A DNA stretch of 64,000 nucleotides from Arcticibacter tournemirensis (GTDB lineage Bacteria > Bacteroidota > Bacteroidia > Sphingobacteriales > Sphingobacteriaceae), in assembly GCF_006716645.1 (NCBI RefSeq), contig NZ_VFPL01000001.1, forward strand, positions 4,154,001 through 4,218,000, given 5' to 3'. This document shows, in pieces, positions 1-64,000 of the stretch. Numbering within the stretch: the stretch's first letter is position 1; each line of letters starts with the position of its first letter. Both the position numbers and the translations under genes were made by a program. The notes under the pieces are model-generated. The model saw nothing but the letters and a program-made list of their open reading frames with translations, was not told the origin of the DNA and did no database searches.

Positions 1-275
1 TCCCAGTCCTGCCAAGGACTAGCCAGACGAAGCAACTATACCGTCGCTGTCTTATTACATTAAATTATTAAAGCTTGATTTTTAATTTATTACCCTTCAG
101 GCAATAGCGGAGAACTATGCGCAACACATTCGGCAACAACACGATACTATTTCACTGGTAGATGAATAGACGTTAAAAATTGAAGTAGATTGCCCTGCGA
201 CATCAAAAAGAAGTGGTGAATTTTTCATTTTATATATTGAAGTATAGAAAGATTATTATTATCGAAGATTTTGCC
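1..275. other. Intergenic start of window, possible gene remnant
   Basis: No complete gene is visible. A short open stretch on the plus strand (about 86-169) reads as a plausible protein tail ending in ISLVDE and a TAG stop, but an in-frame stop lies just before it at 83-85, so at most it is a remnant. The rest is AT-rich and lies downstream of the minus-strand cysteine desulfurase gene. I see no tRNA, terminator or repeat here. Confidence 0.25.
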
Positions 276-1439
276 TCAACCGGCAACCTTCAATCGTTCT
301 GGCCCTGATTTATGATACAGTCCCACCAATTTTTCAACTGTGTAATCGATATCCTGTTCAGTATTGTACTTACCGAAGGAAAACCGGATCACTGTTCGTT
401 CAAAATTATAATTCAGTGCATGTAACACGTGAGAACCACCTGTTGAATGACTCGTACAGGCACTGCCTCCCGAAGCAAATATATTTTGACTATCCAGGAA
501 TGCAAGAGCCGTTGAAAACTCTGGTGACGATGGAAGAGACAAACTCAAAACAGTGTACAAGCTTTTCTGCGGGTCGGCCGAATTTCCATTAAATGAGATT
601 TCAGGAATCTCACTTTTCAATCTGCCAATCATACGTGCTTTAAGCGACAGAATACGATTTTTGTCGGCGTCGAGGTCGCGGTATGCTATCTCAAGGGCTT
701 TAGCCATGCCTACAATTCCCGCAACATTCTCGGTGCCGGCCCTCCATCCATTTTCCTGCCCGCCACCTTTGATGATTGAAGCAAGATTTGTACGGTTGCC
801 ATGATACAAAAAACCAACGCCTTTCGGCCCGTTGAACTTATGAGCCGAGCCTACGATAAAATCAGCATTTATCCCGCTGAGGTCGTAGACATAATGCCCC
901 ATCGTCTGAACGGTATCCGAATGAAACAACGCATTATATTTCCTGCATATTTGTGCGATTGTATCTATATCATTCAAATTGCCGATTTCATTATTTCCAT
1001 GCATTACGGAAACAAAAGCACGTTCCTGAAAGGCAAGGATACTCTCCAGATGCTTCAGAGAAATATTGCCTTTTGCGTCGTGCATAAGGTATAAGAGTTT
1101 TATCACTCCATCCCTTTCGAGAGACTTCAGAGTGTTCAAAACTGCATGATGCTCAAATTGAGTGGTTATTGCAAGTTTAATACCAGACGATTCTATAGCT
1201 GAGCAGATCGCTGTATTGTCGGCCTCAGTCCCCCCAGCTGTAAACAAAATCTGGCTGGGTTGTGCATTTAGAAGTCCGGCGATGGTCCCCCTTGCTTTTT
1301 CAACAGCTTTCCTTGCTTCTCTCCCCACACCATGAGCGGAAGATGGATTGCCAAATCCTTCAAAAAAGAAGGGCTCCATTTCACTAAAAGCTTCCCTGTC
1401 TAAAGGGGTCGTTGCTGCATTGTCTAAATAAATCTTCAT
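276..1439 (-). CDS. Cysteine desulfurase (NifS/IscS family)
   Basis: A PLP-dependent class V aminotransferase-fold enzyme that takes sulfur from L-cysteine, forming alanine and an enzyme persulfide for Fe-S cluster, tRNA thiolation or cofactor synthesis. The PLP lysine is K201 in SAHKFNGPKG, and the catalytic cysteine is C328 in SGGSACTS, which matches the group I (IscS/NifS) loop. The glycine-rich GGGQENGWRAGTEN segment is also present. Its 387 residues are normal for the family. It stands alone, with no IscU or SufBCD neighbour, and its leader carries a SAM-I riboswitch. That suggests control by methionine/SAM status rather than by iron. The exact sulfur acceptor cannot be told from the sequence. 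Confidence 0.93.
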   Translation of the reverse strand: MKIYLDNAATTPLDREAFSEMEPFFFEGFGNPSSAHGVGREARKAVEKARGTIAGLLNAQPSQILFTAGGTEADNTAICSAIESSGIKLAITTQFEHHAVLNTLKSLERDGVIKLLYLMHDAKGNISLKHLESILAFQERAFVSVMHGNNEIGNLNDIDTIAQICRKYNALFHSDTVQTMGHYVYDLSGINADFIVGSAHKFNGPKGVGFLYHGNRTNLASIIKGGGQENGWRAGTENVAGIVGMAKALEIAYRDLDADKNRILSLKARMIGRLKSEIPEISFNGNSADPQKSLYTVLSLSLPSSPEFSTALAFLDSQNIFASGGSACTSHSTGGSHVLHALNYNFERTVIRFSFGKYNTEQDIDYTVEKLVGLYHKSGPERLKVAG

Positions 1440-1537
1440 AATAAGTTTACTTTTAATAAGCTTATTCAGATTGAAAGAAAGGAAGATTTCCGTTTGATAG
1501 TATAGCAGACGTATGCGCAGTAGTCTGGTTTTATATC

Positions 1538-1641
1538 AACTTATCTTTTCTGCACTCCGTGCAGACAGGAATTAGCACCTTGTATTACAACAGGTTGCTA
1601 AGACTTCACAGGGCCTATCCCTCCGTCTTTCTGGATAAGTG
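1538..1641 (-). promoter_or_regulatory. SAM-I (S-box) riboswitch
   Basis: Read on the minus strand, this stretch carries the conserved S-box landmarks in order: P1 5' strand ACTTATC, kink-turn GGAGGGA, the GGCCC...GAAG segment, AGCAACC, GGTGCTAATTCC, a P4 hairpin, and the P1 3' strand GATAAGT. The only downstream gene on this strand is the cysteine desulfurase starting at 1439. The roughly 100-nt expression platform contains an extended stem (TTGATA/TATCAA enclosing CAGAC/GTCTG). It also has AACTTAT immediately before the ATG, which is complementary to the P1 3' strand ATAAGTT. Control at translation is therefore plausible. No U-run terminator is obvious. Confidence 0.94.
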
Positions 1642-1776
1642 TTAAATAACACAGGGGCAAATATAGACAATACTCTACTAATTCTATAGGATTTTATAAA
1701 TTATTTCTGAAAGGTATAAAAAGGAAGGACATTGGGGAAGGCGATACTAACTCCTGGTAAGTTTTGAAACGCAGGA

Positions 1777-2367
1777 TTAATTGAATTTTGAGAATCTATT
1801 TTCGAGACTGATCAACCATTTTTCTCTTTTTTCGCGGCTTACAGATTTCACCGAAGAAAAGTTTATCCAATTTAGATTTTTGTAACCCATCGTTTTAAAA
1901 ACACTTCGCAACATTGCTCTTCTAATCAAATTTCCGACGAGCAGGGAATACATTATGCGGGGCTTATTCATCGTGGTGATTATTGTGACACTTTTTAAAC
2001 TTTTTAAAAGTGGTACTAATCCAAAACCTCTTGGGTGGTGGTCATACACCACGCCAGGGCATAGAACCCTGTCAATAAAACCTTTAGTTCTTGCAGGCAT
2101 TAAATCCCACCAAATCGGAAAAACAAATATCAGATGGTCAGCTTCCTCCAAACGTTTATTATAGTCGATTACCTGAGGATCAATGGGTTTATGTTCCACG
2201 AAGGCTTTCAAGTCAGCCGCCGACATTGCAGGGTTAAATCCATCATTATCAAGGTGTATAAGGTCAACTTCGTGGCTTGCTTTTCGGAGTCCCTTAGTTA
2301 CTGAACTTAATATTGCATTATTATAGCTTCCCTCGTAGGGATGGTTAAATACTATTACTACTCTCAT
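1777..2367 (-). CDS. NAD(P)H dehydrogenase (quinone), flavodoxin fold
   Basis: A flavodoxin-2 family protein (MdaB/KefF/NQO1 type) expected to bind FMN or FAD and pass two electrons from NAD(P)H to quinones or electrophiles in the cytosol. The N-terminal strand MRVVIVFNHPYEGSYN and the FVFPIWWDLMPARTKGFIDRV signature around residues 79-99 are typical of the family. The length of 196 residues fits. It lies 71 bp downstream of a Crp-type regulator on the same strand and may be co-transcribed with it, as is common for quinone or thiol stress modules. The natural substrate is unknown. Confidence 0.85.
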   Translation of the reverse strand: MRVVIVFNHPYEGSYNNAILSSVTKGLRKASHEVDLIHLDNDGFNPAMSAADLKAFVEHKPIDPQVIDYNKRLEEADHLIFVFPIWWDLMPARTKGFIDRVLCPGVVYDHHPRGFGLVPLLKSLKSVTIITTMNKPRIMYSLLVGNLIRRAMLRSVFKTMGYKNLNWINFSSVKSVSREKREKWLISLENRFSKFN

Positions 2368-2438
2368 CTTGTCTGAATTATTTTACAAAACTGAGAAGCA
2401 GCGAACGCCCGGACGATAACAATTGTAAAGAAATGAAT

Positions 2439-2960
2439 TTATCGCCTGTTTCGTATCCGGCTTAATGAAACAGAAGTAATACCTAAATAAGAGGCAATAT
2501 AATGCTGCGGAATACGCTGAATAATATGCGGATAGTCGTCAACAAGCTCCTCGTAGCGTTTTTGAGGATTATTTTTAAGATAGGAATATAAAAGTTTTTG
2601 GCTGTGTAAAAGTCGCCTGAACAGATGTTCTTCCATTTCTTTTTTCATTTCAGATGAATTCTCCAGAGCATTTTGGAAGTCTTGTTGCGAAATAGTCTGT
2701 AAAACACAGGGCTCTAAACTTTCAATGTTATATAAACTTGGTTGATTTGCCCTAAAACTCTCAATGGAAGCAACTCTGTCGCCCTCGAAGAAAAATTGGG
2801 TTGTTATGTCTTTACCATCATTATTAATCCAGGTTCGCAAGCACCCTTTTTCAATAAAGAACATTGTTCTTGAAATCTGTCCTTCCTGTAAAAGAATTAC
2901 TTTAGCTGGAACTTCCTGTCGCTTAAAACAGTGACTGAATTGACCCCATCTGTTTGTCAT
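2439..2960 (-). CDS. Crp/Fnr family transcriptional regulator (short form)
   Basis: An N-terminal cyclic-nucleotide-binding-like beta-roll (about residues 10-110, including ILLQEGQISRTMFFIEKGCLRTW) is followed by a helical connector and a short C-terminal winged-helix segment ending in YIASYLGITSVSLSRIRNRR. This compact 170-190 residue form is common in Bacteroidota. The residues that bind cAMP in Crp are not conserved, so the ligand is unknown. The neighbouring quinone reductase is the likely target. The start is taken as given; a longer N-terminus cannot be excluded, since some relatives begin about 15-20 residues earlier. Confidence 0.85.
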   Translation of the reverse strand: MTNRWGQFSHCFKRQEVPAKVILLQEGQISRTMFFIEKGCLRTWINNDGKDITTQFFFEGDRVASIESFRANQPSLYNIESLEPCVLQTISQQDFQNALENSSEMKKEMEEHLFRRLLHSQKLLYSYLKNNPQKRYEELVDDYPHIIQRIPQHYIASYLGITSVSLSRIRNRR

Positions 2961-3058
2961 TGAAGTTTTTTTGATATCGCCTTTGTTCTCGTTTCAAAAT
3001 TACATAAATAATTCTCTGCCGAAGCTAACGTCCTTCGATGACACGGAACAGTGCAGTC

Positions 3059-3289
3059 CTATAGCTCGTAAGTTAAATTCTCGCAGTAAATGCCTTCCGC
3101 TTTCAGCAAGTTTTCTATTACCTGGGGCCGCAAACCAGAGGACACAACCCGCAGAATTTTGTCGCAGTCGCATAAGTCGAAATTCCATCGCGTAATCTGG
3201 TTAGTTGACTTAAGCAGAGCAGATGCCCGTTTCACATCGCTCTCGCATTCTACATTGGTTTTGAAAATCAGTACATCTTCCATACTCAT
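3059..3289 (-). CDS. Small HMA-like protein, paralogue of 42052-42291
   Basis: A 76-residue protein with predicted beta-alpha-beta-beta-alpha-beta order, as in heavy-metal-associated (HMA) domains, but without the CXXC metal site. It shares LIFKTNV, WNFDL, ILR and a C-terminal YC motif with a second small protein at 42052-42291, so both are very probably real genes. Start choice: ATG at 3289 (MSMEDVLIF); M3 is an alternative. Such small ferredoxin-like proteins are common in Bacteroidota and have no assigned role. It is transcribed on the same strand as the Crp regulator, about 100 bp upstream of it. Confidence 0.75.
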   Translation of the reverse strand: MSMEDVLIFKTNVECESDVKRASALLKSTNQITRWNFDLCDCDKILRVVSSGLRPQVIENLLKAEGIYCENLTYEL

Positions 3290-3523
3290 TTGATTTATTT
3301 CAGGACCTCAGTCATGCGATAATTGACCGTAATAGATTTCCGATTACTTCCTGATGTTATTCACAACTGCGGCCCCGGCAAGAACAAATCTAACTTAGTT
3401 CAACACATCTGTCACGTATTTTATACAAACCGGGGATTCCATTATACGAAACGGGCATTCGCTATCTTCTGTAAGTTGCAATTGAAGGAGTTAACTTTCT
3501 CATTTTTTACCTCTGCGCAGGAT

Positions 3524-3556
3524 TTGGTATAAAAAAATACCCCTCTTGTATAAAAA
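3524..3556 (+). promoter_or_regulatory. Candidate LytTR operator upstream of RND operon
   Basis: Two copies of GTATAAA (3527 and 3548) stand exactly 21 bp apart in direct orientation, the first extended to TTTGGTATAAAAAAA. The same arrangement and spacing occurs at 9258/9279 upstream of the kinase gene. Two direct half-sites about two helical turns apart are the known target geometry of LytTR response regulators, and a LytTR regulator is encoded at 10378-11094. A possible -7 element, TACTTTCG, follows at about 3582. Confidence 0.6.
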
Positions 3557-3663
3557 CAGAATCGTCGCTCAATCAAACCTCTACTTTCGCCGCATTCGTC
3601 ATCTGACAGACAACGTCACTTACAAATAGTTAAAACACCAACACATAGGAGAATTTCAATGCA

Positions 3664-4992
3664 ATGAGAAAAACACTATTAATGATATTGGCAATATCAA
3701 CGCTTAGTCTTCAGGCTCAGGAAAGGTTCACGCTTAAGAAATGCGTAGAATATGGCCTCAAAAACCATCGCAACAACGCGATTTACGCCAATAGAAAAAT
3801 AGCAGCCGACGCGCAGATCAGGGAGGCGCTTGCCGCTTATCTACCACAGATTAGTGTTAGCAGCACGCTGGACGACAACCTTAACCTTCAGGAAACGACA
3901 ATACCAGCCGGCATTCTGGGCCCTGAGGAAACCCGGGTAGCCTTTTCTCAAAAATACAGTGCTGACGCAAATGCCAGGTTGGACCAGATGATCTTCGATA
4001 AATCGCTGCTTACCTCACTTAAAGCCAATAAATATCACAGAAAGTCGGCAGAACTCAGCAGTGTGCAGAGTCAGGAAGGCATAATTTACAATGTAAGCAA
4101 TGCTTACTTTCAAATACTGATTTACAGGCAGCAGCTTAATCTGCTCAGGGCAAACAAAGAAAGCTATGAGAAGCAAATAGAGATATTCGGATTGCAGGTA
4201 GAAAAGGGCGTAGCAATTGAGAGCGACCTGAATAAAGTAAGGGTCGACTATAATAATACCCTCTCGCAGATCCGCCTGGCAGAAAGCAATGTGCAGCTGA
4301 CTGAAAATGAATTGAAGTATGAGATGGGTTATCCGATAGATAACAGCCTGCTTATTGACACAGCGCTTATCTCTTCTATGCCGACCCTGCTTAGCCCAGC
4401 AGGCAATCCCGGCTTTATCCCTTCTTCGAAAACCGATTATCAGATTACTGCCACTAATGTGCAGCTCCTTAAAATTGAGGAAGACCGGATTCGCGCGCAG
4501 GGTCTGCCTGTTCTTAGCGGTTATGCCCTTTATGGCCAAATTGGTTATGGCGACAACATAAGGCAGTCGTATAAAGATCTGGATCCTTATTCGGCCATCG
4601 GGCTTAAACTAAGTATTCCATTGTTCAACTTCTATAAGCGGAATGCGCAACATGCACAGGCACGCGTGGAACGATTAAATGCGGAGGAAAATTTGAAACT
4701 CGACGAAGAAAAATACAAGCTTGAATATCAGAATGCGCGAACGAAGTTATCGCAGACGCAGATAAATATGGAAAGCGACCGCCGTAATATAACACTTGCA
4801 GAATCAACCTTCAGGCTTACCGATCTACAGTTTCAAAAAGGTGTTACGAGCTTAGTCGACTGGCTCAACACTCAGAATTCGCTAAAAGAAGCGCAGAACA
4901 GCTATCTCGAATCATTATACAACTATTTCCTGGCACGTCTCGATCTGGAGAAAGCGGCGGGCTCTTTACACTCATTTTATAATTCACTTTAA
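3664..4992 (+). CDS. TolC-family outer-membrane efflux protein
   Basis: Forms the outer-membrane channel of the tripartite efflux system encoded by this operon. The N-terminal signal peptide ends near LSLQAQ (about residue 20). Two long coiled-coil repeats follow, each with the OEP-family pattern of paired helices (for example around residues 150-230 and 360-430). The length of 442 residues is normal. The start at 3664 is preferred because the ATG at 3660 runs into an immediate stop. The adaptor gene follows after 4 bp, so the genes are co-transcribed, probably from the promoter carrying the paired repeats at 3524-3556. Confidence 0.92.
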   Translation: MRKTLLMILAISTLSLQAQERFTLKKCVEYGLKNHRNNAIYANRKIAADAQIREALAAYLPQISVSSTLDDNLNLQETTIPAGILGPEETRVAFSQKYSADANARLDQMIFDKSLLTSLKANKYHRKSAELSSVQSQEGIIYNVSNAYFQILIYRQQLNLLRANKESYEKQIEIFGLQVEKGVAIESDLNKVRVDYNNTLSQIRLAESNVQLTENELKYEMGYPIDNSLLIDTALISSMPTLLSPAGNPGFIPSSKTDYQITATNVQLLKIEEDRIRAQGLPVLSGYALYGQIGYGDNIRQSYKDLDPYSAIGLKLSIPLFNFYKRNAQHAQARVERLNAEENLKLDEEKYKLEYQNARTKLSQTQINMESDRRNITLAESTFRLTDLQFQKGVTSLVDWLNTQNSLKEAQNSYLESLYNYFLARLDLEKAAGSLHSFYNSL

Positions 4993-4996
4993 CAGA

Positions 4997-6055
4997 ATGA
5001 AAAAGAAACTTTTACTCGCTGCGATACTGATTGGAACAGTCCTGCTCATTGTATGGAAACTGGCCTCCAATAAGAGTAAGATAAATGACAATAATAAACC
5101 GGGCCGGGCCGGTTCAATACGAATTCCGGTGACTGTTGCGACAGTAAAAGAAGAGTTAATGGAGATCAATATCGTGAAGACCGGGTCTGTTGCTCCGTTT
5201 AAAGAAGCCAAAGTCATCTCTGTTGCAAACGGGAATCTGCAAAAGCTCTTGTTTGCTGCAGGCGACAAAGTCCGCCAGGGGCAAATACTTGCAATGGTCG
5301 ACACCCGCCTCTTGCAGCTGGACCTGCAGAAGTCGGAGTCGAACGTAGCTCGTCTGGCCCGTGATCTTAAAACATACACGGAGCTCATGGAAGCTAATGC
5401 AGGCACCCGGGAAAAGGTGAGCCAGGTTCGCCAGGACTATCAGGACGCCCTTAACCAATCGGAGCAGTTGAGGAAACAGATAGCAGACGCAGCCATTAAA
5501 GCCCCAACCAATGGAGTTGTAAGCCTGAAACTGGTTGAAGAAGGAGTTTTTGTTACTGCAGGGACCGAGATTACCAGTATAGTAAACCTTTCGCAAGTGA
5601 AGGTGCAGGTTAATCTTACTGAAACAGAAGTATATCAGGTATCAGAAGGCCAGAAAGTAACGTTATCTGCAGACGTGTACCCCGGAAAGACCTTCGATGG
5701 TACCATCACCTATATTAGTCCGCAAGCCAGCGAAACTCACAATTACCTTGTGGAGATCACAGCGAACAACCCTCCGGAGTCGCCTTTACTTTCCGGGACT
5801 TTTATATATGCCGACTTTTCCAAAAAAACTGAGCAAGGGATCCTTTTGATTCCGGCGGAAACATTAGTAGAAAACACCAGAGAGCCTTCTGTATATGTAG
5901 TCAAAAATGGAATAGCACGACTATCGCAGATAAAAGTTGGAGGCAGGTACGGAGAACATATCAGGGTATTGGAGGGAATAGGCCACGGCGATATAGTAGT
6001 GACTTCCGGACAGATCAATCTCAGCGACGGTACATCAGTAAACATCTCTAAATAA
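4997..6055 (+). CDS. RND efflux periplasmic adaptor (HlyD/AcrA family)
   Basis: The membrane-fusion subunit that links the inner-membrane pump to the TolC channel. An N-terminal membrane anchor (LLLAAILIGTVLLIVWKLA) is followed by a biotinyl-lipoyl half domain (VISVANGNLQKLLFAAGDKV), a short alpha-helical hairpin, the second lipoyl half (IKAPTNGVVSLKLVEEG), a beta-barrel domain and a membrane-proximal domain. The length of 352 residues is typical. The gene lies 4 bp after tolC and 8 bp before the pump gene. No lipobox is visible, so the protein is anchored by the N-terminal helix or cleaved. Confidence 0.92.
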   Translation: MKKKLLLAAILIGTVLLIVWKLASNKSKINDNNKPGRAGSIRIPVTVATVKEELMEINIVKTGSVAPFKEAKVISVANGNLQKLLFAAGDKVRQGQILAMVDTRLLQLDLQKSESNVARLARDLKTYTELMEANAGTREKVSQVRQDYQDALNQSEQLRKQIADAAIKAPTNGVVSLKLVEEGVFVTAGTEITSIVNLSQVKVQVNLTETEVYQVSEGQKVTLSADVYPGKTFDGTITYISPQASETHNYLVEITANNPPESPLLSGTFIYADFSKKTEQGILLIPAETLVENTREPSVYVVKNGIARLSQIKVGGRYGEHIRVLEGIGHGDIVVTSGQINLSDGTSVNISK

Positions 6056-6063
6056 ACAGGATT

Positions 6064-8121
6064 ATGTCAATAACAGAAATTGCGATAAAACGCCCTCTCC
6101 TGCTGATAGTTATATTTACTGTCCTGATCCTTTTCGGACTGCAGTCCTACTTTAATTTAAACTATAATCTGCTGCCCAGGATCGATATACCCGTTGTATC
6201 AGTCAGCACCATATATCCCGGTGCATCGGCGGCAGAGGTACAGTCGTCGGTGACCAGGAAGCTGGAGGATGCATTTGCGTCTGCTGAAGGCCTTCAGCAG
6301 ATCAGTTCCACATCACTTCAGGGCGTTTCACAAATAACTATAGAGTTCAGAAGCGGTGTAGATGTTAACAATGCAGAACGTGAAATACAGCGTATGGCTG
6401 ATCAGGCACTCAACGATCTGCCCGACATTGCAAAAAGGCCGCAGGTACACAAACTGGATCTTGGGGAAGCTCCTGTAATTAAAGCGGGCATATCAGCAAA
6501 CCTTCCTCCGAAGCAATTGTATGACATGGTAGATAATCAGATCAGGCCCATCCTTCAGAATGTTGCCGGTGTTGGACAGGTAGATATCATCGGCGGAGAT
6601 AAACGCGAAATACAGGTTAGCATCGACCGCGAGAAGTTGCTGCTGTACGGGCTATCCACCCGTCAGGTAACCGATGCTGTTCACAATGCCAATCAGTCGT
6701 TCCCTGCAGGCAGCATAGAAACAAAGAATCAGCAGCTCTCCATCCGTTACGATGCCAATTTAAGCTCGCTTGATCAACTGCGCAACCTGATCATTGTGCA
6801 GAATCCTGCAGGAGGGAGCATTTATCTGAGAGACATTGCTGAAGTAGCAGACGCAACGGCGAGAACCACAGCTATCAGTCATATTAACGGAATACCCGCT
6901 ATCGGCATCCAGATCATTAAGCAAGCTGATGCCAATGCTGTCGATGTAAGTAACCTGATAAAAGAGGCTTTTAAAAGAATAGAGGAGCAGTATCAGCAAA
7001 AAGCCATGGCCATCAGGGTGTCGTCAGACCAGAGCGTTTACACCCTCGAATCGGCCGATGCTGTAATAACAGATTTGATGCTTGCTATGTTCATTGTAGG
7101 CCTTGTGATGCTTGCGTTTCTGCATAGCGTAAGGAGTTCGCTGTTTGTGCTTGTTGCACTTCCTTCGTCTATTATACCAACGTTTATTGCGATGTACCTG
7201 CTCGGATTTTCATTAAACCTGATGACGCTGATGGCTATGTCGCTGGTTGTGGGCATTCTGGTAGACGACTCCATTGTTGTTCTGGAAAATATTTACCGGC
7301 ATCTTGAAGCGGGGTCAGATAAGAGAAAGGCCGCACTTGAGGGACGTAATGAGATCGGGTTTACCGCTCTCGCAATCACCCTGGTTGACGTGGTGGTATT
7401 CCTTCCCCTGGCTCTGGCCGGAGGAACCATCGGCGCTGTGCTCCGGGAGTTCTCGCTCGTGGTAGTTTTTTCGACGTTGATGAGCTTGTTTGTGTCTTTT
7501 ACTATCACGCCGATGCTTGCAAGCAGGTTCGGAAAAATCGAAGATCTGAAAAAGCGGACCTTATGGGGACGGATAAACCGGGGCTTCGAGCATTTTATTG
7601 ATATGCTCAAAGACGAATACGGGAAGTTACTTGCAAGAGTGCTAAACAGGAAGAGATGGCTTTTCGCAGGTACGCTATTTCTTTTGTTTGGAGCGATAAG
7701 CCTTCTGCCTATGGGTTTTATTGGCAGCGCTTTTATTCCGACTGCCGACCAGGGCGAACTGCTGATCAATCTGGAGTTGGAACCAACGGCGTCTATATAC
7801 AAAACAAACAAGGCCACACAGGAGGCGGAAAGAATCATCATGAAAGAACCAATAGTGAAAAACGTATTTTCGAGTATTGGATTCGTGGCGGGCAGTGTAG
7901 CCGGTACAACTAATAATGCGAACCGGGCAGAAATTACAATTAAACTTACCGGCAAAAACGAGCGGCAAATGTCGTCGGAGGAATTTGGTATTATAATGCA
8001 ACGCAAGCTGACAAGTATGATACCCGGAGTAAAATTCACAACCTCGGTAAGTTCCATAGAGGGGGGGCTGAGGACGCGCCGATCCAGATCGGAGTTAAAG
8101 GGCTCGACATTGAAAAAGTAA
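6064..8121 (+). CDS. RND efflux pump, N-terminal two-thirds (frameshifted gene)
   Basis: Inner-membrane resistance-nodulation-division proton antiporter of the AcrB/HAE1 type. This part holds TM1, the first periplasmic porter loop, TM2-TM6 and most of the second loop. TM4 carries the proton-relay aspartates in GILVDDSIVVLENIYRH. The frame is lost at a run of seven G (8061-8067): after residues IEGG the original frame reads into unrelated sequence and stops at 8121. A shift of -1 at the G run continues directly as AEDAPIQIGVKGLD into the C-terminal part ending at 9188. Together the pieces give about 1040 residues, a normal RND length. The cause may be a sequencing error, a true mutation or slippage. 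Confidence 0.9.
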   Translation: MSITEIAIKRPLLLIVIFTVLILFGLQSYFNLNYNLLPRIDIPVVSVSTIYPGASAAEVQSSVTRKLEDAFASAEGLQQISSTSLQGVSQITIEFRSGVDVNNAEREIQRMADQALNDLPDIAKRPQVHKLDLGEAPVIKAGISANLPPKQLYDMVDNQIRPILQNVAGVGQVDIIGGDKREIQVSIDREKLLLYGLSTRQVTDAVHNANQSFPAGSIETKNQQLSIRYDANLSSLDQLRNLIIVQNPAGGSIYLRDIAEVADATARTTAISHINGIPAIGIQIIKQADANAVDVSNLIKEAFKRIEEQYQQKAMAIRVSSDQSVYTLESADAVITDLMLAMFIVGLVMLAFLHSVRSSLFVLVALPSSIIPTFIAMYLLGFSLNLMTLMAMSLVVGILVDDSIVVLENIYRHLEAGSDKRKAALEGRNEIGFTALAITLVDVVVFLPLALAGGTIGAVLREFSLVVVFSTLMSLFVSFTITPMLASRFGKIEDLKKRTLWGRINRGFEHFIDMLKDEYGKLLARVLNRKRWLFAGTLFLLFGAISLLPMGFIGSAFIPTADQGELLINLELEPTASIYKTNKATQEAERIIMKEPIVKNVFSSIGFVAGSVAGTTNNANRAEITIKLTGKNERQMSSEEFGIIMQRKLTSMIPGVKFTTSVSSIEGGLRTRRSRSELKGSTLKK
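8061..8067 (+). other. G7 run causing -1 frame break in RND pump
   Basis: Seven consecutive G bases form the heptamer G GGG GGG in the zero frame of the pump gene. Re-reading one base (-1) here, or adding one G, joins the two halves of the RND protein without loss of any residue. Homopolymer G runs are prone to miscounting by sequencers, to replication slippage and, in principle, to ribosomal slippage. Confidence 0.85.
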
Positions 8122-8177
8122 GGCAGGTTGCCGAGGCATATCAAAAGCTGATAGCTACTATTCCTGGCACCCAGTTC

Positions 8178-9188
8178 GTGAAGCTGTCAGTTACCGATAG
8201 AAGAACAGAGGTTAATGTGAAATTAAACCGCGAAAGGATGGGCATTTTAGGCTTGAATGCCAGCGACGTTGGCGCTACGCTTCAGAACTCCTTCAGTGGA
8301 AACGATCAAAGCTTGTTTAAAGAGGCGGGTAACGAGCATGACATACTTATTATTCTTGACAGGTTCAACCGTTCGAGCATCAACGACGTCAGACATCTTC
8401 CCTTTACCAATAATAACGGCGAAAGCTTCACGCTAAGCCAGTTTGCAGAGGTGAGCGAATCGCCGGGAGAAAGTGCACTTCAGCGAACAGACAGGATGGG
8501 ATCTATTGCTATTGAAGCGAACGTCATGGGACGGCCACTAGGAAGCGTGATAGACGACATCAAGGCCAGGTCGCAATCTATAAGATTACCAGAAGGAATC
8601 AGTGTTGAATATCTTGGAGATGCAAAAAACCAGGATGAAGCCTTCGGCAGTCTTGGACTGGCTCTGGTGACCGCATTTTTACTGGTTTACCTCATCATGG
8701 TAGCTTTATATGAAAATGCTGTCTACCCCTTTGTTGTATTGTTTTCGATACCTGTGGCGCTCGTGGGTGCTTTGCTGGCCCTGGCTTTGACAATGGAAAC
8801 ATTAAACATCTTTTCTATAATAGGAATAATCATGCTTTTAGGCCTGGTTTCGAAAAATGCAATCCTGATAGTCGACTTTACCAATCAGTTGAAAAGCGAA
8901 GGATTTACAGTAAAGGGTGCTCTCGTTGAAGCGGGCAGAGAAAGATTAAGACCAATACTGATGACTACGCTTGCCATGATATTTGGGATGCTTCCTATAG
9001 CAATGGCTACCGGAGCCGGGGCCGAAATTAAAAACGGGATGGCATGGGTTATTATCGGAGGGTTGACAAGTTCTATGATCCTGACACTATTTGTTGTCCC
9101 GGCGATGTATCTCGTTGTCGACAACCTTCTTACAACGCTTCTTAAAAAGCGCCTGGAGCTTGATTTACAAAAAGGAAAGGATTATTAA
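8178..9188 (+). CDS. RND efflux pump, C-terminal third (frameshifted gene)
   Basis: Continuation of the pump begun at 6064, in the -1 frame; the true continuation starts at the G run at 8067, and the ATG at 8178 is only the first in-frame methionine. It contains the rest of the second porter loop and TM7-TM12, with the typical GLALVTAFLLVYLIMVALYE segment after the loop, GIIMLLGLVSKNAILIVDF, and GRERLRPILMTTLAMIFGMLPIA. By itself it could not form a working transporter. If the frameshift is real and not bypassed, the operon makes an adaptor and channel without a pump. Confidence 0.88.
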   Translation: MKLSVTDRRTEVNVKLNRERMGILGLNASDVGATLQNSFSGNDQSLFKEAGNEHDILIILDRFNRSSINDVRHLPFTNNNGESFTLSQFAEVSESPGESALQRTDRMGSIAIEANVMGRPLGSVIDDIKARSQSIRLPEGISVEYLGDAKNQDEAFGSLGLALVTAFLLVYLIMVALYENAVYPFVVLFSIPVALVGALLALALTMETLNIFSIIGIIMLLGLVSKNAILIVDFTNQLKSEGFTVKGALVEAGRERLRPILMTTLAMIFGMLPIAMATGAGAEIKNGMAWVIIGGLTSSMILTLFVVPAMYLVVDNLLTTLLKKRLELDLQKGKDY

Positions 9189-9254
9189 CAATTGGAAAGG
9201 ATTTGTGAATGCGAAGGTCGTTTACGAGGATAAAAAGCAATGAAGAAATCCGTT

Positions 9255-9287
9255 TTGGTATAAAAAAAGGTTTGTTTTGTATAAATA
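9255..9287 (+). promoter_or_regulatory. Candidate LytTR operator upstream of kinase gene
   Basis: GTATAAA occurs at 9258 and 9279, 21 bp apart in direct orientation. The flanks closely match the copy at 3524-3556, sharing TTTGGTATAAAAAAA and TTGTATAAA. It lies in the gap between the pump gene and the likely start of the histidine kinase (9329), so it would serve autoregulation of the two-component system. A weak -7-like CTCTTTTG follows at 9303-9310. Confidence 0.6.
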
Positions 9288-9328
9288 CTATTTTATTTCA
9301 ACCTCTTTTGCCGTTTTTAGATGATAAT

Positions 9329-10381
9329 ATGAACATGTCAGACAATATAATCAAAGACACGAGGTACCATCAAAACTGGCTTGTAAGCTTCCTTATTGAG
9401 AAAAGATATAGATTATATCGGCATACACTTATATGGGCTTATATAATTTTAACTGAATTCCATCAGCCAAACGGGCCACATGTAAAGCTGAGGATTGTGC
9501 TGTTCTTTTCCGCGGTATATGTAAACATGTATCTGCTGATCCCGGCACTTCTGCTTAAGGACCGGTATTTCACTTACCTGTTCACCCTCGTAACTATAAT
9601 CTTTGTTACCTACTTTCTTCCTGCCTGGATTTTCGATTACTATCCCGAAGTTTATCAGAAGGAGGCAGAAAAGTCGCAAAGTGTATTTTGGGATATAATT
9701 GGAAATATGAATTTACTTGGGATTGCTGTATTCTCATCCACCGCAATAAAACTTCTTCAGCGATCAAAAATAGATTCAACAAGAATTAATGACCTTGAAA
9801 AAAACACCCTGCAGATAGAACTTCGGGAACTAAAGAACCAGATCAGTCCCCACTTCCTGTTCAACATGCTCAACAACGTAAATGTCCTGATACAAAAAGA
9901 CACACAAAAGGCAGGTACTGTTGTGATGAAGTTATCAGAGTTTCTACGTTATCAGTTATACGAAATTAGCGGCAGCTCAGTATCGCTACAGTCTGAAATC
10001 AAGTTTCTCAGGGATTTTATGGAACTTGAAAAAATACGGCGTGACGATTTTCATTTTACTGTCACTAATAATAATCCTGCCGAAACAGCGAGAATGTTGT
10101 TGCCTCCCGGCCTGTTTCTTACGTTTGTTGAGAATGCTGTAAAACACAGCGCAGATTCCAACGCACCGTCTTCTGTCGATCTGAGTTTTTCTATATGTGA
10201 AGAAAAGCTGATATTTATCTGCACCAATACAAAACCCCAGCAGCCTTCCTTTACTAAGTCCGGCGGACTTGGGCTAGCAAACATCACCCGCCGGCTGGAT
10301 TTATTATATGGCAAAACCTACGTACTTCACATTGAAAATCAACAAGAATCATACAAAGTAGATTTAAGCATCCCGATATGA
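9329..10381 (+). CDS. Sensor histidine kinase, LytS/YehU type (His_kinase family)
   Basis: A membrane sensor kinase that phosphorylates the LytTR regulator encoded next to it. Several N-terminal membrane segments (about residues 30-150 of this start) are followed by a coiled linker and the His_kinase signature QISPHFLFNMLNNVNVL, whose histidine is the phospho-acceptor. An ATP-binding domain follows, with FVENAVKH and SGGLGLANITRRLDLLYG. The frame is open from 9209, but the paired repeats at 9255-9287 lie inside that extension and the extra 40 residues look unlike a protein N-terminus, so ATG 9329 is chosen. It overlaps the regulator gene by 4 bp (ATGA). It probably senses an envelope or drug signal for the upstream pump. 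Confidence 0.88.
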   Translation: MNMSDNIIKDTRYHQNWLVSFLIEKRYRLYRHTLIWAYIILTEFHQPNGPHVKLRIVLFFSAVYVNMYLLIPALLLKDRYFTYLFTLVTIIFVTYFLPAWIFDYYPEVYQKEAEKSQSVFWDIIGNMNLLGIAVFSSTAIKLLQRSKIDSTRINDLEKNTLQIELRELKNQISPHFLFNMLNNVNVLIQKDTQKAGTVVMKLSEFLRYQLYEISGSSVSLQSEIKFLRDFMELEKIRRDDFHFTVTNNNPAETARMLLPPGLFLTFVENAVKHSADSNAPSSVDLSFSICEEKLIFICTNTKPQQPSFTKSGGLGLANITRRLDLLYGKTYVLHIENQQESYKVDLSIPI

Positions 10382-11094
10382 ATTGTATCATTGTAGACGA
10401 CGAACCCCTGGCAAGAGAAGGCTTGCTTATGCACTTGCAGAGCATTCCCAATATTACCGTCTCCGGAAGTTTTAACAGTGCAAAAAAGGCGTTTGATTTC
10501 ATGCAGGAAAACCGGATCGATCTTGTCTTCCTTGACATACAAATGCCGGGGGTGAATGGTCTCCAATTTGCAGCAACTATGCCAAAGGAGTCTCTCTTAA
10601 TATTTACTACTGCCTACTCGCAATACGCCCTCGACAGTTATGAAGTAGACGCGATTGACTATCTGGTAAAGCCTATTGCCAAAGAGCGGCTGGAGAAGGC
10701 GGTAAACAAAGCGTTCACTTATCGCACCTTGCTGAGTGAACACGGAACTACGGAAAGTGTGGAGAATGATTTCATGCTTATTAAGGCAGACCGTCGTTAT
10801 CATAAAGTTTTGTTTAAAGATATTCTTTATATCGAGGGGCTTAAAGATTATGTAGTGATCTACACAGAAGGGAACAAGATTACAACAGCAATGAACCTTA
10901 AAACGATACACAGCCATTTGGACAGCAAAATTTTTGCGAGGGTGAGCAAGTCGTATCTGGTCAACATCACACATATTGACTCTTTCGATAATCATACTAT
11001 TTATATCAGACAATTTGAAATACCCATAGGAGATATCTTCAGAAAGGCCTTTCTGGAAATGTACCTCGGCAAGGACCTTTCAGACAAGCTGTAG
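10378..11094 (+). CDS. LytTR-family response regulator
   Basis: An N-terminal receiver domain (residues 1-120; acidic pocket DDEP, phospho-acceptor D in LVFLDIQMPG, threonine in LIFTTAYS, lysine in DYLVKP) is joined to a C-terminal LytTR DNA-binding domain (about residues 140-235, including FKDILYIEGLKDYVVIYT and ARVSKSYLVNITHI). The length of 238 residues is normal. Start overlap with the kinase gene indicates translational coupling. LytTR proteins bind paired direct repeats about 21 bp apart, which fits the sites at 3524-3556 and 9255-9287. Confidence 0.94.
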   Translation: MNCIIVDDEPLAREGLLMHLQSIPNITVSGSFNSAKKAFDFMQENRIDLVFLDIQMPGVNGLQFAATMPKESLLIFTTAYSQYALDSYEVDAIDYLVKPIAKERLEKAVNKAFTYRTLLSEHGTTESVENDFMLIKADRRYHKVLFKDILYIEGLKDYVVIYTEGNKITTAMNLKTIHSHLDSKIFARVSKSYLVNITHIDSFDNHTIYIRQFEIPIGDIFRKAFLEMYLGKDLSDKL

Positions 11095-11128
11095 AAAAAA
11101 GAAAAAGCAACAATTAAAAAAACGTATC

Positions 11129-12118
11129 ATGAAAAAAACAATCTGTTTATTTTCATTGGCCTTCTTTTGCCTTAACTTAAAGGCGCAGGAGAACGATGAT
11201 ATCAAGAAAAAAATGCAGGCTACACTGGCCGACAAGTTTCCGGAAACCAGAACTATTGATATTCGGTACCTTCGCTATCTGCCTTCAGACTTTGATACAG
11301 AGCTTATGAAAGAAGGATATGAGGAAGGGAAACTGGAGAGCTACTCAAAGCTCAGAGTGGCGATAAACCTGCCGGTAATCCGTCAACCCAAATGGAACGT
11401 CACGAGCTCTTTCGTCTATACTAACGATGCCTTTGATCTGCGTAACGTATCAAGTCAAAACGATCCATTACAACCCTCTTACAACCGGAAACGTGATTTC
11501 CATACATTTGTAGGAGCTGTTAGTTTCACCTATTTCTCCACTTTATTTGGAAAGCCTTTCATATACAACTCCAGCCTGATAGCTGATGCCAGTAACAGAG
11601 ATATAGAACGTCTGAAAGGATTTATTGGAGGGTCGATGGTAATTAAGCGTAAACCTCAGACCATGATGACCGTGGGCGCAGTTGTATTCATAGACCCGGC
11701 GTCGCCTCTGCCCTTTGCACCCACCTTCTCGCTGGATCACAAGTTCAGCGGATCAGCCTGGGTATTGGATCTGATCCTTCCGCAACGCCTGCTCCTCAAA
11801 CGTAGCCTGTTAACTAATGGACGGATCTCTATAGGAAGTGAGATTACCGGCGACGGATTATACGTAAACAATCCGCTTCCCGGATATTCCTCTGTCTATA
11901 ATTTCACTCAGGTTGAACTACGATCGGGTTTAACCTATGAATACGGCATTAAAAAAATCATACTGTCTTTCAAAACGGGGATATCAACTCCACTAAGTAA
12001 CAGGCTCACAGAAAAAGGAGAATCTTCAAGCGATTATATTCTCAAAGTGAATCGTCAGAGTGCAGGCTACTTCAGTATCGGGGCTTCTTACAATATATTT
12101 AAGAAAAAAAAGGATTAA
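11129..12118 (+). CDS. Predicted outer-membrane beta-barrel protein
   Basis: A signal peptide (MKKTICLFSLAFFCLNLKAQ) precedes about 300 residues rich in alternating hydrophobic/polar strands with turn-rich loops, ending in YFSIGASYNIFKKKKD. This is the pattern of an outer-membrane barrel. It follows the response regulator after 34 bp and is probably transcribed with it, so it may be part of the efflux/two-component module. I do not recognise a named family with certainty; DUF6268-like proteins look similar. Its function is unknown. Confidence 0.75.
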   Translation: MKKTICLFSLAFFCLNLKAQENDDIKKKMQATLADKFPETRTIDIRYLRYLPSDFDTELMKEGYEEGKLESYSKLRVAINLPVIRQPKWNVTSSFVYTNDAFDLRNVSSQNDPLQPSYNRKRDFHTFVGAVSFTYFSTLFGKPFIYNSSLIADASNRDIERLKGFIGGSMVIKRKPQTMMTVGAVVFIDPASPLPFAPTFSLDHKFSGSAWVLDLILPQRLLLKRSLLTNGRISIGSEITGDGLYVNNPLPGYSSVYNFTQVELRSGLTYEYGIKKIILSFKTGISTPLSNRLTEKGESSSDYILKVNRQSAGYFSIGASYNIFKKKKD

Positions 12119-12459
12119 GTTCCAGGAGGGAGTGATCATGCGCTTCTCCCCCGTCTCTGTTGACCTCTTTGGTGGAGCACGACACTCGAGTGTTACGTTT
12201 TATTAAGCGCCTGCCGCGAAAAATAGGCAATATGAAGGGAAAGCAGCCGGTTGACAGCTGTTTTCCTTTCGTTATTGAAGATACCACAAGAAAGCAACTC
12301 TTTGAAAAAGAACCCGACATCCTGATTGCCATTGTTCTGAATAAAGGTTTATTTTCATAATATAAAAGGCTGCGATTTTTTCTAACTTAGATTTTAAAAC
12401 AAACATTCCGACAGTACTCGTAACACATTACTTAAAAGAATCGCTTAATCTATGAAAAT
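12119..12459. other. Intergenic region between barrel gene and DUF4256 gene
   Basis: Contains a 10-bp-stem hairpin (12238-12266) that is the likely terminator of the preceding operon. A weak open frame at 12160-12360 begins with TTG, spans the hairpin and resembles nothing known. A stretch near 12138-12205 reads as a short peptide with a GARHSS motif reminiscent of tyrosine recombinases but stops at once. No gene is called. Confidence 0.4.
12236..12270 (+). terminator. Hairpin terminator after two-component/barrel operon
   Basis: GGAAAGCAGC (12238-12247) pairs with GCTGTTTTCC (12257-12266) around a 9-nt loop, with one G-T pair. A short T stretch follows. It lies about 120 bp beyond the stop of the barrel gene. 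Confidence 0.5.
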
Positions 12460-13026
12460 ATGAGTAGCAATAACAAAGAGCTTACAAATGAACGCCGCCG
12501 GGAATTATTGACAAAGTTGAAAGCTCGTTTTGAGAAAAACATGAATCGTCATAACGGTATTGAATGGGCTGCAGTACAGGCGAAGCTGGAAGCCAATACC
12601 GAAAAACTATGGTCGCTCAGTGAAATGGAAAGAACAGAAGGCGAACCTGATGTGGTGGGTTATGATAAAAGTACGGGAGAGTACATCTTTAACGATTGTT
12701 CAGCTGAAAGTCCGAAAGGCCGGAGAAGCATTTGCTATGACCACGAAGCGCTTGAGTCAAGAAAAGAGCATAAACCGGAGGATTCTGCTATGGGTATGGC
12801 CGCGGACATGGGTGTAACACTCTTAACTGAGGAACAATACCGGCATCTGCAGACGCTTGGGGACTTCGACACCAAAACTTCAAGCTGGATAGAAACGCCT
12901 CCTGATATTAGAAAACTAGGTGGAGCGCTCTTTGCTGATAAACGCTACAACTGTGTATTCGTTTATCACAACGGGGCATCATCTTACTATGCAGCCAGAG
13001 CGTTCCGCGGTTCGCTAAGAGTCTAG
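12460..13026 (+). CDS. DUF4256 domain-containing protein
   Basis: A soluble 188-residue protein of the DUF4256 family, found in many Firmicutes and Bacteroidota. It has a charged helical N-terminus (ERRRELLTKLKARFEKNMNRH). The central EGEPDVVGYD and YIFNDCSAESPKGRRSICYD segments and the C-terminal YNCVFVYHNGASSYYAARAFRGSLRV are family hallmarks. No signal peptide or membrane segment is present. The biochemical role of the family is unknown. It is a single gene, with a convergent phosphatase gene downstream. Confidence 0.85.
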   Translation: MSSNNKELTNERRRELLTKLKARFEKNMNRHNGIEWAAVQAKLEANTEKLWSLSEMERTEGEPDVVGYDKSTGEYIFNDCSAESPKGRRSICYDHEALESRKEHKPEDSAMGMAADMGVTLLTEEQYRHLQTLGDFDTKTSSWIETPPDIRKLGGALFADKRYNCVFVYHNGASSYYAARAFRGSLRV

Positions 13027-13066
13027 TTTGATATAGGCTAAGTGTGATGTTTCTATTGCTTATCCC

Positions 13067-13840
13067 TTACCACCATTTTAAAGGGAATTCGATCTGGGCG
13101 ACACTGCTCATAATGAGGTCAGGCTTGAAGGCGTAGTGACCCAGGTGTTCCTTCCTTGCTATCCCCGACAATACCAATATGGTTTTATAACCCATTTGAA
13201 CGCCACCCTGGATATCGGTTTCCATAGTATCGCCTATAACTGTGGTTTCGGCTGTTTCAAGTCCAAGGTACTTTCTCGCCGACCGCATCATAACAGGACT
13301 TGGTTTTCCGGTAACAAAGGCTTTTCGACCTGAAGCTTCCTCAATCATCGCTGTTGTTGCGGCTATCCCCAGGTTATTCCAGCCTGGTTTCTTAGGCGAG
13401 GGGTCACGGTTGGTAGTGATGAATTTAGCTCCGGCTAAAATCATATCGACCGCACGCTGTACCATTTCCAGTGTGAAGTTGCGGCCTTCGCCCAACACGA
13501 CAAACTCAGGATCAGAGTCGACCAGCGTAATTCCGTTCTCGTTTAAGCTGGTTAACAGTCCCCCCTCGCCTAACACATAAGCTGTGCCGTTAGGACCCTG
13601 GTCGGCAAGGAATTTTCCTGTAGCCATTGCGCTGGTATAAACATGGTCTTCCGAAACTTTTATTCCCAATCTGGCTAATTTACGTACCGTTTCCAAACGG
13701 GTACGCTGGCTGTTATTGGTCATAAAGGTAAAGGGTATATCGTTTTTCAGTAAGTTGGCAATAAAGCGGTCAGCGCCTTCTATCAAAGTTTCGCCGCTAT
13801 AAATAACGCCATCCATGTCAATTAATAAACCATGCTTCAT
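13067..13840 (-). CDS. HAD-IIA family phosphatase (NagD-like)
   Basis: A haloacid dehalogenase superfamily phosphatase with the type IIA cap, acting on small phosphorylated metabolites in the cytosol. Motif I is LLIDMDGVIYSG (nucleophile D8, acid D10), motif II TFMTNNSQRTR, the motif III lysine lies in VTGKPSPVMM, and motif IV is VIGDTMETDIQGG. The length of 257 residues is typical of NagD/AraL/PNPP-like enzymes. The substrate cannot be read from the sequence. Downstream of the neighbouring MBL-fold gene on the same strand with a gap of about 60 bp, so co-transcription is possible. Confidence 0.9.
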   Translation of the reverse strand: MKHGLLIDMDGVIYSGETLIEGADRFIANLLKNDIPFTFMTNNSQRTRLETVRKLARLGIKVSEDHVYTSAMATGKFLADQGPNGTAYVLGEGGLLTSLNENGITLVDSDPEFVVLGEGRNFTLEMVQRAVDMILAGAKFITTNRDPSPKKPGWNNLGIAATTAMIEEASGRKAFVTGKPSPVMMRSARKYLGLETAETTVIGDTMETDIQGGVQMGYKTILVLSGIARKEHLGHYAFKPDLIMSSVAQIEFPLKWW

Positions 13841-13902
13841 AATGAACTCTTTTTTTTTATAAATACTGTATAATAATTGTCCCCTTTATATCGGAACGCC
13901 TC

Positions 13903-14655
13903 TCAATCTTTGGGATAAAAATCCAATAAACGCACGTTGATACCGGGTTTATGTTGTGAAACCAGCTGCTTAAATTTCTGAATATCAGAAAGACCCTCTC
14001 CTCCTCTGTAATGATACGGTATAACCTCTTTAGGACTGAACGCAACAACACCGTCTGCAGCCCGCTCTACGGTCATCGTATAGGGCAAATTCATACAAAC
14101 AAAGGCAAGGTCTATATTTTTCAACGAACGCATTTCAGGAATATCCTCTGTATCTCCGCTGATATACACCCGTTTATTGCCTAAAGTGAGTACATACCCA
14201 TTTCCTCTTCCTTTAGTGTGGTAAGCCTGTCTTTCCCCCGGAAGATTGTACATAGGGATTGCTTCAAACTTAATCCCCTGCCACTGCTTGCTTTCTCCAT
14301 TTGAAATAACGATCAGGTTCTTTTTCAGGTCTTCGGGCAATTTATCTGCTACAGCCTGAGGAGCTACAATTGGAGTACCATTTAACTTAAGCTTGTTGAG
14401 ATTATCTGCATTAAGATGATCCGGGTGGATGTCTGTTATAAATACAATATCAGGTTTTTTGATGTCAGCTAAAGTTTTATCATTAACACTGGGATCAAAC
14501 AAGATCACTTTCCCTTTCCATGTAAGTTCAAGGGTTGCATGAGAAATGGGCAGCACCCCCATTCCCTGAACGTTAACAGAAGTATGTTGGGCAATTGCCA
14601 GTTGACTACAAACAAAAAAAACAACAAGGAAAATAGCTACAGTATTCTTTTTCAT
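13903..14655 (-). CDS. Periplasmic metallo-beta-lactamase-fold hydrolase (UPF0173-like)
   Basis: A signal peptide (ending near CSQLAIAQ) is followed by an MBL-fold domain. The metal-binding motif is DIHPDHLN, with later ligands likely at GDTED and in the segment near VIPYHYRGGEG. Most UPF0173/UlaG-like relatives are cytosolic, so the export signal is notable. It probably hydrolyses a phosphoester, lactone or amide with bound zinc or manganese; the substrate is unknown. The length of 250 residues is normal. Confidence 0.85.
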   Translation of the reverse strand: MKKNTVAIFLVVFFVCSQLAIAQHTSVNVQGMGVLPISHATLELTWKGKVILFDPSVNDKTLADIKKPDIVFITDIHPDHLNADNLNKLKLNGTPIVAPQAVADKLPEDLKKNLIVISNGESKQWQGIKFEAIPMYNLPGERQAYHTKGRGNGYVLTLGNKRVYISGDTEDIPEMRSLKNIDLAFVCMNLPYTMTVERAADGVVAFSPKEVIPYHYRGGEGLSDIQKFKQLVSQHKPGINVRLLDFYPKD

Positions 14656-14840
14656 GATATGGAGTTTTAAGATGCATCAGGTAAACAATTTCTTTAAAAC
14701 ACAGCAACGAAAATACCAATTTAGTTTCAATAAGAACAGTATATACCTGCGGAACTTTACGCTTAGCACGACCGGACACTATGTGTTATAAATTTTGTAC
14801 TATTGTGAGGAAGAGGTAAGGCAATAAAGGTCATGATTTT

Positions 14841-16301
14841 ATGAAGCGAAGAGTACACTATTTAGTCATCTTTTTTTTATTTATTTCAACAGGCGCTTCT
14901 GTTTTGCGACCAGAATATTCGCCGGCAGATACAATAGAGGGATTTCAGGTGGATACACTTGCTACAGACTTAGTAGTACCCTGGCAAATCGTTTTCCTGC
15001 CAGACAACACCATGCTGTTTACTGAAAGAGCAGGACGGGTGAGAATTATCAGGAATGACAAGCTCATAAAGAAGCCGGCCTATATAACTGAGGTTGTTCA
15101 AAGGAATAAAACGGGTTTATTGGGTATGTGTATCCATCCCGACTTCAGAAAAAACAGGTTTATATATCTGGCTGATAATTACTCCCGGAATAACCGTGTA
15201 AAGCTAAAAGTAGTACGATATGAGTTCGTAAACGATACCCTTATACGTCCTTTTACCATTTTGGACAATCTTCCTGCAAATCCCAATCACACCGGGTGCC
15301 GCCTGCTTTTTGGTCCTGACAGAAAGCTGTACATTACAACGGGTGATGCTGATGAGCCGTCTCTTGCGCAGGACCTTAAGGCTTATAACGGCAAGATCCT
15401 ACGATTAAATGACGATGGCAGCATCCCTGAAGACAATCCTTTTGCGGGACATAACGACCAGACTCTGAAAGCGATCTGGTCATACGGGCACCGAAATCCA
15501 CAGGGGATTGCTTTTCAGCCTGGCACGGGTTTACTGTTTAGTTCAGAGCACGGACCTACGGGCGGAGATGAGATAAATATCATCAAAAAAGGAGGAAATT
15601 ATGGATGGCCGGTAGTTCATCATCAGGAGTCACAAGAAGGAATGATTTCGCCTATAGCTGAATACACACCCTCTATAGCACCTTCTGAAGCTATGTTCTA
15701 TACAGGAAAAGCGTTTCCTGAACTCGAAGGCAAACTGCTCGTTGGGTGCTTAAGAGGAGAATCCATCTTGAGATTGGAATTAAAAAATGGGACTGTCGTA
15801 AAGCAGGATGTGATCTTGAAACAGAAATATGGAAGGATTCGCTCCCTGGTAACGGGGCCCGACGGATATATCTACCTTTCTACGTCGCAAATCGATCCGT
15901 CAGAAGGCGTTCGCAGACCTCAATATGATATGATATTGCGATTGAAACCTTCAGGAGATAGCAATACACAGATCTCATCTCAAAGGATTATGCCACGTAA
16001 GACAACCGCGGCGAACAACAAAAATGGAAAATCGCCGGTAAAAACCGGGACTGCAGTTTTATTTCAGCAGCTATGTGTAAGTTGTCATAGCAATACTTCG
16101 GCTGGTACCAAAATAGCAGGCAGCTTGTTTGACGGAAAGTTTAAATACGGATCGGGGAAGGCATCCATTATTAAGAATATAACAAATGGCCTTATTAATA
16201 AGGGTATGCCCTCTTGGAAGGGTGCTATCAGCAGGGATAACATAGAAAAGATAGCGGAGTATATTCTTATCCGCCAGAGAAATCGCGGCAGTGCAAAATG
16301 A
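14841..16301 (+). CDS. PQQ-type aldose sugar dehydrogenase with C-terminal cytochrome c domain
   Basis: A secreted quinoprotein of the soluble aldose/glucose dehydrogenase (GSDH) six-bladed propeller family fused to a class I cytochrome c. The signal segment lies in residues 1-25. The propeller spans about residues 35-375, with HTGCRLLFGPDRKLYITTGD and GHRNPQGIAFQPGTGLLFSSEHGPTGGDE as typical active-site and calcium-site blocks. After a basic/Gly-Asn linker, the heme motif CVSCH appears near residue 413. An axial methionine is likely in INKGMPSW. The fusion implies direct electron transfer from PQQ to heme. No PQQ synthesis genes are in this window, so the cofactor may be scavenged. Confidence 0.9.
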   Translation: MKRRVHYLVIFFLFISTGASVLRPEYSPADTIEGFQVDTLATDLVVPWQIVFLPDNTMLFTERAGRVRIIRNDKLIKKPAYITEVVQRNKTGLLGMCIHPDFRKNRFIYLADNYSRNNRVKLKVVRYEFVNDTLIRPFTILDNLPANPNHTGCRLLFGPDRKLYITTGDADEPSLAQDLKAYNGKILRLNDDGSIPEDNPFAGHNDQTLKAIWSYGHRNPQGIAFQPGTGLLFSSEHGPTGGDEINIIKKGGNYGWPVVHHQESQEGMISPIAEYTPSIAPSEAMFYTGKAFPELEGKLLVGCLRGESILRLELKNGTVVKQDVILKQKYGRIRSLVTGPDGYIYLSTSQIDPSEGVRRPQYDMILRLKPSGDSNTQISSQRIMPRKTTAANNKNGKSPVKTGTAVLFQQLCVSCHSNTSAGTKIAGSLFDGKFKYGSGKASIIKNITNGLINKGMPSWKGAISRDNIEKIAEYILIRQRNRGSAK

Positions 16302-16406
16302 GAATAATGTTTTTTTAAAGTTAAGACAAAACCAATATGCATTTTTAATGTATTTATACTAAGTTACATACGTATTAGTACTTGCCATCTACCAAAGTCA
16401 TCTAAT

Positions 16407-17084
16407 ATGAAAAAACATGTATACGCTTTTTCAATAGCGCTCATGTCCGTTTTGTCAACAAACGGGCAAGTTGTTTCGTCAGACAATCTGCTTCATCAAA
16501 AATCTGTCCAGCTCAATATAGGAACACAGGGTGCCGGACTTGAATTGAATTATAAGGTAATGCCAAAAACCTCTCTCAGGCTGGGAGCCAATTTTGTACC
16601 TCTAGCGGCTAACAACGTTTTTGAAATTTCCGGATTTAACTCCACTTCAAGAGTTGGAGTCAATTTTTATAATGCCCATTTATTTGCCGATGTTATACCT
16701 TTCAACAGGTTTAGGAACGTCCGTATAGTTGGTGGTTTTGGCTACTTTTTTAGAGCCGACGGAAACGCGAGGATAAACCCTACAGATAACTACACCTATG
16801 GTGATATTGTACTCACCAGTGAGCAGGTTGGCCATATCGACTTAGATATTGAATGGAAGGGTTTAGCTCCTTACCTTGGATTTGCCTTCGGTAATCTCTA
16901 TCCAGGAAAAAGATTCAATGTAGGCTTTGATTTGGGTACCTATTATCTGAGCAGACCCGATGCCCGAATAACCGGCACCGGCATTTTAGAAGGGAATTCG
17001 ACCCAGGAAAGCCAGCTGGAATCTAATATAAAAAATTATCGCTGGTTGCCTGTGCTGCAGTTGAACTTTAATTTTAAAATTTAA
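16407..17084 (+). CDS. Predicted outer-membrane beta-barrel protein
   Basis: A signal peptide (MKKHVYAFSIALMSVLSTNGQ) is followed by about 200 residues of alternating strand pattern, with LGANFVPLAANN, VGGFGYFFRADGN and a terminal WLPVLQLNFNFKI ending in the aromatic/hydrophobic residue typical of barrel C-termini. It is followed after 10 bp by a lipoprotein gene, so the pair is likely one operon and may work together at the outer membrane. The specific family is not recognised. Confidence 0.78.
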   Translation: MKKHVYAFSIALMSVLSTNGQVVSSDNLLHQKSVQLNIGTQGAGLELNYKVMPKTSLRLGANFVPLAANNVFEISGFNSTSRVGVNFYNAHLFADVIPFNRFRNVRIVGGFGYFFRADGNARINPTDNYTYGDIVLTSEQVGHIDLDIEWKGLAPYLGFAFGNLYPGKRFNVGFDLGTYYLSRPDARITGTGILEGNSTQESQLESNIKNYRWLPVLQLNFNFKI

Positions 17085-17094
17085 TCGGGGAAAT

Positions 17095-17829
17095 ATGTCT
17101 GCTGTAAAAAAAGGAATAACGGTTTTTTGCATCCTCATCATTGCTGCATGCAAGAATCCTACGGAAGATTTGAAAATGGTAATCGACACCGATATTATTA
17201 AATATACCGCGCTGATACATGTTACTGATGGAAGTAACGGCGGGCCCGCGCCTGCAAATACCTCTATTTCTATCTCTGGGCCGGCCGCTTCAGATATTTA
17301 CGAGGTGTCGGGAAAAAAAGAAATTCGTCTCAGCGCCGGAATAGTAACTATTGGATTAGGACCCGGACGCGTGCCGGATCGTGATAATCCTGCGAATATT
17401 ACAGTTGAAATTACTGCCCCGGGTTACAATAAAGTAGCTAAACCGGTATCCTTTACTGCCACGAACGAACAGCAGATCGTAAATATCGGATTGATTAAAA
17501 CTGGTTCTACAACACCTCCGGTAGTGGTACCACCTCCCCCTGTTTACAATTCTGTTACCTTGAACTTCACAGGAAAATGCTCTAACCGATCCGATATAGA
17601 GATAAGGCCGAGCATTTATGTCTTCTTTAGAAAGGCAGGAACGAACAGTGCTTTCCAGTACCTTGGTTATATGAATAAAGGAAATATAACTACAAAATAT
17701 CTGGCACTCGGCGAAACCTATGAATTCCAAATCGCCTTTGGCGGCGAAAACTATGAAGTAACTCAGAAAATTGAAATGCCGAATTACTCCTTAACCATTG
17801 ACATGGGTTCTGCCTGCGACAATTATTAG
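17095..17829 (+). CDS. Predicted surface lipoprotein
   Basis: A short lipoprotein signal with the lipobox IIAAC (cysteine near residue 20) precedes two beta-rich domains. The first (about 35-140) is immunoglobulin/fibronectin-like and the second (150-244) is also beta-rich. They are joined by a proline-rich linker (TTPPVVVPPPPVYNS). It sits 10 bp after the barrel gene and is probably co-expressed with it. The function is unknown. Confidence 0.78.
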   Translation: MSAVKKGITVFCILIIAACKNPTEDLKMVIDTDIIKYTALIHVTDGSNGGPAPANTSISISGPAASDIYEVSGKKEIRLSAGIVTIGLGPGRVPDRDNPANITVEITAPGYNKVAKPVSFTATNEQQIVNIGLIKTGSTTPPVVVPPPPVYNSVTLNFTGKCSNRSDIEIRPSIYVFFRKAGTNSAFQYLGYMNKGNITTKYLALGETYEFQIAFGGENYEVTQKIEMPNYSLTIDMGSACDNY

Positions 17830-17835
17830 GTTGAA

Positions 17836-18117
17836 TCAGAATTTTAAATTTGCCTTTACCCAGTCCCTAACGTCCTCCTGAGTCCTGACCTCCGGGGGTA
17901 ACTTATCATGAATAAGTTTCTCCATCTTATTCCCAGTGTTTGAAAAGCGATAATCCCACAAGACCATTAGCTTGTTAATAAGGTATATAACCTCGTTGCC
18001 TTCATGGTGATCAAAAAGAGTACCGTCAAGCTTTCCGTGAATCCTTGAATCATTATTTAAATACGATGACCATTTATAGTCGTCGTAAAACAAATTCCGT
18101 TTTGAGAATAATATCAT
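17836..18117 (-). CDS. Hypothetical protein
   Basis: A 93-residue protein with no signal peptide or membrane helix. It is rich in aromatic and charged residues (FYDDYKWSSYL, VIYLINKLMVLWDYRF, QEDVRDWVKANLKF), with a helical C-terminus that looks like real coding sequence. It ends 6 bp from the convergent lipoprotein stop. The family is not recognised. The start is uncertain because the upstream region is very AT-rich. Confidence 0.6.
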   Translation of the reverse strand: MILFSKRNLFYDDYKWSSYLNNDSRIHGKLDGTLFDHHEGNEVIYLINKLMVLWDYRFSNTGNKMEKLIHDKLPPEVRTQEDVRDWVKANLKF

Positions 18118-18350
18118 ATTTCAATATATCCTGCTAAAGGTACGTTTATAAAGAATATCAGCAGCAAAATACTGCCTTATTTTTTATTACTTACAGGCCG
18201 TATTTTTTTGAAAAAACAGAACACTTTCTTTTCAAAACAACACATTTTTAGAAAAAAACCACAAAAACACTAGATACTTTCGGTAAAAAAGTATTTTTTT
18301 TCAGATAAACACCCAAAAAAACAAATTACTATATTAAAATCATATTTATT

Positions 18351-18364
18351 ATGATAAATATCAT
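18351..18364 (+). promoter_or_regulatory. FNR-like palindrome in nirB promoter
   Basis: ATGATAAATATCAT is a perfect inverted repeat (ATGATA/TATCAT, 2-bp centre) and matches the FNR core TGAT-N4-ATCA. It is centred about 45-50 bp upstream of the start point predicted from the -7 element at 18395-18402. A Crp/Fnr regulator with four N-terminal cysteines is encoded just beyond nirBD. Confidence 0.5.
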
Positions 18365-18394
18365 ATAAAATTATACAAACAATATCATTTGTAG

Positions 18395-18402
18395 TATATT
18401 TG
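18395..18402 (+). promoter_or_regulatory. Promoter -7 element of nirBD
   Basis: TATATTTG fits the Bacteroidota -7 consensus TAnnTTTG. No clear -33 TTTG is seen at the usual distance, which fits an activator-dependent promoter. It would give a leader of about 115 nt before the nirB ATG. Confidence 0.5.
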
Positions 18403-18524
18403 GATTATATAAATCATAAAAATGCAGAAAAATTGATTTTTATATAGAATTAATGCAGAAATAATAACATAAATCCCAACATCATCATATAATCAGATCA
18501 CTTTTCGCCATAAACATAACACAA

Positions 18525-21038
18525 ATGAAAAAGACCACAATAGTTGTAATAGGAAATGGGATGGTTGGTTATAAGTTTTGCGAGAAACTAACAGCAAAGT
18601 CGGATGCCTTCCGTATTGTGATTTTTGGAGAAGAACCCAGAAGAGCATACGACAGGGTTCATCTCAGTGAATATTTCAATGGAAAGACGGCGGACGACCT
18701 TTCCCTATCATCGGAAGACTGGTACACGGGACAGGGAATCACCCTGCATCTGAATGATCCGGTAAAAGAAATAGACAGAGAAATAAAAACGGTTTACTCC
18801 CGCACCGGTATTTCCGTCAATTACGATTATCTGGTAATAGCTACAGGTTCATCCGCATTCGTCCCTGACATCCCAGGCATAGACAAGGATGGAGTATTCG
18901 TTTACAGAACCATTGATGACCTTGAACTTATTAAAGGGTATGCTACGCTTGTAAAAAACGGCGTCGTAATGGGCGGCGGACTGCTGGGTCTTGAAGCAGC
19001 GAAAGCATTGATGGATTTAGGCATTGAAAGAACACACGTTATAGAATTCGCTCCCCGTTTAATGCCCAGGCAAATTGACAGCGCTGGCAGCTCCATATTA
19101 CAATCAAAACTTAAAGCCCTGGGACTTGAAGTTCATCTAAACAAAAACACGAGCAGCATCGAGGGGGATGATTGCATCCGCTCTATAAAATTCAACGATG
19201 AAACCGACTTGCCTGCCGACATCCTTGTTATCTCGGCAGGAATCAGACCCAGGGATGAACTGGCGAAACTTTCTGGTTTGGAAGTTAGCCCACGCGGAGG
19301 CATTATTGTAAACGAAAAAATGCAAACCAGCGATCCTTCCATCTTTGCCATCGGCGAATGTGCGGTCTTTGATCATACGATTTATGGATTAATCGCACCT
19401 GGATATGAAATGGCAGAGGTGCTGGCTGCGAATCTCTGTGGTGCCACCAAGGTTTTTTGCGGTTTCGACATGAGCACCAAATTGAAGTTAATTGGTGTTG
19501 ATGTGGCGAGTTTCGGAGATCCTTTTGTTACCGAGCCCGATAGCCGTATCATAACGTTTGAAGATACTCATCAGGGCGTTTATAAGCGCATTAACATAAG
19601 TAACGACGGCCAGTATCTTCTCGGCGGCATCTTAATTGGCGATGCATCTTCTTATAATGTATTACTGCAAACGGTAAACAATAAGATTGTTCTACCTCCG
19701 AACCCTGAAGATCTGATATTGGGATCACGGGGCAGCTCCTCTTCTTCATCAGGAGGTGGCGTATCATCTCTCCCTGATGAAGCCTTAATCTGCAGTTGCG
19801 AGGGTGTAAGCAAAGGCGCCATATGTAACTCTGTATCAGAACTAGGTTGCGAAAGCGTCGACGCTATAAAGAAATGCACCAAAGCGGGTACAGGATGTGG
19901 CGGATGTTTGCCAATGGTGAAGGACCTGATGGTCCACACGCTGAAGTCTAAAGGAAAATACCTCCGGAATGTAATTTGCGAACACTTTAATTATAGCCGG
20001 CAGGAAATTTTTGACCTTATAAAGATTCATGAACTAAAAAGCTACAATGAGGTACTAGACACCCTTGGTAAGGGAGACGGATGCGAAATCTGCAAACCTT
20101 TGGTTTCGTCCGTTTTGGCCAGCCTCTGGAACGAACTGATCCTGAGAAGAGGAAACGACACCGCACAGGACAGCAATGACCGATTTCTGGCAAATATTCA
20201 AAAAGGAGGCTCGTATTCTGTAGTTCCTCGTATCCCGGGAGGAGAAATTACGCCTGAGAAACTTATTGTGATCGGGCAGGTGGCACAGAAGTACAACCTT
20301 TACACTAAAATAACGGGGGGACAGCGGATCGACATGTTTGGAGCCCATCTAAACGACTTGCCTTACATCTGGGAAGAACTTATTGCCGCGGGCTTTGAAA
20401 GCGGCCATGCATATGGCAAGGGATTGCGGACGGTGAAAAGCTGCGTGGGCAGCACCTGGTGTCGTTTTGGCCTGCATGATAGCGTCAGTTTTGCTATCCG
20501 TATTGAAGAACGTTACCGTGGACTAAGAGCGCCACATAAATTCAAATCGGCTGTAAGCGGATGTATCCGTGAGTGCGCCGAAGCGCAAAGCAAGGATTTT
20601 GGCATAATCGCAACCGAAAAAGGCTGGAACCTTTACGTTTGCGGCAATGGCGGAAGTAAGCCACAGCATGCACTATTGCTTGCCTCCGACATAGATAGCG
20701 ATACCTGCATCAGATATATCGACAGGTTTCTGATGTTCTATATCCGCACCGCCGATCCGCTAACCAGAACTGCAACCTGGCTAAACAAGATGGAAGGTGG
20801 TATTGATTATCTAAGGAATGTGGTTATTAACGACAGCCTGGGTTTAGGAGAAATATGGGAAGCTGAGATGGAGGCTTTGGTAAGTGCCTACACCTGTGAA
20901 TGGAAACAGGCTGTAGAGGACCCTCATATCAGAAAAAGATTTAGTCACTTTGTTAACGCCCCCGATGAAAAAGACCCTTCAATACAGTTCAATGAAATGA
21001 GGGGGCAAAAAAAAGCAGCCGACTGGCCTGTTGTGTAA
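18525..21038 (+). CDS. nirB: NADH-dependent nitrite reductase, large subunit
   Basis: A cytosolic siroheme enzyme that reduces nitrite to ammonium with NADH. Domains in order: FAD-binding (GNGMVG, residues 10-15), NAD-binding (MGGGLLGLEAA, 149-159), the pyridine-nucleotide oxidoreductase end (FAIGE), and a BFD-type [2Fe-2S] domain with C423, C425, C458 and C461. A second similar region follows at about 480-540, and then the siroheme/[4Fe-4S] domain with C640, C646, C680 and C684. The length of 837 residues is normal. A serine run followed by glycines at about 402-413 forms an unusual low-complexity linker before the BFD domain. The 3' end is followed closely by nirD. The promoter carries an FNR-like site. 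Confidence 0.96.
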   Translation: MKKTTIVVIGNGMVGYKFCEKLTAKSDAFRIVIFGEEPRRAYDRVHLSEYFNGKTADDLSLSSEDWYTGQGITLHLNDPVKEIDREIKTVYSRTGISVNYDYLVIATGSSAFVPDIPGIDKDGVFVYRTIDDLELIKGYATLVKNGVVMGGGLLGLEAAKALMDLGIERTHVIEFAPRLMPRQIDSAGSSILQSKLKALGLEVHLNKNTSSIEGDDCIRSIKFNDETDLPADILVISAGIRPRDELAKLSGLEVSPRGGIIVNEKMQTSDPSIFAIGECAVFDHTIYGLIAPGYEMAEVLAANLCGATKVFCGFDMSTKLKLIGVDVASFGDPFVTEPDSRIITFEDTHQGVYKRINISNDGQYLLGGILIGDASSYNVLLQTVNNKIVLPPNPEDLILGSRGSSSSSSGGGVSSLPDEALICSCEGVSKGAICNSVSELGCESVDAIKKCTKAGTGCGGCLPMVKDLMVHTLKSKGKYLRNVICEHFNYSRQEIFDLIKIHELKSYNEVLDTLGKGDGCEICKPLVSSVLASLWNELILRRGNDTAQDSNDRFLANIQKGGSYSVVPRIPGGEITPEKLIVIGQVAQKYNLYTKITGGQRIDMFGAHLNDLPYIWEELIAAGFESGHAYGKGLRTVKSCVGSTWCRFGLHDSVSFAIRIEERYRGLRAPHKFKSAVSGCIRECAEAQSKDFGIIATEKGWNLYVCGNGGSKPQHALLLASDIDSDTCIRYIDRFLMFYIRTADPLTRTATWLNKMEGGIDYLRNVVINDSLGLGEIWEAEMEALVSAYTCEWKQAVEDPHIRKRFSHFVNAPDEKDPSIQFNEMRGQKKAADWPVV

Positions 21039-21081
21039 TCACCGCAATCAAGAGATGATATTAATCAATAAGACGAAAACA

Positions 21082-21465
21082 ATGGAACAAAAGACAAAAT
21101 GGTTTGCTGCATGCAGAGTAGAAGATGCAGTAGAGAACGGGGGTGTATCTGTAAAATACGGTCATGATCAAATTGCCCTTTTCTATTTTACACGCCGCAA
21201 CGAATGGTACGCAACACAAAATGAGTGTCCGCACCGTAAACAAATGGCTCTGAGCCGTGGTATAATTGGCTCCAATGGCGACGAACCGAAGGTGGCATGC
21301 CCTTTTCACAAAAAGACGTTTTCTCTAGCAACCGGGGAGTGTACGAGCGGCGACGAGTGTTCTATAAAAACATACCCTGTTAAAGTGGAAAACGGCCTGG
21401 TTTATATAGGAACAGAACCTCTGCCTCATGCCTCCGGCACAAGAACCATGGCTGATCAATGTTAA
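21082..21465 (+). CDS. nirD: Nitrite reductase small subunit (Rieske-type)
   Basis: A small Rieske-like [2Fe-2S] partner of NirB. The ligands CPH (in ECPHRKQM) and CPFH lie about 20 residues apart in the usual order, so unlike some NirD proteins this one keeps the full Rieske ligand set. The frame is open from 21031, inside the end of nirB, but the segment before ATG 21082 (MEQKTKWFAA) has no family character. ATG 21082 is therefore preferred, leaving a 43-bp gap after nirB. The protein has 127 residues from this start, close to the family norm. Confidence 0.88.
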   Translation: MEQKTKWFAACRVEDAVENGGVSVKYGHDQIALFYFTRRNEWYATQNECPHRKQMALSRGIIGSNGDEPKVACPFHKKTFSLATGECTSGDECSIKTYPVKVENGLVYIGTEPLPHASGTRTMADQC

Positions 21466-21527
21466 AAACAATGAAACCATTCGCTGCTTTGTTGCGTAAA
21501 ATATTTTTCAAAACATGCATTAAACTT

Positions 21528-22064
21528 ATGAATCTAACATTCTCCACTGCCCTGATTATCTGTCTCTTTCTCTCTTCTGGAATAAAAGCTCAAACTCAAA
21601 AAGAGACCAAGGTTAAACCCGTTTTATTTGATGGATTTTTAGTAACAGGCTACGTTGACAACGGAGCTTACATCAACTGCACAGGCCCGGGTGTTAGATT
21701 CACAAAAAAGCCCGTTTCTGTCCTTCTGGGCTTTTTGCCAGGCCTAAGAATAAAAGAAGACAAGGTGCCAGAAGGCGCATCTAAGAATTCTGCTGTTACG
21801 CCTTCCCTCGGATTCGGACTAACAGCAGCATATAAACATCTTGCAATCCAGGTGCCCTTTTATTACACCAGTAAGACAGCTACAAAAGATGGTAAGTGGA
21901 ATCCGGGAATCGGCATTGGCTATAAATTTCAAGAAGGTCTCTATTGCGCCTCTATCGTGAGATCGCGCAACTTCTCTTCATCTGTGATACGTATTTTCTT
22001 TCCTGTTAACGCAATTAAGTTCTCCTGTACCAGATCGTTCATCATTCTGAAAACAGTTTCGTAA
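21528..22064 (+). CDS. Predicted outer-membrane protein overlapping a convergent gene
   Basis: A signal peptide (MNLTFSTALIICLFLSSGIKAQ) precedes a barrel-like protein with VLFDGFLVTGYVDNGAYINCTGPG and TPSLGFGLTAAYKHLAIQVPFYY. An upstream ATG at 21459 is possible, but 21528 gives a clean signal peptide. The strand pattern ends naturally at GIGIGYKF (about 21930), the kind of terminus expected for a barrel. The frame lacks a stop there and runs about 125 bp into the antisense of the Crp/Fnr gene, adding about 45 residues that do not look like barrel sequence. A lost stop codon is the simplest reading. It may be transcribed with nirBD. Confidence 0.7.
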   Translation: MNLTFSTALIICLFLSSGIKAQTQKETKVKPVLFDGFLVTGYVDNGAYINCTGPGVRFTKKPVSVLLGFLPGLRIKEDKVPEGASKNSAVTPSLGFGLTAAYKHLAIQVPFYYTSKTATKDGKWNPGIGIGYKFQEGLYCASIVRSRNFSSSVIRIFFPVNAIKFSCTRSFIILKTVS

Positions 22065-22633
22065 GTGGCGCCTGCGAAAGCGGCCAGATCCTGCCTGCTA
22101 AGCTCAACGTTGATGCAATCTTCGTCGTCTGTCCCGAACAAGTCTTTCAAATGAAATAAAGCCACAGCCAAACGGCTTTTCACCGACATCAGGGCAAGAT
22201 TCCGCATTTTCTTTTCAGATTCCTGCAGCTCATCCGCATAAAACATCATTAAATTAAATGCGAGGTCGTGGTTAACTTTTAAAGTCGACAGAAAGAAATC
22301 AATATCAATAAAACAGAGTGAGGTGGGTTCAAGTGCTGTAGCAGACACCGGATATACGGAACTTTTAGTGCTCAATCCACGGTGTCCAATAATTTTACCT
22401 TCGTTGGCGAAACGCACGATGAGTTCTTTGTCACCCCACTTTTTATGCACTTTAACGTTCCCGTTGTAAACGAAATATATCCCCGTTACCGGATCGCCTT
22501 CCTTTAAAATCAACTCTCCCTTCTTTGCGAGAAAATTTTTCCGGTGACTATCAATTGCGGGTTTCCACTCATTCAATGCCAGGCGGCACATAAAGCACTT
22601 TTGGAGATTACAGGGAGTGTTACAATTTTTCAT
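21941..22633 (-). CDS. Crp/Fnr family regulator with four N-terminal cysteines
   Basis: A 230-residue regulator with a cNMP-binding-like beta-roll (about 25-135), a dimerisation helix (LQESEKKMRNLALMSVKSRLA) and a C-terminal winged HTH with ELSRQDLAAFAGATYETVFRMMNDL. The recognition helix has the E..R spacing typical of FNR/Crp. The N-terminus carries C4, C8, C13 and C16, a cluster suited to an iron-sulfur or thiol/NO sensor, though the spacing differs from E. coli FNR. Its position beside nirBD and the FNR-like site at 18351 suggest that it controls nitrite reduction. It overlaps the convergent barrel gene by 124 bp. Confidence 0.9.
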   Translation of the reverse strand: MKNCNTPCNLQKCFMCRLALNEWKPAIDSHRKNFLAKKGELILKEGDPVTGIYFVYNGNVKVHKKWGDKELIVRFANEGKIIGHRGLSTKSSVYPVSATALEPTSLCFIDIDFFLSTLKVNHDLAFNLMMFYADELQESEKKMRNLALMSVKSRLAVALFHLKDLFGTDDEDCINVELSRQDLAAFAGATYETVFRMMNDLVQENLIALTGKKIRITDEEKLRDLTIEAQ

Positions 22634-22826
22634 TAGCTACAACACGGAAGGCCTTTACCATAATTAAAATCAATGCATCGGGATCACACATTACTTGTAT
22701 TTCATTTAAGACGGCCAATATATTAAGGATCCTCGCTTTTCCCAAATATTTACCATCGAATATAGTTTTCAGAGAAGATATTAAACAGAAAAACAAACAA
22801 AACTAATAGAAAAGCATTACAGAATT

Positions 22827-23123
22827 ATGGACAACAATGAAGCTTATTCCATTCTAAAAAACGCCGGAGAAGAACGGTGCGAAATCATTTTCAACCGCAT
22901 TAGTGGCATACAGGTCCGTGTTATACCCTTAAAAACCATGGAACCGAATTTCAGTGATACTGAGGTTCATTTTTTCGGAGATTACCGGGGGACTCCTCTT
23001 GCCTTTGAAACAGTGGATTATAATGAACAGGGAATAGACATGGTAAGGGATGCGATCAGATGGTATGCTGAATATCGGGAATATCCTGAAATGGAAATTA
23101 AAAACATTGAGTTTAACCTGTAA
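22827..23123 (+). CDS. Hypothetical small protein
   Basis: A soluble 98-residue protein with mixed alpha/beta character (EIIFNRISGIQVRVIPLK, VHFFGDYRGTPLAFETVDYNEQG) and an acidic C-terminus. No signal peptide, membrane segment or known motif is visible. It stands alone between the Crp/Fnr gene and the convergent ABC protein gene. Confidence 0.6.
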   Translation: MDNNEAYSILKNAGEERCEIIFNRISGIQVRVIPLKTMEPNFSDTEVHFFGDYRGTPLAFETVDYNEQGIDMVRDAIRWYAEYREYPEMEIKNIEFNL

Positions 23124-23143
23124 GATCCCAGCCGTCGCTTCCT

Positions 23144-24640
23144 TTACGCTACAACTTTCCCGTCATTTAGCTTCAGGGTATGGTTTACGCTTTCTGGTAT
23201 TTCATGCGGATAATGTGTTACGTAAATAAGTCCGACGTTACTGTACTTACAGATCTCATCCACCACTTTTTTAAAATGCTCTTGCTGATGCGGGTCTAAA
23301 CCCTGGCATGGTTCGTCAAATATCAGCAACGGTGGATTCTTAACCAGAGCGCGGCAGAGCAGGCACAGACGCTGCACGCTGGCAGAAACGTTCCTAAATT
23401 GCTTCTGAGCTGATGCGTCGATTTCCAAAAGTTCCATCCAGCGTTTACTGATTGAAGCCTTAAAGGGATCCGAAGGCCTGAAAAGGCCCAGTGTATCGTA
23501 AAACCCTGACTCAATTACCTGGAGGCAGGAAGATGATACCGGAAAATATTGAAATAGCTCGGGGGAAACAAAGCCAATCTTCTTTTTAATATCCCATATA
23601 CTTTCGCCACTGCCTCGCTTTCGGTCGAAAAGAATAATATCATTCGCGTAAGCCTGTGGATTGTCTCCATTAACAAGGCTTAATAACGTTGATTTTCCAG
23701 CTCCGTTTGGCCCCAGCAAAGCCCAGCGCTCGCCTGACGCCACAACCCAGTTTACGTGATCAAGAATAAGTTTATCCCCGTACCTGATCACGATATCTTT
23801 CATTTCCAAGAGGGTTTTGTGAGTCTGCGCTACATGGATCGCAAGAAGCCGGTTCAGCTCATCTGCATCTATCTGAGCTGTTTCAGGATAGCTCGCCTGA
23901 GCAGCATCAAAGTATTTTTTCTGTTCTGCTTTGATAACCTTCCGGTCCTGGAGAATAGCAACATTTGTAATTACATCAGGAATTTCACCCGGTGGGGTGG
24001 CCATAACAATATGGATACCCGAATCCGCAATTTCGGAGAGCAAATAATTTAAGTCTTTCCGCGACTCCGCATCCAGTCCCGTAAAAGGGCTGTCAAGCAA
24101 TAGTAAGACGGGATTTTTTAAGAGTGCGGCCGCGAACAGCAACCGTTTGGTTTCTCCATTGGAGAGTTTTATAAGCTGCTTACCGAGCAACGGCGTTAAT
24201 CTCAACCGTTCTGTTACCCGACTGTAAGTCCACACAACCGGTGTATTTGATTTTATCGAATGAAGATACTGCTCTACGGTTTCTACATCTTCTGAGTCGG
24301 CAGAATTAAACCGCTGCTGATAATAAAAGCTGCTTGTGTTCGAAAGGTTCCTGAAATGATGCCTGGAAGAAACCAGTGCTATTAACTTTTGCCTGTTAAA
24401 AAGAGGGTCGGCTATTTCAAAACGACTAACGTACTTATTAAAGAAAGGGTATTTGGCCTCACCTCCCGATATATGAAACTTTCCGGCTATCGTTTCCAAA
24501 AGCGCTGTTTTACCCGAACCACTCGGACCCACAAGAGCCCATTGTTCGCCTTCATGTATATCAAAACATAAATCGCTGAAAAGGATCGAAGTAATACTGC
24601 GTACCGTTATACCTCCAAAAGAGAGAATTAAACTATCCAT
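23144..24640 (-). CDS. Double ABC ATPase protein (ModF/PhrA-like)
   Basis: Two ABC ATPase domains in one chain of 498 residues, with no membrane segment and no permease nearby. Domain 1 has Walker A GPSGSGKTAL and signature LSNGETKRL, but its Walker B reads LLLLDSPFTGLD, with Ser in place of the catalytic Glu. Domain 2 has Walker A GPNGAGKSTL and Walker B LLIFDEPCQGLD, but its signature is degenerate (VSASVQR). This arrangement suggests that only one of the two composite ATP sites is fully active. ModF-like proteins are linked to molybdate systems in E. coli, but nothing here supports that substrate. The role is unknown. Confidence 0.82.
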   Translation of the reverse strand: MDSLILSFGGITVRSITSILFSDLCFDIHEGEQWALVGPSGSGKTALLETIAGKFHISGGEAKYPFFNKYVSRFEIADPLFNRQKLIALVSSRHHFRNLSNTSSFYYQQRFNSADSEDVETVEQYLHSIKSNTPVVWTYSRVTERLRLTPLLGKQLIKLSNGETKRLLFAAALLKNPVLLLLDSPFTGLDAESRKDLNYLLSEIADSGIHIVMATPPGEIPDVITNVAILQDRKVIKAEQKKYFDAAQASYPETAQIDADELNRLLAIHVAQTHKTLLEMKDIVIRYGDKLILDHVNWVVASGERWALLGPNGAGKSTLLSLVNGDNPQAYANDIILFDRKRGSGESIWDIKKKIGFVSPELFQYFPVSSSCLQVIESGFYDTLGLFRPSDPFKASISKRWMELLEIDASAQKQFRNVSASVQRLCLLCRALVKNPPLLIFDEPCQGLDPHQQEHFKKVVDEICKYSNVGLIYVTHYPHEIPESVNHTLKLNDGKVVA

Positions 24641-24872
24641 ATTATTCTATTACAAAAGGAGAATTATTTACAACAGATTTCTCCGTTGAGGTGTAAAATA
24701 ATATTTTTTTGAGAAAGCCGCTATAATGAATGATTCTTTCACTGAGGTACTATTCCGTTCCACACCATAAACACCTAAGCATCAAAAAATTAAACAAAAA
24801 AAACTCAAACTATATTTTTACAATAGCGTTTACTTATCACTAACTAATTTGTACAATTATAAATCGGACAAA

Positions 24873-25139
24873 ATGGAATTGTTCATTTTACTTCATTCAG
24901 ATGTATATGAGGCATCTGACGGAAAAATAATAGCCTGCTCTTTGTTTCGCGAGAATCTGACAGAGCGGATGAATAAAATAGCGGAAGCAGAGAACCAGAA
25001 AATATTAGAATTTGCAAGTCTCAACGAAACCGCATCTCCGCGGCTGTATATTTATAATGAAATTGAAGACAGCTGGATAAAGCGGAATGGCAGAAGCTGG
25101 ACAGAACGACTGAGCATAGAAAGATTCGACATGATTTGA
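24873..25139 (+). CDS. Hypothetical small protein
   Basis: A soluble 88-residue protein from ATG 24873 (MELFILLHSDVYEASDG); an upstream ATG at 24849 would add eight residues. It is charged and helical, with no signal or membrane segment. The ending SWTERLSIERFDMI is unlike any motif I know. It lies between two minus-strand genes, converging on the DUF4202 gene with a 5-bp gap. The function is unknown. Confidence 0.55.
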   Translation: MELFILLHSDVYEASDGKIIACSLFRENLTERMNKIAEAENQKILEFASLNETASPRLYIYNEIEDSWIKRNGRSWTERLSIERFDMI

Positions 25140-25144
25140 TAGTG

Positions 25145-25729
25145 CTAAATTAACTTCAGCGCTTCATTTATATAATTTTGTCCTTCAGCAGAAAACTTTA
25201 GCGATAGGGCATGCTGATGTCCTTTCCAGTCCATTTTTAATAGTGACTTCCTTAAGATGTTGATGACTTTCTCCGGAGAATGTTTGGGGTAAAAGTCTTC
25301 ATATTGAAATTGCAAAAACACCAGGCATAAAGCATTCTCAATAGTTTGCACTTCATGATCTACTTTTATCTTTTGTTTCAGAATAATCTGGCGTACCCTG
25401 GAGGTTGTTTCTGTTCCGAAACCTGCTTCAACCATAAGTTCCGTTGATTTTTCTGCATGAAAAAAAGCCAACTCACGTCGCCATCTCAAGTAAGCTTCTC
25501 TACCTTCTGGATAACTGTCCCGCGGCATCTCCCATCTTCCTATATGCTGGCTTCTTGAGGCAAGGAGCAGTTCTTCGCTGGCGTTGGGCTCGAGTTTCAA
25601 GACCCACTCGTACAACCTTAGCGCTAAAAAATATTCCTGGGGGTAGGTTTTCCCCTTCCAGATAAAAATATTGGGATCCTTTTTATTGTAGGCGTCAAAT
25701 AGTGTAAATGCTTTTTCGAGTTTATTCAT
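25145..25729 (-). CDS. DUF4202 domain-containing protein
   Basis: A cytosolic 194-residue all-helical protein of the DUF4202 family. It carries LASRSQHIGRWEMPRDSYPEGREAY and a later MVEAGF segment, a pattern resembling an HD-type metal-binding helical bundle (H..H with an R..RRELAFFHAE helix). The function of the family has not been established. It is followed on the other side by a DUF2147 gene on the same strand, 17 bp upstream. In some bacteria the family is reported near nitrogen and sulfur assimilation genes, and nirBD is 4 kb away, but no direct link is visible. Confidence 0.8.
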   Translation of the reverse strand: MNKLEKAFTLFDAYNKKDPNIFIWKGKTYPQEYFLALRLYEWVLKLEPNASEELLLASRSQHIGRWEMPRDSYPEGREAYLRWRRELAFFHAEKSTELMVEAGFGTETTSRVRQIILKQKIKVDHEVQTIENALCLVFLQFQYEDFYPKHSPEKVINILRKSLLKMDWKGHQHALSLKFSAEGQNYINEALKLI

Positions 25730-25746
25730 AAACCAATGATTTCTTA

Positions 25747-26193
25747 TCAGTTATTCACTCTTTCCCACACTGTGCTCTTTCCAAAGGCAGAAATACCCAC
25801 ATATCCGCGTAACACGAGTGATCCGTCTTGTAACTTTATGATGCTGCTATACGTTTTACCGGTTCTGGGATCATAGATCTTCCCTCCGGTCCACTCTCCT
25901 TCCTCATAGGTAAAATCCTTTAACAATACGATGTTCAAAATCGTTCTCTTCCTTAACTGTTCATTTGGATTCTTGGTATCCTTTTTCAGAGTTCTTCCGT
26001 CGGCTTCGTACACCTTCTTTCCCCATATGAGTTTTCCAAAATACCTGTCTCCCGACTTATAGATCTCGACCCTGCCATCCTTTTCAGCAGTTAACCAGGT
26101 GCCTGTAATGTCGTCTGCATCCTGGGCAAAACCGGCCTTAAACAAGGCGAGCAGTATTATTATGAAAAAAGCTTTGTTTCTTTGTAAATGCAT
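25747..26193 (-). CDS. DUF2147 domain-containing exported protein
   Basis: A 148-residue exported protein. The signal peptide ends near LFKAGFAQ, followed by the DUF2147 domain starting DADDITGTWLTAEKDGRVEIY. Family signatures GKLIWGKKVYE, KDTKNPNEQLRKR and GGKIYDPRTGKTYSS are present. The domain is lipocalin/FABP-like and its ligand is unknown. The gene lies 17 bp upstream of DUF4202 on the same strand and is separated by about 50 bp from the histidine kinase gene behind it. Confidence 0.88.
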   Translation of the reverse strand: MHLQRNKAFFIIILLALFKAGFAQDADDITGTWLTAEKDGRVEIYKSGDRYFGKLIWGKKVYEADGRTLKKDTKNPNEQLRKRTILNIVLLKDFTYEEGEWTGGKIYDPRTGKTYSSIIKLQDGSLVLRGYVGISAFGKSTVWERVNN

Positions 26194-26244
26194 ATTTGAT
26201 CACGTTATTTACTGTTAACGCCCTTGTGATACTTATGTTGCTGA

Positions 26245-28101
26245 TTAATTCTTAGGAATGTAAACGGCAAAGGTGGATCCAACATCGGGCTGGCTTTCAA
26301 TCTGCACCCACCCTCCAAGGCTTTCGGCCTGAGTTTTGACAAGATTAAGGCCCATGCCTTTACCGGGAATTCCCTGGGAATGAAAACGGTTATAAAGCCC
26401 AAAGACCTGATCGCCATATTTTTCCAGATCTATACCCATTCCATTATCTTTTACGGAGAGGCAAAGATTGCTTCCGCTGACACAGGTACTTAAGTGTATG
26501 GTTAACTGTCTTTTCTCTGACCGGTATTTAATGGCATTCGAAAGTAAGTTAAACATTATACTGTAAATGAAGCTCCTTACGCTTTCTATCCGTTCGTTGC
26601 CGGTAAAATCAAAAGTTATTACAGCCTGGCTATCGGCGATCTCTTTATCGAGCACCTGCTTGATAAGCTCGAGTTCTACGCTAAAAATAATCTCCTCTTT
26701 TTTTGCCTTTATTCCCTGATCGCCGTTTGAAAGGATCGTGTTGAGATCTCTAACGACATTGTCAAGGTTTGTAGCTTCGTCGCAGATATACTTTATTAGC
26801 TGTTGATTAAACTCATTGCCATTTACTTCATGTTCAAATAAAGAGGTTAAGCCCAAAATCTTTGCTATAGGAGACCGGAGGTTGTGAGAAATAATATAAG
26901 AAAACTGCTTCAACTCCATGTTTCGCTGAACCAGATCCGATGTCATTTTGCTGCGCTCCTCTTCTGCCCTCTTTCTCTCGGTTATATCCAGCCCCATGCC
27001 GAATATGCAGGCCTTACCAGCAAACGAGGCGGCTTTGCCGTTAAAATAATACGGTATCTGCGCGGCAGATTTAGTTAACAAACAGGTTTCCGTCTCGCCC
27101 GATCCCACCTCAAATATTTCCTCAACTTTCGCTAAAACAGAGGACCGGTCGTTCTCACAAACCATATCGAGGAAATGAATTCTGCTTATTTCCTCGCTTG
27201 TATATCCAGATATTAGTTCCAGATTCTTGTTCCAGTAAAGAAAGTATCCTTCATCGCTAAGACAATAAAATATCCCAGGGAGACTATTTATGATGGACTT
27301 GGATAGCTCTTTCTCTTTTTCAACAGCCAGTTGAGCATGCTTCCTTTCTGTAATATCGTTAACTATACCTTCGACCCTCGTAAGTACTCCTTCGGCAATA
27401 AAGGGGACAACTTTAATTTCAATCCAGCGAATTGATCCATCGCTTCGAATGATACGATATTCGGAAATTGTTTGCTTCCCCTCATTGAGTAACACGTCGT
27501 CTTTCAAGACGATCCACCGGTCATCGGGATGAATTACTTCAAACCAAAGTCGGCTGTTGTTAAAAAAATCGGAAATAGAATACCCGTAGATTTTCTGGCA
27601 TCCTACCGATAAATGGATATACTCGTTCCTTAGTACATCTCTGGAGTAGAATCCCTCGTTGACCGTATTGAAGAGCCTTGTTATTTCCTGGTGAGCAAGC
27701 TCAAGTTTCTTTCGTGCAAGCACCTGCCCGGTAACATCAACAGCAAAAATAAGGACCTCATCGACAACATTCTTTATTACTTTACAGGGCTGCACCACGA
27801 TATTCATTACTGTTTCAACTGCATCTACCTGGTTACAATCGAAAGTAAAATACATCTCATTGGCAGAGGAGCGATTTCCCGTGGCATAAACATTACCAAG
27901 CAATTCTAAAAAAGGTATTCCATCTGGCCCCTGAAATATTTCATTGGCCTTACGGCCAACAATATCCTGTTTGCCGGTTAACTCCAAAAACTTAAAGTTG
28001 GCCATTTGGAACAGGTGGTCAGGACCCTGGACAACGGCGATAGGCGAAGGCACCTGCATCAATAAATTCATATTGTGCTGATTTTCTATCTCGTTTGTCA
28101 T
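26245..28101 (-). CDS. PAS-domain sensor histidine kinase (cytosolic)
   Basis: A 618-residue histidine kinase without membrane helices. Three PAS-like domains (about 10-125, 135-260 with the PAC motif EYRIIRSDGSIRWIEIKVVPF, and 270-385) are followed by a dimerisation/phospho-acceptor domain with FSYIISHNLRSPI and an ATPase domain with N box NLLSNAIKYRS, G1 DNGMGIDLE and G2 GKGMGLNLVK. No response regulator is adjacent, so the partner lies elsewhere. The PAS domains would sense a soluble ligand, redox state or energy state. Confidence 0.9.
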   Translation of the reverse strand: MTNEIENQHNMNLLMQVPSPIAVVQGPDHLFQMANFKFLELTGKQDIVGRKANEIFQGPDGIPFLELLGNVYATGNRSSANEMYFTFDCNQVDAVETVMNIVVQPCKVIKNVVDEVLIFAVDVTGQVLARKKLELAHQEITRLFNTVNEGFYSRDVLRNEYIHLSVGCQKIYGYSISDFFNNSRLWFEVIHPDDRWIVLKDDVLLNEGKQTISEYRIIRSDGSIRWIEIKVVPFIAEGVLTRVEGIVNDITERKHAQLAVEKEKELSKSIINSLPGIFYCLSDEGYFLYWNKNLELISGYTSEEISRIHFLDMVCENDRSSVLAKVEEIFEVGSGETETCLLTKSAAQIPYYFNGKAASFAGKACIFGMGLDITERKRAEEERSKMTSDLVQRNMELKQFSYIISHNLRSPIAKILGLTSLFEHEVNGNEFNQQLIKYICDEATNLDNVVRDLNTILSNGDQGIKAKKEEIIFSVELELIKQVLDKEIADSQAVITFDFTGNERIESVRSFIYSIMFNLLSNAIKYRSEKRQLTIHLSTCVSGSNLCLSVKDNGMGIDLEKYGDQVFGLYNRFHSQGIPGKGMGLNLVKTQAESLGGWVQIESQPDVGSTFAVYIPKN

Positions 28102-28310
28102 CTTTTATTCGTCCTTTATTCTGCTACCTAAGCATCTTTACCCGTTCCATGGATATCGTTTGCAAGGGATCATTCCCTTTAACGAAAAAAAGCGTGATAA
28201 GGTTGCGGTGCAGAGCAGCATTATTAATGGACCCGTTTCTACATCACAATTTTGAGTTCACTGAAACTTTAGCCCATTTTATATGTTCTAAAATAAAAAA
28301 AAACCTACAT

Positions 28311-28472
28311 ATGAAGTCAGCGCATTTACATTTATTTCTTATTAGTTTTATTCTATTCTTGTCCAGTTGCGAATTAGTCGGCGATATATTTAAGGCCGGC
28401 ATGTGGGCAGGAGTCATTGCTGTAGTATTAGTGATTGCTCTTGTGATCTGGATCCTTAAGAAGATCTTCTGA
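28311..28472 (+). CDS. Small membrane lipoprotein
   Basis: A 53-residue protein beginning MKSAHLHLFLISFILFLSSC, a lipoprotein signal with cysteine near residue 20. A single transmembrane helix (MWAGVIAVVLVIALVIWILKKIF) follows. The same frame is open from 28095, but the upstream part overlaps the divergent kinase start and lacks protein character. Proteins of this kind in Bacteroidota are sometimes misannotated as phosphatidate cytidylyltransferase because of the hydrophobic tail; the small size excludes an enzyme. Confidence 0.7.
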   Translation: MKSAHLHLFLISFILFLSSCELVGDIFKAGMWAGVIAVVLVIALVIWILKKIF

Positions 28473-28593
28473 CCGCAGGGATAGCTTGATTGAATTGACC
28501 GAAGTATTTCAAAGCCGTTCTAATTTGCCTCCTGATCTGGTATTAAAGTGAAGGTTATATTAAACGGCTTAAGTTTTATTTCAGCGGATAACT

Positions 28594-28601
28594 TATTTTT
28601 G
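28594..28601 (+). promoter_or_regulatory. Promoter -7 element of ClC gene
   Basis: TATTTTTG matches TAnnTTTG and would give a leader of about 60 nt before the ATG at 28669. No strong -33 element is evident. Confidence 0.4.
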
Positions 28602-28668
28602 TACCCAAACCGAGCTCATACTGCCTGGCAGGCCGCTTTGATTTACCACTACAAACATATTTATACTG

Positions 28669-30516
28669 TTGAAAAGATTTAACACAATAAAGAAATACCA
28701 TAGTTTTCTACGTTTCAGGAGGGATTTCACCAAGTATAGCCTAAAAAAGGTCAGAAGCTTTGACATTTTCATACACTGGCTTAAAAGCAAACTCAGCAGA
28801 AATCAGTTTTTATTGCTCTCTGGCATCCTGGTAGGAATAACTGCGGGCTTTGCCGGCGTGATTCTCAAATTACTTGTAAGTAATATTCACTACTTTATAA
28901 CAGGTAAGGTTCATTTTACAGATCAAATTTTCTTTTATATTGTTTTCCCTTTCCTTGGTATTGTACTCACAACCATTATTGTGATCTTATTTTTTAAGGG
29001 CCAGGACAGGAAGGGGATTCCGGCAATTCTTTACGAAATAGCACAGAACTCAAGTCTGGTGTCCTCAGTTAAAATGTATTCTCAAATTATACAAAGTGCT
29101 GTAACAGTAGGGCTCGGTGGATCGGCGGGTCTCGAGAGCCCAATAGCTGTAACCGGAGCGGCTATCGGATCCAACTTTGCTAAGACCTACGAACTTGATT
29201 ACCGTAACAGAACTTTATTGCTCGCCGCAGGAGCAACAGCGGGTATTGCTTCTGCATTTAACGCCCCCATTGCGGGCGTAATGTTCGCCTTCGAAATATT
29301 GCTTACAGGAGTAGTGTTTACTGATTTTATTCCCCTTGTCGTTGCTGCTGTCTGCGGGAGTTTAATTTCAAAAATTATACTAAAGGAAGACGTATTATTT
29401 CATTTCCAGGCTAGAAATGAGTTTAACTACAATAACATTCCTTTTTACCTTATCCTGGGGATAGGTTGTGGCTTATACGCCCGGTATTTCGTAGTTGTAT
29501 CATCCCGGATAGAACACTTTTTTTCTTCCATAAAGCTCTCTAAGCTCAAGAAAGCAATGCTGGGAGGAGCTATACTTTCGTCTTTATGTCTTCTTCTTCC
29601 CCCACTTTTTGGCGAAGGCTATCAAACGATCAAAGATATCACCAGTGGCCAGATGTTTAAAGTACTTGAAAACAGTTTCTTTGGTTACCTCAGCTACAAT
29701 AACTGGATTATTATCCTTTTTCTCGGTTTAATCTGCCTTCTCAAAGTGTTCGCTACCGCCGTCACTATTCATGCAGGCGGTAACGGAGGCAATTTCGCGC
29801 CCTCTCTGTTTGCCGGTGGAATCCTGGGATACTTTTTTGCCAGCCTCTTTACTCAATTGGGAATTGAAAATGTGCCCGACTCTAATTTAGTGCTTGCTGG
29901 TATGGCGGGTGTAATGAGCGGCGTAATGTATGCACCGCTTACTGCAGTCTTTCTGATAGCAGAGTCCAGCGAGGGCTACGACCTTTTTATCCCATTAATG
30001 ATCGTTACCGTAATTTCGTATCTAATATCAAGATGGTTCTCACCTATTTCTCCTGACTTGAAGGAAATGGCAAGTAAAGGCAAAATATTTACGCGGGAAT
30101 ACGACAGGAATCTGTTATCTCTTATACATACCTCCCACCTTATAGAAACAGGCTTCCAAACAATATATACCGGGGCATCATTTGCAGAATTACTTGAACT
30201 GGTAAAATATGGCAAAAGGAATATCATTGCAGTCATTGATGAAACCGGCAATTTGAAAGGTACAATTACCATCGACGACCTCAGACCTTATATGTTTAAC
30301 AATGAATCAGTGAATTCTTTAACCATCAGAACGCTCACCAAGGCACCTGCTGCTATTATTAATTCTGAAAAGGACATTTTCAGTGTAATAAAGCTCTTCG
30401 ATGAATCAGGTTCATGGGAACTCCCCGTTACCAACTCTGAGGGCCGATTCATGGGCTTCGTATCAAAGTCAAGTATCTTACTGAAATACAGAGAACTGCT
30501 AAAGGGGTATTCTTAA
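28669..30516 (+). CDS. ClC-family chloride channel/antiporter with CBS domains
   Basis: An inner-membrane ClC protein with about 10-12 membrane helices (residues 50-460) and two C-terminal CBS domains (about 490-615). Selectivity-filter segments are GLGGSAGLESP, where the glutamate matches the gating Glu of Cl-/H+ exchangers, and NGGNFAPSLFAGG. GVMSGVMYAPLTAVFLIAES lies in the last helices. The retained Glu favours an exchanger over a channel. CBS domains often bind adenine nucleotides. The length of 615 residues is typical of bacterial CBS-bearing ClC proteins. The start at 28669 adds a basic N-terminus of about 45 residues. Confidence 0.93.
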   Translation: MKRFNTIKKYHSFLRFRRDFTKYSLKKVRSFDIFIHWLKSKLSRNQFLLLSGILVGITAGFAGVILKLLVSNIHYFITGKVHFTDQIFFYIVFPFLGIVLTTIIVILFFKGQDRKGIPAILYEIAQNSSLVSSVKMYSQIIQSAVTVGLGGSAGLESPIAVTGAAIGSNFAKTYELDYRNRTLLLAAGATAGIASAFNAPIAGVMFAFEILLTGVVFTDFIPLVVAAVCGSLISKIILKEDVLFHFQARNEFNYNNIPFYLILGIGCGLYARYFVVVSSRIEHFFSSIKLSKLKKAMLGGAILSSLCLLLPPLFGEGYQTIKDITSGQMFKVLENSFFGYLSYNNWIIILFLGLICLLKVFATAVTIHAGGNGGNFAPSLFAGGILGYFFASLFTQLGIENVPDSNLVLAGMAGVMSGVMYAPLTAVFLIAESSEGYDLFIPLMIVTVISYLISRWFSPISPDLKEMASKGKIFTREYDRNLLSLIHTSHLIETGFQTIYTGASFAELLELVKYGKRNIIAVIDETGNLKGTITIDDLRPYMFNNESVNSLTIRTLTKAPAAIINSEKDIFSVIKLFDESGSWELPVTNSEGRFMGFVSKSSILLKYRELLKGYS

Positions 30517-30580
30517 TCTTTCTTTTCCGAAATGCAACTTCAAAGTCGGTATCGAGAAATCATTTTGCAAGTATTGATAT

Positions 30581-30633
30581 TTAATCATTTGTTTAATATT
30601 TTTGATTAAACAACATAAATCTTACTATATTTG
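30581..30633 (+). promoter_or_regulatory. Promoter and overlapping palindromes upstream of TetR gene
   Basis: A canonical Bacteroidota promoter is visible: TTTG at 30601-30604 and TATATTTG at 30626-30633 with a 21-bp gap. Over the -33 element lie two overlapping inverted repeats: TGTTTAAT/ATTAAACA (30590-30597 and 30605-30612) and TTAATCA/TGATTAA (30581-30587 and 30603-30609). This is the expected layout of an autoregulatory TetR operator. A partial copy, TTTAATCATTTG in reverse, overlaps 31300-31317 near the tolC start. Confidence 0.65.
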
Positions 30634-30653
30634 TTGCCCGATACTATACTACG

Positions 30654-31280
30654 ATGGCAAATACGAAGGCTTTAACCGAAAGATCAACGGAAGAAAAGAT
30701 TAAAGAAGCTGCACGAAAGGTGTTTACTCAAAAAGGTTATGCTGCCACGCGGACCAGGGATATCGCGGAGGAGGCTGACATCAATCTTGCTCTGCTTAAT
30801 TATTACTTCAGAAGTAAGGAAAAGCTATTCAATCTTATCATGTTTGAAAGTTTTGGAACCTTTATTTATGGATTGAAAGAAGTATTAAATAACCGGACCA
30901 CGTCGTTAGATGAAAAGCTGGTCGATATTGTAAATCACTATATCGATATGCTTACCGCCAACCCGGATCTTCCACTGTTTATAATGAGTGAGATCAGGAC
31001 TAATTCCGATCATCTCCTTAGTAATATAGTTACCCGCGACTTTATTCTCGACTCTTACTTTTTTGAACAGTATCAGGAAGAATCAGCTGCAAGTCAGAGA
31101 GAACCCTTGAACCCGCTGCAGCTAATTATGACTATTGTTGGAACAGTGGTATTTCCTTTTATTGCCAGTCCCCTGATAAAGAAGCTGGGAGATACTGACC
31201 AGGAAGGCTTTGACAAACTGATGCAGGAACGCAGAGAACTGGCGCCAAAGTGGATAAGAGCAATTATTAATACAGGTTAA
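30654..31280 (+). CDS. TetR/AcrR family transcriptional regulator
   Basis: An N-terminal HTH (about residues 10-60: IKEAARKVFTQKGYAATRTRDIAEEADINLALLNYYFRSKEKL) is the classic TetR domain, followed by an all-helical ligand-binding C-terminal half. The length of 208 residues is standard. It heads an exporter operon and very probably represses it, released by an exported substrate or its precursor. The promoter palindromes at 30581-30612 suggest autoregulation. The C-terminal domain is too variable to predict the ligand. Confidence 0.94.
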   Translation: MANTKALTERSTEEKIKEAARKVFTQKGYAATRTRDIAEEADINLALLNYYFRSKEKLFNLIMFESFGTFIYGLKEVLNNRTTSLDEKLVDIVNHYIDMLTANPDLPLFIMSEIRTNSDHLLSNIVTRDFILDSYFFEQYQEESAASQREPLNPLQLIMTIVGTVVFPFIASPLIKKLGDTDQEGFDKLMQERRELAPKWIRAIINTG

Positions 31281-31348
31281 AAAAAATTTGCACCGCCGTT
31301 GATCAAATGATTAAAACCACTGATAAAAAACAATCAAACTGTGTACAC

Positions 31349-32611
31349 ATGAAAGCAGTATATCTTTTCGCAGCGTTCATCATTCCCATTAGTCTTCACG
31401 GCCAAAACAGCCGATCACTCAAAATTGAAGAATGTTACGTTCTCGCGCGCGAGAATTATCCGCTAGTCAGACAACACCTGTTGATAGAAAAAAGCAATAA
31501 CTATACAATAGAGAATATCGCTAAAGGTGCTCTTCCTCAAATTAGCGTTAGCGGACAAGCCAGTTACCAGTCTGATGTAACCACTCTTCCAATACAGCTT
31601 CCAGGCATGAATGTTCCGGCCATGAGCAAAGACCAGTACAGGCTGACTGGAGAAGTAAGTCAGCCACTTACGGACCTGATCACAGTGAAGCAGCAAAAAG
31701 AACTACAGGAGATGAACAGGCAGGTCCAGACGCAAAACCTTGAAGTGGAATTATATAAGATTAAAGACCGCATTAATCAGCTTTTCTTCGGAATTCTGCT
31801 TATCGACGAGCAGCTGGTTCAGAATAACCTCACTAAAAAAGACATTCAGTCGGGTATTAATAAAGTGAGCGCTGCACTTAGAAATGGAACTGACTTCAGG
31901 AGCAGTCTTGATAAACTAAAAGCTGAAATGCTTAAGGCACAACAAAGAGATATTGATCTTAAGTCGTCGAGGAGTGCTTATACAGCCATGCTTGGCTTGT
32001 TTATCAACCAAACACTTAATGATAGTACCAAATTTGATAGACCAGAAGAAATAACATCTATTGCAAATGTTAACCGTCCGGAAGTTACGGCCTACGACTT
32101 TCAGAAAAAAACATACGATTTACAGAACCAGTTACTAAATACAAGATCATTGCCGAAATTCTCTTTGTTTTTTCAGGGCGGATTGGGAAAGCCCTCACCT
32201 GTAAACATGCTTAGCAATGAACTATCGGGGTATTATCTGGGTGGCTTAAGGCTTAACTGGTCGCTTTCAAGCTTCTATACTCTCAAAAAAGAAAAGAAGA
32301 TCAATGATATTGCGAAGGAAGCAGTTGAAGTACAACGCGAAACGTTCCTGTTTAACACAAAGCAACTTCTCCGTCAACAAAATGAAGAAATCAATAAAAT
32401 ACGGAAGCTTATCAATACTGACAGACAGATCGTTGATCTCCGCAGCTCTGTAAAAACCGCTTCCAATGCGCAGCTTGAAAATGGAGTGATCACCGTAAAT
32501 GACTACCTCAGGGAAGTATATGCCGAAGAGCAGGCCCGACAATCAGTTTCGCTTCACCAGATACAGCTGCTTATGGCACAATATAATTATAGAACAACTT
32601 CTGGTAATTGA
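31349..32611 (+). CDS. TolC-family outer-membrane efflux protein
   Basis: Outer-membrane channel for the ABC exporter encoded downstream. The signal peptide reads MKAVYLFAAFIIPISLHGQ from ATG 31349; the frame is open from 31307, but the extra 14 residues are hydrophilic and overlap a partial TetR-like half-site. Two OEP repeats with long coiled coils follow (for example GALPQISVSGQASYQ and VTVNDYLREVYAEEQARQSVSLHQIQL). Repeats of a 14-bp unit begin 4 bp after the stop codon. Confidence 0.9.
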   Translation: MKAVYLFAAFIIPISLHGQNSRSLKIEECYVLARENYPLVRQHLLIEKSNNYTIENIAKGALPQISVSGQASYQSDVTTLPIQLPGMNVPAMSKDQYRLTGEVSQPLTDLITVKQQKELQEMNRQVQTQNLEVELYKIKDRINQLFFGILLIDEQLVQNNLTKKDIQSGINKVSAALRNGTDFRSSLDKLKAEMLKAQQRDIDLKSSRSAYTAMLGLFINQTLNDSTKFDRPEEITSIANVNRPEVTAYDFQKKTYDLQNQLLNTRSLPKFSLFFQGGLGKPSPVNMLSNELSGYYLGGLRLNWSLSSFYTLKKEKKINDIAKEAVEVQRETFLFNTKQLLRQQNEEINKIRKLINTDRQIVDLRSSVKTASNAQLENGVITVNDYLREVYAEEQARQSVSLHQIQLLMAQYNYRTTSGN

Positions 32612-32615
32612 AAAC

Positions 32616-32873
32616 AATGGACAGTTGATAATGGACAGTTGATAATGGACAATTGATAATGGACAAGAGACAAGGGATAATGGATAATGAAATTCAGAAT
32701 AAAAAAGATTAAAGCAACACGTCATGAATAATAACAACGATAAATTACTACGCAATGGTTTAAAACCATTACGGCTATTTGTTGATCTGATATTCACAAA
32801 GGATATGGGCAGATTGATTACTCGGGGAACCTTTTCTTTCACTGTCCCTTGTCAATTGTCAATTGTCAAATTG
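32616..32873. repeat. Repeat element with 14-bp tandem units and inverted right arm
   Basis: Directly after the tolC stop, units of AATGGACAGTTGAT repeat at 32616, 32630 and 32644 (third copy AATGGACAATTGAT), followed by degenerate units to about 32690. At 32844-32873 an opposite-strand copy occurs, GTCCCTTGTCAATTGTCAAT and further. Between them lies a palindrome, ATGGTTTAAAACCAT (about 32755-32769). The 258-bp unit looks like a MITE-like or REP-like insertion. Similar AATTGACAATTGAC runs are, to my memory, scattered in Bacteroidota genomes. No transposase is present. Confidence 0.7.
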
Positions 32874-33761
32874 CCTATTCTTCCTTACCTGATCTGTTTT
32901 GCTCTCTTTACCGCTTCGTGCGGCACAGAACCTGAATACGACGCATCAGGCACTTTTGAAACGGAAGAAACAATTATATCAGCTGAAGCTTCGGGCACCT
33001 TGAAATCATTCGTCGTTGACGAGGGACAAAAGCTAAAAGAGGGTGACCTGATAGGTTATATCGATACTCTTCAGCTATATCTTAAAAAGAAACAGCTGAA
33101 GAGCCAAATTGCATCGACACTTTCGCAATTGCCGGATGTGTCGACCCAGCTTGCGGCATTAAAATCACAATTGAAGACAGCCGAAAGAGAAAGGAAAAGG
33201 CTTGCAAACCTTGTAAAAGCTGATGCAGCAACGCAGAAGCAGTTGGACGACGCTGATGCTCAAATAGATTTGATAAAAAAACAAATTGCGGCACAGAAAT
33301 CGTCACTCGGTATTACTACCAAAAGCATTAACCGTCAAATTGCTCCATTGGAAGTTCAAATTGAACAAATAAACGATCAAATCGCGAAAAGCAATATCGT
33401 AAATCCTGTTAACGGCTCTGTTCTAACTAAGTATGCGGAAGAAAAAGAAGTGGTGTCGGCAGGAAAGCCCTTGTACAAAATTGCTGACCTTTCAAGTCTC
33501 ATTTTAAGGGCATATATCACAGGAGATCAATTACCAGCGATAAAACTAAATCAAAAGGTAAAGGTACTGACCGACAAATCGAAAGACGAGTATAAAGAAC
33601 AGGAAGGCATTATCACCTGGATAAGCGACAAAGCGGAATTCACGCCGAAAACCATTCAGACGAAAGACGAACGTGCGAATCTGGTCTATGCCATAAAAAT
33701 AAAAGTTAAAAACAATGGATACCTTAAGATTGGCATGTACGGTGAGGTAAAGTTTGAATGA
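32724..33761 (+). CDS. HlyD-family adaptor lipoprotein (start supplied by repeat element)
   Basis: Periplasmic membrane-fusion subunit of the exporter. From about residue 50 it reads like a normal YbhG/EmrA-type adaptor: a hydrophobic signal with lipobox FTASC (LPYLICFALFTASCGTEPEYD), a lipoyl half (ISAEASGTLKSFVVDEGQKL), a coiled-coil hairpin, the second lipoyl half and a barrel domain. The first about 50 residues are encoded within the repeat element and have no family character, including QLSIVKL from the right-arm repeat. The native start codon was apparently removed by the insertion. Starts at 32724 or 32805 are possible, so secretion and lipidation may be impaired. It overlaps the next gene by 4 bp. 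Confidence 0.85.
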   Translation: MNNNNDKLLRNGLKPLRLFVDLIFTKDMGRLITRGTFSFTVPCQLSIVKLPILPYLICFALFTASCGTEPEYDASGTFETEETIISAEASGTLKSFVVDEGQKLKEGDLIGYIDTLQLYLKKKQLKSQIASTLSQLPDVSTQLAALKSQLKTAERERKRLANLVKADAATQKQLDDADAQIDLIKKQIAAQKSSLGITTKSINRQIAPLEVQIEQINDQIAKSNIVNPVNGSVLTKYAEEKEVVSAGKPLYKIADLSSLILRAYITGDQLPAIKLNQKVKVLTDKSKDEYKEQEGIITWISDKAEFTPKTIQTKDERANLVYAIKIKVKNNGYLKIGMYGEVKFE

Positions 33762-34708
33762 TGAATGCAGTTATAGTTGATAGCATTATTAAAACCTACG
33801 GCAAAGAGAAAGACCTAGCTGTCAGCAATGTGTCATTCGCTGTTAAGAAAGGTGAACTGTTCGGACTCATCGGTCCCGACGGAGCGGGGAAAACAACTCT
33901 TTTCCGCATATTAACTACTCTTCTTATCCCCGACAGCGGTACGGCAAGTGTAGATGGTTTTGATATCGTAAAAGACTTCAGAAAAATAAGAGACCGTGTT
34001 GGCTATATGCCTGGAAAGTTCTCTTTATATCAGGATTTAACCGTCAAAGAAAATCTCAGTTTCTTTGCCACGGTTTTTGGAACAACTATCAAACAGAACT
34101 ATGAGCTAATTAAAGATATCTATACCCAGATAGAACCTTTCAAGAATCGGCGAGCTGGGAAATTATCGGGAGGTATGAAACAGAAGCTGGCTCTATGCTG
34201 CGCGCTGATCCATAAGCCATCCGTTCTTTTCCTCGATGAACCAACAACAGGTGTCGATCCCGTTTCGAGGAAAGAGTTCTGGCAGATGCTAAGGCGGCTC
34301 AAAGAGCAGGATATTACCATTGTTGTTTCTACTCCGTACATGGATGAAGCGACACTGTGCGATAGGATCGCGTTAATTCAGAACGGACGCATTCTTTCCG
34401 TCAATCCACCAGAAGAAATTATACACTCCTATCCAGATTTACTATACGCGGTTAAGTCTGAAAATATATATCATCTGGTAAACTGCCTTAAAGATTATGA
34501 AAATACTATCAGCGCCTATGCCTTTGGTGAATATGTCCATTTGGCAATCAAATCAGGAGTGTCGCCACGCCATCTGGCTATGAATGAAAAAGACCAAAAA
34601 ATAGATGACATAGAACAATATCTTTTGAGGAATGGCTTTAAAAACGCCGTGGTTAGAAAAACGGAGCCTACAATCGAAGACTGTTTTATAAAATTATTGT
34701 CCGATTAA
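33758..34708 (+). CDS. ABC exporter ATPase 1
   Basis: ATP-binding subunit of an ABC-2 type exporter, with Walker A GPDGAGKTTL, signature LSGGMKQKL and Walker B VLFLDEPTTGVDP all intact. The C-terminal about 90 residues form an accessory domain as in YbhF/NodI-like exporter ATPases. The length is 316 residues. Start and stop overlap both neighbours (ATGA and shared base at 34708), so translation is coupled across the operon. Together with ATPase 2 it corresponds to the two halves of E. coli YbhF, split into separate genes. Confidence 0.93.
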   Translation: MMNAVIVDSIIKTYGKEKDLAVSNVSFAVKKGELFGLIGPDGAGKTTLFRILTTLLIPDSGTASVDGFDIVKDFRKIRDRVGYMPGKFSLYQDLTVKENLSFFATVFGTTIKQNYELIKDIYTQIEPFKNRRAGKLSGGMKQKLALCCALIHKPSVLFLDEPTTGVDPVSRKEFWQMLRRLKEQDITIVVSTPYMDEATLCDRIALIQNGRILSVNPPEEIIHSYPDLLYAVKSENIYHLVNCLKDYENTISAYAFGEYVHLAIKSGVSPRHLAMNEKDQKIDDIEQYLLRNGFKNAVVRKTEPTIEDCFIKLLSD

Positions 34709-35475
34709 TGAACCAGCAAATAAAAATGGCAGATCCGCAATTCTCGATTCAGGCCGAGAAACTAAGCAAGCACTTTGGTCATTTTACTGCCGTAAATGAA
34801 ATAACATTCAATGTCGTTAAAGGAGAGATCTTCGGTTTTCTCGGCGCAAATGGCGCGGGAAAAACCACCGCTATGCGCATGCTTTGCGGGCTTTCAAAGC
34901 CGTCCTCCGGCAAGGCGCTGATCGCTGGCTTCGACGTATATAAGAACACAGAGGACATAAAAAGAAACATTGGTTACATGAGCCAGAAATTCTCTCTATA
35001 CGAGGATCTTACAGTGCTCGAAAACATCAGATTTTACGGCGGCATTTACGGTTTGTCAAACGAGCAACTGAAAAACAAAAGTGAACAACTTATCACCCGC
35101 TTGGGACTGCAACAGGAGGCTAAAAAACTGGTGTCATCTTTGCCTCTGGGCTGGAAACAAAAGCTATCCTTCTCGGTGGCTGTCCTGCACGAACCGCAGA
35201 TCGTTTTTCTTGATGAACCAACAGGAGGCGTAGATCCCGTGACCCGCAGACAATTCTGGAATCTCATTTACGAAGCATCAGCCCGGGGTATTACCATTTT
35301 CGTGACCACTCATTATATGGACGAAGCTGAATATTGCAACCGGATATCAATTATGGTTGACGGCAAGATAGAAGCCCTGGATACTCCTGCTAATTTAAAA
35401 CAGCGGTTTAACGTCCCGTCTATGGACGATGTATTTTACCAATTGGCCAGAGGAGCCCAAAGAACTGACAACTGA
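34708..35475 (+). CDS. ABC exporter ATPase 2
   Basis: A second ATP-binding subunit of 255 residues: Walker A GANGAGKTTA, Walker B IVFLDEPTGGVDP and H-loop VTTHYMDEAEYCNR. The signature region reads VSSLPLGWKQKL, a common variant in the second ATPase of YbhF-like pairs. It starts on the last base of the preceding stop codon. The C-terminus SMDDVFYQLARGAQ is typical of the family. The adaptor, channel and two permeases of the same operon make a complete exporter. Confidence 0.93.
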   Translation: MNQQIKMADPQFSIQAEKLSKHFGHFTAVNEITFNVVKGEIFGFLGANGAGKTTAMRMLCGLSKPSSGKALIAGFDVYKNTEDIKRNIGYMSQKFSLYEDLTVLENIRFYGGIYGLSNEQLKNKSEQLITRLGLQQEAKKLVSSLPLGWKQKLSFSVAVLHEPQIVFLDEPTGGVDPVTRRQFWNLIYEASARGITIFVTTHYMDEAEYCNRISIMVDGKIEALDTPANLKQRFNVPSMDDVFYQLARGAQRTDN

Positions 35476-35495
35476 TAACTACAAATCAAAAGGCA

Positions 35496-35861
35496 ATGAA
35501 AGCTGTATCCCCCACTATAGAAAAGAACGTTGTTGCTTCAAAATCTGTACTATTTGCACTGAAAATAATGCGTCTATACGAACAGTTGTGCAGCAAAGGA
35601 ACAGACCGGTTATTAGCAACACATTTACTGCAAAGCGGAACCTCTATCGGGACTTTGGTGAGGGAAGCCGAGTTAACAGAGTCAAAACCTGAATTTCTCG
35701 ACCTGATAAACATGGCACTAAAAGATGCGCAAACAGCAGCCAGGTGTCTGCTTCTTTTAAAAGAGGGAGATTATATACATTCCTTAGAGTATGACAAACT
35801 AAATGCCGACTGTGATGAGATAACAACGCTACTAACGGAGATAATCGATCAATTACAATAA
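35496..35861 (+). CDS. Four-helix-bundle protein (S23/IVP type)
   Basis: A 121-residue soluble protein of the 23S-rRNA-intervening-sequence (S23) family, with four predicted helices. Typical blocks are FALKIMRLYEQL, LATHLLQSGTSIGTLVREAE and FLDLINMALKDAQTAARCLLLL. Family members occur in rRNA insertions or as accessory genes in Bacteroidota, and related bundles act as accessory factors (Avd) in diversity-generating retroelements. No reverse transcriptase is near. It sits between ATPase and permease genes of the exporter, where it has no obvious role. Just before it, ACTGACAACTGATAACT resembles the 32616 repeat units. Confidence 0.88.
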   Translation: MKAVSPTIEKNVVASKSVLFALKIMRLYEQLCSKGTDRLLATHLLQSGTSIGTLVREAELTESKPEFLDLINMALKDAQTAARCLLLLKEGDYIHSLEYDKLNADCDEITTLLTEIIDQLQ

Positions 35862-35869
35862 ATCAGACA

Positions 35870-37003
35870 ATGAAACAATCGTCAGATTCTATTTTTAGTT
35901 CGCAATTTTTCTCTTTCGTAAGAAAGGAATTTTATCATGTAATGCGTGATAAAAAAACGCTGCTCATTCTGTTCGGAATGCCGGTAATGCAAATCCTCAT
36001 CTTCGGTTTTGCCCTGACCAATGAAGTGAAAAATTCCAGAATAGTTGTGGTTGACTATGCAAGGGACCTGGCTTCGCAACAAATTACGGCAAGAATAGAG
36101 GCAAGCCAGTATTTTGATATCGAAAAAACTATTCTTGACCAGAAACAGATTGAATCGGCATTTAAGAACGGAAAGATAAAATTAGCCCTGATATTCCCGG
36201 AAAAGTTTAACGACGAACTGCTGCATCAAAACAAAGCCCAGATACGGGTAGTAGCTGACGCTTCCGACCCGAACATTGCGAATACGCTTACTAATTATGT
36301 GACATTAATCGTTCAGGACTATCAAAATGAGCTGAATAAGAATATATCACTTCCTTACAGAATTGATACAGAGGTGCGAATGTTGTATAACCCACAGCTG
36401 AAGGGCGCTCACTCATTTGTCCCGGGAGTGATGGCTTTGGTACTGATGCTGGTTTGTGTAATGATGACAGCAATCTCCATTGTTAGAGAAAAGGAAACAG
36501 GAACCATGGAAATATTGCTGGTCTCACCCTTTAAGCCTTTTCTTGTAATTCTTTCTAAGGCTGTACCCTATTTGATACTCTCCCTTATAAATGTAGTTTC
36601 TATACTTCTGCTAAGTGTATTTGCACTTGACCTCCCTGTGAACGGCAGTGTACTGTTGCTCTTCGCTGAAAGTACCCTGTTTATTATCACCTGTCTTAGC
36701 CTGGGAATATTCATTTCTATAAAGTCGGCTACCCAGCAGGCAGCTATGACCATCTCGTTAATGGGGATGATGCTACCTACCATTATGTTCAGCGGCTTCA
36801 TGTTTCCTGTAGAAAATATGCCGGTCCCACTGCAGGTAATTTCGAATATCGTACCCGCCAAATGGTTTTATATTATCGCAAAATCGATCATGATAAAGGG
36901 TCTTGGAATTACAGCGCTATGGAAAGAAACACTTATTCTGGCTGGGATGACCGTCTTTTTGTTAATAATAAGCTTAAAAAGCTTTAAAATCAGGCTTTCT
37001 TAA
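35870..37003 (+). CDS. ABC-2 type exporter permease 1
   Basis: Membrane subunit of the exporter (YbhS/YbhR-like). One N-terminal helix (LLILFGMPVMQILIFGFALTNE) is followed by a large periplasmic loop of about 150 residues and then five helices near the C-terminus with SIVREKETGTMEILLVSPF, the coupling segment of ABC-2 permeases. The length of 377 residues is normal. The RBS/start region directly follows the S23 gene after 8 bp. Confidence 0.93.
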   Translation: MKQSSDSIFSSQFFSFVRKEFYHVMRDKKTLLILFGMPVMQILIFGFALTNEVKNSRIVVVDYARDLASQQITARIEASQYFDIEKTILDQKQIESAFKNGKIKLALIFPEKFNDELLHQNKAQIRVVADASDPNIANTLTNYVTLIVQDYQNELNKNISLPYRIDTEVRMLYNPQLKGAHSFVPGVMALVLMLVCVMMTAISIVREKETGTMEILLVSPFKPFLVILSKAVPYLILSLINVVSILLLSVFALDLPVNGSVLLLFAESTLFIITCLSLGIFISIKSATQQAAMTISLMGMMLPTIMFSGFMFPVENMPVPLQVISNIVPAKWFYIIAKSIMIKGLGITALWKETLILAGMTVFLLIISLKSFKIRLS

Positions 37004-37038
37004 ATGCATTCATATCAAGTCTCTATAAATATTGAAAC

Positions 37039-38157
37039 ATGCGTACGATAGGATTTTTGCTTCAGAAAGAATTCCGGCAGATACTCCGGAACAGAACCAT
37101 CAGAGGTATGATTTTTATTATGCCAATAATTCAGCTGATCGTTATCCCAATGGCCGCAGATTACGAAGTGAAAAATATCAACCTTGCTATAGTTGACCAC
37201 GATCACTCTCCATATACGCAAAAGCTTATATTAAAAATAGCTGCTTCGGGGTACTTTAAACTGAATAAGTACAGCAGTTCATTTAAAGAAGCATTCACTC
37301 AAATAGAAACTGATAAGGCCGATTTGATCCTCGAAATACCCCAAGGCTTCGAAAAAAATCTCATTCGGGAAAATGAACAGAAACTTTTTATTGCAATCAA
37401 CGCCATTAACGGTGTAAAGGCCAGCATGGGAGGAGCATATATCGGCAATATTATCAGAAGCTTTAATAACGAAATACGCTTAGAGTTTATACAACCGCAA
37501 AAAATTGCCGAAGTACCTGCTGTAGAAGTGGTGCCGTCTAACTGGTTCAATGCTGAAATGAATTATCACGTATTCATGGTACCGGGAATTCTTGCCATCC
37601 TGGTGACGATGGTTGGAGGCTTTCTTTCTGCTCTGAATATTGTTAAAGAAAAAGAAGCGGGGACTATTGAACAAATAAATGTAACACCTATCCGCAAACA
37701 TCATTTTATCATCGGCAAGCTCATCCCCTTCTGGGTGTTGGGGAATATAATATTTACAATAGGCTTGCTAATCGCATGGCTTATTTATGGTATTGTCCCG
37801 CAGGGTAACCTTGCTGTCCTCTACACATGCACTTCGGTATACCTGCTTGCAATTTTAGGCTTTGGATTGCTCATTTCCACATTTTGTGATACCCAGCAAC
37901 AAGCAATGCTCATCATGTTCTTCTTCATGATGATCTTCATTCTTATGGGCGGACTCTATACAACCATTGAAAGTATGCCCAACTGGGCTCAAACAGTCGC
38001 GCGGTTTAACCCGGCGAGCTATTTAATAGAAATAGTACGCATGGTGATCCTTAAAGGCAGCGGTTTTAAAGATGTAATGCCCCACATCATAAAGCTGTCG
38101 CTATTCGCTATTATACTTAACGGATGGGCAATATATAACTACAAGAAAACAAGCTGA
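37039..38157 (+). CDS. ABC-2 type exporter permease 2
   Basis: A paralogue of permease 1 with the same layout: an N-terminal helix (IMPIIQLIVIPMAADYE), a large extracytoplasmic loop, and five C-terminal helices including NIVKEKEAGTIEQINVTPI. The length is 372 residues. The two permeases would form a heterodimer. It ends the operon that begins with the TetR regulator. Substrates of such exporters include drugs and other amphiphiles, but none can be inferred here. No terminator is visible in the short gap before the convergent RRM gene. Confidence 0.93.
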   Translation: MRTIGFLLQKEFRQILRNRTIRGMIFIMPIIQLIVIPMAADYEVKNINLAIVDHDHSPYTQKLILKIAASGYFKLNKYSSSFKEAFTQIETDKADLILEIPQGFEKNLIRENEQKLFIAINAINGVKASMGGAYIGNIIRSFNNEIRLEFIQPQKIAEVPAVEVVPSNWFNAEMNYHVFMVPGILAILVTMVGGFLSALNIVKEKEAGTIEQINVTPIRKHHFIIGKLIPFWVLGNIIFTIGLLIAWLIYGIVPQGNLAVLYTCTSVYLLAILGFGLLISTFCDTQQQAMLIMFFFMMIFILMGGLYTTIESMPNWAQTVARFNPASYLIEIVRMVILKGSGFKDVMPHIIKLSLFAIILNGWAIYNYKKTS

Positions 38158-38202
38158 GATTACGCTCACCCTTTTTCCCTGTAGCCTGACAAAACAATAC
38201 TA

Positions 38203-38610
38203 CTATCTGATCCTTTTCCGGGGTCGTTTAAACGGAGTTCCCTCACCCGGACGGCTTACCTTTTGATAAGTAACCTCTCCCGGACGACTTAGCTTCTGAT
38301 ATGTTTTAGGCTTTGACTTAAACTCTATCTTCCTGGCAGCAGGGCGTTTAGTTTGCTTTTCCTTTTGACGGTCATCAGCATACTTCACACTGATAGTTTC
38401 CTCATCAATGCTCGCTTCATGTAAATTAATGATGGCTTGCTTGGCGTCTTCGTCTTCCGCCATGTCTACAAATCCAAATCTTCTGCTTATACCAGTATGT
38501 TTATCCCGTACAATATTAACAGACTCTACCTTCCCAAATTGTTCAAAGATCTCCTTTAATTCAAGTTCCTCAAGATCGCGCGGAAACCCGCCTGCAAATA
38601 ACTTAACCAT
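38203..38610 (-). CDS. RNA-binding protein, single RRM with basic tail
   Basis: An RNA-recognition-motif protein of 135 residues. RNP2 is KLFAGGFP (residues 3-10) and RNP1 is RRFGFVDM (about 43-50). Aromatic RNP residues are kept in part. The C-terminal about 55 residues are basic and contain two copies of a TYQKxSRPGE unit before a poly-basic end. Small RRM proteins are common in Bacteroidota and cyanobacteria and bind mRNA or structured RNA, often in cold or stress conditions. It is a single gene. Confidence 0.9.
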   Translation of the reverse strand: MVKLFAGGFPRDLEELELKEIFEQFGKVESVNIVRDKHTGISRRFGFVDMAEDEDAKQAIINLHEASIDEETISVKYADDRQKEKQTKRPAARKIEFKSKPKTYQKLSRPGEVTYQKVSRPGEGTPFKRPRKRIR

Positions 38611-38954
38611 TATGTCGTGTGTATTTTCTGATGGAAATGACCATCATTCTTAACTATTATACTGTTTTAATGAAATGATTGTTTCAATAAATATGCCGTT
38701 ATGAGAATATATATATTTAAGTAAACTTTCTATCCCATTTATGATAAATTTGAGAAACTTTATCTACACTTAAGGGGCATTTGAACCCAATCCCCAGCGA
38801 TGTATTCTTTGTTGCCTTTGTATCGAATTTTTTTGTATTTATCAAATAAGGCTCTATACAGATGGCTTCTATGAGCCGGTAAAAGTAGTGAATTCTTTTT
38901 TTATAACAAAACACATAAAATGTTATCGTCTTTCACAGCTACTCGCCTGTTTAA
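38611..38954. other. Intergenic region, possible decayed gene
   Basis: A minus-strand frame at 38717-38914 gives 65 residues with protein-like composition (FYRLIEAICIEPYL, CPLSVDKVSQIYHKWDRKFT), but it has no recognised family or promoter. It may be a remnant of a longer gene. The rest is AT-rich and holds the likely promoter of the RRM gene. Confidence 0.3.
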
Positions 38955-39989
38955 TCAGGCACTCTCATACTGATTCTCAATGTTCCATTTATGCGGAATA
39001 TCCATTGTGTGCTTATCCACTATCATGTCGGCAATTTGCTGGGTAACATCAGGATAATTTACCGCGACCGGCTTCCCATGTTGCAGCCAATCAGATATAA
39101 CCGGCTTATGTTTCGATTTCAAGCTGCCTATAACAGGTATGCCCATCATCTCTAATGCCGCACCATTTAAATGCTGCTCATATTGATTTCTCATCGGAAC
39201 AACCAACAGTTTTTTTCCCATATAAAGTGCTTCGGCAGGGGTTTCAAAGCCCGCACCGCATAATACTCCCGACGAGTGGGCCATACTAGCGATAAACTTT
39301 TCGTTATTAACAGGCTGTATACTAATATTCTTAAAATTCAGAGGCCGTCGGTTATGCTTTGAAAAAACCTCCCAGCGGACATCTTTATATTCTGATAATC
39401 TTTTATAAAGCCGTTTGTCGTCGTAGGCAGGGAGATAAACTGTATAATGTCCTTTATCCGAAACGTCATGTTGCCGCACCTGGCTTCTTATAACCGGAGT
39501 AAAAATATTCTCGCTGTAAGACTCAAAATGAAACCCATATTGAGAACTCGAAGGGGCGTAATTCTTAAGTACCAACCTTCCTATCATATCGCTATGACCA
39601 GGTTTAGGAGAATTGGGAGCAAGTACAGCCGACTGATGACTTAAAGCAATAGCAGGCTGATTCTTCATATAACATGCCCATGCCGATACTGGTTCGAAAT
39701 CGTTGATCACGATATCGTAATCCTCAACAGGCAAAGCTTTAATCTCCTTGACCAACTTTTTCACACTGCTCTTTATTAACGTTTTCCAAAGGTCTACTCC
39801 ACCCGACCGGCCAAAGATAAAGCTCAATCCGTTTAATTTATATCTAATGGGAAAAGGAAGAGGAAGGTCCCCTTGTATTCCACTAACCAGTACATCCACT
39901 TGTCCTCTGCGTTTCAGGCATGGAACTATGTCCATTGCCCGGCTAAGATGCCCATTGCCGGTTCCCTGTATCGCGTAGAGAATTTTCAT
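38955..39989 (-). CDS. Glycosyltransferase (MurG-like GT-B, MJ1255/VC2487 type)
   Basis: A GT-B fold glycosyltransferase-like protein. It starts MKILYAIQGTGNGHLSRAMDIV at 39989, an upstream ATG at 39995 adding two residues. The GTGNGHLSRA glycine/His loop and the C-terminal nucleotide-sugar-type block GVLCGAGFETPAEALYMGKKLLVVPMRNQYEQHLNGAALEMMG are diagnostic. No membrane segment is present. Acceptor and donor are unknown. The length is 344 residues. Confidence 0.88.
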   Translation of the reverse strand: MKILYAIQGTGNGHLSRAMDIVPCLKRRGQVDVLVSGIQGDLPLPFPIRYKLNGLSFIFGRSGGVDLWKTLIKSSVKKLVKEIKALPVEDYDIVINDFEPVSAWACYMKNQPAIALSHQSAVLAPNSPKPGHSDMIGRLVLKNYAPSSSQYGFHFESYSENIFTPVIRSQVRQHDVSDKGHYTVYLPAYDDKRLYKRLSEYKDVRWEVFSKHNRRPLNFKNISIQPVNNEKFIASMAHSSGVLCGAGFETPAEALYMGKKLLVVPMRNQYEQHLNGAALEMMGIPVIGSLKSKHKPVISDWLQHGKPVAVNYPDVTQQIADMIVDKHTMDIPHKWNIENQYESA

Positions 39990-40046
39990 ATACAAAAGTA
40001 AGATAATAATAATAAGTGAAGAGCTTTATATACCTGTATACATAAC

Positions 40047-40076
40047 AAAAGGAGGACACTTGCGTACCCTCCTTCT
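40047..40076 (-). terminator. Terminator of porin-like gene
   Basis: On the minus strand, AAGGAGG and CCTCCTT form a 7-bp stem with a 12-nt loop followed by TTTTG, about 25 bp after the stop of the gene at 40098. Confidence 0.55.
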
Positions 40077-40097
40077 GTTCTCATACTTTCCTTCCTA

Positions 40098-40616
40098 TTA
40101 TTTACTCAGGTTGAAACCGTATGCAATACGAAGTGCTACCTGCTTGGTAGGGTCGTACTTAGTATAGTCTTCGTACTTAACACCAATATCTAGTCCGTTA
40201 GTAAAGGCCCAGCCAATAGACGGAGACCAAACAAAGGATGTTTCGGACCAATCGTCAGTTCCAAAACCAGCGCCAAGCTCACCACTTACATAGAAATTTT
40301 TACTCAAAAAAGCCTTTACACCAGCCTTTAGAGGAACAACGTTATACGGCAAATCATTTTGCGTATCTTTAAACTCATCTTTCACAAAGAAGTGGTTAAA
40401 GCCCGAAGCCAGCGTAAGGGAAACAGGACCTGCAAGATCCTTTTGCAATTTAACGTCGCCACCCAAAACAAATCCGTACGGATCTTTAGTACCAACTCCA
40501 CCATTTAATCCTACTCCAAGGCGCCATGCCTGAGAGTCCTGAGCTTTAGTTTCTGTAACACTAAATAATAAAGCTATGGCTGAAGCAGCCGTCAATAGTT
40601 TTATAGTCTTTTTCAT
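40098..40616 (-). CDS. Outer-membrane beta-barrel protein (opacity/OmpX-like)
   Basis: A signal peptide MKKTIKLLTAASAIALLFSVTETKAQ begins at 40616; the frame is open 39 bp further upstream, but that part lacks protein character. The mature part of about 145 residues shows eight-stranded barrel features (LGVGLNGGVGTKDP, FYVSGELGAGFG, WAFTNGLDIGVKYEDY) and ends VALRIAYGFNLSK. It is a typical small abundant outer-membrane protein of Bacteroidota. It is transcribed alone, with its own terminator. Confidence 0.8.
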   Translation of the reverse strand: MKKTIKLLTAASAIALLFSVTETKAQDSQAWRLGVGLNGGVGTKDPYGFVLGGDVKLQKDLAGPVSLTLASGFNHFFVKDEFKDTQNDLPYNVVPLKAGVKAFLSKNFYVSGELGAGFGTDDWSETSFVWSPSIGWAFTNGLDIGVKYEDYTKYDPTKQVALRIAYGFNLSK

Positions 40617-41074
40617 GTCTTTTTGTTTAATTGATAAATTAATAAAACCATACACCTGCCTGCAAGTAGCATGCCAGAAGGACTATCTCAGGACTTTCGA
40701 CCCAGCTTCTAAGGTAAAATATTACACATGAAGTTATAATTATTTCATTTAAAGATAGTTCCAAAAAGCAGTTTTCGAGTAACGTCTCAAAATTTACTTT
40801 CAGAAGACCAGTTGCCTGTGCAATTGAATGTATCTGTTTTGAGCTATTCTGTCATATATAAAGGGCATATTTGGCAGTAGTCAGGCTCCCTTTCTACTAA
40901 ATGCATTTCTAATTCCTGTTGACATAAGGTTGTCAGTGACCTGCCTTTTATTTGCGCTATATAAAAACAGACAATGGAAAAACTTCGGCTGAAACTTTTT
41001 ATCACTTTTTTAAAATATCTTTAACACTCAATCGTCTCCCTTCATAAAGCATTTAAGTTTGATCTCAAAGAGTA
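40617..41074. other. Divergent promoter region
   Basis: About 460 bp between the minus-strand barrel gene and the plus-strand ECF sigma gene. I see only AT-rich promoter-like stretches (for example TATATAAAGGGCATATTTGG near 40860) and no gene, RNA or repeat. Confidence 0.4.
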
Positions 41075-41623
41075 ATGTCATCAGGTAAGGACAGCCATAT
41101 TATCGAAACCATCAAAGAATATGGCAGGGGCTTGCTGAGTTTCATCAGGCGGAGAGTCAAAAGTGATGCTGATGCTGAAGATATTTTGCAGGATGTCTGG
41201 CATCAATTCTGCGCGCTGGTGAACGCCGAACCGATAGAACAAACAGGGGCTTGGTTGTTCAGAGTAGCGAGGAACAAAATAATCGACCGTCACAAGAAGA
41301 AGTCAGAGCAACTATTTACAGAAAGCGTTACAGAAGAAGAGGAGACATTCTCCTTTAAAGAGATTATGATGGTAGACAACGCCACTCCGGAAACGGAATA
41401 CCTTCGCAACGTTTTTTGGAAACAATTCTTTGCTGCTTTAGAAGAATTACCCGAAGAACAACGCCAGGTGTATCTATGGCACGAGCTTGAAGGCCTCTCT
41501 TTTGCTGATATCGCTGTGCTCACAGGTGAAAACACAGGCACTCTTATCTCCAGAAAAAGATACGCAGTGTTACACCTTCGAAACCGTCTTCGCCTGCTTA
41601 GAGATGAAATACTTATTTATTAG
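41075..41623 (+). CDS. ECF-type RNA polymerase sigma factor
   Basis: A sigma-70 family factor of 182 residues. Region 2 holds DADAEDILQDVWHQFCAL and AWLFRVARNKIIDRHKK, and region 4 holds ALEELPEEQRQVYLWHELEGLSFADIAVLTGENTGTLISRKRYA. A standard anti-sigma factor (FecR or zinc-finger type) is absent. The next gene encodes a small membrane protein which may take that role. Its target promoters are unknown. Confidence 0.92.
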   Translation: MSSGKDSHIIETIKEYGRGLLSFIRRRVKSDADAEDILQDVWHQFCALVNAEPIEQTGAWLFRVARNKIIDRHKKKSEQLFTESVTEEEETFSFKEIMMVDNATPETEYLRNVFWKQFFAALEELPEEQRQVYLWHELEGLSFADIAVLTGENTGTLISRKRYAVLHLRNRLRLLRDEILIY

Positions 41624-41634
41624 ATATAGAAAAT

Positions 41635-42000
41635 ATGAAAAGAAAGTTTTTTGTACGAAAGGCCCTCCTGATCATTTTATTCGTCCCCACAGTAATAACT
41701 GTTTTAACTTTTGTGGTGATGTCATTATGGAATTCCGTTCTCACAGAAGTAATCCCGGTGAAACACGTTAGTTTTTGGCAGGCGATGGGCATACTCGCTC
41801 TATCGAAAATTTTGTTCGGCTTTGGCGGGGGAAAAGGCCCGGGCAGACACTCCTTTTGGTGGAATAAGCGAATGCAGAGTAAAATGAGAAGCATGAGCCC
41901 GGAAGAAAGAGAAAAATTTAAAGAAGAGATGTGCAGGCGAATTAACTTTTGGCATATGCCCGATCGCTACTGCGACGTCCCTGACAATAAAAAAGATTAA
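41635..42000 (+). CDS. Small two-helix membrane protein in ECF operon
   Basis: A 121-residue protein beginning 11 bp after the sigma gene. Two membrane helices (ALLIILFVPTVITVLTFVVMSLW and WQAMGILALSKILFGFGGG) are followed by a basic cytoplasmic tail with MSPEEREKFKEEM, reminiscent of helical periplasmic sensor tails, and a final Cys-containing end (CRRINFWHMPDRYCDVP). It may retain or inhibit the sigma factor at the membrane. This is inferred from position only. Confidence 0.75.
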   Translation: MKRKFFVRKALLIILFVPTVITVLTFVVMSLWNSVLTEVIPVKHVSFWQAMGILALSKILFGFGGGKGPGRHSFWWNKRMQSKMRSMSPEEREKFKEEMCRRINFWHMPDRYCDVPDNKKD

Positions 42001-42051
42001 ATGTTACAATAATCTACCTGATGAATCTAACTGATATTAATTCTGTTTGCT

Positions 42052-42291
42052 ATGGATATACTAATATTTAAAACCAACGTAAGCGGTAGCGAGCATGTAG
42101 AATCGGTGCGGCCGCATCTTCATGAGCTACATGAAATACTCAAGTGGAACTTTGACCTTCTTGATGAGGAATTCATTTTAAGGATAGAAGCCCATCATAA
42201 TCTTAACCCACGTAAAGTAGAAAGAGTACTGTCAAATGCCGGATACTATTGCCAGGAGCTACAAACATTCTCTGGTGTACAGGTAGTTTAA
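42052..42291 (+). CDS. Small HMA-like protein, paralogue of 3059-3289
   Basis: A 79-residue protein starting MDILIFKTNVSGSEHVESVR, with predicted beta-alpha-beta-beta-alpha-beta fold and no CXXC. It shares LIFKTNV, KWNFDL, ILRI and YYCQEL with the minus-strand protein at 3059. It lies 50 bp after the small membrane protein of the ECF operon and may be co-transcribed. The tail SGVQVV is not shared with the paralogue. The function is unknown. Confidence 0.75.
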   Translation: MDILIFKTNVSGSEHVESVRPHLHELHEILKWNFDLLDEEFILRIEAHHNLNPRKVERVLSNAGYYCQELQTFSGVQVV

Positions 42292-42423
42292 CAATATTGA
42301 ATTTGCGTTTTCATAGACAACAGCAGCAACTTCAACTGCCGCCTGAGTGAAAAATAAAAAAAATCAGAAATTTCATTTTATTTTCATGTTGCATAGTGTT
42401 CTTTGAATAAAAGATCTGGCATT

Positions 42424-42849
42424 ATGAAAACCATCATACTTTATAGTTCTGTTGTTCTTGCTTCCTTTGCTTTCTCCGAGAGCACGGCTCAGGTTCATGT
42501 AGATGTAAATATAGGTCGGCCTGTGTATGTAAACCCGGCTCCCGTAGCAGTCAGTTATTACTACTTGCCTGATGCGGAAGCATATTACTACGTTCCAACA
42601 AGGGTTTTCTATTATCAGAATCGTGGCCATTGGGTATCGTCCAGACATTTACCGGGCTATCATAATTATAACATATACAATGTACGGCATATAGCAATAA
42701 ACGAACATAGGCCGTACCACCGCCATGGCTATTACCGCTCTAAATACAATGTAAGACATTCATCTTATGTATACCGGGACCGGCCAGAACACAGGCATTC
42801 CGGGAAATTCAAAAAATCACGCACACATAGAGGAAGAGGGCACCATTAA
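42424..42849 (+). CDS. Exported Tyr/His/Arg-rich protein
   Basis: A signal peptide (MKTIILYSSVVLASFAFSESTAQ from 42424, preferred over 42403) precedes about 118 residues rich in Tyr, His and Arg. The central part (VSYYYLPDAEAYYYVPTRVFYYQNRGHWV) repeats Tyr motifs and the C-terminus (RPEHRHSGKFKKSRTHRGRGHH) is highly basic. Similar exported proteins are common in Sphingobacteriaceae. They have no known role; metal or cell-surface binding is only a guess. A terminator follows. Confidence 0.8.
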   Translation: MKTIILYSSVVLASFAFSESTAQVHVDVNIGRPVYVNPAPVAVSYYYLPDAEAYYYVPTRVFYYQNRGHWVSSRHLPGYHNYNIYNVRHIAINEHRPYHRHGYYRSKYNVRHSSYVYRDRPEHRHSGKFKKSRTHRGRGHH

Positions 42850-42859
42850 TTTGGTGCAA

Positions 42860-42916
42860 ACAGGATCGCCGGCAGTTTTCAATGGGGTAATTGTCTGCCG
42901 GCACCTGTTTTTTTAT
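42860..42916 (+). terminator. Rho-independent terminator of Tyr/His-rich gene
   Basis: ACAGG...GCCGGCAG (42868-42875) pairs with CTGCCGGC (42895-42902) and CCTGT, followed by a T run. A long stem and U tract make it a strong terminator. Confidence 0.8.
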
Positions 42917-43420
42917 TTTTCTACTGAATAGATCGCATATTCTAAACGTCCTTTGCCTTCTGCTATCAGCACCGCAAGCTATCAGAGAAAACCTGGGCTG
43001 CATTAGCGAAAATAGATATTTTGCTGGATGAAATGGTTTTTATCTAAGATCAAAGCTCAAAATATAAAAGATACAGGGGGGTAGAAAAGAGCAAATAAAG
43101 ATAAGGTTTAGGAGAATAATATTGTGATAAAGTTTAAATGATTTGATTCTTAAAAGTAGAAAAAGAACATGTTATATAAAATGATCCTGATCACAAATTG
43201 AAATTATTGTTTTCCCATATATTTTCTTCAGCAGCGTAAATGGAAAAAACGTATCAGCCCGGAAAGTTGTGAACCATGCATAAATTTTCATTAAGTGGTA
43301 TATAAAAATTCTATATTTCTCCCGTCTGATCTGGCTAATCAGGTATGTTTAATTTACGGTGAATGTTAATAAAGTACTAAAAGATGAGGGTCCCCGGGGG
43401 GGCCAATATGGGTATAGTGC
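42917..43420. other. Gene-free AT-rich region upstream of the 11-bp array
   Basis: No gene is visible. Features are a hairpin CTGAT/AATCAG at about 43326-43342 and a GC-rich palindromic patch GGTCCCCGGGGGGGCC near 43390-43405. The stretch is otherwise unremarkable and may be remnant DNA. Confidence 0.4.
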
Positions 43421-43593
43421 CTAACAAAGCTCTGATAAAACCCTGACCAGTGCCGCATCATGTCAGCATCTCGTCAGTATCTCCTCAGCATCATGTCAGA
43501 CTAAAGTCTGACGAGAGTCTGACATGATCCTAACAAGATGCTGACGAGATGCTGATAACATCAGGGTTTGGTCAGGTATTGGTCAGACATTCT
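43421..43593. repeat. 11-bp-periodic palindromic CTGA/TCAG array
   Basis: CTGA/CTAA occurs at 43421, 43432 and 43443; TCAG at 43463, 43474, 43485 and 43496; CTGA/CTAA at 43508, 43519, 43530, 43541 and 43552; TCAG at 43561, 43572 and 43583. Within each block the spacing is exactly 11 bp, and all blocks mirror each other about one axis near 43503.5. Typical units are TCAGCATCTCG, TCAGTATCTCC and TCAGCATCATG. The centre forms a perfect hairpin, GTCAGACT/AGTCTGAC. No gene is present and no known family is recognised. Confidence 0.85.
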
Positions 43594-43770
43594 ATAGGTT
43601 TTTTACAAACCTTCACCTCTCTTTTATCGGTACAAACATGCCGGTTGCTGAAAAGCACCGAATTCATTTACAAAGTAGCTTATCGAATAGAAACAAACCA
43701 AAACCAAGAAACTGTATTGCTGGATCTTACTTGTCGGCATAATAGCATTAATCAGTTTAAATAAGCAAAA

Positions 43771-43793
43771 AGGGCCGGAATGAATCCGGCCCT
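43771..43793 (-). terminator. Hairpin, likely terminator for minus-strand transcript
   Basis: AGGGCCGGA pairs with TCCGGCCCT around a 5-base loop. On the minus strand the stem is followed by TTTTTGCTT. The likely source is the lipoprotein gene at 43978-44217, about 180 bp upstream. Confidence 0.6.
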
Positions 43794-43811
43794 ACATCTA
43801 CCTATGAAAAA

Positions 43812-43834
43812 CATACCCTTTGGGAGGGTATAAA
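43812..43834. repeat. Second small hairpin near lipoprotein gene
   Basis: ATACCC and GGGTAT form a short stem around TTTGGGA, immediately beside the GC-rich hairpin at 43771-43793. Together they make a paired-hairpin patch. There is no U-run. Confidence 0.4.
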
Positions 43835-43977
43835 TGGAATATCAAATAGAGTGCCACAGAAAACACCGCGTTATCACCCTATTTAACAACAAGTTACACC
43901 AATACCCTACATCCTAATAGGAAAAAAATTTCTCACTTCAGGCAATTATTTGCTCATTATGAGAAAACAGCACAATA

Positions 43978-44217
43978 TTATTGTTTGCGGTTTGCCGAAT
44001 CTGGTCCAGCTTGTATCCGCGTGCCTCTCTGATCATTGTTTTCATCCAGATGGCTGGAATCAGCAAGGCCCGTGGTAGCAGTATCACTCGTATCAGGAAG
44101 CAAGCCGTCGATCGATTCTGACGTATCTCCTGAGCCTTTGTCCCTGTTATTAGACTGACCACAGGCTAAAACAATGGACGAGAGAGCTAAAACATATACA
44201 AATTTTCTTATAATCAT
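43978..44217 (-). CDS. Small acidic lipoprotein
   Basis: A 79-residue predicted lipoprotein with signal MIIRKFVYVLALSSIVLAC (lipobox VLAC, cysteine 19), then a Ser/Thr/Asp-rich unstructured tail (GDTSESIDGLLPDTSDTATTGL). It is probably attached to the outer or inner membrane and disordered. No homologue with known function is recognised. Confidence 0.7.
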   Translation of the reverse strand: MIIRKFVYVLALSSIVLACGQSNNRDKGSGDTSESIDGLLPDTSDTATTGLADSSHLDENNDQRGTRIQAGPDSANRKQ

Positions 44218-44337
44218 AGTTCATAGATTGATGACCTTACAACAAAATAAACACACTATGGATTTGCTCTTTGTTATTTTAAATTTATGTTTCTATAAAA
44301 AAATTTGTTGTATACCTTTACGCCATTAGGAATTTGA

Positions 44338-44913
44338 ATGGAATCCCGTTATCAAAACGGTTTAATTAAAGCCTGTCAGTGGCTAAGTGTTGCGAGTCAT
44401 CAATTATTTGAACTCAGCATTGAAATAGCTTTGTGCGATGACAAGCGAGGAAATATCTCTCCAATAAGGGTTGACGAAAATCAACTCGATTCCATTGGCT
44501 TAAAACAAAACCCTTATGCAACGGAACTAAACGAGCTCGCAGGCAAATTGCGCGACAAGCTCGATATAATCATGGTAATAAATGATCTTGATCCTTTCGA
44601 AATAGAATCATGGCATTTACTAGACATCTTTGATGATGACACCCTTGAAAAAAAGAGAAAGTGGGTATACCATGATCTTGTCCGATTTTGCTACAAGCAA
44701 ATCACCTTCTTCCCTGCCCAGCTGTTAGCTATTATTAGTCCCGATATTCAAATGCTTCAGGCCAGCGCGGGCAATAAACTCATGAGTAAGGAAGATGCCT
44801 TATATGAAAAAAGTTCATCAATCTTACTGGATGCGCTTGACGACTTTAACGCCGCAACGCAGGGATTTATCATCGCTCGTTACCTGGCAAAGAACGAAGG
44901 CCGGATAGTATAA
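44338..44913 (+). CDS. Hypothetical helical protein
   Basis: A 191-residue soluble protein, mostly helical (LIKACQWLSVASHQLFELSIEIALC, LNELAGKLRDKLDIIMVINDLD, FNAATQGFIIARYLAKNEG). No signal peptide, membrane helix or known motif is visible. It is a single gene with a terminator about 90 bp downstream. The function is unknown. Confidence 0.7.
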   Translation: MESRYQNGLIKACQWLSVASHQLFELSIEIALCDDKRGNISPIRVDENQLDSIGLKQNPYATELNELAGKLRDKLDIIMVINDLDPFEIESWHLLDIFDDDTLEKKRKWVYHDLVRFCYKQITFFPAQLLAIISPDIQMLQASAGNKLMSKEDALYEKSSSILLDALDDFNAATQGFIIARYLAKNEGRIV

Positions 44914-45003
44914 ACGCGGTTTTTCTGGAAACTCAAATATTTTTCAATTTTTATGAAACTATTTCTCTCATCAATCCGTTTAAATATACGATAAGGTTTA
45001 GGT

Positions 45004-45039
45004 GCCCTGACTATACTCATTATAGCCGGGGCTTTTTGT
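45004..45039 (+). terminator. Terminator after hypothetical gene 44338-44913
   Basis: GCCC...CTATA pairs with TATAG...GGGC, with a 3x3 internal loop and a 5-base terminal loop, followed by TTTTTGTTT. Confidence 0.65.
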
Positions 45040-45052
45040 TTAAGAACCATTT

Positions 45053-45754
45053 TCAAGTGGCAAAAAGAAAAGCCAGAAAAGCTGCGAATAAAGTACTTAA
45101 GAAGTTCACCACATTATTACCCAGGTAGTGTTTTCTTTCCAGGCTGGCTCCCAATATCGAATCAGCAAGGTTACCTGCAAGGCCACAGACAATAACAAGG
45201 GCCGCATTGTGTTGTCCATATGCTATATAAAACACAATTGCAATAAGTAAGGAACCTATAAGTCCAGCTAGCGTACCTTCAAAGCTAATTACACCGTTCT
45301 CCCCTCGCCTGTCTTTTGTGAAGGTGAGTATATTAAAAAAACGCTTCCCGTAGATTGTTCCCAGCTCCGAGGAAAAAGTGTCGCCAGTAGCCGAGGCAAA
45401 ACTTGCCGCTAGCATCAGATTAAACAGTCCTGCCTTTTCCGGGTATATCAAACATAAAGCGCCGCACCCAGCGGCTACACCTCCGTTTGCTAACACCTGC
45501 AACGTGTTTCTTTCCCCCTTGTTAGCCTCTGCGACCTTCCAATGTTCTTTTATCCCGCGCTTCCACGAAGTAACCATAGATGCGAGCACAAAAAAGGCAG
45601 CCAGCATTGCCAGGCCGGTATACCCCCCGCCGAGATAGATAAGTACGGCAAGTACACCTCCTGTAAATGCCGCACCCACCGTGAGTTTCCTTGTTTTGAT
45701 ACTTAAGAGTACACCTGTAATCAGAACCAGAAAAAAGAAAAAGAGATTATTCAT
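45053..45754 (-). CDS. DUF92/TMEM19-family membrane protein
   Basis: An integral membrane protein of about 230 residues from ATG 45754 (MNNLFFFFLVLITGVLLSI; an upstream ATG at 45778 adds eight residues). It has six or so helices and the family block ATGDTFSSELGTIYGKRFFNILTF plus GENGVISFEGTLAG. DUF92 proteins are distantly related to CDP-alcohol-type or VTE6/phytyl-phosphate kinases, so a polyprenyl- or alcohol-phosphate kinase activity is possible. It is a single gene. Confidence 0.85.
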   Translation of the reverse strand: MNNLFFFFLVLITGVLLSIKTRKLTVGAAFTGGVLAVLIYLGGGYTGLAMLAAFFVLASMVTSWKRGIKEHWKVAEANKGERNTLQVLANGGVAAGCGALCLIYPEKAGLFNLMLAASFASATGDTFSSELGTIYGKRFFNILTFTKDRRGENGVISFEGTLAGLIGSLLIAIVFYIAYGQHNAALVIVCGLAGNLADSILGASLERKHYLGNNVVNFLSTLFAAFLAFLFAT

Positions 45755-45834
45755 GATTTCTTTGCAAAGAAAGAACAATCACGATACAAACAAAACAAGC
45801 AGCAATATTCAATAACATGGCGGTCTGTTGCTCA

Positions 45835-46068
45835 TTACAGTGAGTTATAGCGGGAATGAGGCTTTAGAGCCTGTGCCACTGCAGCAACAAGTTCCGGATT
45901 GACATCTTCCTCATCCACCACCTGCCATTCACCATTCTTTTCTACCATAACGAAGGAATCTTTATCAGGAAATACAATACGTAACCCCTGTTCGCCATTA
46001 TAATCTTCAGGTTCTGCCTCCAATTCGATATCAGCGTGCGTTAACGCTTCTTTTACTGTGATTTTCAT
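45835..46068 (-). CDS. Small acidic hypothetical protein
   Basis: A 77-residue soluble protein with a short beta-rich start (MKITVKEALTHADIELEAEPEDY), a KNGEWQVVDEEDVNPELV segment and a C-terminal helix ending in KPHSRYNSL. It reads like real coding sequence. No family is recognised. It lies upstream of DUF92 on the same strand with a 60-80 bp gap. Confidence 0.65.
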   Translation of the reverse strand: MKITVKEALTHADIELEAEPEDYNGEQGLRIVFPDKDSFVMVEKNGEWQVVDEEDVNPELVAAVAQALKPHSRYNSL

Positions 46069-46362
46069 AGGTTTTCTATTTAAATAAATTCTGAGAAGAT
46101 CAGGCTATTTCAGGCTCGATCCATAAATAAAACCCATTTCTTTTAAAAAGGTTTATTTAACGCGTTGTCTCGCTATTCAGAGTATACAGGCAAAAGACTG
46201 CGGGATCTTTCATTTAACTTTTTCACAACAATAAAGCTCCCCGTTTGTATTAATGTACAGGTACAGTGATTCTGATTAAACCTTCCCCGCCATGTTCTCA
46301 TTTAATTACCGGGGCCGTAAATTTTGAGTATCGATTAAAAATTTATATAAAAAAGCAGGAAG

Positions 46363-46815
46363 ATGGACAAGGAAACGCTGACTTTGAAGATTCAGCAACT
46401 GCTGACGCATTCTGTTATGGAAAGGGAATTCTACGACAGGGCCACCGATATAATTAGCAGCTCCGAGCTTAAATCTGCTTTCGCGAAGTATTTGTGGATG
46501 AGGGGAGAGCATATTGTAGGTATAAAAACCTTTCTCATGAGAGCTGAACAGAACCATGAAATACCAGTATCGCAACCCTTTGAAAACGAAAGATTATGGC
46601 GCTTCTTTATAGAATCTGTAAAGCGCAGAGACAATTCTGCAATTTTAAATACCGGGATGCGATATGCACGCTTAACGCGATATAAATACAACACGGCCCT
46701 CCCTTTTGCCAATATGACCGACAGGCTGAATACTATGCTTCAAAACCATCTTTTTGAAATACAGAATATCCTGCAGGAATTTTCATCAATTCAATTGTAC
46801 AAAACCAGATCCTGA
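46363..46815 (+). CDS. Small helical-bundle protein (ferritin-like fold suspected)
   Basis: A 150-residue soluble protein with four predicted helices. It carries E and H residues spaced as in PA2169/DUF2383-like bundles (VMEREFYDRATDII, LWMRGEHIVGIKTFLMRAEQNHE, LNTMLQNHLFEIQNILQEF). The helix pattern is clear, but whether it binds metal is uncertain because the usual EXXH pairs are only partly present. It is a single gene. Confidence 0.6.
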   Translation: MDKETLTLKIQQLLTHSVMEREFYDRATDIISSSELKSAFAKYLWMRGEHIVGIKTFLMRAEQNHEIPVSQPFENERLWRFFIESVKRRDNSAILNTGMRYARLTRYKYNTALPFANMTDRLNTMLQNHLFEIQNILQEFSSIQLYKTRS

Positions 46816-46966
46816 AGTACTGCCGCGTCTCTAATCTTTACTTCTTTCATAATTTTTACAACAAAAGACATTTAATTACATCACATGTACCTTAATTTTA
46901 CCGGCAGTTATTATACTTGCACGTAAATAGAACAGGAAACAAATCTTAAAATCAACACATATCAAA

Positions 46967-48703
46967 ATGCAGGAATTAGAGCCCTCAGTTCTTAAAAAAA
47001 TCAATGAATGGCTTCAGGGAAGCTACGATGCAGAAACAAAACAACATGTTCAGAAATTGCTGGATGAGAAATCTTTCACTGAGTTAACGGATTCGTTCTA
47101 CAGAGATCTTGAGTTTGGAACCGGAGGTCTGCGCGGCATTATGGGACCTGGTTCAAACCGTATTAACAAGTATACTATAGGTGCAGCCACCCAGGGACTA
47201 AGCAATTACCTGAAAAAAGCCTACCCACGCGAACAGATTAAGGTGGCTGTAGCGCATGACAGCCGTAATAATTCCGACTATTTTGCAAGAATCACAGCCG
47301 AAGTATTTTCTGCCAATGGCATTTATGTTTACTTCTTTAAAGAATTAAGACCAACACCCGAATTGTCATTTGCAATAAGAGAGCTAGGCTGTAAAAGCGG
47401 CGTAATGCTGACCGCCTCTCATAATCCAAAGGAATATAACGGATATAAAGCCTATGGTGCTGACGGAGGCCAATTTGTATCTCCTGAAGACACGAAAGTG
47501 ATGGAAGAGGTTGCAGCGGTCAGCAGTGTAGATAAGATAAAATTCAATCCAGAAGAACAGAACATTGAATTGCTAGGTGAGGAGATTGACGAACTTTACC
47601 TCGATAAGATCACCAACCTTTCTGTTTCTCCTGAAGCTATTAAACGCCAGAAAGATCTAAAGATAGTGTACTCCCCTATTCACGGAACAGGGATTACACT
47701 CGTCCCACAGGCGCTTAAGAGATTCGGATTTACAAATATCACCCTCGTTGAAGAGCAGGTTAAGCCTGACGGCAATTTCCCTACAGTGGTATATCCCAAC
47801 CCGGAAGAAAAGGAAGCCCTTACTCTTGCACTTCAGAAAGGCCGGGAAATTGATGCAGATCTTATTCTTGCAACCGACCCTGATGCCGACCGTGTTGGTA
47901 TTGCCGTAAAGAATAATGAAGGAGAGTTTATCCTTTTCAACGGAAACCAAACAGGTAGCTTGTTAATCAATTATCTGCTCACCGCCTGGGAAGAAAAAGG
48001 AAAACTATCAGGCAACGAGTATATTGTAAAAACCATTGTCACTTCTTATATTATCGACGAGATTGCAAAAGCCAGGAATGTAGAATGCTACAATACCCTC
48101 ACTGGCTTTAAATATATCGGCGAATTAATGACGAAGTTCGAAGGCAAAAAGACCTTTATCGGAGGAGGAGAAGAAAGTTATGGATATCTCATAGGCGAGC
48201 TCGTTAGAGATAAAGATGCCGTTGTATCGGCAGCATTTATCGCTGAAATGACTGCATTTTACAAAGACAAAGGCAGCAGCTTATTTGATGCATTACTTGA
48301 AATGTACCAACAATACGGCTTTTATAAAGAAAAGCTTGTTTCAGTTACTAAGAAAGGAAAGAGCGGAGCTGAAGAAATCAAAGCCATGATGGAACGCTTC
48401 AGAAACAATCCCCCTGCTACTCTTGGAGGATCCAAAGTGACTGCACTGAAAGACTACGAATTAAGGGTTGAAACGAATATCGCTTCGGGCGCTAAAAAAG
48501 AGCTCGAACTTCCAAAGTCGGATGTACTGCAGTTTATCACTGAAGATGGATCTATTATTTCTGCACGTCCTTCGGGAACAGAACCTAAAATAAAGTTCTA
48601 CTGCAGTGTCAAAACAACTCTTTCTGATAAATCGGCATATCAGGCAACCAGCGCGCAACTTGATGAAAAGGTTAATTCAATAATGAACGATCTTGGAGTA
48701 TAA
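46967..48703 (+). CDS. Phosphoglucomutase/phosphomannomutase
   Basis: A cytosolic alpha-D-phosphohexomutase interconverting hexose 1- and 6-phosphates. The catalytic phosphoserine lies in TASHNPKEYNGYK, the metal-binding loop is DPDADRVGIAV, the sugar-binding loop GGGEESYGYL and the phosphate-binding loop RPSGTEPKIKFYCS. The length of 578 residues is that of the longer PGM2-like group, including bisphosphate synthase types. The -7-like element TATACTTG at about 46912 and the strong terminator after the gene mark it as a single transcription unit. Confidence 0.95.
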   Translation: MQELEPSVLKKINEWLQGSYDAETKQHVQKLLDEKSFTELTDSFYRDLEFGTGGLRGIMGPGSNRINKYTIGAATQGLSNYLKKAYPREQIKVAVAHDSRNNSDYFARITAEVFSANGIYVYFFKELRPTPELSFAIRELGCKSGVMLTASHNPKEYNGYKAYGADGGQFVSPEDTKVMEEVAAVSSVDKIKFNPEEQNIELLGEEIDELYLDKITNLSVSPEAIKRQKDLKIVYSPIHGTGITLVPQALKRFGFTNITLVEEQVKPDGNFPTVVYPNPEEKEALTLALQKGREIDADLILATDPDADRVGIAVKNNEGEFILFNGNQTGSLLINYLLTAWEEKGKLSGNEYIVKTIVTSYIIDEIAKARNVECYNTLTGFKYIGELMTKFEGKKTFIGGGEESYGYLIGELVRDKDAVVSAAFIAEMTAFYKDKGSSLFDALLEMYQQYGFYKEKLVSVTKKGKSGAEEIKAMMERFRNNPPATLGGSKVTALKDYELRVETNIASGAKKELELPKSDVLQFITEDGSIISARPSGTEPKIKFYCSVKTTLSDKSAYQATSAQLDEKVNSIMNDLGV

Positions 48704-48724
48704 CACGCCTGGTTAGTAAATATC

Positions 48725-48760
48725 AAAAACGTCCGCATTACAGCGGGCGTTTTTCTTTTT
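48725..48760 (+). terminator. Terminator of phosphoglucomutase gene
   Basis: ACGTCCGC (48729-48736) pairs with GCGGGCGT (48743-48750, one G-T pair) around a 6-base loop, followed by TTTTCTTTTT. A textbook intrinsic terminator. Confidence 0.9.
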
Positions 48761-48982
48761 AATAGCTCTTCCTTTATAACACCCCTCTTCTGCTTTGTGA
48801 GCACTCATGCCCACCACCTACAAAAGCGACCTAACATCAAACAATTACTTCATTGCTGATTGTTAATATGTTAACAAATAATTAATCAAACAATAACATC
48901 TTTTAGTATATCTTTATAAGACCTCGGAAAAGTTTGTCGGCAGGACATAACCAGGTCATTTAACCGCTAACAACATACCCAT

Positions 48983-49456
48983 ATGACCTGGAAAAAATTC
49001 AGTGGAGAAATTATTCATTCGGACATTCACGATGAAGTAAAAAAAGCTATTGAGCGCGAAAGCAGCCTCGGCAACAAATTAAAAGTTTGTATTGGCACTG
49101 ATTCGCAGGTGAAAGGGGCGGTAACGGACTATGCTACAGTAATTGTGTTTTTAAGGGAAAAGAAGGGAGCCTTTATGTTCATTCACCAGGAACGCAGCAC
49201 CCGCAAAATGAGCATTAAAGAACGTATGCTTACCGAAGTTCAAAAATCAATTGAAATAGCGTACGCACTATGCGATCTGCTCGACCTGTATCAGGTAGAT
49301 CTTGAAGTCCATGCCGATATTAATACTAATCCGATGTTCAAGTCAAATCAGGCCTTACATGAAGCAATGGGTTATATTTTGAGCATGGGTTTTGTATTCA
49401 AAGCAAAGCCCGAAGCATTTGCAAGCTCAGCCTGCGCCAACAAGATGGTTCATTAA
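48983..49456 (+). CDS. RNase H-like YkuK/DUF458 family protein
   Basis: A 157-residue protein of the YkuK (DUF458) family with a predicted ribonuclease H-like fold. It begins MTWKKFSGEIIHSDIHDEVKKAIERE. The acidic residues in VCIGTDSQVKG, TEVQKSIEIA and LEVHADINTNP follow the D..E..D order of the fold. Nuclease activity for this family has not, to my knowledge, been shown. In Bacillus the family is linked to sporulation loci, but in Bacteroidota it is a stand-alone gene. Confidence 0.85.
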   Translation: MTWKKFSGEIIHSDIHDEVKKAIERESSLGNKLKVCIGTDSQVKGAVTDYATVIVFLREKKGAFMFIHQERSTRKMSIKERMLTEVQKSIEIAYALCDLLDLYQVDLEVHADINTNPMFKSNQALHEAMGYILSMGFVFKAKPEAFASSACANKMVH

Positions 49457-49619
49457 CCACTCTCCGAAACCGTTAAGTAACGCGGTGCACCATAAGCGCA
49501 CCTGAAATAGTACACCCTATAGAAATCACCGGAAAGGGCTCGCAACGATTTCCCCACAGCTCTGCTTTAAAGTGGTTTTATACTGATTTCATTTGTATAA
49601 TTGTATTTTAATCGTTCAC

Positions 49620-50201
49620 ATGGACATCTCCTTATTGCTTAATAATATCGCCAGATACATTGATCTTAACAAAGAAGAGGAAGAACATTTCGCTTCGCTT
49701 CTTCACCACAAAAAGCTAAAAAGAAAACAATTTATACTTGAAGAAGGCGAGATAAATACAAAAAGTACATTTGTCACATCCGGCTGTCTCAGAAGCTATA
49801 TTGTCGACAAGAACGGCATTGAACATGTGTTGCAATTTGCTCCGCGCGAATGGTGGATCGTTGATATGCGAAGCTTTATTACCGGCTCGCCTGCAAGGTT
49901 AAATATAGACGCACTCGAAGAAAGTGAAATTATCTATATCAACAAAACCGATTTCGATAATCTGTACATTACGGTGCCAAAATTTGAAAGATTTAGCAGG
50001 ATTCTCGGGCAAAACTCGCTTGCGGCTTATCAGTACCGGCAGATCGACAATATTGCGCTTCCAGCGATGGAGCGGTATAAACATTTTTGCCAGCTGTATC
50101 CATCCCTGATCAAAAGTCTCCCTCAAAAACAAGTGGCGTCCTACATCGGTGTCACACCCGAGTTCTTAAGTAAAATGCTCAATACCACACTTATTAAATA
50201 G
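49620..50201 (+). CDS. Crp/Fnr family transcriptional regulator
   Basis: A cNMP-binding-like domain (residues 5-120, with KRKQFILEEGEINTKSTFVTSGCLRSYIVDKNG) is followed by helices and a C-terminal winged helix with QKQVASYIGVTPEFLSKMLNTTL. The length of 193 residues is that of the common Bacteroidota short Crp family. The start is chosen at 49620 (MDISLLLNNI), nine codons after an upstream ATG at 49593 in a poorly conserved stretch. The target is not evident. The HTH ends close to the C-terminus, as in this subgroup. Confidence 0.88.
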   Translation: MDISLLLNNIARYIDLNKEEEEHFASLLHHKKLKRKQFILEEGEINTKSTFVTSGCLRSYIVDKNGIEHVLQFAPREWWIVDMRSFITGSPARLNIDALEESEIIYINKTDFDNLYITVPKFERFSRILGQNSLAAYQYRQIDNIALPAMERYKHFCQLYPSLIKSLPQKQVASYIGVTPEFLSKMLNTTLIK

Positions 50202-50260
50202 ATTTAGCCCCCTGTAAACGGCAAAAGGATTTCAATTTTATTAAAAGCGTAAGCTTTTCG

Positions 50261-50268
50261 TACTTTTG
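50261..50268 (+). promoter_or_regulatory. Promoter -7 element directly upstream of DtxR-family gene
   Basis: TACTTTTG matches TAnnTTTG and ends only 4 bp before the ATG at 50273, so the transcript would be almost leaderless. Confidence 0.5.
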
Positions 50269-50272
50269 CAAC

Positions 50273-50932
50273 ATGCTTTCTTATACAGAAGAAAATTATC
50301 TAAAGGCTCTGTTGCATCTCACGCTGGAGGTACAGCATAAGAATGAGGCCGGAACAAATCAGCTTGCTTTTTATCTGGGTGTAAAACCAGCAACAGCAAC
50401 AGATATGCTCAGGAAACTAAAAGAAAAAAAACTCATTTCTTATGAGAAATACGGCAAGATCTCTTTATCCGAAGAAGGCAGGAAAAAGGCAGTAGAAGTA
50501 GTACGAAAGCACAGATTGTGGGAAACATTCCTCTACGAAAAACTGGAATTCAGTTGGGATGAGGTGCATGAGGTGGCCGAACAGCTTGAGCATATCCAGT
50601 CGCCTAAGCTGGTTGAAAAGCTGGATAAGTTCCTGGGTCATCCTGAGTACGACCCGCATGGTGACGCGATTCCAGATGCAAAGGGCTATTTAAAGCCCTC
50701 TTTCAAAAAAACTCTGGCAGAAGCCGATGCCGGAACAAACTGCAGGATGGTCGCGGTCAAAGATAATTCGGCTTCATTTCTGCAATATGTGAGTCAGCTA
50801 AACCTCGCTATAGACGCCAAAATACAGGTTGTATCACTTCAACCCTATGATGGCTCTATGGAGATAATAATTAATAATGAAACGAGAACAACCGTTTCGC
50901 AAAAATTTGCAGAAAACATTTTAATTGTTTAG
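50273..50932 (+). CDS. DtxR/MntR-family metal-dependent regulator
   Basis: An N-terminal winged HTH (TEENYLKALLHL, LAFYLGVKPATATDMLRKLKEKKLISYEKYGKISLSEEG), a dimerisation/metal domain with RKHRLWETFLYEKL, the HEVAEQLEHI helix and GHPEYDPHGDAIP, and a C-terminal SH3/FeoA-like extension. The H and E residues of the metal site are present. The length of 219 residues fits. It regulates manganese or iron uptake; no transporter lies next to it. Promoter placement suggests an almost leaderless mRNA. Confidence 0.92.
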   Translation: MLSYTEENYLKALLHLTLEVQHKNEAGTNQLAFYLGVKPATATDMLRKLKEKKLISYEKYGKISLSEEGRKKAVEVVRKHRLWETFLYEKLEFSWDEVHEVAEQLEHIQSPKLVEKLDKFLGHPEYDPHGDAIPDAKGYLKPSFKKTLAEADAGTNCRMVAVKDNSASFLQYVSQLNLAIDAKIQVVSLQPYDGSMEIIINNETRTTVSQKFAENILIV

Positions 50933-51006
50933 TAAGTTGCAGCGTGTAGCATGTTGCAGGAGGGAGAAACGTCGTCTGCAAACGACTATAATATCAACAC
51001 ATCATT

Positions 51007-51450
51007 ATGAACATCAATATCAAAAATAAAAAGGCCTATTTTGAATACCATATCCTGGATAAGTATACCGCTGGCATTCAGCTCCTGGGTACGGAAATCA
51101 AGTCCATCCGTGAAGGAAAGGCGAACCTGAATGATGCGTTCTGCTCCTTCTTTAACGACCATCTGTATGTGCGGAATATGCATATTGCGGAATATTCACA
51201 CGGATCCTTTTATAATCATGAGGCCAAACGCGATCGCGCCCTCCTTTTAACAAAGAAAGAGCTTAAGAAGCTCCGTGAGAAAGGTGAGGAAAAAGGATAT
51301 ACGATTGTCCCTCTGCATCTTTTTATCAGCGAACGAGGCTTCGCTAAGCTAGAAATAGGCCTGGCGCAGGGAAAGAAGACTTTCGATAAACGCGACAGTA
51401 TTAAAGAACGTGAGAGTAAGATTGAACTCGACAGAGCAATGAAACGGTAA
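51007..51450 (+). CDS. smpB: SsrA-binding protein SmpB
   Basis: A small RNA-binding protein that delivers tmRNA to stalled ribosomes. Family blocks include [66 protein letters not shown] and the basic tail with [20 protein letters not shown]. The length of 147 residues is standard. The tmRNA gene (ssrA) was not seen in the window. Confidence 0.97.
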
Positions 51451-51470
51451 GGCCCGATAGGCCTGTCACG

Positions 51471-52130
51471 CTACCACGCCTGATCACCTACCAGTGGAAC
51501 AAACCTGAATGTATCTAATTCTATGCGCTCGTAATCCGTATCGCTTACCCTCATCACAGTAACCATCTTTTGCGATTTTTCGTCACCCACCGGTATCACC
51601 ATTGTCCCTCCTACTTTTAACTGCTTCAGCATAATTTCCGGCACAAAAGGAGCCCCGGCAGTAACCAGAATTTTATCATAAGGGGCACATTCAGCTATTC
51701 CCCTGGATCCGTCTCCAAGAAAGAAGTTAGGACGATAACCCATCTTCGTCAAAAACAGCTTTGCCCGTTGATATAACTTTTCCTGACGCTCTATGGTATA
51801 AACAACCGCTCCAAGTTCCAGAAGAATACAGGTTTGATAACCTGATCCGGTACCTATCTCCAGCACTTTATCGCCCTCTCTGATATTAAGCAGCTGCGTT
51901 TGATAAGCTACCGTATATGGCTGAGAAATCGTTTGCCCCTCCCCGATAGGGAACGCTATATCTCTATATGCCTGGTTCCAGAAAGTTTCGTCAAAGAAAA
52001 AATGGCGTTGCACCTTTCCTATGGCATCCAGCACCCTTTTATCTTCGATCTTCCGTTCGTCCCTTAGCTGTGTTACCAGTTTTTTCCTGGCACCTCTTTC
52101 CCGGTAATTATCTACAAACTTAAACGCCAT
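51471..52130 (-). CDS. pcm: Protein-L-isoaspartate O-methyltransferase
   Basis: A SAM-dependent repair enzyme that methylates isoaspartyl residues. Motifs: IGEGQTISQPYTVA, EIGTGSGYQTCILLELGA (SAM-binding motif I), VYTIERQEKLYQRAK, GDGSRGIAECAPYDKILVTAGAPFVP and LKVGGTMVIPVG. The frame is open to 52244 upstream, but the added 38 residues are not family-like; ATG 52130 (MAFKFVDNYRERGARKKLV) matches the usual start. The length of 219 residues is normal. Confidence 0.95.
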   Translation of the reverse strand: MAFKFVDNYRERGARKKLVTQLRDERKIEDKRVLDAIGKVQRHFFFDETFWNQAYRDIAFPIGEGQTISQPYTVAYQTQLLNIREGDKVLEIGTGSGYQTCILLELGAVVYTIERQEKLYQRAKLFLTKMGYRPNFFLGDGSRGIAECAPYDKILVTAGAPFVPEIMLKQLKVGGTMVIPVGDEKSQKMVTVMRVSDTDYERIELDTFRFVPLVGDQAW

Positions 52131-52261
52131 TCTTCGGCAAAAATAACCTTCCTTAACGTTATATAATAATCGAAAACAAATCATAACTTTATCCATTTCA
52201 GTATCAGTTTTATAAATTATATCTGAAACAAAAAACCAATTCAAAACTTTAAATCGGGAGT

Positions 52262-52996
52262 ATGAAAAAAACTTTACTTTTTATTTTACTTATTTCGCCG
52301 TTTATAAGCAAATCGCAGCAAAGCAATATCAGCAACCGCAGTAACAGTATATATCAGCGCAGCTTCAATAATTCTACGGCCTATTCTTACAGTATAGGAT
52401 ATAAAATCCTAAGTTTTGAAGAGTTCCCGCGGATTCTGGACCAAACCGACAACAATGTGCTCAGACGCTCTGTTCTAAACGGTATTATTTTAAAATATAA
52501 CAACAAACAGATAAGCTACAGGCTTTCAGGCAGCTTTTATTCCAACCGTATTACTTTTCAAAATGGATGTGATGAATGCGAAGAAATAGAAGGGCGGCTT
52601 AAAGACAACCATATAAAGGTGGGTTTCGAAAAGAACTTCACATACGGCACCATTCAACCCTACTTCGGAATCGACCTCGGTATAAAAAGAAGCATCTTCA
52701 AAGGTGATGTAAAAAGCACATTTCAAACGCTTGATTCCAGCGGAGAATATGATGTAAAGACAGAGAAAAACGGACTGTCCCTTTCTCCGCTGCTGGGTAT
52801 CAAGTTGAATATAATTGACCATTTCAGCATCACAGCCGAAAGTACAATAGATGTCTTCTACAGCTACGAACGGCAGGAAAGGACGAATAATGCCAATCCA
52901 GGCAGTCGTACATTGCAAAAGTATTACAAGTGGGAGTATCTGTTGAAGCCTTTAGGAATGCTGAATCTGCAGTATAATTTTGGAGCGATATATTAG
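52262..52996 (+). CDS. Predicted outer-membrane beta-barrel protein
   Basis: A signal peptide (MKKTLLFILLISPFISKSQ) precedes an approximately 225-residue mature part with strand-turn alternation (YSYSIGYKILSFEEFPR, IQPYFGIDLGIKRSIF, LSPLLGIKLNIIDHFSITAESTIDVFYSYER) ending in LGMLNLQYNFGAIY. The ending fits a barrel. The function is unknown. Its stop overlaps the convergent priA stop by 4 bp. Confidence 0.75.
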   Translation: MKKTLLFILLISPFISKSQQSNISNRSNSIYQRSFNNSTAYSYSIGYKILSFEEFPRILDQTDNNVLRRSVLNGIILKYNNKQISYRLSGSFYSNRITFQNGCDECEEIEGRLKDNHIKVGFEKNFTYGTIQPYFGIDLGIKRSIFKGDVKSTFQTLDSSGEYDVKTEKNGLSLSPLLGIKLNIIDHFSITAESTIDVFYSYERQERTNNANPGSRTLQKYYKWEYLLKPLGMLNLQYNFGAIY

Positions 52997-55473
52997 TAAG
53001 GATCCACATCCACCTGGATGAGCGTCCCCTTGTTCTGTTTATCTGTCTCAAAATTCAAAAGCAGTCCGCGCAAAAACTCTTTCACTTTACTAATCGCTAT
53101 ACCATCGCGTTCAACTTTAATATATAGTGTTTTGATAAAGAAATTCCTGATGCGGCCCACCAGCGGATCTTCAGGCCCCAGAACACGTTCACCAAGAGCT
53201 TTTTTCAGCTCCTGTCCGAGCCGGTTCGCCACAGCACTTAATGCATGTGAATCTTTATGCTTTACATCTATCCGGATCATCCTGTATAAAGGCGGATACC
53301 TGAAACTCTTCCTTTCAGCGATTTCCACACGGAAAAGATCTTCGTAGTCATGTTCTATCACCTGTTGTATGACCCTGTGATTGGTACTATACGCTTGAAT
53401 AATAACTGTCCCCGGCTTGCCGCGTCTTCCGGCGCGCCCTCCAACCTGCGAAAGGAGCTGAAAACTTCTTTCAAAAGCCCTGAAGTCAGGATAGTTAAGC
53501 AGACTGTCGGCATTAATGATACCAATAAGCGTTACATGATCAAAATCAAGTCCCTTGGCAACGATCTGTGTCCCTACTAACACATCTATCCTCCGCTCTT
53601 CAAAATCGTTCAGGATCCGCTGAAAGCTGTTTTTACTTCGCGTCGTATCCAGGTCCATGCGGGCAATCCTCGCTTCAGGAAAGATAAACTGAAGATCGTC
53701 CTCTATCTTTTCTGTACCAAAGCCCTTCTGTTCAATATGCGTAGAACCGCAAGCAGGGCAAACCGGAACAGTATCTTGTTTATATCCGCAATAATGGCAA
53801 TGTAGTTTTCCTGTGCTTTTATGATATGTAAGACTTACATCACAATGAATACACTGGGGTATATAACCGCAGGTTTTACAGATCAACAAGGGAGTATAAC
53901 CCCTCCTGTTCTGAAACAGAATCACCTGCTCCTTCTTTTCAAGAGCCTCTTTTATACCATCAATAAGCACGCTTGTAAAATGCGACTGAATGGTCTTTTT
54001 GCTGGTCTCCTCTGCTATACCCACCACCTTGATCGCCGGCAGATTCGATTCTCCGTAACGTTGTCTAAGCTCAGCAAAACCATATTTTCCCGTCTTCGAA
54101 TTAAAGTAACTCTCCAGCGAAGGGGTGGCTGAACCGAGCAATACTTTAGCCTCATGCAGGCGTCCGGCGTAAATCGCTGTATCCCTGGCATGGTATCTCG
54201 GCGCAGGATCATATTGCTTGTAGGACGACTCGTGTTCTTCATCAACCACGATCAATCCCAGCCCGGTAAAGGGCAGAAAAACTGCCGATCTCGCTCCTAA
54301 TACAACGTTGTACTCGTTATTAAGTACCTTCGTCCACACTTCAGCACGTTCGTTATCACCTAACCTCGAGTGGTAGATTCCGATTTTGCTTCCAAAATAT
54401 TCTCTGAGCCGTTCTATTATCTGTGTTGTAAGCGCTATTTCGGGTAACAGATACAACACCTGCCTTCCCGACGTAATACACTCTTCAATTAACCGGATAT
54501 AAACTTGCGTTTTACCTGAAGACGTAATACCATGCAGCAATACCACATCTTTCTCTTCAAACAATTTTTTTATACCCTCTAATGTTTGTTCCTGCTCTTC
54601 GCTAAGCGTAAACTCCTTCAGATGCTCATAATCCCCTTCCTTAAGCCTGCTTACAACCCGGTTCTCCACAACAAATATCTCTTTGTCAATTAAGGCTTTT
54701 AACGGTCCATTGCCGCTTCCGCTTTCTTCAAGGATTTCCTTTTTTCCTACATAAGGACTGCTCCTGCTTAACTTCAGATAAGCGAGAAGGATATCCAGCT
54801 GCTTCGGACTGCGTTCAAGGACATTGAAAAGGGCTTTCCGGTTGTCGGCATCGGCATAAAATGAATGGAGCGTGATATATGCCACTTGTTTTGGCTTATA
54901 GCGCTCGACAACTTCTTCGGATATATGAATAACCCCCTTATCAAAAAGCGATTTCAGTAACCTGAATACCGATTTCTGACCAAGTAACTTCACAATGTCA
55001 CTTACCTTGAGCTCAGGCTGAATCTCAAGTGCATCTATAATAAGGAATTCTTTATCATTGAAGTCCTTTTTGTCATAAACAGCATCCTTAAGCAAAACCA
55101 CCCTGGTCTCACTGGCCAGCTTTAACGCCGATGGAAGTGCTGCCTGCATCACTTCGCCAAGGTGACACATATAGTATGCGGAAATCCACTCCCAGAGCTT
55201 AAGCTGATGCTGATTTACAACCGGACTCTCGTCGAGTACGTCAATCACATATTTAGCCTCATACAGTTTCGGCGGATTTTCACTTATATGATAAATGATA
55301 GCAGTGTAAATTCTGCTTTTGCCAAATTGCACTACCACCCGCTTGCCTACAGCAACCTGTTCATTCAGCGATTGCGGCACCCGGTAAGTATAGGTCTTGG
55401 ATATAGCCAGGGGTAGGATTACATCAACAAAGAATGTTTTTAGCTCTCCCTTCTCTTCATTCAGTTCCAGCAT
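52993..55473 (-). CDS. priA: Primosomal protein N' (replication restart helicase)
   Basis: A 3'-5' superfamily 2 helicase that reloads the replisome at stalled forks. The N-terminal DNA-binding domain (about 10-110) is followed by the helicase core: Walker A LLHGITSSGKTQVY, DEEH Walker B and motif VI QVGGRAGRRG. The eight zinc cysteines lie in CKTCGYIPQCIHCD and CHYCGY/CPACGS. The length of 826 residues is a typical Bacteroidota size. The start overlaps the DUF423 stop (TAATG), so translation is likely coupled. Confidence 0.96.
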   Translation of the reverse strand: MLELNEEKGELKTFFVDVILPLAISKTYTYRVPQSLNEQVAVGKRVVVQFGKSRIYTAIIYHISENPPKLYEAKYVIDVLDESPVVNQHQLKLWEWISAYYMCHLGEVMQAALPSALKLASETRVVLLKDAVYDKKDFNDKEFLIIDALEIQPELKVSDIVKLLGQKSVFRLLKSLFDKGVIHISEEVVERYKPKQVAYITLHSFYADADNRKALFNVLERSPKQLDILLAYLKLSRSSPYVGKKEILEESGSGNGPLKALIDKEIFVVENRVVSRLKEGDYEHLKEFTLSEEQEQTLEGIKKLFEEKDVVLLHGITSSGKTQVYIRLIEECITSGRQVLYLLPEIALTTQIIERLREYFGSKIGIYHSRLGDNERAEVWTKVLNNEYNVVLGARSAVFLPFTGLGLIVVDEEHESSYKQYDPAPRYHARDTAIYAGRLHEAKVLLGSATPSLESYFNSKTGKYGFAELRQRYGESNLPAIKVVGIAEETSKKTIQSHFTSVLIDGIKEALEKKEQVILFQNRRGYTPLLICKTCGYIPQCIHCDVSLTYHKSTGKLHCHYCGYKQDTVPVCPACGSTHIEQKGFGTEKIEDDLQFIFPEARIARMDLDTTRSKNSFQRILNDFEERRIDVLVGTQIVAKGLDFDHVTLIGIINADSLLNYPDFRAFERSFQLLSQVGGRAGRRGKPGTVIIQAYSTNHRVIQQVIEHDYEDLFRVEIAERKSFRYPPLYRMIRIDVKHKDSHALSAVANRLGQELKKALGERVLGPEDPLVGRIRNFFIKTLYIKVERDGIAISKVKEFLRGLLLNFETDKQNKGTLIQVDVDPY

Positions 55474-55856
55474 TATTTATTTTTAACAGCAGCCAGCAAT
55501 AGAAATAACCAGCCTATAATAAACATCAGGCCGCCGATTGGAGTTATCGGCCCAAGGAAACCGGCGCTTAAACCGGTTACAGCACGGGTAGAGAGTAAAT
55601 ATAACGAGCCTGAAAAGAGGAAAATGCCCAGGACGAAGGCATAGTAGGCTATATTGATGAAGCCATCGCGATATTTAGCAACAGTTGAAAGAAATAGCAA
55701 TGCCAGGGTGTGATAAAAATGGTAGCTGACTGCCGTCTTCCAGTTCTCAAGATCTGATGCTGAAATGCGGGGCTTCAGTCCATGTGCTCCGAATGCGCCA
55801 AGAATAACAGCTGCGATACCAAATACAGAAGCCGTAATGATAATTTTCCTGTTCAT
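55473..55856 (-). CDS. DUF423 family membrane protein
   Basis: A 127-residue protein with four membrane helices. The first carries the family start ITASVFGIAAVILGAFGAHGLK and the others include HFYHTLALLFLST and FVLGIFLFSGSLYLLS. The family is widespread and uncharacterised. The stop codon overlaps the priA start codon in TAATG, indicating one operon and translational coupling. Confidence 0.92.
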   Translation of the reverse strand: MNRKIIITASVFGIAAVILGAFGAHGLKPRISASDLENWKTAVSYHFYHTLALLFLSTVAKYRDGFINIAYYAFVLGIFLFSGSLYLLSTRAVTGLSAGFLGPITPIGGLMFIIGWLFLLLAAVKNK

Positions 55857-55912
55857 ATCTTTCTAAATATGCTAAATTAAGTAAACCTTACAACAATTCT
55901 AATTGTAAAGAT

Positions 55913-55920
55913 TAAATTTG
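55913..55920 (+). promoter_or_regulatory. Promoter -7 element upstream of propeller protein gene
   Basis: TAAATTTG fits TAnnTTTG and ends 10 bp before the ATG at 55931, giving a very short leader. Confidence 0.4.
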
Positions 55921-55930
55921 CAGACAGACC

Positions 55931-58549
55931 ATGAGGAAAATAATCATTCTATGTTCTGTTCTGTTAATAGCTATTGCTGTAATTGCGGTAAAATACTTTT
56001 CAGAACTTTCTGGCAACACCAATAGCAGCACAAAAGTATTAAAATATATACCTTCTGATGCCGCTTTAATATTGAGTTTTAATAATGATGAGTCATTTTA
56101 TGACATCTTCAGCGACTACGAGCTCTTTGATGCTATAATTGGCGAAACGAGAGCGGCAGAACTCGAGCAGTTGTACAACCTGTTACTTAAACAACCATCG
56201 CTAAAGGAAATAACCGGAGGCGAAAAAGTCTTTCTTTCTTTCCATCCCGGCAAAGCCGACTCTGTAAGCCTGCTTTTTTCTATGGGCTTTAATGAGAAGG
56301 CAAGTGAGAACGACATTCAGGACTATTTTATTAACCTTCCCGGAGTATCACTTACAAAACTGTCTGATGCCAACTGGTACAGCCTTTCATTAAATACAAT
56401 CAGTAAACCTTTTTTTCTTTACATAGCAAACGGCGCTGTAACAGGCAGCTTTTCGAAGGAGCTTCTTGCCCGTGCCGCCGAACCTAAGACAGGTAAAATA
56501 AACAAATCCTTCATTAGTGAAATAAGCGAAAATTCATCCAGAAACCATAATTCACCTGTCAGCCTGTTTATTAATCATGGGTCCCTGCCTTCTTTTTTTG
56601 CGTCGTTTATGCGGGTAAAAGCAAACGGGAATTTACTTTTGCTTAAAGACATGCTGGGATTTTCGGCACTCACCATGAACTTTAAAAGCGATGCACTTAT
56701 GTTTAACGGGATCAGCACGCCTGATACTGCTGCATCGGTTTATTTAAACCTGTTTCTGGGCCAGCATCCGGTGAAAAACCAACTGAAAAACCTGCTTCCC
56801 GCGAATACTTCGAATTCTATTCTATTCGGACTTTCAGACTATAAGAAGTTCCATCAAGAGCTAAAGGGCTATCTCAGAAAAAAAGGAGAATTAAACAAGC
56901 TCGACAACCAGCTGAAAACCATCCGATCAGAAACAGGTATCAATATTGACACGGATATAAAACCAAAATTATCAAATGAATTTGCCCTTATCGAAACAGA
57001 TAACCGGGAACGCCTCGGAATAATTAAGGTATCGAACGGAATAAAAATGAACTTTACTCTGCGACTGATCAGCCAGCAGATTACAGAGGTTATCTCGCGC
57101 CTTAATCACTCCAATATACTCTATTATTACCTCGGCGATCCGTTCAAAAGCTTTGCAAGACCTTATTTTGCTATCGCAGATAATTATCTGATTGTTGCAA
57201 ATTCACAAAGCGTGGTGCAAAGCTATTTGAATGAATACGCAGAAAACCGGTTTATTGTAAAAACGAAGGAATATACGGAACATGACCAATTGGTAGCCAA
57301 CAAAAGCAACATCCTGTTTTTTATTAACAATAAAAACTCCGGAAAAATAATGAAAGCTACTCTTAAGAGGGGCTATGCAGAAATATTCTCCGATGATAAT
57401 TATGCCCTCAATAACTTCTATGGCTTAACATGGCAATGGAGCTCAGAAGGAAAACATTTCCAGACGAACCTTTATTCTAATTTTAACACTACAGGTAAAA
57501 AGGAGTTAAAATCCGTTTGGTCGTTTAAGCTCAACGCCCGTATCGCAACGACTCCACAGATTTTCAGAGAAGGCCAGCGACAGGTGGTTATAGTACAGGA
57601 TAAAGTTTACAACCTTTATGCACTTTCGGACGATGGCAAAAAACTCTGGGCCACACAGCTAGACGGTAAGGTACAGGGAGTAGTTTGCAGATTAAACGAT
57701 GGCTCTCTGTTATTTAATACCTCTCGCAAGTTATATCGCATGGATATGAAAGGAAACAGCATAGCTGGATTTCCGGTAAACCTGCCCTTTAACGCTTCCG
57801 GCGGCCTGTCGGTTACCGCTGCTGAACCTGCGTCTGCTAAAATTTTCATTCCGGCTCAATCGATGATCCTTGCTTATACGACTGCTGGTGCAACTATCTC
57901 AGGGTGGAACAAAGAGCTGCCGGGCAGGATCATTCCTGACCTCAAGCTTACCTCGAACAATAACATCAACTACCTGATTACCGGAACACAGGATGGTCGT
58001 TTCTTTTTCTTTAATTACAACGGCCAACTAGTCGGGAAAGCGTCTATCCCTGGTAAAAGCTTATTTAAATATCAACTTTTCGTTAATAATGACCCGCAAA
58101 ACCCTGGTGTGGTCACTACCGATACATCGGGAACCGCTTATTACATCGGCCTCAACGGAAAAATATCTTCGGTAAACCTCGGAAAATGGTCAGACAGGCA
58201 CAGCTTCGACTTTAAAAATGTAAGCGGCGATGAAGACCAGGAGCTAATCTATTTGGATAAAACACAGTTGAATGTATATAATGGCGACGAAACCCTCGCT
58301 TTTACCTACGAATTTGAACACCCGGTGAATAACCTGCAATTATTCCCTATGCATAATAACCAATATGTTCTGGGGGTGTCTTCAGCAGAAGATAGCCAGC
58401 TCTTTTTATTTGATACTGATGGTAACCTTTTGAGAGGTTTTCCAGTTAAAGGTACTGGTAATTTTAATGTAGGCTATCTCAGGAATGATGGAATTCAATA
58501 TCTCCTCTGCGGAACCACAGATAACTTTCTCCATGCATATAAGTTATAA
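55931..58549 (+). CDS. Large membrane-anchored protein with C-terminal beta-propeller
   Basis: An 872-residue protein with an N-terminal anchor (IIILCSVLLIAIAVIAVKYF), an approximately 480-residue region starting LKYIPSDAALILSFNNDES (a DUF3352-like layout) and a C-terminal set of propeller-like repeats (YALSDDGKKLWATQLDGKV, MKGNSIAGFPVNLP, TTAGATISGWNKELPGR, NYNGQLVGKASIPG). The blades resemble PQQ/WD-type propellers without catalytic residues. It is co-oriented and nearly contiguous with the DUF5723-type gene (1 bp gap). The pair is common in Sphingobacteriaceae, with no known role. Confidence 0.8.
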   Translation: MRKIIILCSVLLIAIAVIAVKYFSELSGNTNSSTKVLKYIPSDAALILSFNNDESFYDIFSDYELFDAIIGETRAAELEQLYNLLLKQPSLKEITGGEKVFLSFHPGKADSVSLLFSMGFNEKASENDIQDYFINLPGVSLTKLSDANWYSLSLNTISKPFFLYIANGAVTGSFSKELLARAAEPKTGKINKSFISEISENSSRNHNSPVSLFINHGSLPSFFASFMRVKANGNLLLLKDMLGFSALTMNFKSDALMFNGISTPDTAASVYLNLFLGQHPVKNQLKNLLPANTSNSILFGLSDYKKFHQELKGYLRKKGELNKLDNQLKTIRSETGINIDTDIKPKLSNEFALIETDNRERLGIIKVSNGIKMNFTLRLISQQITEVISRLNHSNILYYYLGDPFKSFARPYFAIADNYLIVANSQSVVQSYLNEYAENRFIVKTKEYTEHDQLVANKSNILFFINNKNSGKIMKATLKRGYAEIFSDDNYALNNFYGLTWQWSSEGKHFQTNLYSNFNTTGKKELKSVWSFKLNARIATTPQIFREGQRQVVIVQDKVYNLYALSDDGKKLWATQLDGKVQGVVCRLNDGSLLFNTSRKLYRMDMKGNSIAGFPVNLPFNASGGLSVTAAEPASAKIFIPAQSMILAYTTAGATISGWNKELPGRIIPDLKLTSNNNINYLITGTQDGRFFFFNYNGQLVGKASIPGKSLFKYQLFVNNDPQNPGVVTTDTSGTAYYIGLNGKISSVNLGKWSDRHSFDFKNVSGDEDQELIYLDKTQLNVYNGDETLAFTYEFEHPVNNLQLFPMHNNQYVLGVSSAEDSQLFLFDTDGNLLRGFPVKGTGNFNVGYLRNDGIQYLLCGTTDNFLHAYKL

Positions 58550-58550
58550 A

Positions 58551-59960
58551 ATGCGGTTAGTTATCCTGGTTAGTTTCATACTATTTATTTTCAATCTGAG
58601 GGCGGGCGCACAGCAATTTGCTTTGTATAATACAGGAACACTATACGATTCATTTGAAAATCCCTCACAAAAGGCGTTTATAACAGATAGCAGCCGGCAT
58701 TACGCTTTTAACTTTTTCATTCCGGCTGCCGGTGTTAGCTATGGCACATCTGGACCAGGCCTTCCAACTATTAAAAAAGCTTTATATACCGGTAAATATG
58801 ATGCACGAACGCTTTCTGAAGAAGAAACCGGGCTTACGCGTATTTCGTCGGCCGAAAATGCCTATCTCCTCACTTTCAAACTATTTCAATCAGTAAAATA
58901 CCACCGCGAACTTGGTTTCTCATGGCAGGTCAGAACAGAGAACTATGGTGAAACCACAAATCAGACTCTTATTGTATTTCAGGATTACAAGCGCATCATT
59001 GACAAGCAGTTAGACAATCAACTCTTTGATAACAATATGTTTAACACCAATGTGTATGCCCAGTCTTATCATCAGTTCGGGTTTACCTTCCGTGAAAATT
59101 ACAACAAGCGGCTGGCTTATGGGATAAAGTTGAGTTATCTGAGCGGAATTGCTTATAGCAAGATAAAAATCAATTCTTCCGGTTTAAACATCAACACGGA
59201 GACACTCGACTATGATGTCTACATTGACGGAGATCTGCGTACTAACTTTTACTACGACGACATCGAAGGTAAAATGATTCGTCCAGGGTTTAAAAATCCC
59301 GGACTTGCATTTAGCTTGAGCGGGAACTATAAATCAAAGCGCGGGTGGTACTTCCTTGCGAACCTGAAAGATATAGGCTTTATTAAATGGAGCAAAGATT
59401 CCTATATGTTCAGGGACAAAAACTATACGATTGAAGCTGGAATGGTAAAAGACAGCCTGTGGCATGAGATCAAGAGTAAACTGCAAAGGAAAGGTTACAC
59501 TACTCTCATTAACGGAAAAGCCGAGATACTGTTCAATAAAGACCTGGGGAACTATCAGCCCAATCTCTTATTATCCAAAAATCTTTTTTACAAAGGAGGC
59601 GATATCGCATTGGTCAACACCTACAGATATAAAAGTCTCAATTTAAGTCTTTCTACCGATTATAACCTGAACAACTTTTTTGAAGTTGGTGCCCAGGTGA
59701 TGATGAAATCACCAAATACAGAGTTTTTTCTGGGAAGCGACCAGCTTTTTAAAACCATGGATACACAAAAGGCCTTAATTAATTCAGACGAAACTGTAGG
59801 CAATGGCTATAGTGGAGCTTCCTTCTACCTGGGTTTTTCCCTGAAGTTCGGAAGGATTATGAGCAGGCCTCAGAACGACAATTACATTCCAGGCATAAAC
59901 CTGAAGCCAGGCGCAAAACCAGGCTTCTTTCAGCGTATCCTTGGAAAAAGGCAGGAATGA
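58551..59960 (+). CDS. DUF5723-like outer-membrane protein
   Basis: ATG 58551 gives a signal peptide (MRLVILVSFILFIFNLRAGAQ) followed directly by QFALYNTGTLYDSFENPSQKAF, the typical DUF5723 start, and an approximately 450-residue barrel. The upstream part of the frame overlaps the previous gene and is rejected. The C-terminus SFYLGFSLKFGRIMSRPQND is followed by a disordered basic tail. It probably acts at the outer membrane with the product of 55931. The function is unknown. Confidence 0.85.
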   Translation: MRLVILVSFILFIFNLRAGAQQFALYNTGTLYDSFENPSQKAFITDSSRHYAFNFFIPAAGVSYGTSGPGLPTIKKALYTGKYDARTLSEEETGLTRISSAENAYLLTFKLFQSVKYHRELGFSWQVRTENYGETTNQTLIVFQDYKRIIDKQLDNQLFDNNMFNTNVYAQSYHQFGFTFRENYNKRLAYGIKLSYLSGIAYSKIKINSSGLNINTETLDYDVYIDGDLRTNFYYDDIEGKMIRPGFKNPGLAFSLSGNYKSKRGWYFLANLKDIGFIKWSKDSYMFRDKNYTIEAGMVKDSLWHEIKSKLQRKGYTTLINGKAEILFNKDLGNYQPNLLLSKNLFYKGGDIALVNTYRYKSLNLSLSTDYNLNNFFEVGAQVMMKSPNTEFFLGSDQLFKTMDTQKALINSDETVGNGYSGASFYLGFSLKFGRIMSRPQNDNYIPGINLKPGAKPGFFQRILGKRQE

Positions 59961-59968
59961 AATCTGGC

Positions 59969-60652
59969 TTACAAGCCCTTGCCCCCTGCAATGAAGTCTT
60001 TCAGATAATACGGCTCAAAATACGCCACGTCTTCAAATTGCTGCTGACCGAACTTCTCAAAAGCAAGCTTGCTCATATCTGCAGCAGAGTTTATAAAATC
60101 GTCCACAAACACAGCATTTGGATTTGCTCCCAATACGTCTTTGCATTTCGGCGCCCCATCTCCAAAGAAGACAACAATATTTTGATCAAGCAGTTCAGCA
60201 AACGAATCGCTATCGATAATCTTTGCCTCCACCGGCTGGAGCACATTTACTGCCTTGTCGAAAACCGCAGTATACACTTCCATCCGCCTGGCATCAATCA
60301 TCGGGCAGAACAATACCTCACGGGTCTGATATTGTTCCTGCATTTTTGAGGCCATAGATGTTAATGTATTTACTGAGATTAACGGAATGTCCAGCGCATA
60401 ACATAGACCTTTAGCTGTTGAGACACCGATGCGAAGGCCAGTATAAGAACCGGGGCCCATACTCACCGAGACAGCATCAAGATCTTTCATGGAGTAATTC
60501 CCGGCCTTCATCACGTCCTCGATAAAAAGAGTGACCGATGACGCATGTGCATTCCGTTCATTAAGTTCTTTGACGGCGATAGTATTACCATCGCGCGATA
60601 AAGCTACCGAGCACGAAGTAGTAGCTGTTTCTATTTGCAGGATAAGTGCCAT
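59969..60652 (-). CDS. tsaB: tRNA threonylcarbamoyladenosine biosynthesis protein TsaB
   Basis: An ASKHA-fold partner of TsaD in forming t6A37 of tRNA. Typical blocks are LILQIETATTSCSVALSRDGN, GPGSYTGLRIGVSTAKGLCYALDIPLI and CPMIDARRMEVYTAVFD. The length of 227 residues is normal. The gene sits close to the convergent stop of the DUF5723 gene (8 bp apart) and 45 bp from the YidD stop. Confidence 0.93.
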   Translation of the reverse strand: MALILQIETATTSCSVALSRDGNTIAVKELNERNAHASSVTLFIEDVMKAGNYSMKDLDAVSVSMGPGSYTGLRIGVSTAKGLCYALDIPLISVNTLTSMASKMQEQYQTREVLFCPMIDARRMEVYTAVFDKAVNVLQPVEAKIIDSDSFAELLDQNIVVFFGDGAPKCKDVLGANPNAVFVDDFINSAADMSKLAFEKFGQQQFEDVAYFEPYYLKDFIAGGKGL

Positions 60653-60697
60653 TAGGGCAAAGATGCGAATAAGATGACTTGAATAAAAGTTTTATGT

Positions 60698-60943
60698 TTA
60701 AGGCACAGGGTCGTGTCCATGACCTCCCCAGGGATGACACCTCGAAAGTCTCTTCAATGTTAGCCAGCCTCCTTTAAAAGGTCCGTATTTCTTAATAGCT
60801 TCAGCCCCATACTGCGAACACGTAGGTGTAAACCGGCAGGCTGCCCCTAAAAGCGGCGAAAGGAGATACTGGTACAAACGGATCAGCACCAGAAAGATCC
60901 ATCCCAATACCCATTTAATTGCTCTGAGAACCGGCTTCAGCAT
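60698..60943 (-). CDS. yidD: Membrane protein insertion efficiency factor YidD
   Basis: An 81-residue family member with an N-terminal hydrophobic stretch and the conserved [24 protein letters not shown]...GGHGHDPVP block. It assists YidC-dependent membrane insertion. Its start overlaps rnpA by 29 bp in the conserved order rpmH-rnpA-yidD. Confidence 0.95.
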
Positions 60944-61316
60944 AGGCCTTGTTTAATTGCTTAAAAACGAGAAGCAGTTTTTTCTCAATCACCTTGTATT
61001 CAACAATTTCCTTTCCAATATATTGCAAAGACAGAAGTAACTTCAGGTTGTGTTCGCGGAGAAATGAGTATAAAAATTCTTCCTTGTGGAGGCGGTAAGA
61101 CTCGCGGATTCGCCGTTTTATGAGATTTCGTTCATTTGCGTGTTTAAACCTCCGCTTGGGAACGATAATAACGACCTGCGAAGGAAATACCAAATCACCG
61201 GATTCGGGAATATGAACGACTCTGAAAGGATATACAAGAAAAGAAGAACCGTTACTAAAAAGCTTACTCAGAAGCTTTTTACTGCATAACCGTTCTTCTT
61301 TTTTAAATGTGTACAC
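60915..61316 (-). CDS. rnpA: Ribonuclease P protein component
   Basis: Protein subunit of RNase P, which matures tRNA 5' ends together with the RNA subunit. The RNR signature [20 protein letters not shown] is intact, as are [11 protein letters not shown] and [13 protein letters not shown]. The length of 133 residues is normal. The gene lies just downstream of rpmH and overlaps yidD. The RNA gene (rnpB) was not seen in the window. Confidence 0.96.
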
Positions 61317-61381
61317 TTTTGATTGCCTTTTAGCCTGATTGTGCAGAGTGATCTCCAGACCGTTTGGGCTGCAATCAAAAA

Positions 61382-61540
61382 TTATGCTTTATGACGACGT
61401 TCGTCAGATACTGATAATCTTCTTCTGCCTTTAGCTCTTCTGGAAGCTAGTACCCTTCTACCATTTGCGGTGCTCATACGCTCTCTGAACCCGTGCTTAT
61501 TTCTTCTTTTTCTCTGAGAAGGCTGGAATGTTCTTTTCAT
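61382..61540 (-). CDS. rpmH: 50S ribosomal protein L34
   Basis: A 52-residue basic protein beginning [22 protein letters not shown] and ending [10 protein letters not shown], which is diagnostic of L34. It heads the rpmH-rnpA-yidD group, with 65 bp to rnpA. In many bacteria this cluster lies near oriC, but no dnaA or DnaA-box cluster is visible in the window. Confidence 0.97.
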
Positions 61541-61756
61541 GATTATAAAAATGTAGCTCTTAAAAACAAGAGCGCAAATATAGGTAGATTTTTTTCAAAG
61601 TCAAATTAATTTATCCGAATAAAACATCCAGCAGGAAAGCTTGTAATTAACTTAAATCCTAAACCTGCAACGCACTACATGCAGCCCGCAATTCACATCA
61701 TTGTAATTGCTGTGTAAGAGTAAGGACCACGCTCCTGTCAAACGAACAATTTTCCC

Positions 61757-61764
61757 TATTTTTG
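61757..61764 (+). promoter_or_regulatory. Promoter -7 element of nuoAB
   Basis: TATTTTTG fits TAnnTTTG, about 50 bp before the nuoA ATG. No clear -33 is seen. Confidence 0.4.
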
Positions 61765-61812
61765 TGCGGTTTAGTTATAAAAACTAAAGTACAAGGGATT
61801 GTATATTAACTC

Positions 61813-62394
61813 ATGGAACAGTTAACAGAATTCGGCAAAGTGTTTATTTTCCTCATCTCGGGTATACTGTTGGTATCCTTTACGCTTTTGCTCTCCCGGG
61901 TACTCGCGCCCCGAAAACCGAATCCCATTAAACTAAGCTCATATGAGTGTGGTGAAGAGCCGACAGGAAATTCGTGGGTGCAATTTAATCCACGGTTCTA
62001 TGTCATTGCTCTCGTGTTCCTGCTTTTTGATGTTGAAATGATATTTATATTTCCCTGGGCCACGGTTTTTGGCCAGAAGGCCTTGCTTGCAGCCAGTCCG
62101 GTATGGGGTTGGCTAACACTTGTGGAGATGTTTATTTTCGTCGGGATTCTGCTCCTGGGGCTCGTTTATGTGTGGCGTCGTGGTGATCTCGATTGGATAA
62201 AACCCGAGCCAAAGCTTCCTCAGGTTGATACTGCTATACCAAAATCAGCGTACGACCGTATTAACGACGATACTTATAAAACAAGAGCATTCACAGCAGA
62301 TCTTCGCAAAGAAGAACTTGCAACAGAAAAAGCGCCGGCCACAGTAACACAAAAGCCTGCCTTTAAACCTGCATTTAAAAGGATACAAAAATGA
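61813..62394 (+). CDS. nuoA: NADH-quinone oxidoreductase subunit A
   Basis: A three-helix membrane subunit of complex I near the quinone site. Diagnostic blocks are [41 protein letters not shown]. The length of 193 residues is long for NuoA (usually 120-150), because of a roughly 60-residue soluble C-terminal tail with Ala/Pro/Lys-rich sequence ([22 protein letters not shown]). It overlaps nuoB by 4 bp. Confidence 0.95.
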
Positions 62395-62876
62395 GTTTGG
62401 AAAGATTGCCGGAAGACGGAGGATTTATAGTTACAAAACTCGACGACCTGTTAAACTGGGCCCGGTTATCTTCACTATGGCCCGTGAGCTTTGGTATCGC
62501 CTGCTGTGCCATCGAAATGATGGGAGCTTATTCATCAAATTTTGATTTGGACCGTTTAGGCGTATTTCCACGCCCTACTCCGCGTCAAAGTGATGTCATT
62601 ATTATCGCCGGCACTGTCACCTTTAAAATGGCCGACCGGATCAGGCGTCTTTATGAGCAAATGCCCGAACCCAGGTATGTAATATCGATGGGTTCCTGCT
62701 CTAACTGCGGAGGACCATACTGGCAACATGGTTACCATGTTGTTAAAGGTGTCGATAGGATCATTCCTGTTGATATTTACGTTCAGGGCTGTCCGCCCCG
62801 TCCCGAAGCCTTGATAGGAGGCATCCTTGAATTACAAAACAAGATTCGTGAAGAAAGTTTGCTGAGTAGTAAATAG
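62391..62876 (+). CDS. nuoB: NADH-quinone oxidoreductase subunit B
   Basis: Peripheral subunit that holds cluster N2, the last Fe-S cluster before quinone. The ligands are in [20 protein letters not shown] and GCPPRPEAL. The length of 161 residues is normal for Bacteroidota. It is coupled to nuoA by an ATGA overlap. The next gene is purK, so nuoC and the other subunits are not in this cluster, unlike the usual 14-gene nuo operon. Confidence 0.96.
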
Positions 62877-62957
62877 TGTTGAGAAATCTCAATATCATCT
62901 CTCGCAACCCGCAACTCAAATTCGCTTTTCTCACAGATTTCAATTAAACTTGCATCA

Positions 62958-64000
62958 ATGAAAGCATTTTATGGCGACTTGAGGGTAGGAGTTCTCGGCG
63001 GAGGCCAGCTCGGGCGGATGCTCATACAAGAAGCAATTAACTACAATGTTAGCATCAGTGTATTAGATCCGGATCCTGAGGCTCCATGTAAAAACCTATG
63101 CGACAAGTTCGTTACTGATTCTCTTACCGACTATGAAGCGGTTTATAATTTTGGCAAAAAAACCGATTTACTGACCATTGAAATAGAGAAGGTAAATGTA
63201 GAAGCACTTCAGAAGCTTGAAGAAGAAGGCGTGCTGGTGTATCCGCAACCGCGTATCATCCGCCTGATCCAGGACAAGGGCCTGCAAAAAGAGTTTTTCA
63301 AACAGCACGGTATACCAACGGCTCCGTTTCAACTTATTGGGTCAAAAGAGATCTTAAAAGGGGCTTCTTTAAGCTATCCGTTTGTACAGAAACTACGACG
63401 GGATGGCTACGACGGCCGTGGCGTATACAAAGTACGTTCGGCAGCGGATATTGCACAAGCGTTTGATGCGCCGAGCATTATAGAAGAATGGGTAGATTTC
63501 GAGAAGGAGATAGCGGTGATTGTAGCACGTAACGAAAACGGTGATATAAAAGCCTTTCCCTGTGTTGAAATGGAATTTAATCCTGATGCCAATCTTGTCG
63601 AATTCCTGATCTCTCCCTCCACTCTTCCCCTGGAGACACAAAAAAGGGCTGAGTTTTTAGCGATCGAGATAGCAAATTCCTTAAAGATTACGGGATTGCT
63701 TGCCGTTGAGATGTTCCTTACAAAAGATAACCGCGTGCTGGTAAATGAACTGGCACCGCGACCTCATAACAGTGGACATCATACCATCGAAGGCAATTAT
63801 GTTTCACAGTTTGAACAACATCTGCGGGCGATATTTAATCTCCCCTTAGGAGATATCCGGCCGATAACTAATGCTGTAATGATCAATCTCCTCGGAGAAA
63901 AAGGATATGATGGCCCGGCATTATATGAAGGCCTTGAAGAAGCAATGAAGCTTGATGGGGTATATGTGCATCTCTACGGCAAAAAGTTCACGAAACCTTT
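62958..64000 (+). CDS. purK: N5-carboxyaminoimidazole ribonucleotide synthase (partial)
   Basis: An ATP-grasp enzyme converting AIR and bicarbonate to N5-CAIR in purine synthesis. It starts with a Rossmann-like motif (VGVLGGGQLGRMLIQEA). Later blocks include EIEKVNVEAL, QDKGLQKEFFKQHGIPTAP, KLRRDGYDGRGVY and ELAPRPHNSGHHTIEG. The gene runs off the window end at 64000 with no stop; at least 347 codons are present, and the family usually has about 380. The start is ATG 62958, 81 bp after nuoB. Confidence 0.94.
   Translation, partial: MKAFYGDLRVGVLGGGQLGRMLIQEAINYNVSISVLDPDPEAPCKNLCDKFVTDSLTDYEAVYNFGKKTDLLTIEIEKVNVEALQKLEEEGVLVYPQPRIIRLIQDKGLQKEFFKQHGIPTAPFQLIGSKEILKGASLSYPFVQKLRRDGYDGRGVYKVRSAADIAQAFDAPSIIEEWVDFEKEIAVIVARNENGDIKAFPCVEMEFNPDANLVEFLISPSTLPLETQKRAEFLAIEIANSLKITGLLAVEMFLTKDNRVLVNELAPRPHNSGHHTIEGNYVSQFEQHLRAIFNLPLGDIRPITNAVMINLLGEKGYDGPALYEGLEEAMKLDGVYVHLYGKKFTKP

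Follow-up and report, generated by a model that had tools for sequence, protein, structure and literature searches.

Introduction

The locus considered here raises a simple question: what is a mirror-symmetric array of CTGA/TCAG units repeated at an exact step of 11 bp, and is it the DNA or a transcript of it that matters? The array is located in a window (i.e., the whole stretch of DNA that was analysed) of 64,000 nt from Arcticibacter tournemirensis (GCF_006716645.1, NZ_VFPL01000001.1, positions 4,154,001-4,218,000, forward strand). Two readings had been offered by the original prediction: (i) a long RNA hairpin; and (ii) an array of proteins on one face of the DNA. The evidence presented below favours the DNA side and makes the RNA hairpin less likely; it also adds a dispersed family of 13 copies, which lay beyond the view of that prediction. 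With a probability of about 0.48, the array is best explained as an interspersed palindromic repeat acting at the DNA level, which offers one box per helical turn to a putative DNA-binding protein and whose arms match each other likely as a result of fold-back copying.

Organization of the array

The following features can be differentiated (positions are those of the window):

43362-43420 (+): left extension, common in part to four other copies of the family (in full to those at C2:283926 and C1:1600101)
43421-43593 (no strand): core array of 11-mers in four blocks, inverted around a centre (from the sequence, the period of 11, the inverted repeat and the 13 copies)
43421-43453 (+): outer left block, three CTGA-oriented units at 43421, 43432 and 43443 (C of the box in 36/36 units, A in 35/36; 12 copies)
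43455-43499 (-): inner left block, four TCAG units (43463-43499) together with the degenerate unit at 43452 (from the sequence and the period)
43499-43508 (no strand): centre GACTAAAGTC, unchanged in 12/13 copies
43508-43555 (+): inner right block, five CTGA/CTAA units (from the sequence, the inverted repeat and the period)
43561-43587 (-): outer right block, three TCAG units (from the sequence; C and A of the box in 36/36 units)
43594-43668 (+): right extension, common to the copies at C2:283926 and C1:479493 and partly to two further copies
43666-43747 (+): remnant of a PF06475 (glycolipid-binding) gene, 82 bp at 91% identity

The only copy with a different centre (L019) has it inverted and moved by one unit. 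The copy at C2:283926 has the complete PF06475 gene next to it, on its downstream side; the remnant in the window lacks 409 bp.

All the unit positions named by the original prediction proved correct in the sequence, both on the left (CTAA/CTGA at 43421, 43432 and 43443; TCAG at 43463, 43474, 43485 and 43496) and on the right (CTGA/CTAA at 43508, 43519, 43530, 43541 and 43552; TCAG at 43561, 43572 and 43583). The claimed 11-bp period was also returned by Tandem Repeats Finder on both sides, and the degenerate left copy postulated at 43452 is placed with the inner left TCAG block. As for the axis, the boxes are indeed symmetric about 43503.5, but the best-paired register lies one unit away, with its centre at 43509 (arms 43420-43502 and 43516-43598, 73% complementary). 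Across the copies, 62.8 of 88 positions pair in the best register versus 56.5 in the 43503.5 register. Since the period is 11 bases, the axis may slip in steps of 5.5 bases.

At the threshold applied, no other long inverted repeat was found in the 64-kb window. No convincing gene runs over it there, and the element is non-coding. It has no match in Rfam 15, so that the earlier statement that no RNA family explains the array holds for this database. Elsewhere in the window, an ordinary SAM riboswitch (RF00162) is found at 1538-1641 (-).

A dispersed family gained in this lineage

When the 173 bases of the array were compared by blastn with their own genome, 13 loci were found with 78-100% identity in the forward sense (26 matches for 13 loci, the element matching its own reverse too). 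The own genome was covered by (i) a pattern search; (ii) blastn; and (iii) 400 kb of tiles including six known copies. There are 53 genomic matches to the pattern TCAG-N7-TCAG-N7-TCAG, nearly all inside the 13 copies, versus 7 for a reversed control, and 45 versus 0 to the full inverted pattern; as the controls are so much rarer, the array exceeds chance. Between the most distant copies, homology does not go beyond the array itself (~185 bp, from about -80 to +105 relative to the centre); five copies share extra flank, roughly 15-55 bases on the left and 25-75 on the right. Some of the features of MITEs are present, namely a non-coding sequence of 50-1000 bp, several dispersed copies and terminal inverted repeats, the whole element being an inverted repeat. 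The array in the window is a single member of a non-coding, palindromic family of DNA repeats dispersed between genes. Six of the 13 copies cluster at C1:365101-753577, which corresponds to ~390 kb of the 5.66-Mb genome.

Among five congeners, only G002 has blastn relatives of the array. The congener gaps are ~220-570 bp shorter at htrA/dapF, metK, polA and gltX, and those inspected there are devoid of an 11-bp array; at metK, and at polA in some congeners, the inspected stretch is coding and the evidence consists of the gap lengths. The difference is much smaller at the prfA gap (about 70 bp versus G002), and the rplM comparison has one flank aligned. At comparable sites, this comparison of sequences indicates that the present lineage acquired the family, its congeners being mostly without it there. 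Both the homology of the 13 copies over the array itself and the shorter, array-free congener gaps support a repeat that exists as DNA.

Occurrence in other genomes

Related arrays had been proposed as a check, and they were found in rumen Bacteroidales, Chitinophaga and G002. In a scan of one genome per species, the listed matches to the inverted pattern came mainly from rumen Bacteroidales metagenome-assembled genomes (MAGs), with further ones in Chitinophaga and Sphingobacteriaceae and single ones elsewhere, some of which are due to chance. Counting overlapping matches repeatedly, pattern counts were 104 in RGIG5009, 140 in RUG061, 210 in RGIG6226 and 135 in RGIG3262 (0 to 8 in the controls), and 17 and 8 in two Chitinophaga genomes. 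The TCAG type is sporadic, since only one of 295 sampled Bacteroidia, the own genome, carries the pattern. One array-bearing contig assigned to RGIG5037 (L088; G347 C3) has the same array spacing, 5,869 and 10,240 bp, as a contig of RGIG5009 (G336 C13); it is probably a misbinned RGIG5009 contig, the RGIG5037 MAG being otherwise free of arrays.

A plasmid or phage origin was considered and rejected: blastn matches are absent from both PLSDB and INPHARED, and the six pattern matches in IMG/VR include none closely like the family. Three IMG/VR contigs (L165, L167 and L169) carry TCAG-type 11-mer arrays, and L165 and L169 seem to share flanks.

The same step with unrelated units

The 11-bp step is not tied to TCAG. 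When long inverted repeats were sought in 1.15 Mb of RUG061, with no TCAG required, the period was 11 in 35 of about 54, and three more that scored a period of 22 consist of TTCAACGATAC units stepping by 11; the other periods (8, 9, 14, 15, 21 and 24) were found one to three times each. The inverted 11-bp TTCAACGATAC arrays of RUG061 (G337) are at C13:135470, C13:250226 and C19:7271, and the same unit is found inside some of its TCAG arrays. Outer zones employ further 11-mers, such as TACGGAGTCCC and ATCAAGTAGGG. Congener G004, in which blastn found no relative of the window array, has an inverted 11-bp GTGCACCATNA family at six loci (among them L389, L393, L395, L397 and L399), and Chitinophaga pinensis carries TTATAGGTNNG units of 11 bp at about ten loci, of which two or more are clearly inverted (G341; the loci include C1:579704, 775515, 999779-999912 and 1929521). 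The own genome also has one direct GTGCACCATNA array (G000 C1:4683898-4683926).

These unit-independent scans were made on portions of four genomes, with the own-genome tiles chosen around known copies; in the stretches scanned, the step of the families is 11, with no case of 10. Tandem copying alone keeps a period exact, and so it is the same value across unrelated families that needs explanation. This suggests that helix spacing, and not sequence, is the property kept across these elements.

Shared positions and concerted change

In rumen Bacteroidales, arrays were masked and mapped by their flanks to 1.15 Mb of RUG061 chosen regardless of arrays. Of 44 arrays from other species, 14 coincided with a RUG061 array, versus ~3% expected under uniform placement, an expectation that rises if intergenic preference is allowed for. 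Sharing drops with divergence (6/9, 5/15, 3/19 and 0/1). A general conservation of arrays at orthologous sites was rejected, being inflated by loci fetched for their arrays; 14/44 is the result of the retest on this RUG061 sequence.

At the shared positions, RUG061 copies have RUG061 units and outer zone, usually with a GCNGC-type loop, RGIG5009 copies have ATCAAGTAGGG-type outer units, and RGIG3262 copies have TTCAGTCGTTG. Units and outer zone that are species-specific at shared positions amount to concerted change, by means of conversion, replacement or selection for a common reader; the shared positions may come from re-insertion at hot spots. Together with the 11-bp step of unrelated units, concerted change at shared positions supports the DNA-repeat reading.

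Gene context

Array-bearing gaps in RUG061 (n = 33) are divergent in 18 cases, co-directional in 10 and convergent in 5, versus 39, 77 and 30, respectively, for the other gaps of at least 250 bp (Fisher p = 0.0024). In the own genome, 5 of 13 copies lie in divergent gaps, adjoining rplM, htrA/dapF, metK, gltX and prfA. Gene calls are simple ORF picks, with gene names read from the translations. Given this placement, most copies cannot serve as terminators, and a hairpin within an mRNA becomes less likely.

No recurring recognised transposase or DNA-binding gene was found beside the own-genome copies. DUF6266 was considered as a partner and rejected, given that it adjoins several copies but not consistently: its genes or fragments lie beside 11-bp arrays of both unit types (L022, L025, L026 and L037 in G002, L170 in G000 and L393 in G004). 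Two DUF6266 matches of equal score and length, one at the beginning of C1 (G000 C1:1375-1959) and one close to the end of C2 (C2:456175-456759), raise the point that contigs C1 and C2 may overlap, in which case C2 would be chromosomal.

Proposed mechanism and alternative explanations

The constant of these elements is one box per 11 bp, and two helices fit it: A-form RNA has 11 bp per turn, and the negatively supercoiled (underwound) DNA of bacteria has an effective repeat in vivo of ~11 bp per turn. According to the DNA-level reading, (i) the boxes would all be on the same side of the DNA helix, with one in each turn; (ii) a putative DNA-binding protein would read them as a cooperative array; (iii) the inverted layout would permit fold-back, which may aid copying, spread and homogenisation; and (iv) homogenisation would proceed by unit turnover in steps of 11 and by the copying of arms off each other. 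The effect on the host, if any, would be exerted at the DNA level in promoter-bearing gaps and not as a transcript.

The first alternative, considered unlikely, is a transcribed array that forms a long dsRNA with one box per A-form turn, which RNase III or a dsRNA-binding protein would cut or bind. The RNA fold of 43421-43593 is indeed very stable (-85.4 kcal/mol versus -42.6 +/- 3.7 for shuffles; z -11.5), and so is that of the opposite strand (z -10.1); the DNA fold also stands out (z -8.2). Folding had been proposed as a check, and both strands turned out to be far more stable than shuffled sequence; hence, two of the three outcomes named beforehand as speaking against the array (an absence of related arrays and a fold no better than shuffled) were contradicted. 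In the window's own family, in contrast, there is no arm covariation, as the arms of a copy match at 62.8/88 positions versus 64.4 for arms swapped between copies, a result that supports the DNA reading. Nor is there a bias of G-U over A-C in this family (62 versus 58 mismatches). In the outer units, the box is retained where pairing has decayed (C in 36/36 units on both sides; A in 35/36 on the left and 36/36 on the right, in 12 copies), while several non-box phases vary freely. The missing G-U bias, the boxes kept without pairing and the placement in divergent gaps, where many copies are likely outside mRNAs, favour DNA over RNA; an Rfam match is absent too.

Other families bring support to the hairpin and weaken the DNA-repeat reading. 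In RGIG3262, arms co-vary (338/343 matched versus 325 expected; 0/20,000 shuffles), with the matching right-arm change present for 7 of 8 deviant left units; covariation is weaker in RGIG5009 (27/20,000 shuffles), and the arms are concordant at 6/6 loci in G004. As co-varying copies may partly share descent, independent events are fewer than those counted. This arm coupling may come from hairpin selection or from the copying of one arm off the other. Likewise, a step of exactly 11, and never 10, fits A-form RNA too, which also weakens the DNA-repeat reading.

A non-autonomous, MITE-like transposon, in which the 11-mers would be transposase-binding sites within a near-complete palindrome and an insertion sequence at another genomic site would mobilise it in trans, is judged a rather unlikely explanation. 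The array itself is dispersed and congener sites are shorter, and a non-coding, inverted element of 185 bp with lineage-specific families is what such a transposon would look like. Nevertheless, no terminal repeat in common with a known element was recognised, no target duplication is readable (the intergenic DNA of congeners is too diverged to align), and a third of the tested positions are common to rumen species. The own genome (G000) is also without a Y1 transposase (PF01797), as are RGIG5009 (G336) and Chitinophaga (G341 and G342). A link to RAYT/REP, suggested by a Y1-like gene near one Saprospiraceae array, was rejected on the basis of this PF01797 census.

Improbable, too, is neutral fold-back growth, in which slippage and template switching extend and homogenise an accidental palindrome, 11 being set by the copying machinery with no reader involved. 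Unit numbers do differ by whole units between arms and between copies, and arms co-vary as though mutually copied. But box bases are fixed while other phases drift, and both the dispersal to at least 13 loci and the excess of divergent gaps would be left unexplained. Finally, a bidirectional transcription terminator is very improbable in spite of the strong hairpin and of some convergent copies (e.g., the xylulokinase/mutL gap in two Chitinophaga species), since gaps are divergent in 18/33 cases in RUG061 and 5/13 in the own genome and convergent in only 5/33 in RUG061, T-tracts are not consistent and a terminator scanner finds none on the array.

Beyond the DNA-level reading of the window array, a broader claim, possible but doubtful, is that of a Bacteroidota element class whose conserved property would be the helical phase (inverted boxes, one for every 11-bp turn), with box sequence turning over genome-wide in concert at retained positions. 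Such elements, often between divergent promoters, would be the trace left by a DNA-binding factor that acts in trans and evolves fast.

Relation to known elements

Interspersed palindromic repeats are a known kind of element, and the nearest systems each differ from the present one in a defining feature. The parC iterons of plasmid R1 are 11-bp tandem boxes, one per DNA turn, to which ParR binds cooperatively; they are thus an analogue in the way they work, but they are direct repeats beside parMR on plasmids, whereas the arrays described here are inverted and dispersed. The Foldback (FB) transposons of Drosophila are mobile, and short tandem repeats also build up their long inverted arms, but they are eukaryotic, kilobase-sized and have other repeat lengths.

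REP/BIME sequences resemble the present family in being dispersed intergenic palindromes, many per genome, with lineage-specific sequences (PMC3733652). They are, however, 20-40 bp long, carry GTAG or CGTC tags and are associated with RAYT (TnpA-REP) transposases (PMC3733652), while the arrays here are ~185 bp of tandem 11-mers outside the REP size and tag definition, and Y1 transposases are missing from several of the genomes that carry them. The BrickBuilt MITE of Porphyromonas gingivalis is likewise a dispersed Bacteroidota element with an internal tandem repeat (19 copies, 23-nt direct repeats, separate terminal repeats; PMC4596501), but it has neither the inversion nor the 11-bp step. The TAACTGA heptamers of Beggiatoaceae, Cyanobacteria and some Bacteroidetes are short intergenic tandem units that also contain CTGA, but they are direct repeats of 7 bp, in most cases immediately preceding start codons, with a single inverted case reported (PMC4679880). 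Direct 7/14-bp repeats reminiscent of heptamers (AATGGACAGTTGAT, AGTTGAA) are found elsewhere in the window (32614-32689 and 32849-32869) and at G000 C1:366898 and C1:609827.

No published element with a fixed 11-bp step and exchangeable units was found in the open-access literature searched; this is weak evidence, subscription journals being mostly outside it. To our knowledge, no interspersed palindrome has been described whose defining features are a constant internal step of 11 bp and units that can be exchanged.

Biological significance

If the step does correspond to one box per turn, these elements would mark the sites of a DNA-organising or mobilising protein in Bacteroidota, the dominant phylum of gut and rumen communities. 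The concerted change seen at inherited positions offers a direct means of searching for a protein that may co-evolve with them.
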